Of a DNA stretch of 64,000 nt, positions 1-64,000 are shown piece after piece (the stretch's first letter is position 1; each line of letters starts with the position of its first letter). The DNA is taken from NCBI GenBank assembly GCA_012845835.1, contig JABAKD010000006.1:3544506-3608505 (forward strand), read 5' to 3'. Source of the DNA: Undaria pinnatifida (Eukaryota; Sar; Phaeophyceae; Laminariales; Alariaceae). The notes below the pieces were generated by a model. That model was not told the origin of the DNA and made no database searches. It saw only the letters and a program-made list of their open reading frames with translations. Both the position numbers and the translations under genes were made by a program.

Positions 1-119
1 GTACGTGCTTTTGTAGTCTACGGCGTATACATGCGTTTCATGTGAAAACATCTTTTGAGCTTTTGGTTGAACTTTTTGAATATGTATGATATGATATGGT
101 GTAGAGAGAGGGAAAAGGA

Positions 120-340
120 GATGATCACGCCAGAATAAACGAAATAAAATTCGATGGAAATCGACGAGCATAAAAAGCTGAAAAGTGGGAATGCTGAGCC
201 CTATGCGCGATAACAATGAAGGCATGTACCGGGGGGGGGAAGGGAAGAAAGCTGTGACCACGGCTCGTTGTCCAGAAGGTCCAGGTCGCTGAAGGTATAA
301 AGCTATTTACAGATTGAGCTGGAGAAAAAAATGAACTGGC
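120..340 (+). repeat. tRNA-derived SINE, 3' body fragment
   Basis: Shares the body of the SINE seen complete at 5926-6235: GAACCCTATGCGCGATAA-like core, then GTGACCACGGCTTGTCC. The tRNA-like head is missing. Positions 1-119 show nothing recognisable. Confidence 0.65.
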
Positions 341-482
341 CCAATAGAAACACTTTCAACTTTTCACAACAATGTCAAGATTTTAAACCACCAGGTACAA
401 AGTTAAGATTTGAACTACCATGTATTACAACAGCAGTCAAGATTTAAACTAGTACTATATACCAGTTATCAGGTCAACATTC

Positions 483-484
<2 letters not shown>

Positions 485-513
<29 letters not shown>

Positions 514-620
514 GCTGCTGCTGTTCTCACATCAACTCGCATAATCAAGTCCGTGGTCACAAGACAGGCTCCAGCAACTCTGGAGTGTGTGGAAGAATAC
601 CCCACCTGGGGGAAAACACA
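485..620 (+). repeat. GTT-headed interspersed repeat, fragment
   Basis: A (GTT)n run followed by TCTCACATCAACTCGC and AATCAAGTCCGTGGTCAC. The same unit recurs at 762-1000, 3400-3620 (reverse), 4625-4735 (reverse), 16640-16870 and 55690-55790. Confidence 0.6.
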
Positions 621-660
621 AAGCAAACCACAAGTAGTACAAGTACGTATATTATAAAAA

Positions 661-1640
661 ATGAAAACACACTCCAGCTGTGAGATCGAAGATTTCGTCG
701 AAACTCATCTTTGCAAGCTGTGTGTGATACTCCGATCGCGCGTATTTCGAGTTGTGTGTCCTCATTGTTGTTGTTGTTGTTTTCTCACATTAACTCTTGT
801 CAAAAAATCTAGAGTCCGTGGTCACACAAAGGTGCTGGAGCCCTAGGAAGATCCGAAGAACCAAGTGAAATCAAAATTCGTCAGGGAAATACTACGCTTT
901 CCCGCCTAAAAACGCACGATATGGAAAAAGGCGCACAAGTGAAAAGGTCAAATGTGCAAACTGAACTCACATGGCCGCGGGTATCCACTCAACTACGTAC
1001 AGCAAGGATATAGGTCGGCGACTCCCCTTGCAACTACAGCAGTGTATAATCAAATTAAAAATACACTACAGCTGTGAGATCGAAGATTTTGTCGAAATTC
1101 ATCTTTGCAAGCTGTGTGTGATACTCCGATCGCGCGTATTACGGGGTGTGTGTAATATATCCCCTTGCAACTACAGCAGTGTACTCGTAGCTATCAGGGT
1201 CAACAGGTTGAGGTTAGTCAGTCTGTGCGCGGAAACTATAAAACCCGTTTTTGAGGGGGACAAAATATGACAGCTGTCGAAGGAAATGCATCAGTTTGTC
1301 AAGTGAGTGAGTCCTGTAAGTCGAATAACCGGTGAGGGGAGGGCTGAGTTTTTAAGGACGTGGGGGCCGGGGTTTGATCAAGAGGGAGCCGGGGGCGGGA
1401 CGGGCGGGGCAGCTCAATCTGTGCGTGGAAACTATAAATACTTTAACGGGATAATCTGACGGTTTTGGAAGGAATGCACCAGTTTATCATGTATATCCTG
1501 TAAGTCGTACAACCAGTGAGGAGAGGGCGGAGCGTTCGAGGGGGTGGGGGTGGGAGGGGAAGGGGGGGGGGGGGGAGCGTTCGAGGGGGTGGGGGTGGGG
1601 GGGGGAGGGGGGGGGGGGGGGGGGGCGAAAGGGTTCTTTA
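661..1640 (+). repeat. Composite of two interspersed repeats ending in poly(G)
   Basis: Contains the core TGTGAGATCGAAGATTTCGT (661 and 1072), the GTT-headed repeat (762-1000), then the longer family with GGGGGACAAAATMTGACAG and ATAACCGGTGAGGGG, ending in G-rich sequence with runs to 1625. An inverted partner lies at 3680-4380. Confidence 0.65.
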
Positions 1641-1649
1641 AACATCTTT

Positions 1650-1957
1650 AGGTCGCATAGATGTAGGGGTTTGCTATACGCGTCTAGGCGATGGTGCGGG
1701 TGGTGGGGAAGGAGGGGGCGTGTGTGGGGGGGGGGAGGGGGTGAATTGCAGCAACGGCATGGATGGCTCTAGAAAGATAATGGAGTGATATAAAGTGCGT
1801 GGAAGTGTATTACTCTGGCAGATTTCGATGTTAGGTGGGGCGTTTGAACAAGAGTGAGCGGAAAAAGAAAAAAAAGAAAAAAAAGGGGGGGGGGGGGGGG
1901 GGGGGGGGGGCGGGGGGGGGGGGGGGTTCAAGAGGTTTAGGTCACATGAAGTATATA
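1650..1957. repeat. G-rich low-complexity segment
   Basis: Contains a purine block and a G tract of roughly 40 bases at 1885-1926, broken by a single C. The proline- or glycine-rich frames here are artefacts of the homopolymer. Confidence 0.8.
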
Positions 1958-2050
1958 TACACTCCAGCTGTGAGATCGAAGATTTCGTCGAAAGTCATCT
2001 TTGCAAGCTTGTGTGTAATATATTGTCTTCGATCTCACAGCTGGAGTGTA
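1958..2050. repeat. 25-bp perfect inverted repeat
   Basis: Arms 1958-1982 and 2026-2050 (TACACTCCAGCTGTGAGATC...) are perfect inverted copies around a 43-base loop; both are ends of the family described at 661. It could fold as a hairpin. Confidence 0.9.
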
Positions 2051-2448
2051 TTTTCACACACATGTCGTACATAGCTGAAGCAACTCATGCATCCGTCAAA
2101 AAATGTGAGCAGATTTAATCGGAAGTTGGCGTGCGTGGTATTTTTCATGCGAGGCCTATATCGGTGCACACTCTTCATGACTCGCATCCCACCCAGGGAA
2201 CCCAACCAATGCACAAATCCGCGAGGAGAAACAGAAATTGATACCATACCCAATAGTAAGGAGGAAAGAAAAGAAAGAACGAGAGAAATAGAAAACGGAC
2301 CTGAAGCAAAATAACACGTACGTAATAAGTTACGTAGAGTCGCAAGCAGGGGAAGTATACTCCTCCGTTCCCCTTGCCGCCTCGGTAAGGCATGCTGCGA
2401 GACATGCCCTAGCAGGCTTGTAGCGAGTGAGGGGAGTTTTTCTGGCGG
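2051..2448. other. No gene or repeat recognised
   Basis: Mixed sequence with no supportable gene. 2776-3399 is likewise without a recognisable feature. Confidence 0.5.
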
Positions 2449-2775
2449 GTGTACGGCCGGACTCACCCTCAAGGAGTGATACCTTCTTGCTGCTGCGTGT
2501 GGCCGCGAGGCTTAAGCGTGGCGGTAGAGTTGGGTCGTACGTGGTGCGTTAGGCATGGTCACCTACGATTCGCGCGTCTTTTAGGCAGCAGCGGCGGAGC
2601 AGCAATGCTTGATCGGGATGCTCGCGCGGAGGCAGGCGCCACCACGAGCCACACTACGGCGCAGTCTTGGCTTGAGTGGAGGGAACTGCGCCGGCAGGAG
2701 GCTGAATTCGACGACGGAGGAGGAGGGCGACTGAGCGTCGACGTGCGGGCAAGAGACGGATTGAACTCTCCCTGA
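2449..2775 (+). CDS. Unrecognised open reading frame or terminal exon
   Basis: An open frame in otherwise non-repeat sequence. Its second half, from ATG at 2604, has coding-like composition and encodes an acidic, Arg- and Glu-rich segment (AQSWLEWRELRRQEAEF) ending at TGA. No domain is visible, and neither a promoter nor partner exons could be found. It may be a terminal exon or chance. Confidence 0.2.
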   Translation: MYGRTHPQGVIPSCCCVWPRGLSVAVELGRTWCVRHGHLRFARLLGSSGGAAMLDRDARAEAGATTSHTTAQSWLEWRELRRQEAEFDDGGGGRLSVDVRARDGLNSP

Positions 2776-3399
2776 ACGAAATCTTTACTTTTTCAGATCA
2801 GCACCGCAAGCTGCGAGGGGCATTTTGTTTCTTGGGACGGGGGAGAAGGGGAACCGATTGGAATTGAGCGTCAACGAGAGCAAGTGCGAATGAGCGGGTC
2901 GAATGAGCTAAGGCGATGAGGCGGCCATGGAGAACCACAGCAGGAGGATGGCACACGGAGACCCACGACCCGTACGCACACCATCATCACGAGAGCAGCG
3001 ATCGTCTTTTTTCAGGGTTTTCTTCGAGGCAGTATTACAACATGTTACTTGCGTCACTGATTTTTGTAGAGTTGGTAGAGTTGTATACCCTTCATGGGGA
3101 ACGACCCCCCGCAATTTTTAATTTTCAGGCTCAGGCGTCATAGCTGCGCTGCAACCTGTCAGATAACATGGAAAGACGGGGCGATCATTGATATTTTTAT
3201 GGTGGTTTTTGGTTCGATTGCTCTTTTTTCGCTGCGTGCCCGCGGGTCGTCATTCTAACAGCACTTCAGACAGCAGACGCGTGCGTCTGTGCTCACGATT
3301 ACCGTGCGGTTCGTACGGTGCAGGCAGCCCAACCGCTGTAGTTTGTAGCCGCGAGTTGGTTAGTTGTGGGAACAGGGGCACTCTATGTCGTAGTTGAGT

Positions 3400-3620
3400 G
3401 AATACCCGCGGCCATGTGAGTTTAGTTTGCACATTGAATCACTTCACTTGTGCGCCTTCGTATCGTGCGTTTTTAGACGGGAAAGGGTAGTATTTCCCGG
3501 ACGATTTTTTATTCCATTTGGTTTTTCGGATCTTCCTAGGGCTCCAGCACTGTGACCACGCACTCTAGATGTTTTACAAAAGTTAATGTGAGACGACAAC
3601 AACAACAACAACAATATCAA
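3400..3620 (-). repeat. GTT-headed repeat, reverse copy
   Basis: Reverse complement of 762-1000: the CATGGCCGCGGGTATYCACT end is at 3400-3418 and (CAA)n at 3595-3613. Confidence 0.7.
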
Positions 3621-3679
3621 ATTTATATGATGCAACATGATGTATACCTATATATCCTTGATGATTATTATAATAAAAA

Positions 3680-3851
3680 TAAAAATACACTCCAGCTGTG
3701 AGATCGAATATTTTGTTTCATATATATATATATCCTTAACCACCCCCGCCCCAACCCCCCCCCCCCCCCCCAATAATAAACTGGTGCCAAAACCGTCAGA
3801 TTTATCCCCTTGAAAGGATTTATAACTTACATGCACAAATTGCCCCCCCCT

Positions 3852-3885
<34 letters not shown>

Positions 3886-4380
3886 AAACCCGCTCGCTTT
3901 TGATCAAAACCAGGCCCCCACGTCCTTCAAAACTCCGCCCACCCCCCTCACCGGTTATTCGACTTAAAAGATTCACTTGATAAAAGGATACATTTCCCTC
4001 CACAGCTGTCAGATTTTGTCCCCCTCAGAAACGGGTTATATAGTTTCCGCGCACAGACTGACTAAAATCACCCTGTTGACCCTGATAGCTACACTCTAGT
4101 TGCAAGGGGAGTCGCCGATCTATATCCTTAATGAGGACACACAAGTCGTAATGCGCGCGATCGAAGTATCACACACAGCTTGCAAAGATGAGTTTCGACG
4201 AAATCTTCGATCTCACAGCTGGAGTGTATTTTCATTTTTTATAATATATGGACACACAGCCCGTAATACGCGCGATCGGAGTATCACACACAGCTTGCAA
4301 AGATGGGTTTCGACAAAATCTTAATCTTCGATCTCACAAGCAGTAGCTGGAGTGTTTTTTTATTTTGGTAATATGTAATG
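3680..4380 (-). repeat. Reverse copy of the 661-1640 family with poly(C)
   Basis: Runs through a C tract near 3840-3882, CACCGGTTATTCGACTTA, TTTTGTCCCCCTCAGAAACG and CGAAATCTTCGATCTCACAG; the last module is repeated at 4250-4350. Other copies: 12045-12300 and 52060-52290. Confidence 0.7.
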
Positions 4381-4569
4381 TATGCAATAAAATTCAATAA
4401 CTCGTTTTATTCATTTGAGAGCAGGTACGGTAACATGAACGGCCGTCTCGGGTGGCGATACGGAAATTAGAAATTATTAATGGGGTGAGAGGATAAATAA
4501 TGCTCCCATCCGCCTCTGGTCAACTGAAAAATATGCCTGCTACTAGTATCATATTTTACCTGGTACCAG

Positions 4570-4985
4570 GTAATGCCGGTCGCCCCGGTGGCGTATCAGG
4601 TTATCCTCGAGCCTGGTTATAAGGTTTGTTTGTTTTTTTTCCCTGGGGTATTCCTCAGCTCCAGCGTTACTGGAGCCTGTCCTGTTGTCCACGGACTTGA
4701 TTATGCGAGTTAATGTGAGAACAACAACAGTTCAGTTTCGTGAGTTCGAATCCCCCCGAGTGCATACTCGTGTAGATTCGTGTGGTGACTTTTTCTTTTG
4801 TGCACAAATTGACTTGCGGAAAGCGCGAGAGCGTGAGTTAGCAAACACTCGATGAAAAAATAGACGAGCAGTGGGATTGCTGAACCCTATGCGCGATAAA
4901 AATTGAAGGCAAGAACCGGGGGGAAGAAGAGACGACACCTGTGACCACGGCTTGTCCAGAGTCTGGAAAGTAGATGTGTGTGTGC
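4570..4985 (+). repeat. tRNA-derived SINE interrupted by an insertion
   Basis: A-box TGGCGTATCAGG at 4589-4600; the B-box GAGTTCGAATCC is displaced to 4741-4752 by about 110 bp of the GTT-headed repeat. The SINE body then runs to about 4980. Confidence 0.75.
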
Positions 4986-5925
4986 AAAAAAAATATGTGA
5001 GACAACAATCTCTGGTACCTCGTATGTTTTTTGTTGCCGGGTACTTTGCTGTTTTCTTTTGGAAGGCTTACTACGCCCTTTTCGCCCTGTGTTCTGACAT
5101 CAGGTTTAGTTTTCCAGCCTGAAACTGACGTCATGTAATACCTGGTACCAGTGTGCATTGCTTTGGGTTGGGTTGGGGTTGTAATATCCTATAGTCTAAT
5201 ACATGGGTGCTTTTTAGATACTTTACACCTGGTGCTTTGATATTTTACACCTGGTGCCCCTGTTACTGTGTACCAGGTAGCCAGAAGTGTTTTTTGGTTT
5301 TATCTCTCGCTAAAAGGATCAACTGCTGAGAGCGCCTAGCAGCGTGGGTAGGTGCAATTCGACGCGAGTCGACGAGAGAAGAAAAATGCTGAACTACGTA
5401 TGTTCGCGATAAAAATGAGGGCACAGTATTGCAGTGGGGACGGGGGAGGAGGGTCCGCTATGTGACCCCGGATCTGAGCTACTACTGGGAGGGAGGGAGG
5501 GAGGGTGAAAAGGAGACTAGTGCGAGGATAACAATAGTAAATGGGATTAAAAAAACAACACATAGTCTGTGACGACAGAATTTGTATCTCGCTCGAGGAT
5601 GAAGAATCAGCACGGGCACTGGGTGTACTACTGATGTCGATGGGTATATGTCGAAATCAAAAATAACGGTTTGATGTGAAGACAACGCACAGGTACCAAG
5701 CATCTGATACTCTGGTGTATTTTTTGCTACTGTCGGCCCAACTAAACCCACCCTCCAAACACCCAGCAGCCGAGAAAAAACTGCCCTGGAGGCTGGGTGG
5801 CAACGAGAGGCCGGGGCATGTCATCGTTTGGACTGCTGTGCCGGAGAGCAGAGGCGGGCTCATTTTCTTATACTCCGGAGTATTTTTATTTTCGCCCGCC
5901 GCTCGGGTGTTTTTTTTTTTTTTTT
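4986..5925. other. Intergenic sequence with decayed repeats
   Basis: Contains scattered TACCAGGTA-like words, a diverged SINE body at about 5335-5475, and a unit with GGATGAAGAATCAGCA at 5597 that recurs at 49580. No gene supported. Confidence 0.5.
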
Positions 5926-6235
5926 CACACACGTTTACTTTCCAGCTTCTGGACAAGCCGTGGTCACAGGTATCGTCCCTTCTCCACCCCGGTTCTTGCC
6001 TTCAATTTTTATCGCGCATAGGGTTTCAGCATTCCCATTGCCCGTCCATTTTCCATCGAGTGTTGCTAACTCACGCTCTCGCGCCTTCCGCAAGTCGATT
6101 TGTGCACAAGAAAAAGGTCCCCACGAATTTTTACGAGTATGCACTCATGGGGATTCGAACTCACGAAACCGACCTATACCAGGCTCGGGGATAACCTGAT
6201 ACGCTACCGGTGCGACAGGTGGTTACGATACCCCG
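5926..6235 (-). repeat. tRNA-derived SINE, complete head
   Basis: Read on the minus strand it has an A-box TAGCGTATCAGG (6195-6206) and a B-box GTTCGAATCC (6151-6160) at tRNA-like spacing, then CTTGCGGAAGGCGCGAGAGC, the GAAACCCTATGCGCGATAAA core and GTGACCACGGCTTGTCC. Confidence 0.85.
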
Positions 6236-6394
6236 AGAACCGATAAGACCCCCCATCAACCTTTGTTTTTCTACCGGTAGGCTTTTAGGTTGTGCCGAAC
6301 GTGCGGGGTAATCTCGAATCTTTGCGGGGCAAATACACACGTGTTAACTTGTTCTGATGACCCAACCTTTTGGGGACTGCTGTGGACTTTATGG

Positions 6395-6905
6395 AGGGAA
6401 AACATGACGAAAAGCCAAATGACGATACATAATGAAGATTACAAACGCCCGCCGACGTGCTTGGTATAGATTTTCATTTGTTTGTTATTAATTTGCGGCG
6501 GATGGGGGAAGATTGAAGCTTAACCCCTTCACAACTGGATCCCTTTTTGGGGGACAATTTAACTTGAATTTAGCATAGGGAGGGATTTGGGGGCTCTAAA
6601 GGGGTTAAAGCTCGCCAAACTTCCACGTATTTTTATGCGTGTGTGTGTTCAATTTATCTCAATTGTAAGCGCAATCCACCGCTAATATGTATGGAGGGAT
6701 AGCAGGGCGACAGCCAAATTACGGTATAAAATGACGATTACAAACACCCGCCAACGCGCTTGCTATCGATTTTTATTCATTTGTTATTATTTTACGGCGG
6801 ATGGGGGGAGAATGAAGCTTAAGCTCGCCACACTTCCACGTATTTTTCCACATGTGCGTGTAAAATTTATATCAGCTGTAAGCGCAATCGAGCGCTAGCT
6901 GGCGT
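6395..6905 (+). repeat. Direct duplication, one copy holding a MITE
   Basis: Two adjacent copies (about 6395-6685 and 6690-6905) share ACGATTACAAACRCCCGCC, GCGGATGGGGG and TTCCACGTATTTTT. The first contains the 6520-6608 MITE, the second does not. A third partial copy is at 20270-20400. Confidence 0.8.
6520..6608. mobile_element. TTAA-target MITE
   Basis: About 85 bp bounded by TTAACCCCTT and AAGGGGTTAA with TTAA at each edge. The sister duplication has the empty site GAAGCTTAAGCTCGCC at 6813-6828. TTAA target and CCC ends are typical of the piggyBac superfamily. No transposase is seen. Confidence 0.8.
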
Positions 6906-7282
6906 ATCCCTTCAGTTCCCGTGGTGGCGACAACACGCGAGTTGTCCCTACCCGCGGTCCCCGTTACTACTCCAGCAGCGCACGCTGCCGTTGTAGACGG
7001 ATGCGTGAGTATGTCGACACGACATAAGTCCTTGGGGATCAAGCGCTGTGGAGATAGCCACCCGGAATGTCATCCTTCCGCGTAGTGTGGGACTTGCGCA
7101 AGCTCACCCACTAACAAAACACCTGGCCATTGAGAAAAAAACAGCCTTCCGCCGGACTTGGTCCAGTTACGGCCCACCCTACCCATTCGGGCGTTCATCC
7201 TCGGATGTTTCAAGATTGTCGTCGAAATTCAACGCAAGGATTCGAATCTCGGACAGATAATATCCCTATTAACAGTGTTTGG
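6906..7282. other. No gene recognised
   Basis: Unique-looking sequence with open frames of up to 71 codons but no domain or splice context. Confidence 0.4.
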
Positions 7283-7735
7283 CTTCCAGGGCAAGATATA
7301 TCCCTAGTCTATATGATTTGCATGGCCTACAGATCATGTTGCTGAGTGGGAGTCGTATGATCTGCATGATCTATCAGATCAGATCCCTGTTGAACCGTTA
7401 ATGATGTATGCCTTCCAGGGCAGACGGACCCAAGATCTGTATGATCTGCATGGCCTACAGATCATGTTGCCGAGTGGGAGCCCTATGAGGTGCATGATTA
7501 GATCAGATCTCTGTCGAACCGTTAATGATATATGCCTTCCAGGGCAGACAGATCCGTGGTCTATGTGATCTGCATGGCCTACAGATCATGTTGCCGAGTG
7601 GGAGTCGGATCACCTGCATGATGTATCACATCAGATCCCTGTTGAACCGTTAATGACATATGCCTTCCAGTGCAGACAGACTCATGATCTATATGATTTG
7701 CATGGCCTATAGATCATGTTGCCGGTGGGGGCCTT
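7283..7735 (+). repeat. Tandem array, unit 123-130 bp, four copies
   Basis: Copies start near 7283, 7410, 7533 and 7663 with CTTCCAGGGCAGACRGA, then GCATGGCCTACAGATCATGT and TGAACCGTTAATGA. Confidence 0.85.
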
Positions 7736-7844
7736 ATAATGGTCTACACCATCTACAGTAGCACATGTTTCCTGGGTTGGGCTTTTACTGCACAAATCTT
7801 GTTCGGCGTATCATTAGGACAGATTAATGATACTGGACGATCTA

Positions 7845-7960
7845 CTGTACCGTAGATCGTGACGTGTCCGGGGTGGGCAAGATCGTGACCTGTCCGAGGT
7901 GTGCAAGGTCATGACGGGTCCGAGTTGTGCAAGATCGTGACGTGTCCGAGGTGTGCAAGG
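7845..7960 (+). repeat. Tandem array, unit about 27 bp
   Basis: Repeats of GATCGTGACGTGTCCGAGGT with GTGCAA, about four copies. Confidence 0.75.
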
Positions 7961-8139
7961 ATGCGTACCGCACGGGCGCAGGATGGGCCTACCTGCGCTT
8001 ATGCTCGCTCATATATCTCGTCGCACGGCTGATTAGCCCAACATTTGAACTCACTAAATTATTGCGATCTGGTCGCTATCTCTGCGGCCTAAAGGGGTTC
8101 ACATTAAAGTATCTCACTCTATTTCCACGTAGTATATCC

Positions 8140-8620
8140 CTTCTTCAACCCCCCCAACCCCCGCTTTCCACATTTCCAGCGCTTGCACCCCGCTCCCCCG
8201 CCCCACCGCAACCTCCCCAACCCAACTCCGCCCCCCTCCCCCTATTCCTATCCTCCACCCCCCATCACCGCACCCCCCCCGCCCACCACAAACTCAACCG
8301 CCACCCCCCCGGAACCTCACCCCCCACCCCCTCCATCCCTCCCCCGCCCCGCTGCCATGTGTTCGTTGCGTGTACCCCTTGACAAGCAGGCAACGTAGAA
8401 CCCCTCCACACCAACCTCCCAACCCCCCCACCCCCCCCCCCCCCAGCCTCCCTACCCTTCCCCCCCACCCCCCGCATTTTACATCTCCAACGCGCGTACC
8501 CCACACCCACCAACGCCACTCTCCAAACTCACACCCTCACCACCCCCACCCCCGCCCACCTCCCACACACCCCCCATCCCCTCCAAACCCCGCCTTCCTC
8601 GTTTATTGGTTTCACCCGTT
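8140..8620. repeat. C-rich low-complexity stretch
   Basis: CCCCCAACC-type sequence with two insertions of CGTGTACCCC-like words. Pro-rich and Gly-rich open frames on the two strands are compositional artefacts. Confidence 0.75.
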
Positions 8621-8639
8621 TACAGGCAAGCTACGTGGG

Positions 8640-9345
8640 AGGAGGAATGGAATGACAAGCACCCGGGGATGGCGGCAGCGACTAACCACGAACGGAAGGT
8701 GACAATCCCGCGTTTAGTGCATTTCCCTCAGTGCGCCCCCCCCAGTTTAGTGCGGTGATATATGCTTGTCACGACCTCGTCATATAGTCGCGTTCCTACC
8801 TGAGTGCGGTGGACTAACCACGAACGGAAGGTGACAATCCCGCGTTTAGTGCGTTTACCTTAGTGCGCCCTCCCCCCAGTTTAGTGCGGCGATATGTGCT
8901 TGTCACGACCTCGTCATATAGTCGCGTTCCTACCTGAGTGCGGTGGAGTTTAGTGCGGGTTCCCAGTTTAGTGGGGTGAAAATCGATTGTCATGAACTCG
9001 TGAAGAATGGAATGACAAGCACCCCTCGGATGGCGGCAGCGACTACCCACGAACGGAAGGTGACAATGCACTTGTGTTCCGGCTATAGTGCGGTAGAATT
9101 TAGGGCGGGCTCCCAGTTTAGTGCAGTGAATATGGATTGTTATGATATCGTGAGGAATGGAACGATAAGCACCCCCGGATGGCGGCAGCGATTAACCTCG
9201 AACGGAAGGTGACAATGCACTTGTGTTCCGGCTATAGTGCGTTCCCCTGCAGTGCATGCCTCCAGTTTAGTGCGGTGATATCGCCTTGTCACTACCTTGT
9301 GCTTCGGTCGTTTCCCCGCTTTAGTGCGGGCACCCTTTTTTGTGA
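8640..9345 (+). repeat. Degenerate tandem array with TTTAGTGCGG motif
   Basis: Four to five units of about 120-190 bp, each with ATGGCGGCAGCGACTAACC, ACGAACGGAAGGTGACAAT and several CAGTTTAGTGCGGTGATAT words. Confidence 0.8.
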
Positions 9346-9394
9346 GGGCCCAATTATGTGCAGAATGTGTTGAGAAATGCGCAAAATAAAGGGA

Positions 9395-9660
9395 TTTAAC
9401 TTGGAGAAATGTTGATGCATTAGATAGTAGGGAGAAAACGATCGCTATCCTAGGAGACCGATGGTGGCCACAGATAGTCAAAGAGGAAGGAGATAAGTTA
9501 AGCGAAACGTTTTTTTGAAGTATGGAAGAAACGCACTGACCGCCCAAATGTTCGCGGTGTCTCGCCTTTTAGGAGTAGGAACGGTGCTCCTCCCCGCCTC
9601 GAAAGCGAGGCGTGGTCTATGGTCAATTGAGGCAATCAGCAAGTAAGACCCCCACTCCAG
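9395..9660 (+). mobile_element. Non-LTR retrotransposon 3' end, copy 1
   Basis: Homologous to 10219-10570: GAGAAAACGATCGCTATCCT, the GGAGTAGGAACGGTGCTCC motif, a GTGGTCTATGGTCAA word and a C-rich end. Frame broken. Confidence 0.6.
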
Positions 9661-9760
9661 AGAACCAAAACGCATTCGAAGCTGTCACCCGTATGCAAGA
9701 AAGTAAGCACACGGTGCTGAAGTTCGCCCCACGAGTGGTTCTTAGCACGACGCAGGTCAC

Positions 9761-9925
9761 CCTTCATGCGACCACCGCTCACCTCAACGCTGCGCTTCGC
9801 GCTCTTGGTGCACGCGATGCCTGCCTGATCGGTGAAAACCCGACGTGCTCCGTCTTGGAGGGATGCGAGGGTCTATGGTCTAATGGTTACGGCTATGCAT
9901 GAAAGGAGTACCTCCCCCCGCCCCT
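9761..9925 (+). mobile_element. Short retroposon with C-rich tail
   Basis: Contains GAAAACCCGACGTGCTCCGT, GATGCGAGGGTCTATGGTC, CGGCTATGCATGAA and GAGTAC, then a C-rich tail. More copies: 13840-14010, 15245-15350, 17270-17400, 22690-22975, 23506-23700, 25608-25740, 59120-59310, 60800-60890 and 61490-61590, in both orientations. Confidence 0.75.
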
Positions 9926-10218
9926 CTTCTACAACACCTTGCGGAAAAAGACAAACCCGAAAACGAAAAAATTGAACAGCCCTCAAGAGCGAGTTGGCTC
10001 TTGCCGTCCGCCCCTGCCTAAAACGCCTGCTCTTCCCCTATACAGGACATGTTCGACCAGACTAAAACACGTCGGAGCAATTTTGAAACGATAGTTTTTT
10101 ATACTGCTACACCTTCCCGCCTTCCCCTCCCCTCCCCCCCACCCCCCGTGTTTATCATTTCACGCCGACTTCCCCCTATCCCCTTCTACGTTTATTTACC
10201 CCTCCCCCCCCCCACATT

Positions 10219-10570
10219 ATGTGTCCGTGTGGCACAACAATAGAGAGTAGGACTTACGTAGTAGGAGAATGTGGAATATACAAGGAGGAACGGGATGCAT
10301 TAGAGGAGGAGACGAGGAAATTTGACGTATGTGGCATGGAAGAGTTTGGTAGACTAAAGAGTAGCGAGAAAACGATCGCTATCCTAGGAGATAGATGGTG
10401 GTCGTAGACGGCGAAACAGGACGGGGATAAGATAAGCAAACAGTTTCTATGTATAGTATATGGAAGAAGCGTAATGAGCGCCCAAATGTTGCAGGTGTCT
10501 ATTAGGAGTAGGAACGGTGCTCCTTCTCGAAGTGGATGCGTGGTCAATGGTCAAATGACTAAGGCACCTA
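10219..10570 (+). mobile_element. Non-LTR retrotransposon 3' end, copy 2
   Basis: Encodes CPCGTTIESRTYVVGECGIY then SSEKTIAILGDRWW and a stop. The CxC-x7-H/Y-xxx-C zinc-binding pattern with a following Arg-rich helix is what follows the reverse-transcriptase domain in many LINE-like elements. No reverse transcriptase is present, so it is 5'-truncated and dead. It ends with AAATGAGTACCCCC. Confidence 0.65.
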
Positions 10571-10605
10571 GGGCACGCAACAAATGAGTACCCCCACCCC
10601 CTACC

Positions 10606-10885
10606 CCTTCGGAGATGTTTGGCAGATTAGATTGTATCGAGAAAGCGATCGCGATCCTAGGATATAGATGGTGGCCGCAGACGGCGAGACAGGAAGGAGA
10701 TAAGACAAGCTAAACACTTTGAAGTGTGTAACATACAAAGTAAACTAACTGTGCCGAGAGTCCGAGTGTTGGAGGTGTCTCTGTAAGGAGTAGGAACGGT
10801 GCTCCGTCTCGAAAGGGATGCGTGGTCAAAGGTCAAACGACTGAGACACGCAACAAGTGAGTACCTCCCCTCCCCCCCCCCCCGC
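10606..10885 (+). mobile_element. Non-LTR retrotransposon 3' end, copy 3
   Basis: Third tandem copy: GAGAAAGCGATCGCGATCCT, GGAGTAGGAACGGTGCTCC, TCTCGAAAGGGATGCGTGGT and GTGAGTACCTCCCC. A C-rich block runs on to about 11018. Confidence 0.65.
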
Positions 10886-11034
10886 CTACCCCCCCCCCGC
10901 CCCCGCCCATTATCCCTTCTGTCCCGCCGTCCCGCCCCTTGCGTATGCTTGTCGCTCCCACGCTACCCCCTCCCAGGCTACCCCCTCCCCCCCTTCCCCC
11001 CTTCCCCTTCCCCACTTCTAAATTAGAGGTGTGC

Positions 11035-11580
11035 TACGATAGAGGAAGACATTTTTGGCTTTCTGATCTATGGATGACGGAGCTCCTTGAACCAAAATTG
11101 TCGGAAATTTCACAGTTATCTTTTTTTGAAGATATTTTCCGTTGTGTACGTTTGCATACCTGTATGTATAGTTCGTGGCGTTGTTCATTTCAGGCAGGTC
11201 ACTCTTTTGTTTTCTCCGAACCAGTTTTCGGATTGGGTATGGTACTGCTTGTGTAGAGAGCTCCTAAACAGCCGGGAACCTCATGAAAAAAAATGGGGTG
11301 CACGACGCGTGCTGAGATAGAGGCCTATTAGGTATACCCCCATTTTGGCTATTTGCTTTTTTGGAAAACGGGACGTCCTCCTTAAACCCAAAATCGTGCA
11401 TCCATTCTTGTTTCTAGTAACATGATTATTTTTCGTACCTAGGCCATGCGTTTAGTCAACGAGGAGTTGCCCTTTAGTGTTTCTTCAAAATCGTTCTTGA
11501 GTGGTAGAGGTGTAGAGCTCATCGAGCCACCACCCTTAGAAGGGAAAAAAAAGAGCAGGTGCACCTCTTTCGTGGCATGT
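11035..11580 (+). mobile_element. Fragments of the large inverted-repeat element
   Basis: Carries CTACGATAGAGG, ATGACGGAGCTCCTTGAACC, a GGCCATG word and a final GTGCACCTCT, as in the complete elements at 18329-18672 and 36240-36515. A (CCCCTCCCCT)n block follows at 11638-11698. Confidence 0.5.
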
Positions 11581-12044
11581 ACGGCACCTCTATCGTAGCA
11601 TGCCTCCTTACTTGGCAAACCCTTCCTACCCCCTCTGCCCCTCCCCTCCCCTCCCCTCCCCTCCCTTCCCCTCCCCTCCCTTCCCCTCCCCTCCTCTGCG
11701 CTTCAGGTGCATCTGATCAGTGATCTCCTGGGGCAGGCGGATGGAGTCAGGGCGTTTAGGTCAGACTACTCGTCGTTAGTGCCGCGTACCTCGAAGTATA
11801 TAATACATTGTACCAGGACATTTTGCTTTGCTTTTTTGTTTTGCTGATTGTTTTTTTCTCCCTTTTCAAGGCTGTTTGATTTCGTTCATGTTTTCACGCC
11901 CTGATGCGATGCTAGGGGTAGCCCCCCCCCTCCCCCCCCCCCCCTTCCCCCCCCCCCCTCCCGGTCTGACGGGACCTCCTCAACTGCGGACCTAACCTTT
12001 CGTTTTGAATACTGTTGGGGTCTATATGCTTATGATAATGTATA

Positions 12045-12300
12045 CTTCGAGTATAGATTTTGTCCCCCTCAGAAGCGGGTTTTATAGTTTCCGCGCACAG
12101 ATTGATTTTAACATCACCCTGTTGACTCTGGTACAAGCTACATTGTAGTTCCAAGAGGGAAGTCCCCGACCTATATCCTTAATGAGGATACACACCCCGT
12201 GTAATACGCGCGATCGGAGTATCACACACAGCTTGCGAAGATGAGTTTCGACGAAATCTTCGATCTCGCAGCCGGAGTGTACTTTTGTTTTTACAATATA
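12045..12300 (-). repeat. Reverse copy of the 661-1640 family
   Basis: TTTTGTCCCCCTCAGAAGCG to TCTTCGATCTCGCAGC, about 80-90% like 4013-4230 by eye. A C-rich tract precedes it at 11920-11960. Confidence 0.7.
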
Positions 12301-12534
12301 GTTTTGTTTTAAAATATACCAGGTACCGTTTTTTCTTTTGCAAAAATGGTACCATTATTTCCTTACTTTGAAGAAGCTGGTTCTCTTACAATAAAAGATG
12401 AAAGCTGGGACGTACTTACGTAATACTTCGAAGTATAACAATATTCCCCTTCTCTTACAGTAAAAGATGAAAGCTGGGACTTACTCACGTACTAGTACAA
12501 TATTCTCTTCCGGATGTGTTTGGCTCGCTTTAGA

Positions 12535-12925
12535 GCCCCCGAACCCCTCCCTATATACTAAATCCAAGTAATTTTATCCCCCCAAAACGGGTTTCCAGTT
12601 GTAAAGGGGTCAAGTCCCGGGGGTGTCGCACGTTTGAAAAGGAGTACTTGTAAGCCTCTTGAACACCACACGTGAAGAAAAACAATTAGCCCGGCAAGTA
12701 ACATCGACCAGACCATGGGATCGACCAGACCATGGGAAGTTTCCGACAATGTTGGGTTGAGGAGCCGCGTCATTCAGGAAACCAGTTTCGCCAAAAAAAG
12801 GTATACCTCTATTGCAACACGAGTCAGTATTTTTTAACTAATTTTCAAGGACGCCAGCCGTGAGTTTGACGAATTTCAGGTCAATACTCATCTTCGCAAG
12901 CTGCGTTGTTGGTACTTGTAATATA
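12535..12925. repeat. Diverged TTAA MITE plus inverted-repeat element fragment
   Basis: 12535-12615 is a diverged MITE copy (AAAACGGGTTTCCAGTTGTA). 12625-12815 has the reversed GGAGCCGCGTCATTCAGGAA and AAAAAGGTATACCTCTAT ends. 12840-12920 is the GCAAGCTGCGT repeat. Confidence 0.5.
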
Positions 12926-13255
12926 CTATATGAGTGAGTTTTGATTGGGAGGTGTCTTATTTTTTGTCCACTATAATGGTAAGTATTGGTATTTATACTT
13001 TAGGTGGGGAATTTTGAGCTAGGTGAAAAGTATTTGTACATGGGAGGTGTTTGTTTGTTCGGGGGAGGCGATATATGGAGGGGCTACTAAATGCCAGGTT
13101 GTATGATAGGACGTAGGCAATTTTGTTTTTGAGCTACGAACAAAAGCGACTACGATATATGCCGCGTGCTCTGAAGGAAAAACGTTCCTTCTTTTGTTTG
13201 GTGTTCTGGATGGCACAGGGAAGTTTTGGAATCGTCGCCCGCTTTGAGATCGCTG

Positions 13256-13340
13256 ATGGACACTTCGGCGGATGGGGGGGCGGATGGGGGAGCGGGGCCG
13301 GATGACGATGACCATCTGCAGGCCATCCAGGCCAAGCTAG
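13256..13340 (+). CDS. ArfGAP gene exon 1 (putative start)
   Basis: Starts at an ATG and encodes 28 residues, Ala/Gly/Asp-rich, ending in [13 protein letters not shown]. The donor G|GTCAGT leaves phase 1, which is what exon 2 needs. The first zinc-finger exon lies 4.5 kb downstream. The start is an inference: the frame stays open upstream of the ATG for some distance, so this could be an internal exon. At least four decayed copies follow within 1.2 kb. Confidence 0.5.
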
Positions 13341-13375
13341 GTCAGTCAGACATTGGTGTTGGTAGAGGAGAGGCG

Positions 13376-13407
<32 letters not shown>

Positions 13408-16400
13408 AGGGAGTCAGATGGCGGTGTTGAGTATAGGCAACGAACCATATCATTATGTAATGTGTTAGATGTCGGTGTCGCTAGAGAAGCTGGGGTGGGA
13501 ACAAGGGGGGCAGGGGGTGATGACGATGACCATCTGCAAGCGATTGAGACGAAGCTAGGTGAGACAGCGGTGTTGTTAGAGATGAAGAGGGAGGTGAGGG
13601 AAGGGGCGGGCGGGGGGTGTTGTTAAAGATGAAGAGGGAGGTGAGGGAAGGGGCGGGCGGGGGGTGTTGTTAGAGATGAAGAGGGAGGTGAGGGAAGGGG
13701 CGGGCGGGCGGTGTTGTTAGAGATGAAGAGGGAGGTGAGGGAAGGGGCGGGCGGGGGGCGGATGGGGGTGTTAGGCTTGAGGGGGAGGCGGCTATGAATA
13801 CTCTTAATTGTTAGGTTAGGTGTTGGCGTTGCCAGAGAGAGGGTTACTCATTTCATGCACAGCTGTAGTCTTGGGACCATTGACCCTCGCTTTCCTAGAA
13901 TGACGGGACGGATAACGTCGGGTTTTCATCGACCAGGCAGGAATCACGTGCACCAAGCGCAAAACGCCGTGAGGTATTCGGCGAGTCGTATGACGGGCGA
14001 GTTGCATCCCAACAATAACTACTTGTGATGTGGAACTCCAGAGGGCGAGCGGGGGGGGGGAGGGAGAGGGTGATTACTATTTGCGGACCGTCCAGGGCAA
14101 GCTAGGATAGCCAGACATCGGTATTGTTAAAGAGGAAGACGGGAGGGATGAGCGGGGCGCGGGAGGGGAACCCGTCTATGATCAGCATCTGTAGGCCATC
14201 CAGGTCGAGCTAGGTCAGTCAGACACCGATGTGCTAGAGGAGAGGGGGGGCGGGGGGAGGTAAGATGGCGGTATCGGGTTTTCAAGGGGGAGGCGAGTAC
14301 CAATACGAATATGTGATATATTGGATGTTGGGGGGGGGGGGGGGGGGGGGGGGGAGGTCAGATGGCGGTGTCGGGTTTTAAGGGAGAGGCGAGTACTAAT
14401 ACGAATATGTGATATATTGGAATTTGGTGTCAGAAAGGGGGAGTGGAGGGAGGGGGGAGGGAGGAGGACGCCAGATAACGATGCCCGTCTCAGGCCAACC
14501 ATTCAAAGTTTGGTCAGTTAGATGTCGGTGTTGTTAGAGGAAAGGTGGAGGGGGTAGAGAAGGGGGGCAGAGGGGGGGAGGAGGGATCAGATGGCGGTGT
14601 TGGGGGAACGTTTGGAAGGGGAGGTAGAACTACTATAATTTTGTTATAGATGTCGGTGTTGGTAGAGAGAGGGGGGATGGCGGCGGTGTGTGGGTGGGCG
14701 CCTTTGGGTGGGGTAGCGGGGGAGAAGAGCAGCACGGAATGGGAATGGAACACCGTGGATGGCAATCAACCAAAGCAAATGCGGGGAGGGGGCACGGGCG
14801 GGACGAGGGGGCAGTGTGAGAGGGCAAGATTGCTGAAACTAGTAGGCCTCAGGAGATGACCTCGACGGGTGGTGCGGGTGGGAGAGGGGGGGGGGGGGGT
14901 AAACGAGGGCGAGCAGCAAGCGGGAAAGGAAAAACGTGGCAGGCGTTTGGCCAACGGGAAAGGGAGGGGAGTCCGGCGCTATATGCGTTGTGCTATACGA
15001 ATACTAACAGAGATTGAGAAAGAAACACCCACATGGCGTTTTTTCGAGAGAGGGGAGAGGGGGTGGGGATTTTAGAGGAAGGAAGATACGAGGGTGCGGG
15101 CAGGAGGGGGGGATGAACGTATTGAAAGGTATTTGGCCTGAGTGGGGGCGGGGGGGCGGGAGGGATACTGAAGAGGAAAGGTAATGAAATCCGAAGACGA
15201 GCAGGGCTTGCAAAAAAACGTGGATGACCTTTGGCCGACGGGAGGGAGGGGGGGGGGTACTCAGTTTGTGCATGGCCGTAGCTGTATGGCCATAGACCCT
15301 CGCATTCCTACTAAGACGGGACGGAGCACGTCGGGTTTTCACCAACCAGGAGGGGGGGGGGGGGGGGGGGGGGATATGAGGGAAAGGAAGAAGCGGGGTA
15401 GAAACATCGTGAAAAACATTTGTCCAATGTGTAAGGGACGTGTGTGTAAATATTGGTGGTGGTATCAGGTGGCGGTGAGATATCGGTGGTGGTATTTCTG
15501 TTGTTGCGATCGTACTGTTTGTCCAGTAGTGATTGCCGCTGTTTTGGCCGCCGCTGTTGTTGAGCCTGTATTATAGAAAATGAAAATACACTCCAGCTGT
15601 GAGATCGAAGATTTTGTCGAAACTCATCTTTCCAATATCACATCATTGCTGAGCTGCCGTTCTTACATGTTTGCTGTGGCTGCAACTGGTCGTGCTGGTT
15701 GTTGTGGCAATCGTTGTTGTGTTGGCGTGGGTTCGTGGGCGTTGTAGATATGGTTGTGGCTGTTGTTATCCCATCTTTTTGCTGTTGCGACAACCTTTGG
15801 TTCTTTGGTTGCTGGTGGTGGTGTGACACTGGTTGCTGCCTCCGATGTTTTGCTTGAACTGCTGTTGCTGCATGTTGTCTATTTTTGTTTTGTTTATTTA
15901 TTTATTTTTCCCTGTCTTCTTCGTTCGCTCGTCCGATGTTCTGTTTCAACGTTTCAACTGCTGCATGTTGCTTTTTTTTTGTTTTTATTTTTCCGTTTTC
16001 GTTCGCTCGTCCGATGTTCTGCTTTAATGGCGGCGTGTTTTTTTTTTTTTTCGTCTTCTTTTCCCCCTCCTATATACTGAGTATAAACGAATGCACCTGG
16101 TAGAGTTCTGGTCCCTCTGTGGTGTTGCCGGTATGGGCCAGCCGGAAAACCGACACAAAAGCGGCACATACCTCGGGTACTGCCGCTACTGCTTGCTCCC
16201 GTCCGGAGATGTGGGTTGACGGCGCTCTTGCCCGTTGATGGACAGCCGCCAAGGAACTCCACACACTAATGCTAGTATGGAAGTCCTAAAACGCCTTGAC
16301 GGGTCATGACTTGACCGTCAGCCGTCATCTTTGCTCCTTTCTGTGGCAAGAAAATTCACGGGCATTATAGTGGGCAACCGGCACTACTCAACATGGTGCC

Positions 16401-16570
16401 GGTATGCGCCAGCCGAAAACATCAGCGCTATAGCGGAAACCGGCGTTACTTCGCATACTGTCACTACTGATTGTTTCCATATGTGCCAAGAAGCAAATTC
16501 ACAGGCACTGTATCGGGCAACCGGCACTAACCTAGTGCCGGTAGGGGTCGGTTGGAAATACCGGTACTGT

Positions 16571-16602
<32 letters not shown>

Positions 16603-19600
16603 GGTGGTGTTGGTGTTGGTGTTGGTGTTGGTGTTGGTGTTGTTGTTGTTGTTGTTGTTGTCTCACATTAACTCTTATAAAAAATCTAAGGTCCGTGAAC
16701 ACAAAGGTGCTGGAGCCGTAGGAAGACCCGAAAAACCGTAACATCAAATAAATATTCGGCCCGGGAAATACTACCCTTTTCCCACCTAAAACACACGCGA
16801 GACGAAGAGGACGCACCAGTGAAATGAATCAATGTGCGACCTGAACGAACATGGCCACGGGTATCCACTGCTGTACCTGCAACCGGCACATCCCTCCCAT
16901 ACTGCTACTGCTTGCTCCAATCTGTGCCAAGCAATTTCACAGGCACTGTAGCGGGCAACCGGCAATGCTAGACTGGCACTATCGAGGGGGGCTTCGCTGA
17001 ATATTATCTGTGGTGTCTCGAATTTATGGTTCTTTTCGTGTTGTTTTTTTCCTCCTTGCTATGTTCCGTCCCTTCCCGTTACGTTTCTCCCTGTTCTACT
17101 ATTTATAGATACCGTTGTTCTTCGCCTTATTTTGTCTTTTTTGTTGTCTTGGATCGAGGTAAGTCTGTTTTTCTCGGATTACTCTGGCTTCCTTCTCTGA
17201 TTCCGTTTCTCTTTTCTCCTTGCTTTTTTTTTATTTTCCCGCATGTAACGCTTCAACCACCTCCCCCCCCCTTCGAGCCAAGCAATGCCTGCTTGGTCGG
17301 TGAAACCCGACACGCTCCGTCCCGGTTTTGTAGAGATGCGAGGGCCTATGGCCTTAGAGACCACGTCTATGCATGTTGTGATTACGCTCCCCCCTTCCCC
17401 CCCGTTCACTTACCCCGTTCCGCAGGCGAGGGAGATAAATTTAAGGGCGAACACACCAGGTCGGCGAGAGGGGCAGACGCGGTGGTGCAGATTGTGCCAA
17501 GAGACGCCACCTCCAAGGAGTTCTACCACCTTCGAGATAGATTAAGGCGAGGGGAGGGGGGAGGGGCTTCGGGTTTTTGAGAGGGGGGGGGGGGGGGGCA
17601 AGACGAAGCCTTGCAGGTTCTGATATAGATTTGATATGAGAGGAATGTTGGGGGGGGGGGCGGAACGAAACCTTGCGAGTTTGGTCGGCGTGTTCGCAAC
17701 AGAAAAGCTCGATAAGTGCTCTTTTGTTTCAAAAATATGTCTGTTTCGCCCTCTTCTCTTTTACTCCTTGTCTCACTGCCCCCCCCCCCCCCCCCCGCGC
17801 GCGCGCCATTCCCTCCCTCTCTGCCTCCGGTTCCCTTTCTACCGGCAGGTCCCTGGTGGAACGGGAGGGTAATGCGGCGTGCGCGGACTGCACGGCTAAG
17901 GTTCCGACTTGGGCCAGCGTTAACATCGGGGTTTTCCTGTGCACGCAGTGCGCGGGATGTCACAGGTGGGGTTCTAAAACGTGCCTGTAACCATGACACT
18001 AGCTTACCCAAACCCTACCTTACCCTACCTTATCCAGCCCTGCCCTACCCTACCCTACCCCACCTACTCTACGTTACCCTACCCTACCCTACGCTACCCT
18101 ACCCTACCCTACGCTATCCTACCCTACCCTACCCTACCCTACCCTACTTTTTCTGCTCCAGGGCCATGGGAGTTCATATCTCCAAGGTGTTGTCCGTACA
18201 GCTGGACGACTGGACGGAGGATCAGGTAAACACTTTTAATATTACTACAATATTACTACAATATTACTGAGTAGAGTAATACATACGTGGTACGGTGGAG
18301 ATGTACCTTTTTTTTATGGATTTTGACCCGGGCTACGACAGAGGTATATCTCTTTTCTTTCTGAATGACGGGAGCTCCTTAGTAATCGTCGGAAAGAACC
18401 CGTTGTTTTTTCGCCTGATTCTCCATGTGTATCTACGTAGCACCACATGATTTTTTTTCATTCGGTTAGTAGTAGTTTTTTATTTTTCTTATCAAATCAG
18501 TTTTTGGGAGAGGTATTAACGCCTTTACAACTGGAAACCCTTTTTTGGGGACAAGTACGACTTGCAATTAGTATAGGGAGGAATTTTGAGGGCTCTAAAG
18601 GGGTTAAGCTCCCAAATTGAGGAACCTAGAAGGAAAAACAACGGTTGGTGCACGCCTCTATCGTAGCACGCGCCTTTTCACGGGTCATGATCCGACCCGC
18701 CAGTCGGGCTAGGTGCTCTCCAAATCGTCCCGTTGTCGAGTCGGGTCGGGGCAGGAGGTAGCTCGAAATCTCACGGGTCGGAACGGGTCGGGTCAGGACA
18801 GGAGGTAGCTCGAAATTTCACGGGTCGGAACGGGTCGCGTCAGGAGTTCTTCATAAGCTCACGGGTCGGGTCGGATCACGCTGCTCCTCGACCCGACCCG
18901 ACCCGCGAGAGGTGACCCGACCCGTGAAGAGCGTTGATTTTTTTTTGTTCTAATGCTCCTAAACCGTTGAGGAGCTCTATGTTTCGTATTAGGCCTTCTG
19001 CGAGGCAAACACTTGTGTTTTGAGTAAACTGAAAGTGCAACCCGATCACCGAAACCATGGCCTACAGTCAATAGGTATAAGATTAAATAAATGTTTACCG
19101 TTTTAGCACCGCATTCCCTTTTTCACACGGGGACAAAACGCTTGGATTTAGAATGGGATATATTTTTCAGGAGTCGGTTGAAATGGGTTAAACAAGAATG
19201 GTATTCCGACGGCTTCGGGTCAACACCTCTACCACTGGAAATCCTTTTTGGAAAAAAGCGGTATATACCCCTGTATCCATGTCGTAGAATGCGTCAATGA
19301 TGGCATACAGCAGTATTCCTGTGAGGTGATTCTTCCGCTCTCTAGACATTTTTTTCAACCTTTCGTACAGGTGTGGCGATGAGATCGTGTCAGAACAACA
19401 ACGAGCCCCTGTCGGCTTGATCGTTCTTCAGTGGCGTCGGTGTTGGTGTGGGTTGCGGTGGTGGTGTGGTAGCGGTAGCGATGGTGTTGATTGGTGGTGT
19501 GAGTGGTGGTGGCGGTGATGGCGTCGGTGGTGGTGGCGGTAGGAGTGGTGGTCGTGGGGGGGGAGGTTGGGCGGGACTGGTGGTGGAGGTGGTCGTGGTG

Positions 19601-21913
19601 GTGGATCGGGGGGGGTTTACAATGGTGTTGGTCGTGTTAGTGTTGGTCGCGTGGTTGCTGTTTTCGTCGTTGGTGGTGCTGAAGGGGTGGTGGTGAGATG
19701 GTGGTGGTGGTGGTGGTGGTCGGGCGGGTGGGTGGTGGTGGTCGTGGTGGTGGTGGTCGTGGTGGTGGTGGTGGTGGTGTTAGTGTTGGTGGTGCGGCTG
19801 CTGATGTGGCTGCTGGTGGTGGTGGCTGGTGGTGGTTGTGGTGGTGCTGTTGTTGGCAGCGGTATTGTTCTTGTCTTCTGGTGAGCGTCGTGGTGAGGGG
19901 AGCAGTGGCGTTCGTGTTGGTGTTGTGGGTGCTGATGTTAGCGTCGCTGTTGTGAGCAAGGTTGATACGAAGCAAGTGATGGTGTTGTGTCATAGGTGGT
20001 ATTGGTTGTAATGTCGGTAGTGTCGTTCTTGTCGTTGGTGTTTTTCAGTGGAACTTATATCAAAACCCTGAGCGAGGCAGTGAGTGTCGGACAGCGAATC
20101 TCCAAAACGGGCTCAGGCAACGAACGACATTAGCGTCGCGGGCGAGGGAAAGATGAGAGGTGGGGCGGGCGGTTAATGTTTTCCCTTTCAGTGGTAGAGC
20201 GCGTGCTTTTTTCCCCTTATAACACTCTTATAGCACGGCTGTCTTGTGGTGTGTGTGTTTTTGGTAAGCATCAAGTGGGGAAACGCAAAGCTTAACTCAC
20301 CACACCTCCATTTATTTTCATACATCTCGCGTGTCCATTAACTCGATCGTATTTGCAATCTCCAACGCTAACTGGCGTACCCTTGTGGTGGCGCTTGTGG
20401 TTTGCGGGCAACCGCCCCCCCGCCCCCCCCCCTCCTCCCCGTTCTCCTTGCCCCGTCTCACCCTACCCCACGCCTCCTACCGCCTACATATCTATATAGG
20501 TGGAGTTCATGTCGGGAATGGGGAACTCTTTGGCGAACTCTTTCTTGGAATACCACGTGCCGAGCACCTGGCTGAAGCCGAGCAATCTCGAGCCGCGAGA
20601 CTACAGAGAGGCTTACATTAAGGTTAGCGTGCGTGGTCGGCCTTGTTACGGTATGGGGGGTATTTTTTTTTGTTGTTTTAGCTTTTTTGCTGGTGTTGGT
20701 GTTGGTGTTGGTGTTGGTATTGGTATCGGTGGTGTTTTGATGTGTTGGTGATCAGCCGCGCTGTTGCTGTCAAAGCGGTGGAGGGGGTGGAAGGGAAGGC
20801 GGGAAGGGCATGGATGGGAGGGGCGGGAGTGAAGGAGGAGATAACAGAAGGAGGCGTTCTTACGAAGGAAGAGAGGGGTTTCTATGAGAGTGGGCGCGGC
20901 GAGTACGTCAAGACTCATGGACGGTAAAGGGTTGACCGAAATATTCTGAGACTCCGCTCTGTTCAATTAGCGCTGATATGCGATGGATGGATAAGCTCCC
21001 AACAGCCACACTAGGCTGTGAGCGAGGCACTGCAACACGCGGTGTGTAAAAGATAGTTTAAGATGTCTTTATTATGTAGGCCCGGAAAGGGGTAGACGAA
21101 TGCAGGGGGAAAGGTGGANNNNNNNNNNNNNNNNNNNNNNNNNNNNNNNNNNNNNNNNNNNNNNNNNNNNNNNNNNNNNNNNNNNNNNNNNNNNNNNNNN
21201 NNNNNNNNNNNNNNNNNNNNNNNNNNNNNNNNNNNNNNNNNNNNNNNNNNNNNNNNNNNNNNNNNNNNNNNNNNNNNNNNNNNNNNNNNNNNNNNNNNNN
21301 NNNNNNNNNNNNNNNNNNNNNNNNNNNNNNNNNNNNNNNNNNNNNNNNNNNNNNNNNNNNNNNNNNNNNNNNNNNNNNNNNNNNNNNNNNNNNNNNNNNN
21401 NNNNNNNNNNNNNNNNNNNNNNNNNNNNNNNNNNNNNNNNNNNNNNNNNNNNNNNNNNNNNNNNNNNNNNNNNNNNNNNNNNNNNNNNNNNNNNNNNNNN
21501 NNNNNNNNNNNNNNNNNNNNNNNNNNNNNNNNNNNNNNNNNNNNNNNNNNNNNNNNNNNNNNNNNNNNNNNNNNNNNNNNNNNNNNNNNNNNNNNNNNNN
21601 NNNNNNNNNNNNNNNNNNTCCCTCTCTCCCTCCCGCCCTCCCTCCCGCCCTCCCGCCCTCCGCCCGCCCGCCCGCCCGCCCGCCCGCCCGCCCGCCCGCC
21701 CTCCCGCCCTCCCGCCCGCCCGCCCGCCCGCCCGCCCTCCCGCCCTCCCGCCCTCCCACCCTCCCACCCTTCCCCTCGCCCCCCCCCCCCCCCCCGCCCT
21801 GCGGCCAATTTCATTCAGGCTCAAGTACCGCTCCGATCTCTTCTACTCGAAGAAGATCGAGATAACAACAGCAACGACAACAACAGCAACAGCAACAACA
21901 ACAACAGCAACAG

Positions 21914-21945
<32 letters not shown>

Positions 21946-23513
21946 ACGACAACAGCAACGACAACATGCAGCTAGACGACTCCATCTACCAAACCCTGGA
22001 GAGCATCCTGGCAAGCCCCTCCGCACAAGCTCCGGGAGACCCATCCCTGACCCTCCCAAAAGACTTCTCGCAACAACACCCAGCCCAGATCCCGCCGTTC
22101 CTATCCAGCCTCAGCTCGGGACCCCCCACCCTGGGCTCCCTGTCCGCATCGACCTCAGCAGCAACAACCCCTATGCCCGTCCTACAAAGAACGCCACCTA
22201 GCGGGAGCCGGAAATCTCACTCGTTAGCGGGATCTCCCGCTGCCTCGGAGCCAAAAACACCGTTCATTTCGAGCGGCGGGGGGTATGGGGTTGGGGTTTG
22301 CAACACCAGAAGAGGCTTTTCTTTGTCTACCCCCCGAAGGAGGCTTAACTTGGGCTCCGCTGCTCCGAGTGCGCCTGCTAGTGGAGTGGACAGGCTTTTT
22401 GGTTTCAGCAGTGGTGTTGGTGTCGGCGGTGGTGTGGGCGGTGGGATTGGGCGGAGTAGAAGAGGGGGAGTGGAGGGGGGGGCGGGAGGGGGAGGGGGGG
22501 GGGCGGGGGGAAGGGGGCGAGGGAGACACGTGTTTGTGCAACCGTTTCCCGCTGCGTTGCATTCTGCTGCTGCTGCTGCTTGTGCGGGGGGGCGGGAAGG
22601 GGGAGGAGGTGGCTCGCTGGTTTCCGAGACGTCAGCTAGGAGGTGGGTGGGAGAATGGTTGTTTTAGTCGCTTGTTTCGGAAAGTATCTTAGCTGTCATG
22701 CATGACTGTAATCTTCAGACCATAGACCTTCTCATCCCTACGCCGCTGGGGCGGAGCCGGGGGGCGGGCGTACTTGGTCGTTTCTTGCCTTAGTCATTTC
22801 AACGTTGACGGCCGACATCGGGGGCGGGTGCGGGGTGTAGCTGGTTTCGGGAACTTCGGCAAGAGGAGGTGGGGCGGAGTTTGTTGTTTTGGTTGCTTGC
22901 TTAGAGGGGGGGGCGGGCGGATGTACTCATTCATTGCACAAACTGAGTGCCCCCCCCCCCCCCCCCCCCCCCATCACCAATCCTGCCACCAATACCGCCA
23001 CTGCCACCACCGCCGCCACCGCCGCGGCCCCTACAGCCTGTCGGAGTCCACGAACGCTCGAGAGTTCTCCGGCAACGACAGGAGCAGCATGGATATGATC
23101 AAGGTGCTCCAAGGCGGCGACCTCTACGTGACGCTTCAGGACAAGGAAGAGACCAAGCAGGGCGATCGGTGAGAATATAAAATACATAATTTTTGAGGGA
23201 TTATCTCGATTTTGCTTGCGCGGACTTGTGCTACTTTAGCGTTTATTGTATATCATTCTTACCACGATGCGGTTGTGCCGGGTCGATCTACAGTAGCCCC
23301 CCCCAAATTTCCTTCTTTAACGAAATCGCCGGTTTCGAAACCTGCTCCCGGCCGTATCTCCTGAAAATACGGTGCCCCTCTCCACCCCGACGTCACCGTT
23401 CGATAAGTCCTTTGCGAACAAGAAAACGTTTGAAGATATTGTTTTCTTTTTCACCCTTCCTCACGTCGAGCAGCCACGAAACGTTCGTCAAAGGAATCGC
23501 TGGTTTGGGGAGG

Positions 23514-23547
<34 letters not shown>

Positions 23548-26438
23548 CTCAGTTTGTGCATGGCCGGTTTCGACATAGACCCTCGCACCCCTAATATGTC
23601 GGGATGAAGCACGTCGATTTTTCACCAACCAGGCAGATATTGCTTGCACCAAGCGCGAAGTGCCGTGAGGTGTTCGGCGAGTCGCATGTAGCGTGAACCG
23701 CATCCTCTTGATTTGGCTGCGGGGGCGGGGGCTATCTCAGAATCAGTCCTCCGAACCCCATCTAGCCCGTCGACCAGGTGGACCCATGTTTCGATGTAAA
23801 AAACGACGCCATTCCACAGCAGAGGTGTGGAGGTGTACTTTTTTTTGGCTGAGGCTCCTCACACGAGGATCTCTATATCTTTAGAGGGTGACCGTGCAAA
23901 AGTTGGATTTGGGTAGACTTGGTCGAGTGGCTTACGTTTTCTTCGCAAATGACACAGAAACCCACTGGCGATTGATAACACCAAATGCGTCATTTTTTTG
24001 CTACAATGCTTGGGTGCACTCCATCCCCTCCCTCTTTCCGTCTCTCCTTCCTTTCTTTCTCCTTAACGTCCCCCCCCCCCCCCCCCCTTCCGCCCTCCCT
24101 CCCGCCGTCTTGTCCTCCCTGCCCTAATACTCGCCATTCACACTCTTTCATGACCCCTCCCCTAGGTCCGCTGCCGTAACGCCATCATCATCAAGCAGAA
24201 CCGGTTCTCCGCACGCTTCCCTGTCCAACAGAACTATCAGCAGCAACGGGAGCAGTGGGAATGTGAGTTTGTTCAGGGGTTTCGATGGTGGTCAGGCGTT
24301 TTTATGGGGGGTTTAGGTGAGAGGGGAGTGTGGAGTCTTCTTTCTCCTCCTTCCCAGTGCTGTTTTATACCAGCCTGGGTCTAAATGCAAGATCTTTTTT
24401 TCTTCTATGAGCAATTAACCCGTGTTGGGGATTCCTCACGGACAAAAAGTGACAAGTGAAATTGACGTTTGCAGCATCCTTCACAAGAGGCTCTTTAGCC
24501 CAGACTGTCAGATTGGGTGGCGACGATTTTGCGGTCCGACTCCGGCACAAGTGCCTGTGAGACATGCGCACAGCTCGTGCTGCTGCCATGTGTGCTGCAT
24601 GCTCGCACCGGGGTAATACGAATGAACGAGCTTATGGACACATTGTTTTATCGCTGTATATATGGGTAACAAATGGGTTATTACGAAGTTTAGCCCAACC
24701 TGATTGCAATGTGGCTTGTATTCGGACCCAAGATGGAAGCTAAGTAGGGGTCTCCAGCTAAGGCGGCGGTGTGCCAGAGCAATGTGACCGCCTTATAGAG
24801 GGAACCCGCCTTGTTCGTTCCCGGTCATGAGTGCAATTCCCCACTCGCGCCAAGCGACTGTGGCCCCCTTGTATAGGGATGCCGCCTTGCTCAGACCGCC
24901 TTGTTGGGGAGCGCCTACTGGTGTAGCGTAGTACCAACAACGCGCGACCGGAGTATCGCGCGGCTCGTAAAGAGGAGTTGCGACCCTTACATCGATCGAG
25001 CTCACAGCTGACGCATTTGAAACAATCTTGTTAAATACCCTGGTAGCGTAACAACAGGTAGCAAAAATATATGTACTGGGATAGGTACACGGGTGGACCG
25101 ACGCGCCCCCCCCTCCCCTGCTACTGAACATACATATGAATATAAAAGGTGGGGGACCTCTCCCCCCGCTTGCCACAATCTGAGGGACCCCCCTGCCTCC
25201 CATGCCACAAGGTAGGGGACCTCCCCCCTCTCGACACCAAGTAAGGGAATCCCCCCCCCGCCACAAAGTGGGTGACAGCGAGGATGTCGTCGAAAAAAAC
25301 ATGATGGCCGGGGCTGAAGAAGCACTCTACCCCTACCCTATCTTAGCCTATATCCTATCCCTCTACTAACTCCGCCATAACCCCAGCCCCAACCCTGAAC
25401 ACAACCCTCCCGTAGTCCTACCGTGTCCTACTCCAAACCATATACTCTACCCTGTACACGCCTCCTCTATCCACATCTAACCCTAACCCTAACCCTAACC
25501 CTGTATCCCTACCCGAACCCTACCCCAACTCCACTTTCAGCGCTCCGGAGGGATAACGGCGGGAAAGTAGCTCCTGAAAAGCATGACGCTTGGGCTGAGC
25601 AAGATTGGGAGGGGGGAGGGGGGGGGGGGAGTACTGGTTTCATGCATGTAGTCGTTGTCGTATGACCATAGACCCTTGCATCCCGTCAATGCCGGGACGG
25701 ATGCACGTCGGGTTTTAACCCACGAGGGGGAGGGGGGGTAGGTAGAGATAACTAGCGCTACCCTAAGCTACCCTACCCTGCCCTACCCCAACCCTACGCT
25801 AACCCTACCCTAACCGTATCATATCCCTTCCCTTACTCTACCCTAACCCTACCCTATGCTGCCCTATCGCACCCTACCGTACGCTACCCTACCCTACCCT
25901 ACCCTACCCTTTCCCTACCCTACCCTACCCTTCCCCTACCCTTCCCTATCCATACCCTATCCATGCCTGCCCTAATATATAATCCTAACCCTACCTTACC
26001 CCCGCGTCCAGCTATCTGGACAGATGACGGTGAGGAAATCGTCGCTGAACAGCATGATCCTCGGCCTGTACAAGATAGGAAAGGGAAGAGGGGGGGTGAG
26101 TAAAAAGCAATAACTCTACCCTACCCTGCCCTAACCTGCCCTCCCTCCCCTATCCCTACCCTAACGCTACCCTACCCTGACTCTACCATAACCCTACCCT
26201 ACCCTACCCTACCCTACCCTACCCTACCCTACCCTACCCTACCTTACCCCACGCCCAGCTGTCTGGAGGGATGACATCGGGGAAATCATCGCTGAACAGC
26301 ATGATGCTGGGCCTCAACAAGATAGGGAAGGGGGGAGGAGGGGGGGGGGGCGGGAGCAACTGTTTGGGCCAGGCTCACACGCGACCGGCGCAGGGAGGCG
26401 TGTACATCAAAATGGACTTCGTGAGGATAGAACACTAA
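13256..26438 (+). CDS. ArfGAP-domain protein, ten-exon gene model
   Basis: Predicted GTPase-activating protein for Arf-family small GTPases, acting in vesicle traffic at membranes. Exons: 13256-13340, 17426-17546, 17849-17965, 18162-18225, 20500-20622, 21819-22282, 23037-23168, 24166-24262, 26012-26095, 26259-26438; total 1467 nt, 488 residues, and all junction phases agree. The ArfGAP domain covers about residues 60-180: zinc ligands C80, C83, C100, C103, arginine finger R108, then the GVHISKV and MGNSLANSF motifs. The tail is rich in Ser, Asn, Pro and Gly and has no other domain I recognise; the layout resembles SMAP/AGD-type ArfGAPs. Weak points: the start exon, the frame of exon 6 beside the assembly gap, and the last two exons, which are copies of each other. 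An exon could be hidden in the gap. Confidence 0.8.
13515..14660 (+). repeat. Echoes of ArfGAP exon 1
   Basis: Copies at about 13515-13558 (GATGACGATGACCATCTGCA, donor intact), 14078-14112 (donor lost), 14172-14213 (in-frame TAG, donor intact) and 14468-14515 (frame and donor lost). G-rich sequence lies between them, and a tandem array of about 47 bp, four copies, runs at 13568-13765. Confidence 0.75.
13840..14010 (-). mobile_element. Short retroposon, reverse copy, within the exon echoes
   Basis: GTTACTCATTTCATGCACAG, CCATTGACCCTCGC and ACGTCGGGTTTTCATCGACC, ending GGCGAGTCGTATGA. Without a long G tract. Confidence 0.7.
14665..15585. repeat. G-rich intron sequence with a retroposon copy
   Basis: 15245-15350 is a reverse short-retroposon copy between two G tracts (GGTACTCAGTTTGTGCATGG). 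The frame 15184-15576 runs through it and is not a gene. 15585-15645 is the GAGATCGAAGATTTTGTCGA core. Confidence 0.6.
15646..16085. repeat. TGTTG-rich and T-rich stretch
   Basis: Ends in three copies of a TTCGCTCGTCCGATGTTCTG unit (15921, 16000 and a diverged one). No gene supported. Confidence 0.5.
16090..16985 (+). repeat. GTGCCGGT-family repeat with inserted GTT-headed repeat
   Basis: Words GGCAACCGGCACTA and AATTTCACAGGCACTGTA recur; the GTT/GGT run and GTT-headed repeat occupy 16565-16870. Related to 30600-31130, 48480-48640 and 52795-53260. Confidence 0.65.
17426..17546 (+). CDS. ArfGAP gene exon 2
   Basis: Acceptor CCGTTCCGCAG, then 39 complete codons, including [13 protein letters not shown], a typical helix leading into an ArfGAP zinc finger. 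It enters in phase 1 and leaves in phase 2. The only donor that keeps phase and gives [14 protein letters not shown] is AAG|GCGAGG, a GC-type donor; there is no GT at this place. A short retroposon with a C-rich tail lies directly upstream of the acceptor. Confidence 0.75.
17849..17965 (+). CDS. ArfGAP gene exon 3: zinc finger
   Basis: Acceptor TACCGGCAG; donor CACAG|GTGGGG. Encodes [13 protein letters not shown] followed by [18 protein letters not shown]. The four cysteines have the ArfGAP spacing C-x2-C-x16-C-x2-C. The last two bases AG join the first G of the next exon to make the arginine-finger codon of the CxGxHR motif. The intron before it carries a 17-base C tract. Confidence 0.95.
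18001..18150 (+). repeat. (CCCTA)n array in ArfGAP intron
   Basis: About 28 degenerate CCCTA units directly before the exon 4 acceptor. Confidence 0.9.
18162..18225 (+). CDS. ArfGAP gene exon 4: arginine finger and core
   Basis: 64 nt encoding the second part of the catalytic motif ([17 protein letters not shown]). Its acceptor TTTTTCTGCTCCAG is directly preceded by about 150 bp of (CCCTA)n, which supplies the pyrimidine tract. Donor CAG|GTAAAC, phase 0. Near-consensus for ArfGAP families. Confidence 0.95.
18329..18672 (+). mobile_element. Inverted-repeat element with a TTAA MITE inside
   Basis: Ends CTACGACAGAGGTATA and CCTCTATCGTAGCACGCG are inverted copies. The MITE (18516-18607) sits in the element's own TTAA: AGAGGTATTAAC on the left and GGGGTTAAGCTCCC on the right. 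Uninterrupted elements read GAGGTCTTAAGCTCC at 42024 and similarly at 45212 and 36305. Confidence 0.8.
18690..18930. repeat. GGGTC/GACCC minisatellite
   Basis: Repeats of CACGGGTCGGGTCGG alternating with AGGAGGTAGCTCGAAATYTC. Similar at 29925-30000, 36665-36715, 37745-37890, 45400-45620 and 47545-47790. Confidence 0.85.
19430..20040 (+). repeat. GGT-rich array in ArfGAP intron
   Basis: About 600 bp of GGT/GTT/GTC triplets. Val/Gly frames on + and Thr/Pro/His frames on - are artefacts. Confidence 0.9.
20500..20622 (+). CDS. ArfGAP gene exon 5: end of GAP domain
   Basis: 41 codons, phase 0 at both ends, encoding MGNSLANSF and [18 protein letters not shown], the usual C-terminal part of an ArfGAP domain. 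Acceptor TATATAG follows a C-rich stretch; donor AAG|GTTAGC. The intron before it holds the 18.3-18.7 kb nested transposons and the GGT-rich array. Confidence 0.95.
21119..21618. other. Assembly gap (500 N)
   Basis: Exactly 500 undetermined bases, probably a placeholder of unknown true size, followed by (CCCG/CCCT)n at 21619-21795. An exon could be missing. Confidence 0.99.
21819..22282 (+). CDS. ArfGAP gene exon 6: Asn/Ser repeat and Ser/Pro tail
   Basis: Acceptor TTTCATTCAG, 24 bases after a long C tract and 200 bases after the assembly gap. In the frame entered from exon 5 it reads through (AAC/AGC)n as an Asn/Ser run, then [18 protein letters not shown] and a Ser/Pro/Thr-rich stretch; the donor GG|GTATGG gives phase 2, as exon 7 requires. 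The first 15 codons, however, look right only in the neighbouring frame ([12 protein letters not shown], the expected ArfGAP end). An indel in the CAA/CAG run is therefore likely. Confidence 0.7.
22690..22980. repeat. Short-retroposon fragments and C tract
   Basis: 22690-22760 reverse copy (CATGCATGACTGTAATCTTC); 22920-22975 TGTACTCATTCATTGCACAA followed by a C tract ahead of exon 7. Confidence 0.55.
23037..23168 (+). CDS. ArfGAP gene exon 7
   Basis: Acceptor CCCCTACAG after a CCA/CCG-rich tract. Encodes [17 protein letters not shown] followed by [14 protein letters not shown] with strong GC-ending codon use. Donor CG|GTGAGA, phase 2. No family domain recognised; tail region of the ArfGAP protein. 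Confidence 0.8.
23285..23700 (+). mobile_element. CTACGRTAGCCCCCC MITE joined to a reverse short retroposon
   Basis: 23288-23520: TACAGTAGCCCCCCCC, ACGAAATCGCCGGTTTCGAA, GTCGAGCAGCCACGAAACGT. At the G tract it joins GTTACTCAGTTTGTGCATGG (23546) and on to GGCGAGTCGCATG. Confidence 0.65.
24166..24262 (+). CDS. ArfGAP gene exon 8
   Basis: Acceptor CTCCCCTAG, donor AAT|GTGAGT. One base completes the split Arg codon, then 32 codons of Ser/Thr/Asn-rich sequence ([19 protein letters not shown]). Preceded by C-rich sequence at 24000-24130. Fits as a linker in the tail. Confidence 0.75.
24733..25020 (-). repeat. AAGGCGGTC-family repeat, reverse copy
   Basis: GACCGCCTTATAGAGGGAAC, CTCGCGCCAAGCGACTG and GACCGCCTTGTTGGGGA. 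Then a CGATCGAGCTCACAGCTGA core at 24940-25015. Confidence 0.7.
25258..25620 (+). pseudogene. Decayed copies of ArfGAP exon 9/10
   Basis: The older copy near 25268-25322 keeps ATGTCGTCG and AACATGATGGCCGGGGCTGA. The second, from 25541 after acceptor CACTTTCAG, keeps CGGGAAAGTAGCTCCTGAAA, with an in-frame TAG at 25568-25570. CCCTAA-type repeats lie between them (25475-25510). Confidence 0.7.
25608..25740 (-). mobile_element. Short retroposon between G tracts
   Basis: GAGTACTGGTTTCATGCATG, CCATAGACCCTTGCATCCC, CACGTCGGGTTTTAACC. Confidence 0.7.
25742..26250 (+). repeat. (CCCTA)n arrays around the duplicated exon
   Basis: 25742-25990 and 26105-26250 are degenerate CCCTA/CCCTAA arrays, each ending just before an acceptor. 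Confidence 0.85.
26012..26095 (+). CDS. ArfGAP gene exon 9 (duplicated exon, copy A)
   Basis: 28 codons, phase 0 at both ends, acceptor CGCGTCCAG and a strong donor GGG|GTGAGT. Encodes [20 protein letters not shown], a short amphipathic basic/hydrophobic segment. It is closely similar to exon 10, and older copies lie at 25541 and 25258. Because it is symmetric it can be included or skipped without a frame change. Confidence 0.5.
26259..26438 (+). CDS. ArfGAP gene exon 10, terminal (duplicated exon, copy B)
   Basis: Acceptor CACGCCCAG after (CCCTA)n. Encodes [20 protein letters not shown], a glycine run from a G tract, and then a short tail to TAA at 26436-26438. A GTGAGG at 26421 could be a donor, and exon-like repeats follow at 26762, so the true 3' end is not certain. 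Confidence 0.5.
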   Translation: MSGGMTSGKSSLNSMMLGLNKIGKGGGGGGGGSNCLGQAHTRPAQGGVYIKMDFVRIEH

Positions 26439-26539
26439 TGTGTATCGTCGTCTGAGCTATGCTGCCGTACGGTGCTATGCTATCGTATGCGGTGTGGTAG
26501 GATGCCGCGTGGTAAAGCATGGTGTGGTGCGAGGTGCGG

Positions 26540-27380
26540 CGCGCTACGCTACGAACAGCGGCAACGATGGTGGGGGAGGGGAGGGGAGGGGAGGGGAAAT
26601 GAGGGGAGGGGAGAGGAGGGGAAGGGAGGGGGGGGGGTGGAGAGAGCGAGAGAGTGGAGGAGGGCCGGGGGGAGGAGAGGGAAGCCGAAGGAGGAGAGAG
26701 AGGAGGGCAGAAAGCAGCGGGATCAGTAGCACCGCACTACGCAAGAAATGTTCTATTCCTTTCGCCGATTTGTTTTCTAGGACAACTCCGCTTCAAGTTT
26801 GGGGCGCACGCCACGCAGGCGTTATGCGTGCTGCGGGCGGGGACGGCGGGGGACGCGGGGAGGTGGTTGGGTGTGAGGAGGTGGGGTGGAGGACTCGATT
26901 AGCTGGTCATACCGCGTGGCTCAGGAAATAACATGTTCCTCTTGTGGGTTCGTTTCCTAGGACAGGATGGCTTCAAGGTTTCAACGCACGGCGGCAGTAC
27001 TTGTCTGATGGGGAGAGAAGGGCGGGGGGCGGAGGGCGAGAGCGGGAGGGGATGAAGGGAAGGAAGGCGGGCGGGACGGAACGGGGAGTCGACGGAGCTT
27101 GGCGGGATCCATTAACCAACGACACCACGCACCTCATGAAGGATCTCTTTTCGTTATTTCGTCTTTTCGGCAAAAAACACAGTTTCAATGTTGGGGAGCA
27201 CGGAGGCATTACGCTTGTGGAGGGGAGGGGAGGGGAGGGGAAGGCGGGGGGCGGGGGAGGTGCGACGGAACTTGACGGGATTGCTGAGCCCGTGATACTG
27301 CGCGGGAAACATGAGCTAAGTTGGGTTTTGCCCTTTTTCAGCGTGCCTTTTGGTATGTGCTCTTTGGCTTGAGGTTTCTC
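26540..27380 (+). repeat. GGGGA-rich sequence with a triplicated exon-like module
   Basis: Three similar modules: from 26762 after TTTTCTAG, from 26962 after GTTTCCTAG, and near 27170-27220. They share a TTCAARKTTTSRRCGCACGS core followed by GGCGTTAYGC-like sequence. The frame is kept in none of them jointly. Function unknown. Confidence 0.5.
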
Positions 27381-27399
27381 GACGTAGTAATTGGCATGC

Positions 27400-28800
27400 T
27401 TTTTGGCGTGTGCTATTCTAGCGTGCCGTTGGCGTGTTTTTGGCGTGCTTCTAGGGTCCTTCGAGCGTGCTTCTAACGTGCGTCTAGCGTGCTCTCAAGG
27501 GTGCATCTATCGATAGCGTGTTTTTAGCGTGCTTCCAGCGTGCCTCAAAGATGCGTATTCTAACATGCTCCTGATGTTCTTGCAGCTTGCATCTACAGTA
27601 AGGGCCCCCAATAAGGCGGTCTGGGTATCCCTATATAAGGCGGTCTGAGTATCCCTATATAAGGCAGTCTGAGCATCCCTATATAAGGCGGCCTGAGTAT
27701 CCCTATATAAGGCAGTCTGAGCATCCCCATCTAAGGCGGTTTGAGTATCCCTATATAAGGCGGTCTGAGTATCCCTATATAAGGCGGTCTGAGTATCCCA
27801 ATATAAGGCGGTCTGAGTATCCTTATACTAGGCGGTCCAAGTATCCCTATATAAGGCAGTCGGAGCATCCCTATATAAGGCGATCTGAGTATCCCTATAT
27901 AAGGCGGTCTGATTATCCCAATATAAGGCGGTCTGAGTATCCCTATATAAGACGGTCAAAATGTCTTGGCGCGACTGAAGAATTGCACTCATATCCCGGA
28001 ACGAATAAGGCGGCTTCCCCCTGTAAGGCGGTCATTTTGCTCTCGCACACGGCCGCCTCACTGGGAAACCCCGACTGTAGCGTGCCATTAAGGTGATTTT
28101 AGCACGTTTTTAGCGTGCTTCTTACGTGCTTATATCATGCATCTAGCGTGCTTTTTGTGTGCTTTTAGCGTGCTTGAAATCATCCTGCTTTTTCGCGCGC
28201 TTTTTGTGTGCTCCTAGCATGCCGCTACGTAGCGCTCTTCCGGGGTGCTCCTGGCGTGTTCCTAGCTTGTATCTGGAGTGCGTTTGGCGTGCTTCTAGCT
28301 CGCATGTAGCGTGCTTTTAGCACACTTCAAGCTTTCATCTAGCGTGCTTTCGGCCTCCCTTTAGCGTGCCCTAAGTGTGCTTTTAGCACGCTTTTAGCGT
28401 TCTTCTAACATGCTTCTAGCACGCCTTTGACGTTCCTGTAGGACGCTTCTAGCGTGCTCCTAGCGCGTTTCTAGCTTGCAAGTAGCGTGCAAGTAGCCTG
28501 CTTTAAGCGTGCTGCAGCCGTGCGTTTTAGCCATGCTTCTACCACACTTCTATCTTGCGTCTGGCGTGCGTTTAGTATGCTTTTTGCGTGCTTTTAGTGT
28601 GCTTGTAAGGTGCATTTGGCTTGTCTTTGGCGTGCTCCTGGCGTGTTTCTAGCGTGTTCTAGGGTGGCATCTAGATCGCTTGTAGTGTGCTTCGAGAGCG
28701 TCTCGAGCGCGCCTCTAGCGTGCTTGTAGCCCGCTTTCAGCTTGGCGCCTAGAACGCTTCTAGCGTGCTTCTAGCGTGTTTCTAGCGAAGCAACGCCGTT
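27400..28800 (+). repeat. TAGCGTGCTTC array enclosing an AAGGCGGTCTGAG array
   Basis: 27400-27600 and 28080-28800 have roughly 11-12 bp TAGCGTGCTTY units. 27605-27960 holds about fourteen 24-25 bp units (GGCGGTCTGAGTATCCCTAT), ending in GCTTGGCGCGACTG-like sequence. Confidence 0.85.
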
Positions 28801-28939
28801 TTTAGCTCGAACGCTCCACGCTGCAGGTTAGCAGTAACTGTAAGAGTAGCAGTATGAGTAGCGGTAGCAGTACTAGTGGTGGTGGGGCGGGGGTCCGTGG
28901 TTGAAATGAACGTTAAAACTTAATCATAAAGCCCTGGAT

Positions 28940-29385
28940 ATGAACACGTTAGCTTGGCTTGGCTTGGCTTGTGTTGGCTTGGTTTTGAATGAGATAGGCT
29001 TGGCTTCGCATGGCTGAGGCTTGAGGATTGGCTTGGCTTTGCTGGGGTGTTTTTTTTGGGTTGAATAGGCCTGGTTTGGTTTGGTTTGGCTTGGTTTGGC
29101 TTGGCTTGGATGGCGTTGCATGAGGTTTGCGAGGCTGGGGTTGGTTTGGGCTATGGTGGGCTTGGCGAGGCGGGGGTAGGCCTGAGTTAGCTCGGCTTAG
29201 CTTGGCTCTTGGTTTGGTTTTCCTTGGTCTGACTTGGCTGGGCTGGGGTAGGCTTGGCCGGGCTGCGTATGAGTTTGCTTGGCTTGGCTTTGACTATGCA
29301 TGGCTTGGCTAGGCTATAGGCCGGCTTGGAGGCCGAGCTTGACTAAGCTATACAGACCGGGCCTGACTAGGCTTAGGTGGGCTGT
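28940..29385 (+). repeat. GGCTTG array
   Basis: Loose GGCTTGGCTTGGTTTGGC units. 29386-29920 shows no gene; 29880-29894 is a G tract. Confidence 0.85.
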
Positions 29386-30199
29386 CAGTATCGTTTCGAT
29401 ATATCTCTATACGATAATCGTTTTCTTTTTGCGTCTCGCGTCTGTTTGTCTAATACACAGTGCCGGTTAGAGCGGTCGGTGTTGTCGCCGGTGAGATGTT
29501 TATTTCCTTTTATTCCCATGGACGTTTTTTTTTCGTTGCCCGAATTATAAGAGGGAAAAAGGAAAGGCCGGAACACCCATATCCCGACGGCACCCAAAAC
29601 AAAAGGTTGTGAAATGTTTCAGCATCTTTGGAGGTGGAGAGCAGGAGGGGGAGTAGCAGGGACAAGAGCGGGGGGCGGGGGCTAGGATGACGCGGGTGAG
29701 AACATAATATGATGAGGTTAGAAGTAAGGGTCATGCTTGGGGTCTGGGTCACGCTGGAATGGGGGGTGTTGAAGTGCATTGGTTTTCGGTCCCGCCACCC
29801 ACCTGCATGTAACATCGTCGGCTTGTGTACATTATGGGCCCTATTAGGGCTCACGGTTCCTCTAGGAAACGGTGGAGGGGGGGGGGGGGGGGGGTCATGG
29901 ATTTCCACGCGTCCTGAGGCGACCCGCGGTTCGGATCCGGAGGTTTTGAAAGTCTCGCGGGTCGGGTCGGGTCGGGTCGGGTCGGGTCACCCTGACCTGA
30001 TCAACCCATGAACAGTGAACCTCCCCGTGAAAATCTCTGCTGGTTGTTCTCCTCCAGGGCAAACGTGGCTCTATCGTGTGTGTGTGGGGGGGCTGTTTGC
30101 CTGTCAGGGTGCACATGCCTGTAGGAGAGGTGGAGGGGGTGGCGTTTCTCTCTTAGGAGTGCACGTGTCTCTAGCAGAGGTAGGGTGGGGGCTTTGTTT

Positions 30200-30440
30200 T
30201 TTTTTGGTAGCGCTGTGATTGGCTGCTTCGTTTTGGTCACGCTGTGACTGGCTGATTCGTTGTGATCGCGCTGTGGTTGGTTGCTTCATTTTGGTCGCGC
30301 TGTATTTGATTGGTTCATCCGCTCTGGTCGCGCTGTGACTGATTGATTCATTGAGGTCTCGTTGTGATTGGTATATATATTCTGGTCGCGCTGTGATTGG
30401 TTGCTTTATTTTGATCGCGCTGTTGTTGCTCAGGCGCTTT
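30200..30440 (+). repeat. Tandem array, unit about 30 bp
   Basis: GGTCGCGCTGTGATTGGTTG with CTTCATTTT, about eight copies. The long - strand frame 31087-30104 translates this and the next array. Confidence 0.85.
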
Positions 30441-30599
30441 TGATTTTTGTTTAATCTATAGTCGGGTTGGACACTGCTGTTTTTGCGCACATCTATCGCT
30501 TGAGATAGCGATGCATGTCGCTGCAGCAGCAGCTTTGCTAAATATGTGGTTTTGCGCAACTTCTGCAACGCAATTGCTAGTGGTCCCTCCACAATACCG

Positions 30600-31130
30600 G
30601 TTGCAAATTCTGCAATACAATTACAGTGGTCATGCGTCCCTCTATAGTGCCGGTTGCCCGCTATAGTGCGTGTGAAATCGCTTGGCACAGATGGGAACAA
30701 CCAGTCCTGGCAATAAGCGGAGTAGTGCCGGTTGCCACTAGAGTGCCGGTAGCCGCTGTAGGTTGCCCCTATACTGCCGGTTGCCACTAGAGTGCCGGTT
30801 GCCGCTAGAGTGCAGCTTGCCGCTAGAGTGCCGGTTGCCGCTAGAGTGCCGGTTGCCGCTAAAGTGCCGGTTGCGGCTATAGTGCAGGTTGCCCCTATAG
30901 TGCCGGTTTCCGCTAGAGTGCCGGTTGCCGCTATAGTGCCGGTTGCGGCTATAGTGCCGGTTTCCGCTATATAGTGTCGGTTGCCGCCAGAGTGCGGGTT
31001 GCCGCTGTAGTGCAGGTTGCCGCTATGGTGCCGGTTACCGATATAGTGCAGGTTGCCGATATAGTGCCGGTGTTTCCGGGTTGACACCTACCGGCACTAG
31101 AGCTACAACGCCGGCACTACTGTACACCAA
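30600..31130 (+). repeat. GTGCCGGTTGCCGCTATA array
   Basis: About twenty 18-bp units, preceded by GTGAAATCGCTTGGCACAGA at 30668. Confidence 0.9.
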
Positions 31131-31135
31131 ACCGA

Positions 31136-31960
31136 CTACATTCTGTATGTATGATGTATGGAGGTGGAGCGGAGGGAAACGATGAGAGGGGGGGGGGGAG
31201 ATGAGAGGGGTGTATGATAGTTTACCGCAATCAGTTCGTGCTGGGGGAAAGTGTACTCTTTTAAGCCCTTTAGAGCCGCCTTAGCGCTTTTGAGGACGAA
31301 AACTACATGGACTTTGTGTGGAATTTTTTTTTCGTGCAGTTCTATAAGGATTAAGTCAGCCCTGCGGCAACCCCTCCCAAAAGGGGCATGGGTGCGTCGG
31401 CAAGCTAGTTGTGTTGCGTCCGCTAAAAGAGGCATCTGCGAGGGATGGGGTAGGGGACCCACTCGGGAGGGGGGAGGGGGGGGGGGGGGGTCTACGCGAC
31501 CAGCGCGTCCCGCGTGTTTGTATTGATTTAGTTATATGACGGTAGTGTTTTGGCGTTTTTGTTTTGTTTCTTTTGCATGGTGACCAGTAGGTCTGTTTTT
31601 GCCGTATATTTGTTTTGCCGGAAATGACGTTCGTTGTGTGCGTGTTTTGTGTACCTCTTTGATCATAAAATGTAGGGGACAATGGGATACATGCCGAAAA
31701 AGGTACTAATATGTACCTTATATACGTCACATTTGGATATGCCGAAAAAAGGTGCGACTGCCCCTTATAAATACGATCAGACTGGTGTTTTGTGTGTGTG
31801 TTTTTTTGTTTCTTGGGCATAGCGGGACTATCATGTTGTCATTGTTTTTGTGCGACCACATCTCGTTATTCTGTTGTGCGTCAACATTGAATGCTCTATG
31901 TATCAACCAATCGCGGGCAAGATAGTGATGGCACTACCAGGTATATTGTGTTTTTGAGGA
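31136..31960. other. No gene recognised
   Basis: Has a G tract at 31468-31490 and two near-identical AGGTRCGACT/AGGTACTAAT words after GATATGCCGAAAA. No coding support. Confidence 0.4.
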
Positions 31961-31964
31961 CGCT

Positions 31965-32325
31965 GCTGCTGATGCTGCTGCTTAACGCGTTACTCTGCTG
32001 CTCGAAAGGGTTGCTCTTCTATAGCAGTGATTGCTGGGGCTACTGCGTATTTAGGCGATGACTGTTGTGCTTGCTTTGCTCGCGTTCGTGCTATAGCTGG
32101 CTTGCTTTGTTGGTTTGTTTGCTTGCTTGCTTGCTGGCTTGCTTGCTCGTTTGCTTGCTGGCTTGCTCCGCTTGCTTGCTTGCTGGCTTGCTCACTCGCT
32201 TGCTTGCTCCGCTTGCTTGCCAAGCCATGCTTACTTTCCTGCCAGCTCGCTCGCTTGCTCGTTTGCTCTCTCGCTCGCTTGCTGAGTTTACATTGTTTAT
32301 TCCGTTGGTTGGTTGGTTGATACAT
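31965..32325 (+). repeat. GCTTGCTT array
   Basis: GCTTGCTTGCTGGCTTGCTC-type sequence, with a Cys/Leu/Ala frame as artefact. Confidence 0.85.
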
Positions 32326-32519
32326 TTCGTTTTATGCCTCCAATCCTTGTGTGCTTTGCGGTTTCTTTTTTTTTTTGTCCGGCGATCCAGCACCCACCAG
32401 ACTATCAATAGTAGATAGTAAAACAGCCCTCCCCCAAACATAAATATGGATGTCAACGGGGAGTGGGAGATGGGCAGAAGAGGGTCTACAGGGTAACCGA
32501 CTGCTTTTGTTCTTGGCAT

Positions 32520-33190
32520 GGCCGAACATGCTTAAAATGGCTTATAGCATGGCTTATAGCATGGCTTAGCAGCATGGCGTATAATGGATTAGCATGGCTC
32601 AAAATGGCTTAGAGTTGCTGACAGGCTTCGAATCGGCACGACTTGATCAAGTCTAGCATGGCTTAGCTTGGTTTAGAACAGCATTGAACGGCTTCGCTTG
32701 GCGTGGCATGTCTTTGAGTGGCTTGCCGTGCATTAGCAACATGGCTTAATAGCACCAAGCCTTATCAGAAATATTTGGCATGGTTTAGCAAGGGCTGATC
32801 GTGGCTTGGCGTGACTTAACCTGACCCAGCATGGCTAGCGGAATGGTCTAGCAGCATGGTGGGTTTGGTAGCAGGGATCGCCAGTATGCCGGATGGAGCA
32901 TGCGGGGAGGGGCGGGGGCGGGGGCGGGGGCGGGGTGGGGCGGGGGCGGGGCGGGGCGGGGGCGGGGGCGGATGAAGCTCAACTGTTTTTTTTTCCCTCT
33001 GATTTATTTGTCTGTTTTATTCGCTTTGGGGGCGCGCGCATGTAGTTCGACTGGCTTTTTTTCGTTTCTTCTCTTCTTTTTTCCGTCGTTTGACTACTGC
33101 TGTGAATCGAAAAGCTCCATGAGGAGGGGGGAACGGGGCAGGGGGCGGGCCGGAGGGGGGCGGGGGGGGGGGCGGGGGGTAGACTAGCTC
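32520..33190 (+). repeat. ATGGCTTAGC array and GGGGC blocks
   Basis: 32530-32875 loose ATGGCTTAGCATGGCTTA units; 32900-32970 and 33125-33180 GGGGC runs. Confidence 0.75.
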
Positions 33191-33639
33191 GAGTTTGAAG
33201 GAGGTGGTATCTCCTCTCTATCAATACAAAATGGAAATGTCAGCCATGTTGCACACACATCCCGTGTGCTCACGTGGCGGTGATGCATGTGGCTGATTGC
33301 TCCTTGTTTTTATTTTCGTCGTTATTCAGTATTCTTGTGGCCGTGGTCCTGTGTACCGTGGGGCGTGAATAGTTGTTTTGGTAGTTGCCGTTAAGCTCGG
33401 CGGCAGTTTTTTTTTGTCCGTTTTTTTTTTCTTTTTTCCTTTTTTTTCTTCTTTTTGGTGTTACTTTTTCCGTCTATTTTTCCTTCTTTGTTTCTCTTTC
33501 TTTGGCTGAGGATGGGTCCTTTTCTCGTTATTTTTTTTCATCAACCAGCAAGCAAATACTCGTATATAGATTCAATCGTTTTGGTTTTTGTAGAGAGAGG
33601 TCGGAGGCGCTTGCGGGCCCCTAGAGGGATGAACCTTAA

Positions 33640-33800
33640 AGGGGTCAAACCTACCGTAAAAGGGGTCTAATTTATACCTTATAAAAGGCCGAGCCTACCT
33701 TAGAAAGGGGTCAAATCCTACCTAAAAAGGGGTCAAATACTACCTTGAAAGGGGTCAAACCAATACCATCAACGGGGTGAGACCTTTCCTAAAAGGGGCT
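33640..33800 (+). repeat. AAGGGGTCAAACCTACC array
   Basis: Seven or so units of 20-30 bp. Confidence 0.8.
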
Positions 33801-33824
33801 TTTACACTAATAAAGCCTAATTGA

Positions 33825-34076
33825 TTGGCCGATTGTCAACTTGGTTGGCCGAATGGGGCCAAACAATCCTACGGACAGCCATCCCACGCTAGCAGTGCAG
33901 CAGATTCTAAGAAGATTCCGAGCTCCTACCACGATGAGGAGTTCAATATCTCACCCGCGAATTATGACTTCACGAAGGCATTGGTTCGCGCAGCAATCCG
34001 ACCAGCACTCTTGTATGTGCGCTCTAGTCCTGAAGATCCTACATACTCGTATGATACAGTTAAATCATCTTGTTGA
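33825..34076 (+). pseudogene. Open frame of unknown origin
   Basis: An open frame of about 80 codons without an ATG start, following a tandem array with unit AAGGGGTCAAAYCYTACC. Encodes, for example, SYHDEEFNISPANYDFTKAL. It is not repeated elsewhere in the window. Function unknown; a transposon remnant is possible. Confidence 0.15.
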
Positions 34077-34259
34077 CCGATCGATATAGTTCCAAGTTCC
34101 ACACTTTTTGAGGAGCTCAAGACCGGGGTCAGAAACGTCAAAAGTTTGCCCCGAAAAGTGCAAAAATCCTACGGTGGGATGACTACGGGAGTGGCGACGC
34201 GCCGAAAACAGTTTGATGCCTTTGGACCAAATTAAACTACATCACATCTCTCGGTCGGA

Positions 34260-34395
34260 CAAATCACGATCTAGATTGTATAGATCATGTAGATTATATA
34301 TAGATCATATAGATCACATATAGATCATATGGATCACATAGATAATATATAATCATGTATAGATCATATATTAATAGATCACATAGAGATCATGG
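34260..34395 (+). repeat. TAGATCATA array
   Basis: Units of TATAGATCACATATAGATCA, AT-rich against a GC-rich background. Confidence 0.8.
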
Positions 34396-34439
34396 CGCTT
34401 TTCAGCACAACATATATTTCCTGAATGACGGGGTGTTAC

Positions 34440-34840
34440 AAGGCTTACTTTGGGTAGGCAGTAACTAGTTGACAAACGTTTTACAAGGGGTCAAACGGAC
34501 GAATTTAATACCCGTTGATTCCCTAAAAAATGGCGTCGTCGGCAGGATCATGCTTTTTTTCGGTCGTGGGTTCGAATCCCACCATCCAGGTACCAATAAT
34601 AATTTTTCACGACTTTCCCCATGTTGAGCTTGAAAAATACTCTTCTCCCCGGTGTACCCAGGAAATGGAACCGCGTGGATATCGACACGTCCGCCCGTAT
34701 ATCCGGCCGACCTGCTATCCCGGCGTTTCGAGGGGAGGGGGGGGGTGGTATAAGGCTTAGTTTGGGTAGGGGTAGTGGGCAATTGGTTATAACCTTTTGC
34801 AAGTGGTCAAGGGGACGAATACCCCTTAACTACTCAACCC
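34440..34840 (+). repeat. Interspersed repeat with a tRNA T-arm-like segment
   Basis: Contains GTGGGTTCGAATCCCAC, a T-arm-like stem-loop with B-box, then TTGAGCTTGAAAAATACTC and GACCTGCTATCCCGGCG. No full tRNA fold is seen. A second copy is split by the 38784-41022 element. Confidence 0.65.
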
Positions 34841-35044
34841 CTTTATTAATAGTCCCAAAATATTTCCATGTACTAATTTCAAGTAATTTGCCCCCCCAAA
34901 ACGGGTTTTCAGTTAGTCTTAAAAGGCTCGCTAAACCCCAAACCGCCCGAAACCATCACGTTTTTGTGCGATTGTTTTTGTGCATATATGCCTATAGGCC
35001 ATGGGATTTTTGTTTTCATCGGCTTCCACGTTAATTTTTCTCAC

Positions 35045-35300
35045 TGATTCTTACTACGATAGCCCCCCCCCCCCGAAACCAGCGATTTTCTATTAACGAA
35101 GTCGTTTAATGGCTGCTCGACACGAGGAAGGGCGCTATTAAAAAATAGTCTCCATATATGTTTTATTGTTCGCAAAAGGACTATCGAACGATGACGTCGG
35201 GGGCAAGGGGCACCGTATTTCAGGAGGTACGGCCGGGAGCTGGTTTCAAAACCGGCAATTTCGTTCAAGAAAAGTTGTGCGGGCTACCGTAATATGACTC
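35045..35300 (-). mobile_element. CTACGRTAGCCCCCC MITE
   Basis: Ends CTACGATAGCCCCCCC and GGGCTACCGTA; contains CGATGACGTCGGGG and GAAACCGGCRATTTCGTT. Copies at 35670-35930 and 43070-43320. Confidence 0.75.
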
Positions 35301-35329
35301 TTACTCAAAATCGTTTTTACCTCGGAAGG

Positions 35330-35645
35330 CAAACAAGAGGTCCTCAATTGGTTAGGAGCCTGACGCGTGTGTATGATAATAGAGGTAGGTAGGTAGGTTT
35401 ACCTCTTTTTAGCTGAAAACCGTTTTCTGAATGACGGTGTGCTCCTTAAGGTATAACCAAAAAAAATCGTTGGAATTCCATTCATTTTTCGCAAAAAATC
35501 GCTTTTGATAAAGTGTACCTACGAGTACAGGCCATGGGATATTGTTCATAGTAAGGTTGCCCATTTCACTTCTCTTCAACACCCATTTCACTTCTCTTCA
35601 ACATCATTTTTTTTTACTGGGGAATAGAGCTCACTCAAGAGGTTG
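35330..35645 (+). mobile_element. Inverted-repeat element fragment
   Basis: TTCTGAATGACGGTGTGCTCC and GGCCATGGGA words in family order; contains a direct duplicate CCCATTTCACTTCTCTTCAAC (35568-35602). Confidence 0.55.
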
Positions 35646-35669
35646 GGAGCCTCGGAACACACACATGGT

Positions 35670-35930
35670 GCAGACTGATTCTTACTACGATAGCCCCCCC
35701 CCCGTAAACCCTTGATTTTGTTTAACGAACATTTCGTGGCTGCTCGACACAAGGAAGGATACCAATGAACACAAAGGATTTGTACATTTTTCTTGGGCGC
35801 AAAGGCCTATCGATCTATGACGTCGGGGTGTCGAGAGACACTGTATTTCAGGAGATACGACCGGGAGCTGGTTTTGAAACCGGCGATTTCGTTACAGAAA
35901 TGTTGGGGAGGCTGCCGTCGACCGACTCGG
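35670..35930 (-). mobile_element. CTACGRTAGCCCCCC MITE, second copy
   Basis: CTACGATAGCCCCCCCC, CGTGGCTGCTCGACACAAGG, AAACCGGCGATTTCGTTACA, ends GGGGAGGCTGCCG. Confidence 0.75.
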
Positions 35931-36239
35931 AACCCTAGGAATTAGTGGGGTATTAGTCCGTTTGACCATTTGCCAAAGGTTAACCCAAGTTGCTTACCCA
36001 AACTAAGCCTTCTTATAACACGTAGCATGTGTGTCCAGTGTAGAGACCCCTGGATCCTCGAAGGCGGAGATCGAAGAAAGTTGAAAAAACAATCCCCTAT
36101 CCCCGACTCGAGGGACGGCCTTATCCAGGACAGTCTTGAGACTTCGGATATAGATCACTCAGCAAACCTCTCTTTGCTTCTTCTTCGTCAGCATGTACGT
36201 GTGTCCAGCATAGAGATCCCTGAATCCGCCGTTTTGAGA

Positions 36240-36515
36240 ATGACGCGTGCTACACGATAGGGGCGTGCACACCACTTTTTTTCTTAATACTACCCCTCAA
36301 TTTGGGAGCTTAAGACCTCTCCCAAAAACTGATTTTTGGGGGGAAAAAAAAAAATGCTACACCGGAAGAAAAATCCCATGGCCTAGGTACACAACGAGAA
36401 TCATGCAAAAATAAACGGGGCGTATTTCGGACGATTTCGGGTTAAGGAGCCCCGTCATTCAGAAATCATTTTCGCCAAAAAAAGGTATACCTCTATCGTA
36501 GCACGTGTCCCCTAC
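36240..36515 (-). mobile_element. Inverted-repeat element, complete
   Basis: Ends GCGTGCTACACGATAGG and CCTCTATCGTAGCACG are inverted copies. Contains the unoccupied TTTGGGAGCTTAAGACCTCT site. Confidence 0.75.
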
Positions 36516-36722
36516 CGTGGGATTACTCTTACAGAGCCCCTCAAAGGGTTAGGACCCTCAGAAACGAAATGGTGTGCACACCTCCACCGCGTGGCATTTC
36601 GTCTGGATCCACTGCGGCTGGGGTTTATTGTTCAGGGTTTTTTTTCACGGCGGTCAGTCAAGATCAGGCCCGCGGGTCGGGTCAGCAGCCTTTCCAAAAA
36701 CTCGCGGGTTTAGATGTCGGAT

Positions 36723-37746
36723 TGTGACAGTACTCCGAGTAGGGGATGCGTGGTTGATCGGTGTCGGGAAGCGTGCCCCTCATGGGTTCCGGTGCCTTTG
36801 CTTGGTCTATCCGCATGGCTCGTTGTCTAGGCTCAAAGCTTGTTATGCTATATTTCCCTTCGTGGAATACTAAAAGACAGACATAACAGGGCCAAGTAGG
36901 GTAGTGTAGGGTGGTGCAGGGTAGTGCAGGGTAGTACAGGATAGTGCAGGGTAGGGCAGGGTAGGGCAGGGTAGTGCAGGGTAGTGAGATGAGGGGCGTC
37001 CTGCTTGTCCCATCATCGTCACCTACATTATCGCCCATCCATGATGGCCTTGATGTGAGTGTGACATCTAATGACATCTAATATCACGTGGTTTCACCTC
37101 AACCATGACATGGTTTTACGTCGAATCTACAACCTATCCTTCTACGGAGTGCACTCCATTACATTAGGCTACCCTTAATAGTCATAGATCAGATCACATG
37201 GCAATCAAAGGATGTCAAAAAAACATCCAAAACTGGAAAGGGGATCGAAGATGCCGCTATTCGAAAAAAACGAAACTGAGGCTCTAGATGCCCCCACACA
37301 TTGTAATAATGAGGCTAAAATGTCATTGCCACATATACAACCCTATTATGGAGCTCTCCTGCCGACGACGCCAATTGTGACAGTACTCCGAGTGGTGGAT
37401 GCGTGGTTGGTCGGTGTTGGGAAGTGCCCCTCATGGGTACCGGTGTCTTTGATTGGTCTCTCCTCATGGCTTGCTGGCTAGGCACAAAGCTTATTATGCT
37501 ATATTTCCCTATACAGAATACTAAAAGACAGACATAACAGGGCTAGATAGGGTAGTGCAGGGTAGTGAGATGAGGGGCGTCCTTCTTGTCCCATCACCGT
37601 CACCTGCATTATCGCCCATCTATGGTGGCCTTGATGTGAGTGTGACATCTAATGACATCTAATATCACGTGGTTTCACCTCAACCATGACATGGTTTTAC
37701 GTCGAATCTAGATAAACTATCCTTCTACGAAGGGCACTCCATTACA
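36723..37746 (+). mobile_element. TRIM-like element 1
   Basis: Terminal direct repeats 36723-37163 and 37376-37746 start TGTGACAGTACTCCGAGT and end CACTCCATTACA, as LTRs do (TG...CA). The interior is 212 bp. Length differs by the number of CAGGGTAGTG units. No protein, primer-binding site, polypurine tract or target duplication was found. Confidence 0.7.
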
Positions 37747-38017
37747 GGGGGGTCCGGTCAGGAGGCCGTTCGAAATCTCACGGGCCGGAGGTTAGGTCGG
37801 ATCTCAGGAGGTTTTCAAACATCACGGGCCGAATCATCCCGGGTGGTGACTATTTTTTGTGACCCGACCCGACCCGCGAGAAGTAATCCGACAAACCGCC
37901 GAGAGAGAGCTTACCTAACAAGTTGGCCGCCCGGATCTTTGGGGCGGTGGGCTGTTCGCGTTTGCGAGCAGAAAGCAATTCTTGGTCGGATAGAGGTACG
38001 GGCGTAGACCCAACCCA

Positions 38018-38215
38018 CCCCCTAGCCCTAACCCTAACCTTAACCCTAACCCTGACCCTAACCCTAACCTAACCCTAACTCTAACCCTAACCCTAACCCT
38101 AACCCTAACCCTAACCCTAACCCCAACCCTAACCCCAGCCCTATCCCTAACCCTAACCCTGACCCTAACCCTAACCCCAACCCTAACCCTAACCCTAACC
38201 CTGACCCCAACCCGG
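38018..38215 (+). repeat. Interstitial telomere-like (CCCTAA)n
   Basis: About 33 units, mostly exact CCCTAA with CCCCAA and CCCTGA variants. GGGTC repeats lie upstream. Confidence 0.9.
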
Positions 38216-38629
38216 ACCACAAACGGGCCAGAAACGGGCGAGAAACACGGCTGCGCCGCTGCTGGAAATCTATTCATTATTCCGATCTGCGGACCACCAC
38301 GTAGCCCTCGGCCAATGAGATGAGAGAGAGCGCAAAAACTACCCTCCAAGATCCGGGCGGCCACATTGTTGAGTCTTACTGCCGTGAGAAGCTATGTTTT
38401 TCTTTTCCCGTGGTGAAAGGGTCAACGGTGGTGGTGGTGGGGGGGGGTTGCTTGATTGTTGCTTGATGCCAGTAGTAGTACCAGTAGTAGTACCAGTGGT
38501 AGTACCAGTAGGAGCCAGGTAATGGCAGGGGTGGTCACGTTTTGGTTCTTGTTTTGGCGGTGGCTAGGGGGTCACTCTCACTGCGAGTGACCCCCGCCCG
38601 CCCTGTTCCTTTTGTCATAAGGTTCAGTT

Positions 38630-38783
38630 GTTTTCGGGTAAGCAAGCTGGGTTAACCTTTTGCGAGTGGTCAAACGGACTAATTTAATGCCCCTCTAATA
38701 CCTTCACAAATAGCGTCGTCGGCAGGACCATGTTTTTTTAATTTTTCGGGGGGGGGGGTCGTCTGGGTTAAAATCCCACCATT
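38630..38783 (+). repeat. T-arm-like repeat, left part (resumes at 41023)
   Basis: Matches 34480-34580 (GCGTCGTCGGCAGGAYCATG, AATCCCACCAT). The right part at 41023-41250 continues the same repeat (CGAACTTGAAAAATACTCTC), showing that 38784-41022 was inserted. Confidence 0.8.
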
Positions 38784-41022
38784 TGTAGTGGTACTCCGAG
38801 TGGGGGATGCGTGGTTGGTCGGTGTTGGGAAGCGTGCTCGTCATGGGATCAGGTGCCCTTGTTTGGTCTCTCCTCATGGCTCGCTGGATAGTCTCAAAAG
38901 CTTCCACTTTATTTCTTCTACATTGTATACTAAACGACAGACATAGCAGGGCTGCAGGGTAGCGCAGGGTAGAGCAGGGTAGAGCAGGTAGTGAGATGTG
39001 GGGTGTCCTGCTTGTCCCATCATCGTCACCTACATTACCGCCCATCTATGGTGGCCTTGACGTGAATGTGTCATCTAATGTCACGTGGTTTCACCTCAAT
39101 CGTGACATACATGATTTCACGTCGAATCTATAAGTTGTCCTTCTACGGAGGGCACTCCATTACATTAGGCCACCCTGAATGGTCGTAGATGCAGATCACC
39201 TGGCAATCAAAGGATGTCAACAAAACATTCAGAATAGGAAAGGGGATCGAAGATGCGGCCATTCGAAACACACGAAAACGAGGCTGTAGATTTCGCCACA
39301 CCTCATAATTATGAGGCTAGAATGCCTCATTGCAAGATATGCAACCCTATGATGGAGCTCACAACCGTGAGAGCTCAAGAAAGGGTATGTACCTACGGTA
39401 TACCAGTAGCAATCGGCCTACGAAACACGAAGGGCGCGGCCACTGGGCGCAAGGATGCGAAGGGAGCCAGAGAGGAAGGTATAGACGCGGAAACCAAGTC
39501 GGAAGAGAAGAAGGAAACACGTCTCACGCTGTGAAGGTCAGACGAGTTTACGGCCTGAAGCGTAGTGCCGAAGGGGCGGGCGGTCGGTCCATTTGCCCGA
39601 TGATAAGAGAGAAATCAAGAAACACTGCCTCAAAGAACGTCAGAGTCCGCTACGTTGGACATGGAAAGCTGACGTGGGGCCGTCGGTTGGACGGTGATAG
39701 AAAAACGACCAAGACGCGAAGAAGTACGCAAGCGTCGGGCCATTGGTCGAAAGAGAAAGAGCCTGAAACGGGAGAAAACAAAAAACAGTGCCTAACATAA
39801 TGTCAGGGACCGCAAGGTTGGACCTGGAAGGCTGACGTGGGACCATTGGTCGAAAGGCAAAACTATAAAGAACCAGAGTACGCTGAGGTGTAACGGAAGC
39901 ACAGGGGCCGTAATGTGGGACCTAGGAGGCTAGCATAAGGCCCTAGGTCGAACTGTAGAGCGGGAAACCGAGGCAACCAAAACAAATCGATGAAACGCAG
40001 AGAAAGACAACAACTAAACAGTGATGTACAGACAACACCAAAATGGTGGTACTGGAGGCGTGTGTGATACGCCGGAAAGCTAAACCGGGGGGCAACAGTG
40101 GAGTACCCTTAGAAGCTATCTGCGTACAGTACCAGGAAAACGGGAAGAGATAAGTGGTGAGGTCACCTAGCCAAAGCAATACGCAAACAAGGACGAAACT
40201 GGAACGTAGACACAGGAAAACGGAAGGTACTATCGGAAGCCGGAAAGAAAGTCGACATATGACACCTTGATAAGCTAACAACGGGAACAATGCCAGCAAA
40301 CGTAGCGAAGCTATTCAACCGTAACAAGGCAAGCCAAAAGTGGGGTCGACAAGAAGATACTCGTTCAGCTCGAAGCAGCGCTGGAAGTGTTTAGCTCCAG
40401 AAAGAATCCAGGGAACAGAGAAGACAGTATGAAGAAAGCCGCGGCTAGGTGCTATACGTCGGGTACACGGGGTCGCTAACGTGGAGCAACCCCAAAAACG
40501 TAACCGAGGAAAATGCACGGAAAAACAGGAAGTAGGCAAATCGTGTCATAGCAACGTACTGCAGCTTGACAAAAAAACGGAGGGTCCATAGCAAGGGACC
40601 TTGAAAGGCTACTTTAAGAAAACAGGTCCTGCCGACGACGCCAATTGTAGTGGTACTCCGAGTGGGGCATGCGTGGTTGGTCGGTGTTGGGAAGCATGCG
40701 CCTCATGGGTTCCGGTGCCCTTGTTTGGTCTCTCCTCATGGCTCGCTGGATAGTCTCAAAAGCTTACACCTTATTTCCTCTACATTGAATACTAAAAGAC
40801 AGACATAGCAGGGCTGCAGGGTAGCGCAGGGAAGAGCAGGGTAGAGCAGGTAGTGAGATGTGGGGCGTCCTGCTTGTCCCATCATCGTCACCTACATTAT
40901 GGCCCATCTATGATGGCGTGGACGTGAATGTGACGTCTAACGTCACGTGGTTTCACCTCAACCATGACATGGTTTCACGTCGAACCTATAAACTGTCCTT
41001 CTACGGAGGGCACTCTATTACA
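38784..41022 (+). mobile_element. TRIM/LARD-like element 2
   Basis: Terminal repeats 38784-39164 and 40646-41022 (TGTAGTGGTACTCCGAGT ... TTACA). The left flank CATT (38780-38783) is repeated at 41023-41026. The 1481-bp interior starts and ends like element 1's interior, so element 1 is a deletion form. It holds a decayed frame with GRGHWAQGCEG (39395-39450), faintly like a CCHC knuckle, and degenerate repeats of CTGGAAGGCTGACGTGGGAC. Confidence 0.75.
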
Positions 41023-41504
41023 CATTCCACAATAATACACTAATAAAACCTTTTCACACTTTCCCCACGTCGAACTTGAAAAATACTCTCCCCGGTATCC
41101 CCAGGAAATGAAACCGCTTGGATATTGACAGGTCCGCCCGTATATCCATCCCGCCGACCTGCTATCCCGCAGCTTCAGGGGGAGAGAGTGTTACAAGGCT
41201 TAGTTTGGGTAAGCTATTATTGGTTAAAGTGGTCAAACGGACTGATACCCCACTAATACCTTAGTAACACTTTGCGATATTAAGCTTATACGTCCTGCTA
41301 TAACGAAGCGGCATGAAAAATCCACAATGGAATGGTCAGCTACGAAGAAGCTGCGCCAAAAAATCGCCTAGTATGTATAAAAGTTTTCCATCCTCGAGGT
41401 GCAGAGTCATTCGCGCGGGTGGTAGAAGCCCAGTTGTGTGAATTCCCCTATAAACCGTAGCCTCGATCCTGGTAGAATACAATACCTGGTATATACACGG
41501 ATAC

Positions 41505-41865
41505 GCGTGCTACGACAGAGGTATACCTTTTTTGGCTACGATAGAGGCATGGAGACGCGTGCTACACGATAGAGGTATACCTTTTTTTGGCTACGATAGA
41601 GGCATGGAGACGCATGCTACGACAGAGGTGTACCTTTTTTTGGCTACGGCAGAGGTGTACCTTTTTTTGGCTACGATAGCGGCATGGAGACGCGTGCTAC
41701 GACAGAGGTATACCTTTTTAGCCTACGATAGAGGCATGGAGACGTGTGCTACGATAGAGGCATACCTTTTTTTGGCTACGATAGAGACATGGAGACGCGT
41801 GCTACGACAGAGGTATACCCTTTTGTTGGCTACGATAGAGGTATACCTTTTTTTGACGATTTTTT
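41505..41865 (+). repeat. Array derived from a transposon end
   Basis: Six or seven units of about 45-55 bp: GCGTGCTACGACAGAGGTAT, ACCTTTTTTTGGCTACGATA, GAGGCATGGAGAC. The unit is the end of the inverted-repeat element, which itself starts in the last unit (41800-42105). Confidence 0.85.
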
Positions 41866-42105
41866 TTTTCTGAATGACGGGGCTCCTTCACACAAAATCG
41901 TCGGAAAATTGGCCATTTTATTTCACACGGTTCTCGTTGCACATGCCTAGGAGGCGATGGGATTTTTCATCCGATATAGCAGTAGAGTAGTAGCAGTTTT
42001 ATTTTCTCCAAAATCAGTTTTTGGGAGAGGTCTTAAGCTCCGAAAGTCAGAAAAGCTCAGAAAAAATGTGGCCGCACCTCTCTCTATCGTAGCACGCGTC
42101 TGAAG
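41800..42105 (+). mobile_element. Inverted-repeat element, complete
   Basis: GACGGGGCTCCTTCACACAA, GGGAGAGGTCTTAAGCTCCG (empty MITE site), ends TCTATCGTAGCACGCG. Confidence 0.75.
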
Positions 42106-42309
42106 AGCCGGGTTTTCTTTGGTTTCAAGAGTTGTTTTTTGTATGTCTTCGAATCATAACTTTATTATTGTTGATTGTCGCAATAAAAAGATATTTATAT
42201 ATATATAATTGTACATACATGTTCGAGAGGTGGGCTCTTTTGTTATTTTATTTTTGGGCCTTCGAATCATGCTTATTTTTGTTGGCGCATTTGAAAAGAA
42301 AAAAACTTC

Positions 42310-42650
42310 TAAGCACGTCGGCTGTGTGAGTTCGATAAATTTACGCTCGATACTCATCTTTGCAAGCTGCGTGATGCACCGGCCGCTCGTTCTTGTCCTA
42401 CGGAATGTTATATTTGCGGTTCTGTGGTGTCCTCAGTATATATTTCTGCTCGTGTGTTGAGAGGATTTTTTCTCCCCCCGATCGACCCTCATCGCGCTAC
42501 ACACGCTACACATTGATTGGTGAACGCAAAACCGTTTTGTAAAGTACAAGTCAAATACCTCGGCTGTGCGACAAGTTTGGAGTCGATAAAACAAACTCAT
42601 ATTTGCAAGCTGCGCGATACACCGGCCGCTCTCGCTCTTGCGGATGTATT
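42310..42650 (+). repeat. Two copies of the GCAAGCTGCG core
   Basis: 42318-42405 and 42560-42645 share CATCTTTGCAAGCTGCGTGA / CATATTTGCAAGCTGCGCGA and CACCGGCCGCTC. No gene supported from 42650 to 43060. Confidence 0.65.
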
Positions 42651-43069
42651 ATTATTATTACTCTTGGAAAATATGCGACTCCTACCTATGAACGATGTTG
42701 CCACGGTGAAAATAAAATAAAAAACCGGTTTTTACTGGCGGTCTATTTCTAAAGTCGAACCACCGGACACATCCATTTCGATTTTCCAACGATAACATAG
42801 GGAACTGCTACGTCTAATATTAATAGCGCACGCTGGGGAATAAAAGCAAAACGTTCAGACCAAAGATCACACACAACTACGTAGTACAAAAAGACAAAAT
42901 ACGACTGTACCGCAGTAGTACCTCATCATTAGCGCAACGAAGCACCCACAAAGTACCCAAGCAAGCGGTACCCGAATTTTACCCGATTAACATCTTCATC
43001 CAACCAGATGAATCCAAACTAACTACTGTGGAACAGAAGTTGGGACCAACTACACCAACTTCGGAGCCG

Positions 43070-43320
43070 TTCTACGGTAGCTCCCCCAACTTTTCCTCTT
43101 CAACGAAATCGCCGGTTTCACAACCAGCTCCCGGTCAATCTCCCGAAATACGATGTCCCTCGACACCCCGACATTATCGATCGATCGATACGCTTTTTGC
43201 ACTCAAGAAAATATATGGATATACTTTGTGGTCGATTGTATCCTTCCGCGTGTCGAGCAACCACAAAACGTTCGTTAGAGAAAATCGCTGGTTTTTTTGG
43301 GGGGGGGGCTATCGCAGAAT
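43070..43320 (+). mobile_element. CTACGRTAGCCCCCC MITE, third complete copy
   Basis: CTACGGTAGCTCCCCCA ... GGGGGGGGGCTATCG with internal ACGAAATCGCCGGTTTC. The frame at 43028 is this element. 43325-43985 shows no gene. Confidence 0.75.
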
Positions 43321-44165
43321 CAGTCTTCGATGAGATTTAACTTGATAACTGTATGGAGCGGTGCACAGTCATCTGTATCGAAGCCCCCGCATAACCTCGG
43401 TAAGACACGAGGAACGAGCTAATAGCTTAAGACCGCCCCACCCACTCTACATGGATGGAGTATTAGTCTACAAGTTGCGATATTTTCCGGGAAATGCTGC
43501 AGCGCTGAAGGTGCCCCAGCCGAGGCGGCACCCTCAGCCCGCGTGGTATATCCACCGGGGAGGACCTCCTGCCAGCGCAGGAGGCCTCATCCATTCCAAT
43601 ACTAACCAGTCAAGTGATCCGTAACGGAGGGAAAAGAAACATAAACTACGTACGGTAGTTTCCAAGCACCCAAGTGTACTTAAAAAGTACCCAGGTATAT
43701 CCTAAAAGTAGTCGCGTGCCACGCAATAATGTGAACAGGGTAACGCTTGTTGTCTAAAATGTGTTCCGTCTGGCAGAGCTCCTGGACTCAATATCGCCAG
43801 AACACTTTGTTTTTTTTTTGGGCCCTTTTTTTGTAATTTTTGGTGGATACTAGGCCCTATTCCCAAGAATGTACCGCCTCGTTATCGCTATAATTCTTCA
43901 AGATCATCCTGGCCCCTCGAGGGGCACTCTTGAGTGTTCCGTCATCGTTGACCCTCGAGAGTGCGGTTGCGCACACATAGCCTACCTCGGTGTGTCTCCA
44001 CACTTCCATCTAAGAAAGAGAAACCTGCGAAGGGACTACCGTGCCACAATTGGCGTCGTCGTCGCCTCCTTTTTTTTTTTTTTTCGTGTACACATATGGG
44101 GCATGGGATTGTTTCATATCGTTGCGCTTTCATTTTTTGTCGATTTTGTTTGGTTGGGTGAGAGG

Positions 44166-45290
44166 TGAGACGCGTGCTGTGTACTATTACAGAGAGAGGT
44201 GAACAAAAAAACAAAAAATCTGAATGAAAAGGAAAAAAAAAAATTACGGGGCTCCTTCTCCTTGACCCCTTTTAGAGCCCCAAAACCCCTCCCTTGCAAG
44301 TAATTTTGTAAAAAAAAGGGTTTTTTCAGTCGTAAGACCTACTATTATGGCGAATATTTTCATCGATTATTTCTCTCTTTAACCGGGATCTCCGACGCCA
44401 AAAAAAAAAACCTTCCAATATGGGACCAGAAATCATCGTTATTTCTGGGTTCAGAAATAATCGAGGCCAGAAATCAGCGGATGGATCTGGTGATTTCTGA
44501 GCCCAGAAATAACAGCTCTTCCAACCTCTCAGAACTGGGATTATTTGACTTTTGGATACTACCTTGTACCCAGTATCACACGTCACCACGGCCTATACTG
44601 TACCTGGTATGATACTTGTCTGCTGTACACGTCACGCATCACCCACAACAAAGAATCATAAACACACCTACGACAGCATACTGCGCTTGTTGTGTGCGAG
44701 ACAGAGCTTCATCCTCACACAAACGCGACAGCAGCAGCACCACCACCATCGAAACCACCACAGGCACACCACACCAGCACCACAGCAGCAGCGCAGCAGA
44801 AGAGACCGCAGCAGAGGCGGTGGTGACCTAAAGTCGCCGGCGACAGTGTACGTGCCAGATTTCAAAAATAAAGGCAAACGGCAAAACAAGACCTACCAAT
44901 TCAAAATAAAACCACTTTCCAAAAATCAGAAGCCATAATGGACTCCCCTTATTTCTGATGCAGTTATTTCTGGAGCCTCAAAACTACAAAAATAATCGCC
45001 AGAAATAATCGCTAAAATTTTTTCCGTAATAGTAGGTCTAAAGGCGTTATTAATAGTAACCCAAGATTGTCGAAGTGCCACTAGGTTCTATTTTGCAATA
45101 ATGATGAGATGAACGTTTTTTGTACCTAGGCCGTGAGTCATCGCGTCTGTTCATCGCATGGGTTTTTTCATCTGGTAGAGCCGTCTTAGTTTTCTCAAAT
45201 TTGTTTTTGGGAGGTCTTAAGCTCCCAAACTGAGGAGTAGTGTGTTAGAAAAAAAGTGGTGCACCTCTATATCGTAGCACGCGTTTTTTT
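44166..45290 (+). mobile_element. Three elements nested in one another
   Basis: Outer inverted-repeat element (44166-44263 and 45052-45290), then a TTAA MITE (44264-44335 and 45039-45051), then a 703-bp element (44336-45038) with 15-bp ends GACCTACTATTAYGG and flanking TAA on both sides. The innermost has CAGAAATAA/TTATTTCTG palindromes and a CAG/CAC-rich centre. Confidence 0.75.
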
Positions 45291-46159
45291 TTTTTCGTAC
45301 CTAGGCCGTGAGTCATGGGAGTCTTGCTCATCGAGTTGCACCTTCAGTCTCGAAAAAAAAAAAAAATCTTCCCTAGAGCGGGTATATAGAGCTCCTCACA
45401 CAGGGCGCTTCACTGGTCGGGCCGTTCCTCGCGGATCGGTTCGGGTTGTGGGTCAGGTTTGATCCGACCCGACCCGACCCGATCCGACCGGTGAGATTGA
45501 AACTTTTCAGACCCGACTTGACCCGACCCGACCCGACCCGTGAGGTTTGGAACACCCCTTCCCCGACCCGATTGGACCAGCGAGCTTTTGGAAGTCTTTT
45601 GACCCGACCCGAATCGACGGTGGACCTCTATGTACCGTAGCAAGTATCTACTGTAGTACTTGGCTGGCCGAGAGCTGACCAGGTGAGGGCACCCTCATCC
45701 GCTCGCTCTGATGTTTTCGTCCGGGACAGGGAACGTTCCTTAGGGTTAACAATTAAGTTATTTTATACCTACACATAGACCATGGTGGTGGTGATCGGGT
45801 GGCGCTTTCAGTCTACTCAAAATAAGCCTCAGAGGAGGGCAAATAGAGCTCCTCAATCAGGTACAGAGCTCGTCAAGCGAGGAGCCGCGGGAAAAAAATG
45901 GTACAACACCCACATACCGTTTCATGCGTTTCAGTACAGGTACAGAGTACACCGCGGCTATCGTTCACGGGATAGGGGTTTATTTTTTCCTGGCAGGCAT
46001 GCATGCCAGTTTAAACACGTGTCCCCTTTGTGCGGGGGGTGTCACTCCGTCCGGAAGCACATGTGCAGCATTCAAGGTTGACAGCGTGGCAGGACAAAAA
46101 AAAGTTGAAAAAGAGGCCCTGCTCCGGTGCAAAAACAAAGAAAAACAGTTATCATAACT

Positions 46160-46530
46160 TTGATATTATTGGATGATCAACAACCGATAGTCGATAACCG
46201 ACATTCGGTACGCCCATAATCGATACAGTCGGAAATCGACAGTCGCGGTAACCCATGCTTCGATCACTCGATACTCGACAAAAAATCAAAAACCAAAATA
46301 TCGAACACCGATAAATTGATTAGGACAACCCGAGAACCGATGAGTCGGTAAGTCGACAACCGATGCACATCGACAACCGACATCCGATGAATCCATTTAT
46401 ACGAAAGCCGATAAATCGATACCCGACAACCAAAAATAGATAACCGATACAATCGATATCCGATAAATCGATACCCGATAAAATCGATACCAGATAACAT
46501 TAACAACCCATAACCGACCACTACACCGGC
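46160..46530 (+). repeat. CCGATAAATCGATA array
   Basis: Loose 10-12 bp units of GATAACCGAT/GATACCCGAT. Confidence 0.8.
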
Positions 46531-46889
46531 ACGGAGAGCACCGATTGCAACCAACCCCCCACCCCCCAAAAAACAGGCATTTGTTAAGGCCGCGAGATGA
46601 AGCGAATCACAACCGGGAAAAAAAAAAAAAAACGAAAATGAGAAAAAACATTTCACACTCCATAGTAGGTAAGACGCGACTGCTTCTTTCATAAAAAAAA
46701 CGAAAAGCACGAACCTACAGTACTACTTACTACGAGTACAGCGCTATCGCTAACCTCAACTCCGAATCTACGACACCTACGGGAAACGACAACACGGACA
46801 AGAAAAATAATGAACGCGGTCCCATATCCCACCTAAGGTTTAGGAAACCCGTACCTCTCACGTATAGGGATGTAAACAGGGTATTTGCT

Positions 46890-47360
46890 GAAAAAGCGCA
46901 CGCACTTCATTCCATGCATGCCGCATTTCAAACCCCATAGAAAAAACGCCCCACTCGCCCTTGGAAAAACGCCTCATCTTCATTCAAACCCCGAAGAAAA
47001 AACGTCGCATTTCACCCCCCGGGAGAAAAAAACGCCTCATATTTTCCAACCCCTTTAGAATTGCACCCACGATTTTTTGGGTAAAACTACATGGAATTAG
47101 TGTTGGATTTGTTTCCAGCAGTAAAAGGGATACTGAAACCCGTGCCTCTCACGTATGGGTAATATATGCAGACAGGCTATGTGCTGGAAAAGCGCAACGT
47201 ATATTCCATAAAAAAACGCCCCAACTCGATCCAACTGCCCCAGAAAAAAACGCAGCATTTCAACCCCAGAAAAAAAAAATGTCTCATTTCCACCCTAAAA
47301 AAAGGCGCATTTCAGTCCCCGAAATAAAAAAGGCGCATTTAAATCCCTGAACAAAAATGT
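46890..47360 (+). repeat. AAAAACGCCTCATTTCAACC array
   Basis: Units of about 25-45 bp with AAAAAACGCMTCATTTC. Related words continue at 47800-47960 (AAAATGCCGCG). Confidence 0.75.
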
Positions 47361-48479
47361 CTTCGGCATCTCAATCAACTCCAGCCACCACTTCCCTAGC
47401 CCCGCAAGATGCCAACGATACCCATTCCGCGAGCTACTGTAGAAACCAATGATATCTGCCCAACACCACGAGCAACAACGCACACCAACAAATTACCACC
47501 ATCAAAACACCACGATCACATACGCCACGAGGAAAAAACCATGGCATTTCACGGATCGGGTCACTTGTCGCGGGTCGGGTGGGGTCAGGGCGACCCAGTC
47601 CGACCCGTGAGATTCGAAACCTCCTGACTCGACCCGCCCCGCCCCGGCCCAACCCGACCAGGCCCGAGACCCGGCCCGACCGACCCGTGATATTTCGAAT
47701 ACCTCTTGATCCGACAAAATTCGACCCGCTATATTTTGAAAACGTCCTGATCCAATCCGCGGGTTGGGTCGCGTCGGGTCATGATCCGTGAAAATCCCTG
47801 GAAATACCGCCATCACATCGCCCCCGCGCACATTGCCGTCGTCAAAAACAACACGAGCAAAACGCTATGGGCAAAATGCCGCGGGTTCAAAAATGATCAG
47901 AATGCCATGAGCAAATTGCCGCCATCACAATATCACGAGCACATCGCCAAGCGTGTCAACATGCCACTATTACTATCAAAATGCTACCGGTACCAAACGA
48001 AATGTCACAAGTTCAAAAGAAGGCCAGAAAATGAAAAGAACCTCAAAAAGGTGGAGCTTAAGGGAAAACAGGGGAAACCACCGATTTTGCGCCCGAAAAC
48101 GGATAAGGGGGAAAGGGAAAAAAACACGCGGAAGCCGCGGCGGGGGCGGGGGCGTGGGGGGGGGGGGAGGGGCGAGGAGGGGAGGGGCAGGAAGGATAGG
48201 AAAAAACCGCTTACTAAGTGAGTACTACTGACAACACCATGAAGAAGGGGGAACTGAAACGGATGACGTTTGTTTCTCGTTTGTTAAGACGATGGATAAG
48301 ACACGCCGTTAAGACACGCCAGAACCAAAACGTGACAAACGTTTCATGGTTTCGGTTTGATGAGACGAGGGACAACCCATGCCAGCGCATACCCTTCGTC
48401 ATGATTCCGGCGGGTGGTACCGCCATGAAAAACATCAACATCAACGTCAACAGCACCAGCAGCAGCCCCCACGTCTAAT

Positions 48480-48640
48480 ATTACAGCAGTGGCCCCTGTA
48501 TAATGCCGGCCATATAGAGGCAACCGGCACTCCGAATACTACCACTAGCAGTTGCTCCCACTCGTGCCAAGCGATTTCACAGGCACTATAATAAAGGGCA
48601 ACCGGCACTACTCAACCGGCACTATAGAGAAACCGCTATT
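48480..48640 (+). repeat. GTGCCGGT-family repeat
   Basis: GGCAACCGGCACT words with CGTGCCAAGCGATTTCACAG. Confidence 0.7.
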
Positions 48641-48892
48641 GTATCGTAACTTCACACAGAAACTGCGCGGCCAGCCAGCCCCAGCCAGCAAAAGACCCAC
48701 GCCAAAAAACACAACCGAACCAAACCGAACCCAGCCGAAGCAACCCTTTCAATCTAAGCAACTCCGACTTAACGCCAAGCTCGCCAAGCTCGACTAAAGC
48801 GACTCCAATTAGAATCCAAGCAACCCCAATATAATTCAATAGAAGTAGGGGAGACAACGACCCCCTTGATCACCCCCCCCCCCCTCCCCCCC

Positions 48893-49465
48893 CTCCGCTC
48901 CGTCTCGAAAGGGATGCGTGGTCAATGGTCAAATGACTAAGGCAAGCAACAAATGAGTACGCCACCCCCCCCGCCCTTCTTCCGCCCTCTCAAGATTGAC
49001 GAACCCACGAAACACGTCACATCACCCCCCCCCCCCCCCCCCCCCCTCGACTGCCCCTGTACCTCACCGATGTCTCAGCCCCTCCACCCTCCCCCCCGGC
49101 CAAAATCACGCAAAAAAAAAAGCGTACGGATTTTTTCTTACGTGGAGCACGCGATCGTTTACCTCCCACCCCCTTCCCCAAACCACCCAAAACAAAGCGT
49201 AGGAACACCTTTACGCTGCGCCTTTACCGCTAACGGCCAGCCCCATTGGTGTTGGCAGAATTACTGATGGAGGTGCAGGAGGTGAAAGAGGACATGCTGC
49301 CCGAGGGCGATGCTGGCATCCCCTCCTCTCTGCTGCTGCTCGGTGGGAGGGGGTAGGAGCGGGGAGGGCGGGGCGTACTCATTTGCTGCTTGCCTTAGTT
49401 ATTTGACCATTGACCACGCATCCCTTTCGAGACGGAGAACCAGAAAGGGGGGGGGGGGGGGGGGG
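48893..49465. repeat. Inverted pair of retrotransposon tails
   Basis: 48898-48966 and 49372-49440 are near-perfect inverted copies (TCTCGAAAGGGATGCGTGGT, CAAATGACTAAGGCAAGCAA), each next to a C/G tract, with the exon-like 49259-49342 between them. Confidence 0.8.
49259..49342 (+). CDS. Orphan exon-like segment
   Basis: Between acceptor GTGTTGGCAG and donor G|GTGGGA, in phase 1 on both sides, it encodes LLMEVQEVKEDMLPEGDAG and a short Leu/Ser end. Codon use looks coding. It lies on the opposite strand to the PH/coiled-coil gene, 1 kb past that gene's stop, between two inverted copies of a retroposon tail. No partner exon is proven. Confidence 0.35.
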
Positions 49466-49679
49466 GGTGCAACGAAAACTGAACATTTCGGAAGTTGGTC
49501 TACTAATATGCATCAACCCTGTGTATTGTAGGGTTTACCGTCTCACAGTCTGTGACCACATAATGTGCATCTCTTTAGGATGAAGAATCAGCATGGACAC
49601 TGGGCGTACTGACGTCGTCGGGTATACAGAAAGAACGGTTTAAAGTCAAGACAACACACACTGTTTACTGGAAACAATT

Positions 49680-50250
49680 ACTGGTCACAGACAACTACCA
49701 GGTATAGCTAGTTATTAGCTACCAGGCATGCACGTACAAGTACAACGACACCGTATACCGCAACCGTAGACAGTCTAGACTACTATAAACACTCTATACT
49801 ATAGATTTAGACTAAACAACCAACATAAAGAACTAAACAACTACGAGCACATTAAACAACTAACAACCATAAGGAAATCACGAAATTACTAATGCCTGGT
49901 ATATCGGTAAGAAACTAAACCACCAATCACTTTTCACATCAATATTTAATACGGCACGTGACTACCAGATAACTATTGCCCTTTCAGGGCCTCCCTTCCT
50001 GACGAGCACAAACATGGCACGAGTCGTGACAAAAAAAAAGTGACATTTCTAACGAATCGTCGCATTAGTCAGAGAATCCGGCCCTCGAATAGTTTTGAAA
50101 ATTTCCACTAAAAAAATCATCTCAGGATTCCTGGCAAAAAAAAACGTGGTTTGTGTTCTCAAAAGTCTTGAAAACGTGACGTTGGCAGATTTTCGAACTG
50201 TCAGGAATCTTGATATTTTGTCAGGAATCCTGTGATTTTTTGCTTTCGTT
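49680..50250. repeat. Left arm of a decayed long inverted repeat
   Basis: Matches the reverse of 53640-54090 in order: TACCAGGCAT, GATAACTATTGCC, GGAATCCTG words, CTAAACAACTA. Confidence 0.5.
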
Positions 50251-50321
50251 GGAAACCAAAGCAAAACCAACTACGGTAGACAAACGAATTAGTTCACCTA
50301 TCCAACTAACAAATTACTTCA

Positions 50322-50444
50322 CTAGACGTACCCCCCCGTGAAACGTCCAACGCACCTAAGGGAGGTCTGAATGCTGGGAGGAGTTGACTCTCGAACGTCA
50401 CGGCCTTCCCTTGCCATGCGCGCCTCGTTGTAGTACACCGCCAC
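50322..50444 (-). CDS. PH/coiled-coil gene, last exon (putative)
   Basis: Acceptor TATTCGCAG. Encodes VAVYYNEARMAREGRDVRES then 20 more residues to TAG. The first 30 codons look coding; the end (CVGRFTGGYV) does not, and CTTAG|GTGCGT could instead be a donor to an exon I cannot find. Confidence 0.6.
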   Translation of the reverse strand: MAVYYNEARMAREGRDVRESTPPSIQTSLRCVGRFTGGYV

Positions 50445-53400
50445 CTGCGAATAACAAACACCGTGCGAAAAAATAAATAAATATATACATATACGCATAT
50501 TATTGACCATTTTTTATTCTGTTTTCGGATACATCTCTTCTCAAGTGCACTCTTGGCCGAAACGCCAAAAGCGGTGGACACAACTCGGACCATGCGGTCA
50601 CTGTCGCCGAGCTTTGGGCGCGATTGGCGCATTGTGTCGCGCAAGGCAAGCCCTTCAAAAGAGTTTTTGCCCATGGGCCCGTTTAAGACAAATGCCCGGC
50701 ATTGGCCTTATTTTACGAACGTAACCCTTTAGTTTCCGGAGTTTCTTTTCGTGCGGCGTTCAACGTAAGGATCAAATATGCCAGGAGACGGCACTCTGAC
50801 CCCTTGACCGACGGCAATTTTCAAATAATTTCCCTTGACTGACGGAAAATTACTAGGTTTTAGTGTGGAACGATCGGTTTGACACTCTTGACCGCTGGAC
50901 GTTTTCCCTTGACTGACTGTCTCCTGACATCTTCGTGAAGGATGGCATCGTCTACAAGCCCCGAACCAAAACTACGAGCATCCCCCTCGACCGTACAAAA
51001 CCAAAAAAAAAAATCATCAGCGCTCCACTCGTTTCCCCCGAGACAAGTTCGACGCCCCATCCATCCCCCAAGTTCGACGCCCTACCGCCCGAGACAAAGT
51101 TCGACACGCTACCTCCCCCCGCGACAACTTCGACGCGATCCGCAACGGACGATTGGAGTCATCGCACGGTAAGAGTTGGACTTTTCGGGCGAAACGTTTC
51201 TGACAATGTTACGGTTGAGCTCCTCAAGGGTGTAACTATCGGTTTGTATGGCAATTTTACGACTAAACAAAAAATTGAAAAACTTCAGCTGTGAGTACGA
51301 CCGATTGAATGGTTGAAGCTCAACTCTGTAAGCTGCGTGGTACACTAGATCTGTGTGTCATTCATGATACGGTGTTTGTGAAATAAACCTGGCTGTTCAT
51401 ACACAGCTTCACAAATTTTACGGAAGGTCGTTCGCGCGTGTTCTATATTTTGTCCTCATGAAGGATACAGGTCGGTGCCTGCCCTGGACATTGTCAGGGT
51501 CAACATAGGACGATTTTCCATAGGATTGTATTTGTACTTCGTATTTGTTTTAGGACTACTAGCACACAGACATGTTAGTCGGGCTGCGCAAACAAACGCC
51601 TTCCAAGTCATGTTTCGGGCGAGATATTGAGCTCGTCATGTTTACAGGCTCAGAAATTTCTGCTGCGCCCCCTAGCGTAGGATGACCCAATGGTTGAGGC
51701 TCCAGCCACCCCTCGCCACAGGAACGCCTCCCCCCTATAGGAAACCTGCCCGCGCCGCCATATCCAGCTGCTCCCGCTGGAGAGCAACCACTCGAGCAGA
51801 GCGGACTTTTCAGGTTGCTCGTCATTTCCTGACGGGTGTGCTTGGACGGGTATCCGGCTCAACTGGAACAAGGGTGCCCGTCCAAGCTGGAGCAAGGATA
51901 CCCGTCCAAGCTGGAGCAAGGATACTGGTTCAAGCTCACCCGTCAGCAAAAATACGGGCAGCCTGGTTGATCGGCCCTGTTCGGGCGGTTGCTCTCCAGC
52001 AGGAGCAGCTGGATACGGCAGCGCGGGCAAGTTTCCTCCAGGGGGGAGCATGCACTATATACATAGCCGTCAGATTTTGTCCTCCTCAAAAACGGGTCAA
52101 CTAGTTTCCGTGCAGAGACTGATTAATATCACCCTGTTGACTCGGTACAAGCTAGTTCTAAGAGGAGTCGCCGACCTATATCCTGAATGAGGACACACAC
52201 CCAGCAACGCGCGCAATCGGAGTATCACACACACAGCTGGCAAAGATGAGTTCGACGCAATCTTAGCTCTCACAGCTGAAGTGTATTTTAACTTTTTTCA
52301 ATGTCTATATACCAGTTATATGTTTCAATTCAAGGTTTTGACCGCAACGAGGCCTGGATACAGCAACGAAATGAACCAGCAAGTCTTGCCATGCGTGCTG
52401 CGTTGTAAAAAAAGAACGCCAACCGCTCGCCACCTACAAAAACCGCGGGAAAAACGTAGGCGTTGACCAAAATACGCTTGCACCTATTTTCGCTTACGTC
52501 TAAATGGAGGTTATTTTTTGTGCTTCTTAGGCTCTAAATGGATTTTGTTGCGATTCTCGAATGTGTTACTATAGTTTTCTTACATGGCGTACGCCATTTT
52601 TGAAGTTAATTCCCAGATTCTTTTTCGTTGAAAATTGGGACCTCTTTTCGCGTACACTGTGCAAAAGTTCGCAAGCCGCCCAAAAAACATCAGAACAAAG
52701 GACGATTCGGCCTAACGCCAACAAAATCTTGTGTTTCACTTGAGGGACACTCAACAAACGAATCTAAAACACAGCAATACAGTGGGGGTTTCCCCATAGT
52801 ACCGGTTGAGTAGTGCTCGTTTCCGGTATAATGCCGGTTGAATAGTGCTTGTTGCCGGTATAGTGCCGGTTGAAAAGTGCTGTGCCTTGAATAGTGCTTG
52901 TCGCCAGTGTAGTGCCGGTTGAATAGAGCTTGTTGCCGATATAGTGCCGGTTGAATAGTGCATGTTACCGGTACATTGCCGGTTGAATAATGCTTGCTGT
53001 CGGTATAGTTCCGGATAAACAGTGCTTGTTGCCGGTATGGTGCCGGCTGAATAGTGCTTGCTGCCGGTATAGTGCCGGTCAAATCGCTTGGCACGACTGG
53101 AGCTCGCTATACTATTACCAGCATCGGTACTATACCCAGTAGTGCCGGTGGCCCGAACTATGCCGGTTTGTTGACTTGCACACACCGGCACTATTGGTAG
53201 ACTATACCGGTACCGGTGAAATCGCTTGGTCCGATCGGAGCTCGCTATATACTATTACCAGTCGTGAGTTAGCAACACTCGATGAAAAATCGACAAGCAG
53301 TGGGATTGCTGAACCCTATGCGCGATAAAAACTGAAGGCAAGAACCGGGGGGGAGAAGGGGCGACACCTGTGACCACGGCTTGTCCAGAGGCTGAAAAAT

Positions 53401-56400
53401 AGAAGTGTGCAAAACAATACAATAAAAAACAGTATCGGTACAATACCCTCCAGTGCCGGTGGCTCGTACAATGCCGGTACTGTTGGCTGGCACAAACGTC
53501 ACTACGATAGGAAGAATATATCGGCACCACAGAGGAAACACCCGTGCATGTAGCTATAGTGGGCTAACATTCATCAACGATTTGCAAGGTCTGGGGCCAA
53601 GGTGTTAGGCTCGTTCCTAACTCGTGAACGCAAAAAAAAAAAAAAGGAATCCTGACAAAAAAGTCACGTTACTGACATTTCTCAACTCCCGTAAACGAAA
53701 ACAAAACACGATCTGTTTGTCAGCATTCCCGCCAGGAATCCTCGATTTCGATGTAAGATGTAAAAACGATTCGAACGTCCGGATTTCTGGCAAATATCAA
53801 CGACTTCGCGAAAACGTACCAGGTAACATTTTTTTTTGGTCACCACGATTCCTGATTTTTTTTTTCTTTTTTCTTGTGTTCGCTAGAAATGACCCTTGGA
53901 GAGCAACGGTTATCTGGTATTAATAGCCATTTGCCTAGTGACGAATGATTTAGTGTGTTATCGGTATACCAGGCAATAGTTATGTCGTGGTGTACTTGTA
54001 TGGTTAATTCGTTATTTATTATGGCGGTACAAGTAGTGGCTTATGTCTTTACTGTTTACTGTTAGTTGTTTAGTGTGTATCAATACGTTAGGAATGGCCC
54101 TTATACAGCTGCGAGGCGTAAAAAAAGGAGGAGGGGGCGCGCGCACCTGATTCCTGAGGACTTCCGTCTCATGCCGAAGCTCCTCGTTGTCGAATTGAAG
54201 ACCTTCCATCTGAAAAAACGCCAACATAGTCGCCATCAAAACCACCACCACCACAATCAGTACATCACCGAAACCACAAAAGGGTCAGGGCAGCAAGGAA
54301 CACAACACCAAAAATATGGACGAGAAGCAGGACGGGAAGGGAGGGGAGGGGAGGGGAGGGGACGGGACGAGACGGGAGTGACAAGGGAGGGCAGGCGAGG
54401 AGAGGGAGGGGTTCTACTAGTCAAGGGGGGCATTCCAAGTCCACGAAAAGTAGCATACGTAAAAACTCATGCTATCCAGAGTGGATTCGGGCCCGTAATT
54501 TCCCCCTAAAGCGCTCTATAAATAGCGCTACAACGAGGGATACCGCCCGCAAACATTTTGCTGAAACACGACAGCTGGATACCGCCCGCAATCATTTTGC
54601 TCAAACACGACAGCTGGGGACATTGGGCTTGTATACCCAGGGTTAAAAATGATTCGGGCCGGATAGGATCAGGTCGGGGTGGTCGTGGTACCAAGCGGGA
54701 GAAGGGTGGACGGGGGTGTGCAAAGCTTGATTTGCACAACTGGTGTGCAATCATTCATACAGCAGCGTCTCCTCTTAGTACGGGGGGGGGGGGGTTGTGG
54801 CATTGTCCTCGCCCCCCCCTGTAACGCCGCGGGGGTTTTGATTCCAGGAGGTCGAGGAATGGTCCGAGGAGGGGTGCGAGGAACGATACGAGGACTTTCG
54901 CGCAAGCTCGGCTGAACAAGCACATGCCCTATTATAATATTTAGCGGCATTTTTTTGGTACGGCACCCTCAGACTTTGCGCGCCCAAGTATTTATCGACG
55001 TGAAAAACCAAATCGGTGGCGCTTCCGTTCAGCGGAGCTAAGGGTTTGGGAACCCGAAACCGCCGGGGGTGGGTGTGGCCATGTCGTCACCTTCTTGAGG
55101 AGTTGCATGCTGACGTTGGCGTTATCCTTGTGGGTTCGTCTCATTTCCTCCATGTCTTCCACAGCCTCCAACGCTTGGCGCTTCAACATGCGGATCTGGT
55201 AGGAAACCCAATCACGACCAGGGGAACAGAGAAAAGTTTGGTCAAAATAATCAGCCGAAGGATAAAAAAAAACAAGCACATCTGCGCTAAAAAAAAGGCA
55301 CAGTAGGGGTCCCCCTATAAGGCGGTCTGACTAAGGCAATATGCCTATATTAGGCGGTCAAAATCGCTTGGCGCGACTGGGGAACTATACTCATAGCCTG
55401 GAATGGACAAGGCAGCTTCCCTCTATAAAGCGGTCATATAGCTCTCGCACACAAGCACCTTAATGGGGGACTGGGGGACTCCTACTGTACCTGGTACAGT
55501 ACCGTACGAAGTATGGCGTGCATGTCACCGAATGGAAAAGGTTGGTCGAATAGGCCGGCCGACATATTGAACACGCGTATCTGCGCGGAAATAAAATCCC
55601 CCCGCTATTGATCGAACGAACGGCACGTGGATGGGCAAAATGGTCGGCCGATGGAACGATGATGGTTTGATGCAGTTGTTCTAACATTTAAGCCGCATAA
55701 TCAAGTCCATGGTCACAGGACATGCTCCAGTCACTCTGGAGTGAAATAATACCCCAGGGAAAACCAAAAGTGGTTTATAAAGTATCCATCATATAGCTGA
55801 AGCAAGTATTAATAGTGCATGCGCCAAAAAAGGGAAAGCGAAATCGGAAGTCAGCGTACGTACATAACAGGCCCATACGGGTACATACGTTTCAAGACTC
55901 GCCGCTGAAACCATATATATTAGACCTTTTTATCTTCATTTTTTTCGCACACGTCTACTTTCCAGCTTCCGGACAAGTCGTGGTCACAGGTGTCCTCCCT
56001 TCTCCCCCCCGGTTCTTGGCCTCAATTCTAATCGCGCATAGGGTTCAGCAATCCCACCGCTCGTCGATTTTTCATCGAGAGTTGCCAACTCATGCTCTCG
56101 CGCTTTCCGCAAGTCAATTTGTTCACAAGAAAAAGTCCCGACGAATTTAGACGAGTATGCAACCGGTGGGATTCGAACTCACGAAACTGACCTATACCAG
56201 GCTCGAGGACAACCTGATACGCCACCGGGGCGACCGGATGCGACTGTAAGAGTATGCCCCGACCCCGAAAAAAAAGAAAAGAAAAAAATCTGGCCGGAAG
56301 TGGCCTGAACGTTTAGGGTATCGGTGCTCGTGTGAACACGCAAACATTATCTTTTACGCTTTCCGGGAAATTACCGATGGGGAAGTAAATGAATTGCGCG

Positions 56401-59400
56401 AGATCGGGGGCGTACCTCGTCCTGCTTGGTGTTAACCTCGTTCGTCAGCTCCATCATCTGCACCATCGTACGCTCGGAAGTGAGCCTCGATTCCACCAGC
56501 TCCACTTCCTTCGCGTTTATCTGACGCAACAAAGTAAAACAGAAAACATATCATATTAAAACGGGGGTGGGGGGGACGAGGAAACAAAAATGAGCACAAC
56601 ACAAAAATAGGGAATTGAATGAGAGAACAAGAGCAGAAAAAAACTGACAACACAGGCTTTTGAAAGAATGGCGGCACACCTCCCCCCCCCCCTCCGGTCC
56701 CTCTATCTTCCCCCTAGCCAACCCCAACCCTCCCCAAACCCCTTCATACCTCGGCCTCTTTAGCCATAGCCAGCTGCTCCAGCTGATTCCTCAGCAGGTC
56801 CAACATCTCCGGGTCCTCCCCCTGGGCACTCTTCCTGTGCAGCGGAGGTGTAGCCGACGTCGAGCTCCCCGCCGCCTTCCCCGGGCTCTTCCCGCCACCC
56901 CCACCGCCTCCCGAAGGGGGGCGAGGGGAAACCCCGGTGGTAGCAGACCCCGATCCCACCGAAAAAGACGCCGCTGTGGGGAGAGACCCCCGGGGGCCCC
57001 GATGGGGGGGGGAGGAGATGGCAGGGGGGGCGCGGCTTCCCCCCCCTAGGTCGAATACGGAAACGCGACGGCTTATGCCGGGCCTGTTGCTTCCAGCGCC
57101 GTCGCTGGTGCTGGTGCTGCCGGGGCCTCGCATTTTGGCGGCCATGGCTCCGACTGTAGCCTGAGAGGGGGGGATTACGAATTGGGGGCGGGATTGGGGT
57201 TGGGGTTGGGGTGGGGTAGAGGGGGGGTTGGGGTTGGGGGGGGGTTGGGGATGGGGATGGGGTTGAGGTTAGGGATTGGGTTTGGCGTTGGCGTTGGGGT
57301 GGGGGTTGGGGCTGTGGGTGGGATTGGCGTTGGGTTGGAGTCCTGGTTGCGGGCGTGGGGTGGGGAGGTGGCGGTGTTTACGATTGAGGCACGATACGGG
57401 CGACGGTAGTGGTACGTAATGTAAGCGATAGCGAGAGCACACATGGGACAGATTACGATCTAGATGAATCTGCCGGCATAAGATGTTGCGCAGGATCTGT
57501 ACGGTACATATCCAACCCAGAAAATAGGTGGCAATACCGTAGGCCACGTAGAGATCATACGCAGGTGGGGTGGGGGATGGTGGTGGTGGCGGCGGTGTTG
57601 GTAGCGTTAGCAAGCTATGTCAAACAAGCAAAAAAAAATTACCAGGGTATTTCTAATTGGTGCTTAGAGTATAGGTCGGTGCCCCGATGGAGTAGGTGAA
57701 TCTCGCCCCTACTAATGTTACGATCGTGAGTAAAAAGTCTCATTGAGTGCAAGTATTCGTGCTCGTAGAGACTTTTCTTGCATAAAAAATGACGAGCGGA
57801 AAGCGCGAGAGATTGAGCTAAACAAAATCGATGAAAATCGACGGGCATAGAAAAGCTGAAAAGTGGGAAAGCTGAACCCTACGCGCGATAAAATGAAGGC
57901 AAGTGTCGGGGCCCAAAGAAAGACACCTGTGCCCACGGCTTGTCCAGAAGGTCGCTAAGGGCGAAAAAATCAAACATCTTACGAGTTGAGCTGGAGAGTA
58001 AAAGCGATGTTAACAAGAAAAAAAATGGTTCAATTTTGCTTTGAACGCCGTGACAACAGGTGTAGCCCCTCCTCCCTCCCGGCACACGCCTTAATTTTCA
58101 TCACGCAAGAGGGTTCAGCATTTGCACCGCTCGTTGACTAGCATCGAGTTCAACGTAGGAGCCCCGAGACCGTGGTTGGATTCCATTGTTGATCGCCTTC
58201 CTACACGCAGAAGGTGCGGCAGTCCGCCTCACAAGTGGGTTGTTACTAGGATGCAGCTCACGCTTCACAGGAGTTGCCGAACTCCTCTCGGCGTTTCGTG
58301 TTCGGTGCGCGATCATCAAGTCAGGAGCCTCACAAAAGTTAGGCGTGCAGGTACCTGTACCGTACCATGTGTCGAGGGGCATCTGCTTACCTGTGTGAGA
58401 AGCCGCCGTATACTGGAAACGAGGTCGTTCCGCATTTCCTTGTCCGCCACCTGAACACAAGAGAGGTACAGACAAACAAAAAGACAAAACCAATAAGGAC
58501 CGTCAATAAGAACAAGAACGAACAACAGGGAAGACAAGGACCAACGTGGCAAACAAAAAAGTGGTCATATGCACTGAAGCGCAAAATGAAAACCCACGAA
58601 AAAAAACAAAAACATCAAGAGCCAAACGAATTAGAAAAAAATCCGAAAGGAAAAACAAACAAAAAAACACAAAAAACAACGTAACTCAACACAACCTTCA
58701 CAAACATGTATAGCTAGAGCATGAACGAAGAACACATTTGTCAAAACAAGATCAACAAGAACGAAAATGAACAAAAAAAGACGAAAGCGAAAAAAAAGCA
58801 GTAACATACTTGGTAAACGCGAAAACAGAAAGAAAAAAAAAATCATCCCTTTGACACTTGACTATCGTATGGGGAAAAGTTGACGACGAAAATGGATGAT
58901 TACGATATCATCTGCCACTCCTGGTTGGCGATGATAATGATGGTGTCCGCATGACAACAACGCAAGGCCTCTTCTTACGGGACGGGCGCGGCATGATCCT
59001 ACTCATACTGCCGCGCGGTTACGCTACTATTAATAGTAAACGCTTGAAAATATCTCAATCGACGTTTTTTTTCGGTCGCTATACACAGTTAACGAAGTCG
59101 AGAACGGCAGACCAAGCTATACCCCCCCCGCTCCTCCTTCATCACCCTTCATGCGACTCGCCGAGCACCTCGCGGCGCTTCGTGCTCGGCGCACGCGATG
59201 TCTGCCTGGTCGGCGAAAACCCGACGTGCTCCGTTCTGGCACCGTAGGTATGCGAGGGTCTATGGTCTTGGGACTACGGCTATGCATGAAACGAGTACAC
59301 AACCCCCGCCCCTCCACCCTAACGCCATGCGACTACGTCCATGCATAAAATGATCATCGTCTACAATGGGCATCCTTCCCCCGCCCTCTGAGGCTACAGT

Positions 59401-62400
59401 GATATTGAGAAGGAAAAAAACACGCACAACAAAACTCGACAAAACCAGGAACAGCAGACGCCTTCCTCTTCCCCCAACACACTAGCGCTTCCTCCGAGGA
59501 TCCCCCCTTCCCCCCTTGTCCCTTCACGCCATCCCACCTGCACGATCACCATCCTTCCCTCTTCCGCCCCCCGTCCACTGGAGCCAAAAGTGGGAACGAA
59601 AAAAAAAAGGAAAACAAAAAGGAAACATCAAAAAAATCACCGAACAAAACCGGGAGGGCAGACGCTCCCCCTCCCTCCCAAGAACAAGAACGCCTCCATC
59701 GATCCCCCCTCCATCCTTTCAGGCCATCTCACCTGGACAATGACCATCCTTCCCTCCTCCGAGCCCTGTCCGCTGGCGCGCATATTGAGGAAAGTGCTGT
59801 CATCTTCGTTCGAAAGCCCGTGCAGATCCCCATGCCCTAGGCTTACCTACCAAATAAAAGGGGGACAGAAGAAAATGAATACAAAATTCAACATTTAACA
59901 TCCAAAATCAACATCCAAAGTCAACATCCAAAAGCAACAACCAAAACCAACAATCAAAACTAACACGATCCCTGACCTTACGCCGTACAACTGGAAACCC
60001 GTTTTCGGGGACAACTACCTTGGAATTGGGTTTGGGGGCTCTGTAAAAGGGCTTAAGCTACGAGCTCATCGACATCGTACATGCAGGTGTTTCCAAGGAA
60101 TACATGCCTCTTCCCGGCAAAATCAATGCAAAAATCAACATCAATATCAACAACCGAAAGCAACAATCAAAACAATAAGCGACATCAAAATCAACCCAAA
60201 TATAACATAAAAATATACCCAAAATCAAAATTCAAAATCAGCACCCTGACCTTGAGCTGCGAGCTCATCGGCAGCGCGCGGACGAGTTTTCCCCAAAAAA
60301 TAAGATGATCCTTCCCTGCAAAATGCTCCACATTGACATCAAATTTCACCAACAATGAAAACCAACAACAATATCAAAGTCAACATCAAAGTCAACAACC
60401 ACAACCAATATCGACATCAAAATCGGCAACTAAAGTGAACAACCAAAAATCGAACGTCAAAATCAACGAACAAAAGCAAAACCAACAACACCAACACGAC
60501 CCCTCACTTTGAGTTGCGAGCTCATCGGCAACGCACGGACAGGTGTTCTCCAAATAATAAACTGTCCCTTCGCGGCAAACATAAGCTTTCCTCCCCCCTC
60601 GCCCTCCTCCACCACCGACATAGATGCCTCCACTTGTCGAGTTTTCCCTGAAAAACAGGCGGTGTTTAGAGGGGGGGGGGGGGGGGGGGGTGATTGTTGA
60701 GTGGTGGGTAGCAAACGTATCAGTTGATGGAATATTTTTATTATTCACCAACATAGACGCCTCCACCTGTCGAATTTTCCCCATAAAAGAGGCGTTATCA
60801 AGTACGAGGGGGGCGGGGGAGGGCGGTACTCAGTGTCATCCATGGCCGTAGTCTTTGTCTTTACATCTAGATCATGACACGAGGGACTCGTCTCATCTCC
60901 CGATGTGTGCAAATTAATAGCTCACCTTCCCACACAAAGCAATCGACACCCTGGCTCAGGCCCTCCTTGATGGCCTCCAGCCTCTCCTCGAACTCCAATA
61001 CCGCGTTAGTGTGCAGCTGTGTGCTCCCCCGATTGCTTTGAGACCTATACAAAATAATTTGGTTGCGAAAAAACAAACAGCAGGCACCATGCACGTATGT
61101 AAGCACGCCATCCGACTCAAAACAAAACCACCACTAGACCAGAGTCCTTAGCACAGAAGTACACATGAAACATTCTCCCACATAAAACACCGAACATCAG
61201 AGTGATGGCACTCATTTCAGAGGCAATCAACCCGCCCCGCTCTCCTCAATCCGACCAAACAATTTCCCCCTTCGCCCCTGAAGCCCAAGCGAGACGGTGA
61301 TTCCGGGGGAGCTCGGGTCGCTTCCAACATTCACGGCAGTTCTGCTAGCGCCACTGCCCTTCGCTCCTCCTCTCAAAATATTGATATGACCCTCCACCCC
61401 CCCCTAATCCCTGCACCCATTTTTTCCCTCGCCCTTTGTAAACACGCCTAATGACCCCCGTCTCCTCAATGTCTTGATGCGCCCCCTGCTCCGTCCCGGC
61501 ACCCGGCATTGTGGGAATGCGAGGGTCAATGGCCTTAAGATTACGGCTATGCATAAAATGAGTACACCCCCCCCCCCCCCTCCTCACCCCACCCGTCTCC
61601 AGATAAATGCTTGGTCGACGGTCAAATGACTACGTCAAGCAACAAACTGAGTATCCCCCCCCCGTAACACCCCTCGAGGCCAAGCTAGATGCTACCACCA
61701 GTAGAACTCGGGTGGCTTCCATCTCATTGGCGGTGCCACTAGCCCGCCCCCGCCGCCCTCGAAGCCGTGGATACCCCCCCCCCCAAGCCTACGTAGGTAT
61801 CGAATCCATCGGCCCCTCCCGTTCTCCCCCCCGCGCCTCTAATGCCTCCAAAAACATGCATTTACTCACCCTTGAAGTCCAAGCGAAACGGTGCTTCCGG
61901 GGGAGCTTGGGTGGCTCCCGATGTTATTGGCGGTCCCATTAGCCCCGCCCCCGCTGCCCTCAAACCCGTGGATGGCGCCCCTCCAAGCCGCGGTGGGCGT
62001 ACGGAGGGCGCTGCTGTCTAGCCCCCCCCTTGGTCGGTTCGACTCCTGCACACCAATAAAACAGGACATGAAGAGAATTTTTTATGAAAAATAAGGAAAC
62101 AAAAAGGAATGGAAATTGTGACAATAACAGCAACAGCAGCAACGTAGTGCTGGCAAATAAAAAACAAGTAATGACACAACAGCAGCAACGATAGCGACAC
62201 ATGCAAAGATGACACAACAACAGCGGCGACACAATACATCAGCATTCATGATAGTGACGATACCCCAAGCAACAATGCCACCACGGCTAACAATGACAGC
62301 AACACCACCAAAACAACCGCCAACACTTTCACAACCACAACCACCACCACCACCACCAGCCGCAACAACAGCAACAACAACAGCAACAACAGCAACAGCA

Positions 62401-63948
62401 ACAGCAACAACAACAGCAACAACAGCAACAACAGCCACAGCCACAGCAGCAATAACAACAACATCAACTACAACAACAACAACAACAACAATAACAACAA
62501 CAACAACACCAGCAACAATAACAACCACAGCGACAACACCCAACAACAACAGCAACAACACCCAACAACAGCACGAACACGAACACCACCAACACTATCA
62601 ACAACCACACCACCAACCACAACACCAACAACAACCACAACACCCACAACAACCACACCACCAACACCACCGCAAAACAAAAAAAAGAAAAGAAAGAAGG
62701 AACACCCATGATCTCTCTCACCGTATTGGCGACGAGAGCCGCGGCGGAGGCGGCGGCCATGGCGGCCGATTGCTCCGCCTTTTGCTGAGCCTTGCGCGCT
62801 TCTTCGAGCTCTAGATTTAGCGCGTGCACCGCCTTCGATAGCGCGCGCTCCGAGTCCGTCGCAGCTGAAACAACGGTTGGTTACGTCATGACGTCAGAAA
62901 AAACAACAAACGGAATACCACTACCATGTCTTACATATGTTGCAAAAAACTGGAAAAATGGCAGGCGGGGGGGGGGGGGGGGGGGGGGGGGGGGAGGGGA
63001 ACACATTTTGAAAAGTAAGCATGAAGCAGACGAAAAACAAAACAAAACTGCGCGCCTGTTATAGTCCTATCCCAGGTTCAACGTGAGCATCGCCTTCGAT
63101 AGCACGCGCTCCGAGTGCCTAGCGGATGCAACAGTGATTGCATGTTACAGCTGTATATGTTAGATGTATCATATAGTACGGGTTCCCCAACAAGGCGGTC
63201 TGAGAAGTGTGATATCCCTATATAAGGCGGTCAAAATTGCTTGGCGCGACTGGAATGAATAAGGCGGCCTCTCTCTATAAGGCGGTCACATTGCTCTGGC
63301 ACAACACCGCCTCACTGGAGGACCCCTAAACAGTGCTGTAGCATGCTTTTAGGGTGATATTAGCGCGTTTTTAACGTGCTTCTTGCGTGCTTCCTGCGTC
63401 CTTCTATCATGCATCTAGCGTGCTTTCAGTGTGCTCTATGCGTGTTTTCATCCTGCTTTTAGCGTCCCCTGTCCCCTGCCTTACCTTCATGCAGAGGCTC
63501 TACGTAAACAATGCGGGCGGTCATATTGTTGTGGTACATCACGGCCTGTACTGGAGGACCCTACTGTACGTGAAACACGAGCGATGAACATATTTAAAAA
63601 AAAAAAGGGGGGGGGCGGACCAAGGAGAAAACAATGGATTATTTTTGTGACGTGTCACACGAACATTGCCTTCCGAAGAGTAAAAAGGAGAAAACCAAGG
63701 GGAAAACAAGAAACAAGGAACCAAAAGCAAGACAAAAACGGAAGCAGAATCGGAGGCGGAGGCGTGACGAGACGCCACGGGGGGGGGGAGGTAGTCTCAG
63801 TCCCCTACTTACCGTCCGCCTCTTGCTGGAGGCGTGAATTTTCCTCCTCCGCGGTTCGCCTAGCGCATCTTTCCTCGTCCAACACCTGGCTGAGGTTGCT
63901 AATCATCATGTCCTGGTTGTTCAGCCCCACGAGCAAGCCGTCCCCGTC
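50322..63948 (-). CDS. PH-like and coiled-coil protein, 3' part of gene (12 exons)
   Basis: Reads from 63948 down to a TAG at 50322-50324. Exons: 63813-63948, 62722-62864, 61870-62045, 60926-61044, 60508-60647, 59733-59846, 58391-58450, 56750-57160, 56416-56520, 55091-55195, 54147-54209, 50322-50444. The sum is 1695 nt and all phases agree: 564 residues and a stop, with the N-terminus beyond the window. Order: coiled coil (1-93), Gly/Ser linker, PH-like domain (about 165-296), Gly/Ser/Pro linker, coiled coil (about 415-545). Such an arrangement suits a membrane- or cytoskeleton-associated scaffold or motor tail; the family cannot be decided without the missing N-terminus. Confidence 0.8.
50941..51168 (+). 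CDS. Orphan exon-like segment, Pro/Thr/Ser-rich
   Basis: In the frame beginning DGIVYKPRTKTTSIPLDR the third codon positions favour C, and the segment ends at a good donor ACG|GTAAGA. It holds a repeated KFDALPPE / KFDTLPPP motif. It lies in the last intron of the PH/coiled-coil gene, antisense. Just past the donor, 51180-51230 resembles a common inverted-repeat transposon, so it may instead be a transposon edge. Confidence 0.3.
51663..52050. mobile_element. Hairpin-like inverted-repeat element
   Basis: Arms about 51725-51795 and 51985-52045 are about 90% inverted copies (CCATATCCAGCTGCTCCC / GGAGCAGCTGGATACGG). The centre has three CCCGTCCAAGCTGGAGCAAG-like units. Confidence 0.7.
52060..52290 (-). 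repeat. Reverse copy of the 661-1640 family
   Basis: TTTTGTCCTCCTCAAAAACG to TTAGCTCTCACAGCTGAAG. Confidence 0.7.
52795..53260 (-). repeat. GTGCCGGTTGAATAGTGCTT array
   Basis: About eight units of 35-40 bp (GTTGCCGGTATAGTGCCGGT), then CAAATCGCTTGGCACGACTG at 53079. Partial continuation at 53425-53530. Confidence 0.8.
53268..53410 (+). repeat. tRNA-derived SINE, body fragment
   Basis: GTGAGTTAGCAACACTCGAT, GAACCCTATGCGCGATAAAA, GTGACCACGGCTTGTCC; about 95% like 4825-4965 by eye. It interrupts the GTGCCGGT repeat. Confidence 0.75.
53640..54090. repeat. Right arm of a decayed long inverted repeat
   Basis: Partner of 49680-50250. Confidence 0.5.
54147..54209 (-). CDS. PH/coiled-coil gene, eleventh exon: coiled coil
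   Basis: 21 codons (three heptads), phase 0: MEGLQFDNEELRHETEVLRN plus Q. Acceptor TTTTTTCAG, donor CAG|GTGCGC. A 3.7 kb intron follows. Confidence 0.85.
55091..55195 (-). CDS. PH/coiled-coil gene, tenth exon: coiled coil
   Basis: 35 codons (five heptads), phase 0: IRMLKRQALEAVEDMEEMRR and NANVSMQLLKK. Acceptor TTCCTACCAG, donor AAG|GTGACG. Confidence 0.85.
55305..55490 (+). repeat. AAGGCGGTC-family repeat
   Basis: CCCCCTATAAGGCGGTCTGA, CAAAATCGCTTGGCGCGACT, ends GGGGGACTGG. Copy of 63180-63330. Confidence 0.75.
55690..56250. repeat. GTT-headed repeat fragment and reverse tRNA-derived SINE
   Basis: 55690-55790: GCATAATCAAGTCCATGGTC. 55945-56250: SINE on the minus strand with B-box GTTCGAATCC and A-box TGGCGTATCAGG, like 5926-6235. 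Confidence 0.75.
56416..56520 (-). CDS. PH/coiled-coil gene, ninth exon: coiled coil
   Basis: 35 codons (five heptads), phase 0: INAKEVELVESRLTSERTM and MELTNEVNTKQDE. Acceptor TTGCGTCAG, donor GAG|GTACGC. Confidence 0.85.
56750..57160 (-). CDS. PH/coiled-coil gene, eighth exon: linker and coiled-coil start
   Basis: 137 codons, phase 0. Acceptor CCTCTCAG, donor GAG|GTATGA. Starts ATVGAMAAKMRGPG, continues as a Ser/Gly/Pro-rich basic linker with RRVSVFDLGGG and a seven-Gly run, and ends DPEMLDLLRNQLEQLAMAKE, the start of the second coiled coil. The internal methionines might serve as a start for a short isoform; that is speculative. Confidence 0.85.
57175..57360 (+). repeat. GGGGTTG array
   Basis: Telomere-like G-rich sequence, GGGTTGGGGTTGGGG type, just upstream of the eighth-exon acceptor of the minus-strand gene, where it reads as C/A-rich pyrimidine-like tract. 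Confidence 0.8.
57720..58020 (+). repeat. tRNA-derived SINE, body variant
   Basis: GCGGAAAGCGCGAGAGATTG, GAACCCTACGCGCGATAAAA, CCACGGCTTGTCCAGAAGGT; same subtype as 140-340 (shared GAGTTGAGCTGGAG end). Confidence 0.7.
58391..58450 (-). CDS. PH/coiled-coil gene, seventh exon: PH C-terminal helix
   Basis: 20 codons, VADKEMRNDLVSSIRRLLTQ, between acceptor TTGTGTTCAG and donor CAG|GTAAGC. It matches the closing helix of PH domains (acidic residue, Arg, aliphatic heptad positions). Confidence 0.85.
58455..59110. other. A-rich intron sequence
   Basis: 58455-58850 is A-rich on + (U-rich in the transcript). 58851-59110 shows nothing recognisable. Confidence 0.6.
59120..59360 (+). mobile_element. 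Short retroposon, nearly full length
   Basis: Longest copy: CATGCGACTCGCCGAGCACC, GCGCACGCGATGTCTGCCTG, GAAAACCCGACGTGCTCCGT, ATGCATGAAACGAGTACAC. A partial second copy follows. Confidence 0.75.
59733..59846 (-). CDS. PH/coiled-coil gene, sixth exon
   Basis: 38 codons, phase 0: VSLGHGDLHGLSNEDDS, a Gly/Ser turn and EEGRMVIVQ. Donor CAG|GTGAGA. The acceptor chosen, TTTGGTAG, keeps frame with the fifth exon. A decayed copy of its 3' half lies downstream at about 59518-59590. Confidence 0.8.
59875..60505 (+). repeat. AACATCAAAATC array, interrupted by a MITE and exon echoes
   Basis: 59895-59965, 60120-60240 and 60355-60500 are CAACATCAAAATCAACA-like. 59985-60055 is a TTAA MITE relative (TACAACTGGAAACCCGTTTT). 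60055-60120 and 60250-60330 are exon echoes. Confidence 0.75.
60508..60647 (-). CDS. PH/coiled-coil gene, fifth exon: PH-like strands
   Basis: Acceptor CTGTTTTTCAG, preceded by a C tract; donor AAA|GTGAGG. Encodes GKTRQVEASMSVVEEG, an acidic loop, KLMFAAKGQFIIWRTPV and LPMSSQLK, with the alternating strand pattern and the Trp common in PH domains. Copies of its beginning (60738-60786) and of its end (60250-60330, 60055-60120) surround it. Confidence 0.75.
60738..60890 (-). repeat. Echo of the fifth exon's start, then a short retroposon
   Basis: On the minus strand 60786-60745 reads GGGAAAATTCGACAGGTGGA, as the exon's GGGAAAACTCGACAAGTGGA. 60805-60890 is a reverse retroposon copy. Confidence 0.65.
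60926..61044 (-). CDS. PH/coiled-coil gene, fourth exon: start of PH-like domain
   Basis: Acceptor TTGTATAG, donor G|GTGAGC. Encodes VLEFEERLEAIKEGLSQG and VDCFVWEG, a helix followed by what looks like the first strand of a PH fold. Phase 2 in, phase 1 out. Confidence 0.85.
61235..61790 (-). repeat. Echoes of the third exon and two retroposon tails
   Basis: 61235-61340 and 61670-61785 resemble 61872-61985 (e.g. AAGCGAGACGGTGATTCCGG against AAGCGAAACGGTGCTTCCGG). 61490-61590 and 61600-61660 are retroposon tails with C tracts. Confidence 0.7.
61870..62045 (-). CDS. PH/coiled-coil gene, third exon: Gly/Ser linker
   Basis: Acceptor GGTGTGCAG, donor GG|GTGAGT, phase 0 in and 2 out. Encodes a Gly/Asn/Ser/Pro-rich linker (ANGTANNIGSHPSSPGSTVS). 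Two decayed copies follow in the next intron near 61670-61785 and 61235-61340. Confidence 0.8.
62110..62690 (+). repeat. CAA/CAG/CAC triplet array in intron
   Basis: About 560 bp of CAACAGCAACAACAAC-type sequence; Thr/Gln/Asn and Val/Leu/Cys frames are artefacts. Confidence 0.9.
62722..62864 (-). CDS. PH/coiled-coil gene, second exon
   Basis: Acceptor TTGTTTCAG, donor ACG|GTGAGA. Encodes ALSKAVHALNLELEEARKAQ, an Ala-rich helix (AAMAAASAAALVANT) and related coiled-coil sequence. A decayed copy of its 5' part lies in the preceding intron at 63081-63130; the following intron holds the CAA/CAG array. Confidence 0.85.
62965..63130 (-). repeat. G tract and echo of the second exon
   Basis: 62967-62995 G tract. 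63090-63125 (GCCTTCGATAGCACGCGCTC) copies 62830-62857 (GCCTTCGATAGCGCGCGCTC). Confidence 0.75.
63180..63470 (+). repeat. AAGGCGGTC-family repeat plus TAGCGTGC stretch
   Basis: Same order as 27600-28170: AAGGCGGTC units, GCTTGGCGCGACTGG, GGACCCC, then TAGCGTGCTTTC words. 63480-63805 shows no gene. Confidence 0.8.
63813..63948 (-). CDS. PH/coiled-coil gene, first exon in window
   Basis: Acceptor CTTATGGCAG, donor G|GTAAGT. 45 codons with LNNQDMMISNLSQVLDEER and ARRTAEEENSRLQQEAD: heptad-like, charged, clearly coiled coil. Leaves in phase 1. Upstream exons must lie beyond position 64000. Confidence 0.85.
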
Positions 63949-64000
63949 CTGCCATAAGAACAGAATAAAAAGGGTTTCCAATCAGTTGAATCAGTTTAGT

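Follow-up and report, generated by a model that had tools for sequence, protein, structure and literature searches.

The minus strand of the window, i.e. the whole stretch of 64,000 nucleotides that was analysed, carries seven segments (a to g) that look like coding exons and form a single open frame via GT-AG introns, running from position 63948 down to 58391. With all boundaries, here and throughout, inferred from the sequence, these are exon a (63813..63948, coiled-coil-like and joined in frame to exon b by a GT-AG intron), exon b (62722..62864), exon c (61870..62045), exon d (60926..61044), exon e (60508..60647), exon f (59733..59846) and exon g (58391..58450). The start of exon f was set 9 bases further upstream, to 59846, on inspection of the letters; the version used in the search of its own flanks had 3 bases too many at the start. 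The intron between exons b and c consists mostly of a 400-base CAA/CAG-rich stretch (62280-62680). The preliminary description had named the gene for a PH domain and a coiled coil; the PH assignment is unproven, as Pfam gave no domain above the cut-off and a PDB search no match. An exon finder trained on 67 anchors (anchors being the Pfam-found exon matches introduced below) recovered only 6 exons from the window, and the counts make no use of it.

Seven partial exon copies, here termed echoes, had been noticed in the introns of this gene, and all seven were recovered as direct repeats, displaced by no more than tens of bases from the places first given. We set each of the seven exons against the 1.5 kb on either side of it and, as a control, against 18 stretches of 3 kb from elsewhere in the window (positions 1-54000). 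At E ≤ 1e-4, the own flanks yielded seven direct matches, from exons b, c, e and f, with E-values of 4e-8 to 3e-16 for a fixed search space of 1e6, against 0 matches in the 126 pairs of an exon with one of the 18 other stretches. Exons a, d and g (three of the seven) had no echo in their own flanks at the same threshold. Chance or low complexity as a source of the echoes was rejected on the basis of the 126 empty control pairs together with the swapped exon-flank control presented below.

Exon b has one echo, of its start side, lying upstream in the gene at 63074..63133 (minus strand, like all echoes here) with an offset of 261 bases; its acceptor AG has become AT, and the match was measured at 63074-63116 with 84% likeness (first placed at 63090-63125). 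Exon c is echoed twice downstream, both times by its end side. The nearer copy (61668..61789, offset 199) has kept the donor GT and aligns over 61704-61789 at 81%, or over 61668-61789 in a longer alignment (initially located at 61670-61785); the more distant one (61272..61352, offset 594), whose donor GT has changed to GC, aligns over 61276-61325 at 86% (earlier position 61235-61340). Both ends of exon e are echoed. The copy of its start lies upstream at 60746..60793 (offset 133, acceptor AG changed to GG), measured at 60746-60780 with 89% (originally 60745-60786). The segment 60118..60322 is a tandem copy of 60363-60579, i.e. of the end of exon e and the following intron, at an offset of 257 and with the donor GT kept: the two align through the splice site over 218 columns, the intron part reaching SW 33 against a null mean of 9, and the exon part was measured at 60252-60322 with 80% (previously 60250-60330). 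A third copy of the exon e end lies further downstream at 60053..60121 (offset 456); it has lost the donor, contains an in-frame stop and matches over that entire segment (60053-60121) at 76% (first given as 60055-60120). Finally, 59439..59584 is a tandem copy of 59644-59779, comprising the end of exon f and adjoining intron, at an offset of 195 with the donor GT kept; here the alignment through the splice site extends over 147 columns (intron part SW 36, null mean 9), and the exon echo itself was measured at 59538-59584 with 81% (formerly 59518-59590).

A conserved-looking frame had been pointed out at 60250-60330, and the peptide VRALPMSSQLK is indeed kept there over 33 bases, all four differences within it being silent. 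The echo at 60252-60322 differs from exon e at 14 of 71 aligned bases, and the differences outside the VRALPMSSQLK stretch comprise eight replacements and two silent changes. The four silent differences may have arisen on the exon's side, which would fit neutral decay of the echo: at two of them, the third exon e copy agrees with the echo and not with the exon. That third copy may itself be a descendant of the echo, which would qualify its agreement.

Echoes beside kinase, kinesin and TCP-1 exons

The survey beyond the window was based on 83 anchors, Pfam-found exon matches in kinase, kinesin and TCP-1 genes on many contigs, namely the best 30 of 127 listed kinase matches, the best 30 of 127 kinesin matches and those 23 of 34 TCP-1 matches that fell whole inside the sequence stretches taken. 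Being strong Pfam matches, the anchors do not represent exons at random; several of them share a gene, and the sample amounts to ~0.3 Mb of 511 Mb. Among them are two pairs of similar loci: the kinesin loci L039 and L040 share 3597 bases with 100% identity at a distance of 29 kb, and the kinase loci L023 and L024, 34 kb apart, are 98% alike over 2599 bases, reflecting either recent local gene duplications or assembly artefacts. Three further anchors (L011, L012 and L014) lie on the small contigs C45 and C50 (~200 kb) in kinase frames of 580-1107 codons, which are possibly not nuclear algal sequence. In the genome at large, the EsV-1-7 cysteine domain is hugely expanded, with 2164 first-look candidates, many of the 150 listed copies being situated on contig C30; expansion of this domain is a mark of brown algae.

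Echoes within 1.5 kb were found for 10 of the 83 anchors, amounting to 22 matches at E ≤ 1e-4, all of them direct. Two of the three matches at L067 concern intron only, its anchor beginning ~30 bases before the exon, so that 20 of the 22 are exon echoes. For the kinase and kinesin anchors, own flanks gave matches at 7 of 60 loci, compared with 8 of 1800 swapped pairs, in which an anchor was set against the flanks of loci from the other family; at the stricter E ≤ 1e-6, the figures were 5 of 60 and 0 of 1800. The excess of matches in own over swapped introns, which the preliminary description had named as the supporting observation, was thus found in the sample, and its remark that the echoes are not a peculiarity of one gene is borne out by the three gene families. 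Its further idea of a genome-wide process producing exon-sized duplications holds as regards the many genes and contigs of the sample and is not supported as regards size, since the echoes consist of an exon end of 24-131 bases plus adjoining intron, at offsets of about 80-950 bases.

The TCP-1 exon at L069 (5545-6250) has its end repeated seven times in the following intron. The donor GT is kept in four of these seven copies, leaving a row of possible decoy splice sites in that intron. A different splice site feature was seen at L063, where a kinesin exon apparently ends, at ~1671 on the gene strand, at a GC donor (TAAG/GCGAGT), pointing to a possible GC-AG intron.

Orientation, extent and decay of the copies

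The position of an echo depends on which end of the exon it repeats. The 22 sample matches at E ≤ 1e-4 comprise 11 copies of an exon start (within 15 bases) lying upstream and 11 copies of an exon end lying downstream, with no interior, wrong-sided or inverted copy among them. The seven window echoes all follow the same rule, which is kept at all 17 exon edges concerned (5 in the window, 12 in the sample). When the threshold was relaxed to E ≤ 0.01, 4 of 19 matches broke the rule (at L011, L021, L026 and L049; 15-23 bases, E=0.003), where about 1 would be expected by chance judging from 36 matches in 1800 swapped pairs. These four, together with weaker matches at L056 (one) and L054 (two), were excluded from the echo set; the weaker matches also include three short inverted self-matches inside the anchors L019, L026 and L047. 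The side rule follows from contiguous head-to-tail duplication, which forces it, while copies inserted at random would land on both sides. Doubling of a unit made up of an exon end and the following intron leaves the exon body next to the first copy, with the second stranded downstream; with a unit of intron and the following exon start, it is the last copy that borders the exon body, and the first is left upstream.

Direct orientation also prevails among local repeats in general. In 319 kb, we counted 166 direct versus 13 inverted nearest-copy pairs (~5 direct pairs per 10 kb), the copies being offset by 80-950 bases (5th-95th percentile; median 240) in a survey of pairs up to 1500 bases apart and matches of at least 40 bases, with L024, L040, L011, L012 and L014 left out.

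The extent of the duplicated unit was assessed on 28 echoes, comprising the 20 exon echoes of the sample, one at L031 (E=2.4e-4) and the seven of the window. In 26 of them, local alignment continues beyond the splice site. A comparison of the non-overlapping intron parts alone covered 27 echoes: in 19, the likeness exceeds that of introns exchanged between loci (p ≤ 0.05, the null being drawn from other loci and not from the same intron), and in 15 it exceeds that of shuffles. In the remaining 8 of the 27, no intron-side likeness was detected against swapped introns, which would be explicable if both intron copies drift freely. The marks of head-to-tail tandem duplication, namely direct orientation, adjacency and repetition of the intron part at the same offset, were all found. 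Within the sample, splice-crossing tandem duplication is genome-wide, as the preliminary description had guessed for the process behind the echoes.

The state of the copies bears on a first alternative, which we consider very improbable, namely that the echoes are alternative exons (cassette or mutually exclusive) derived from exon duplication and kept for a choice in splicing. The exon e echo at 60252-60322, being gapless and having retained both its donor GT and the 33-base reading frame described above, would suit such a role, as would the 18 of 28 echoes with an intact splice dinucleotide. However, no match in the sample spans a whole anchor and none in the window is a whole exon; each echo represents one exon end and consequently has only one splice site of its source exon. 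Frame-shifting gaps were present in 10 of the 28 echoes and in-frame stops in 7, and the differences at codon positions 1, 2 and 3 amount to 13.1, 15.6 and 24.5%, the values of 13-16% at the first two positions being too high for conserved coding copies. Splice bases were altered about as often as the remainder: 12 of 56 bases of the splice dinucleotide were changed (21%) versus 19% of the exon part. An active purge or retention of splice sites in the echoes was rejected on the same figures.

Replacement differences outnumber silent ones by 161 to 112 (ratio 1.44). By our own arithmetic, an echo drifting by ~14% beside an exon that accepts only silent changes should differ by ~24% at the third position and show a ratio near 1.3. 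The decay pattern thus fits one free copy next to one constrained exon. The age distribution is less accommodating: the identity of local direct repeats peaks at 75-85%, and only 5 of the 166 nearest-copy pairs in the 319 kb reach at least 95%. This scarcity of young duplicates counts against the explanation favoured below, inasmuch as a steady process does not predict it, and may reflect either a burst in the past or an assembly in which young copies have collapsed.

Repeat density and the origin of the echoes

We assign a probability of roughly 0.87 to the reading that the echoes are relics of small splice-crossing tandem duplications with neutral decay, and not products of exon-sized copying. 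Small head-to-tail duplications, at offsets of about 80-950 bases, would strike genes blindly. Where the unit spans a single exon-intron junction, the exon body would stay joined to the neighbouring copy, and this copy would go on serving as the splice site, provided that the proximal site is the one used; the other copy would be stranded in the intron, upstream in the case of an exon start and downstream in the case of an exon end. Since splice-crossing duplication would leave the protein unchanged, the event would be neutral; the intron would lengthen by one unit, and the stranded copy, along with its splice site, could mutate without constraint. Units that lie within an exon or enclose it completely would alter the protein and would presumably be cleared for the most part by selection. 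At the molecular level, replication slippage or unequal exchange may be the cause.

If duplications strike blindly, the exons themselves should not stand out as sources. Over 78 anchors (the 83 minus L024, L040, L011, L012 and L014), direct local repeats cover 8.8-10.4% of the flanks at 100-1500 bases and 6.8-7.6% of the nearest 100 bases; inside the anchor, coverage is 8.6% at depths of 0-20 bases, 6.9% at 20-40, 4.6% at 40-80 and 0.5% beyond 80. The 59 anchors of 100-400 bases gave 11.8% in the flanks and 11.4, 9.1, 6.2 and 1.3% at the four depths, and the 35 anchors of 160-300 bases 12.3% in the flanks within 500 bases and 15.7, 13.4, 8.4 and 2.8% inside; part of the deep drop over the 78 anchors is owed to long anchors (0.5% versus 2.8% in the mid-sized ones). 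Coverage thus shows no break at the exon edge and declines towards the interior, and exons do not clearly stand apart as sources. Local direct copies were found for 322 of 2000 non-anchor windows (16%; 44 with an inverted copy) versus 10 of the 83 anchors (12%; none inverted). Units of the observed lengths, if placed at random on anchors, would hold the anchor whole in ~20% of cases and fall inside it in 12%, and neither kind occurred among the 22 sample matches; selection against protein change would be a natural reason for their absence.

These data also speak to a second alternative, according to which exons are preferred sources, for instance because pieces of them are copied into neighbouring introns in an RNA-templated or transcription-linked manner. 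The up to seven recurrences of an exon end beside the one TCP-1 exon (L069) might be viewed in this light, as might the edges of the 35 mid-sized anchors at 15.7% versus 12.3% in the flanks, although this mild excess could arise if pairs with one member in a constrained exon decay more slowly. Over the 78 anchors, in contrast, edges (8.6%) are no denser than flanks (8.8-10.4%) and non-anchor windows have local direct copies at least as often as anchors (16% versus 12%), by which strong exon targeting was rejected; moreover, the copies extend into the intron, which spliced RNA lacks. We regard this alternative as most unlikely.

Hardly more credible to us is a derivation of the echoes from dispersed transposons or introner-like elements. 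The window does contain dispersed families, including one (59227-59312 and 61487-61579) in the same introns as the echoes. Copies of this family occur at 9757-9926, 25610-25727 (minus strand), 59142-59320 and 61487-61583, with parts at 48871-48992 and 49344-49469 (minus strand); they are about 74-82% alike, occur on both strands and lie outside the seven echoes. In the 511 Mb, exons b, c and f and three echoes matched only themselves and the second exon c echo, and the stretch 60000-60600, which includes two exon e echoes, found matches elsewhere only within positions 328-501 of the query, an ACA-rich intron filler. For the five of the seven echoes covered by this search (60746-60780 not among them), no dispersed copies were thus found of the kind that the preliminary description had named as speaking against its view, in a procedure that skipped common words and scored the best candidates, so that short diverged copies could escape. 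Every echo is, in addition, direct and beside its own exon.

Birth of the introns by tandem duplication of an AGGT-containing exon segment (the Rogers model), with the echoes as the two ends of the founding duplication, would likewise leave copies of exon ends within the intron and on the sides observed, and such intron gain is documented elsewhere (PMC4974935 and PMC2891723). Under this model, however, offset and intron length must be equal, while the offsets in the window of 261, 199, 594, 133, 257, 456 and 195 bases face introns of 948, 825, 825, 278, 661, 661 and 1282 bases (133-594 versus 278-1282, none equal), and the echoes run on across the splice site into the intron, so that this origin was rejected for the window introns and can be given scant credence for the echoes.

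Splice-crossing duplications as a possible record of intron growth

Intron growth is usually credited to transposons. A broader proposal, tentative and on balance doubtful at present, would be that kelp introns grew largely by waves of small tandem duplications, of which the splice-crossing ones left thousands of datable exon-end fossils, serving as one-sided neutral clocks with a constrained partner and as standing decoy splice sites for new exons or splice shifts, the scarcity of copies above 95% then marking a past burst. Neutral tandem duplications are hard to date because both copies drift, whereas an exon end held by selection beside a drifting copy would supply a built-in reference. A single genome would then suffice to count, date and polarise the events. 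The side rule would quickly tell tandem duplication from other ways of copying, and the echoes would amount to a fossil record of intron growth. If echoes are common to other brown algae, intron lengthening would become directly countable and the origin of decoy splice sites would be shown.

Tandem duplication as such is already known, as are internal duplication of genes and the gain of introns by duplication. The splice-crossing, one-sided, fossil form seen here was not found described in the literature searched, which covered part of the field. Tandem exon duplication in eukaryotes was reportedly described by Letunic in 2002 and by Kondrashov and Koonin in 2001. Internal gene duplication in eukaryotes was treated by Gao and Lynch 2009, as cited in PMC4974935. 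Both resemble the kelp echoes as small tandem duplications within genes that include coding sequence; there, whole exons or pieces enter the protein or make new introns, whereas in the kelp a single exon end is copied along with intron, stays outside the coding exons and decays. Introners and other transposon-made introns (PMC9860276) share with the echoes the occurrence of repeats within introns; unlike them, the echoes include no dispersed copies (for the five of seven searched) and no inverted ones, and always lie beside their source exon. The cases of the potato RdRp gene (PMC4974935) and of Drosophila (PMC2891723) share with the echoes a local tandem duplication that takes in splice signals, a copy coming to lie in the intron; compared with these, an existing intron grows in the kelp and no new one is made, the offsets in the window differing from the intron length. 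An 83-base duplication in intron 1 of the potato RdRp gene, mentioned in passing in PMC4974935, is like the kelp echoes a silent small tandem duplication within a gene. In the kelp, by comparison with that passing mention, the unit extends across the splice site, a constrained reference is available in the source exon, and many genes are concerned.
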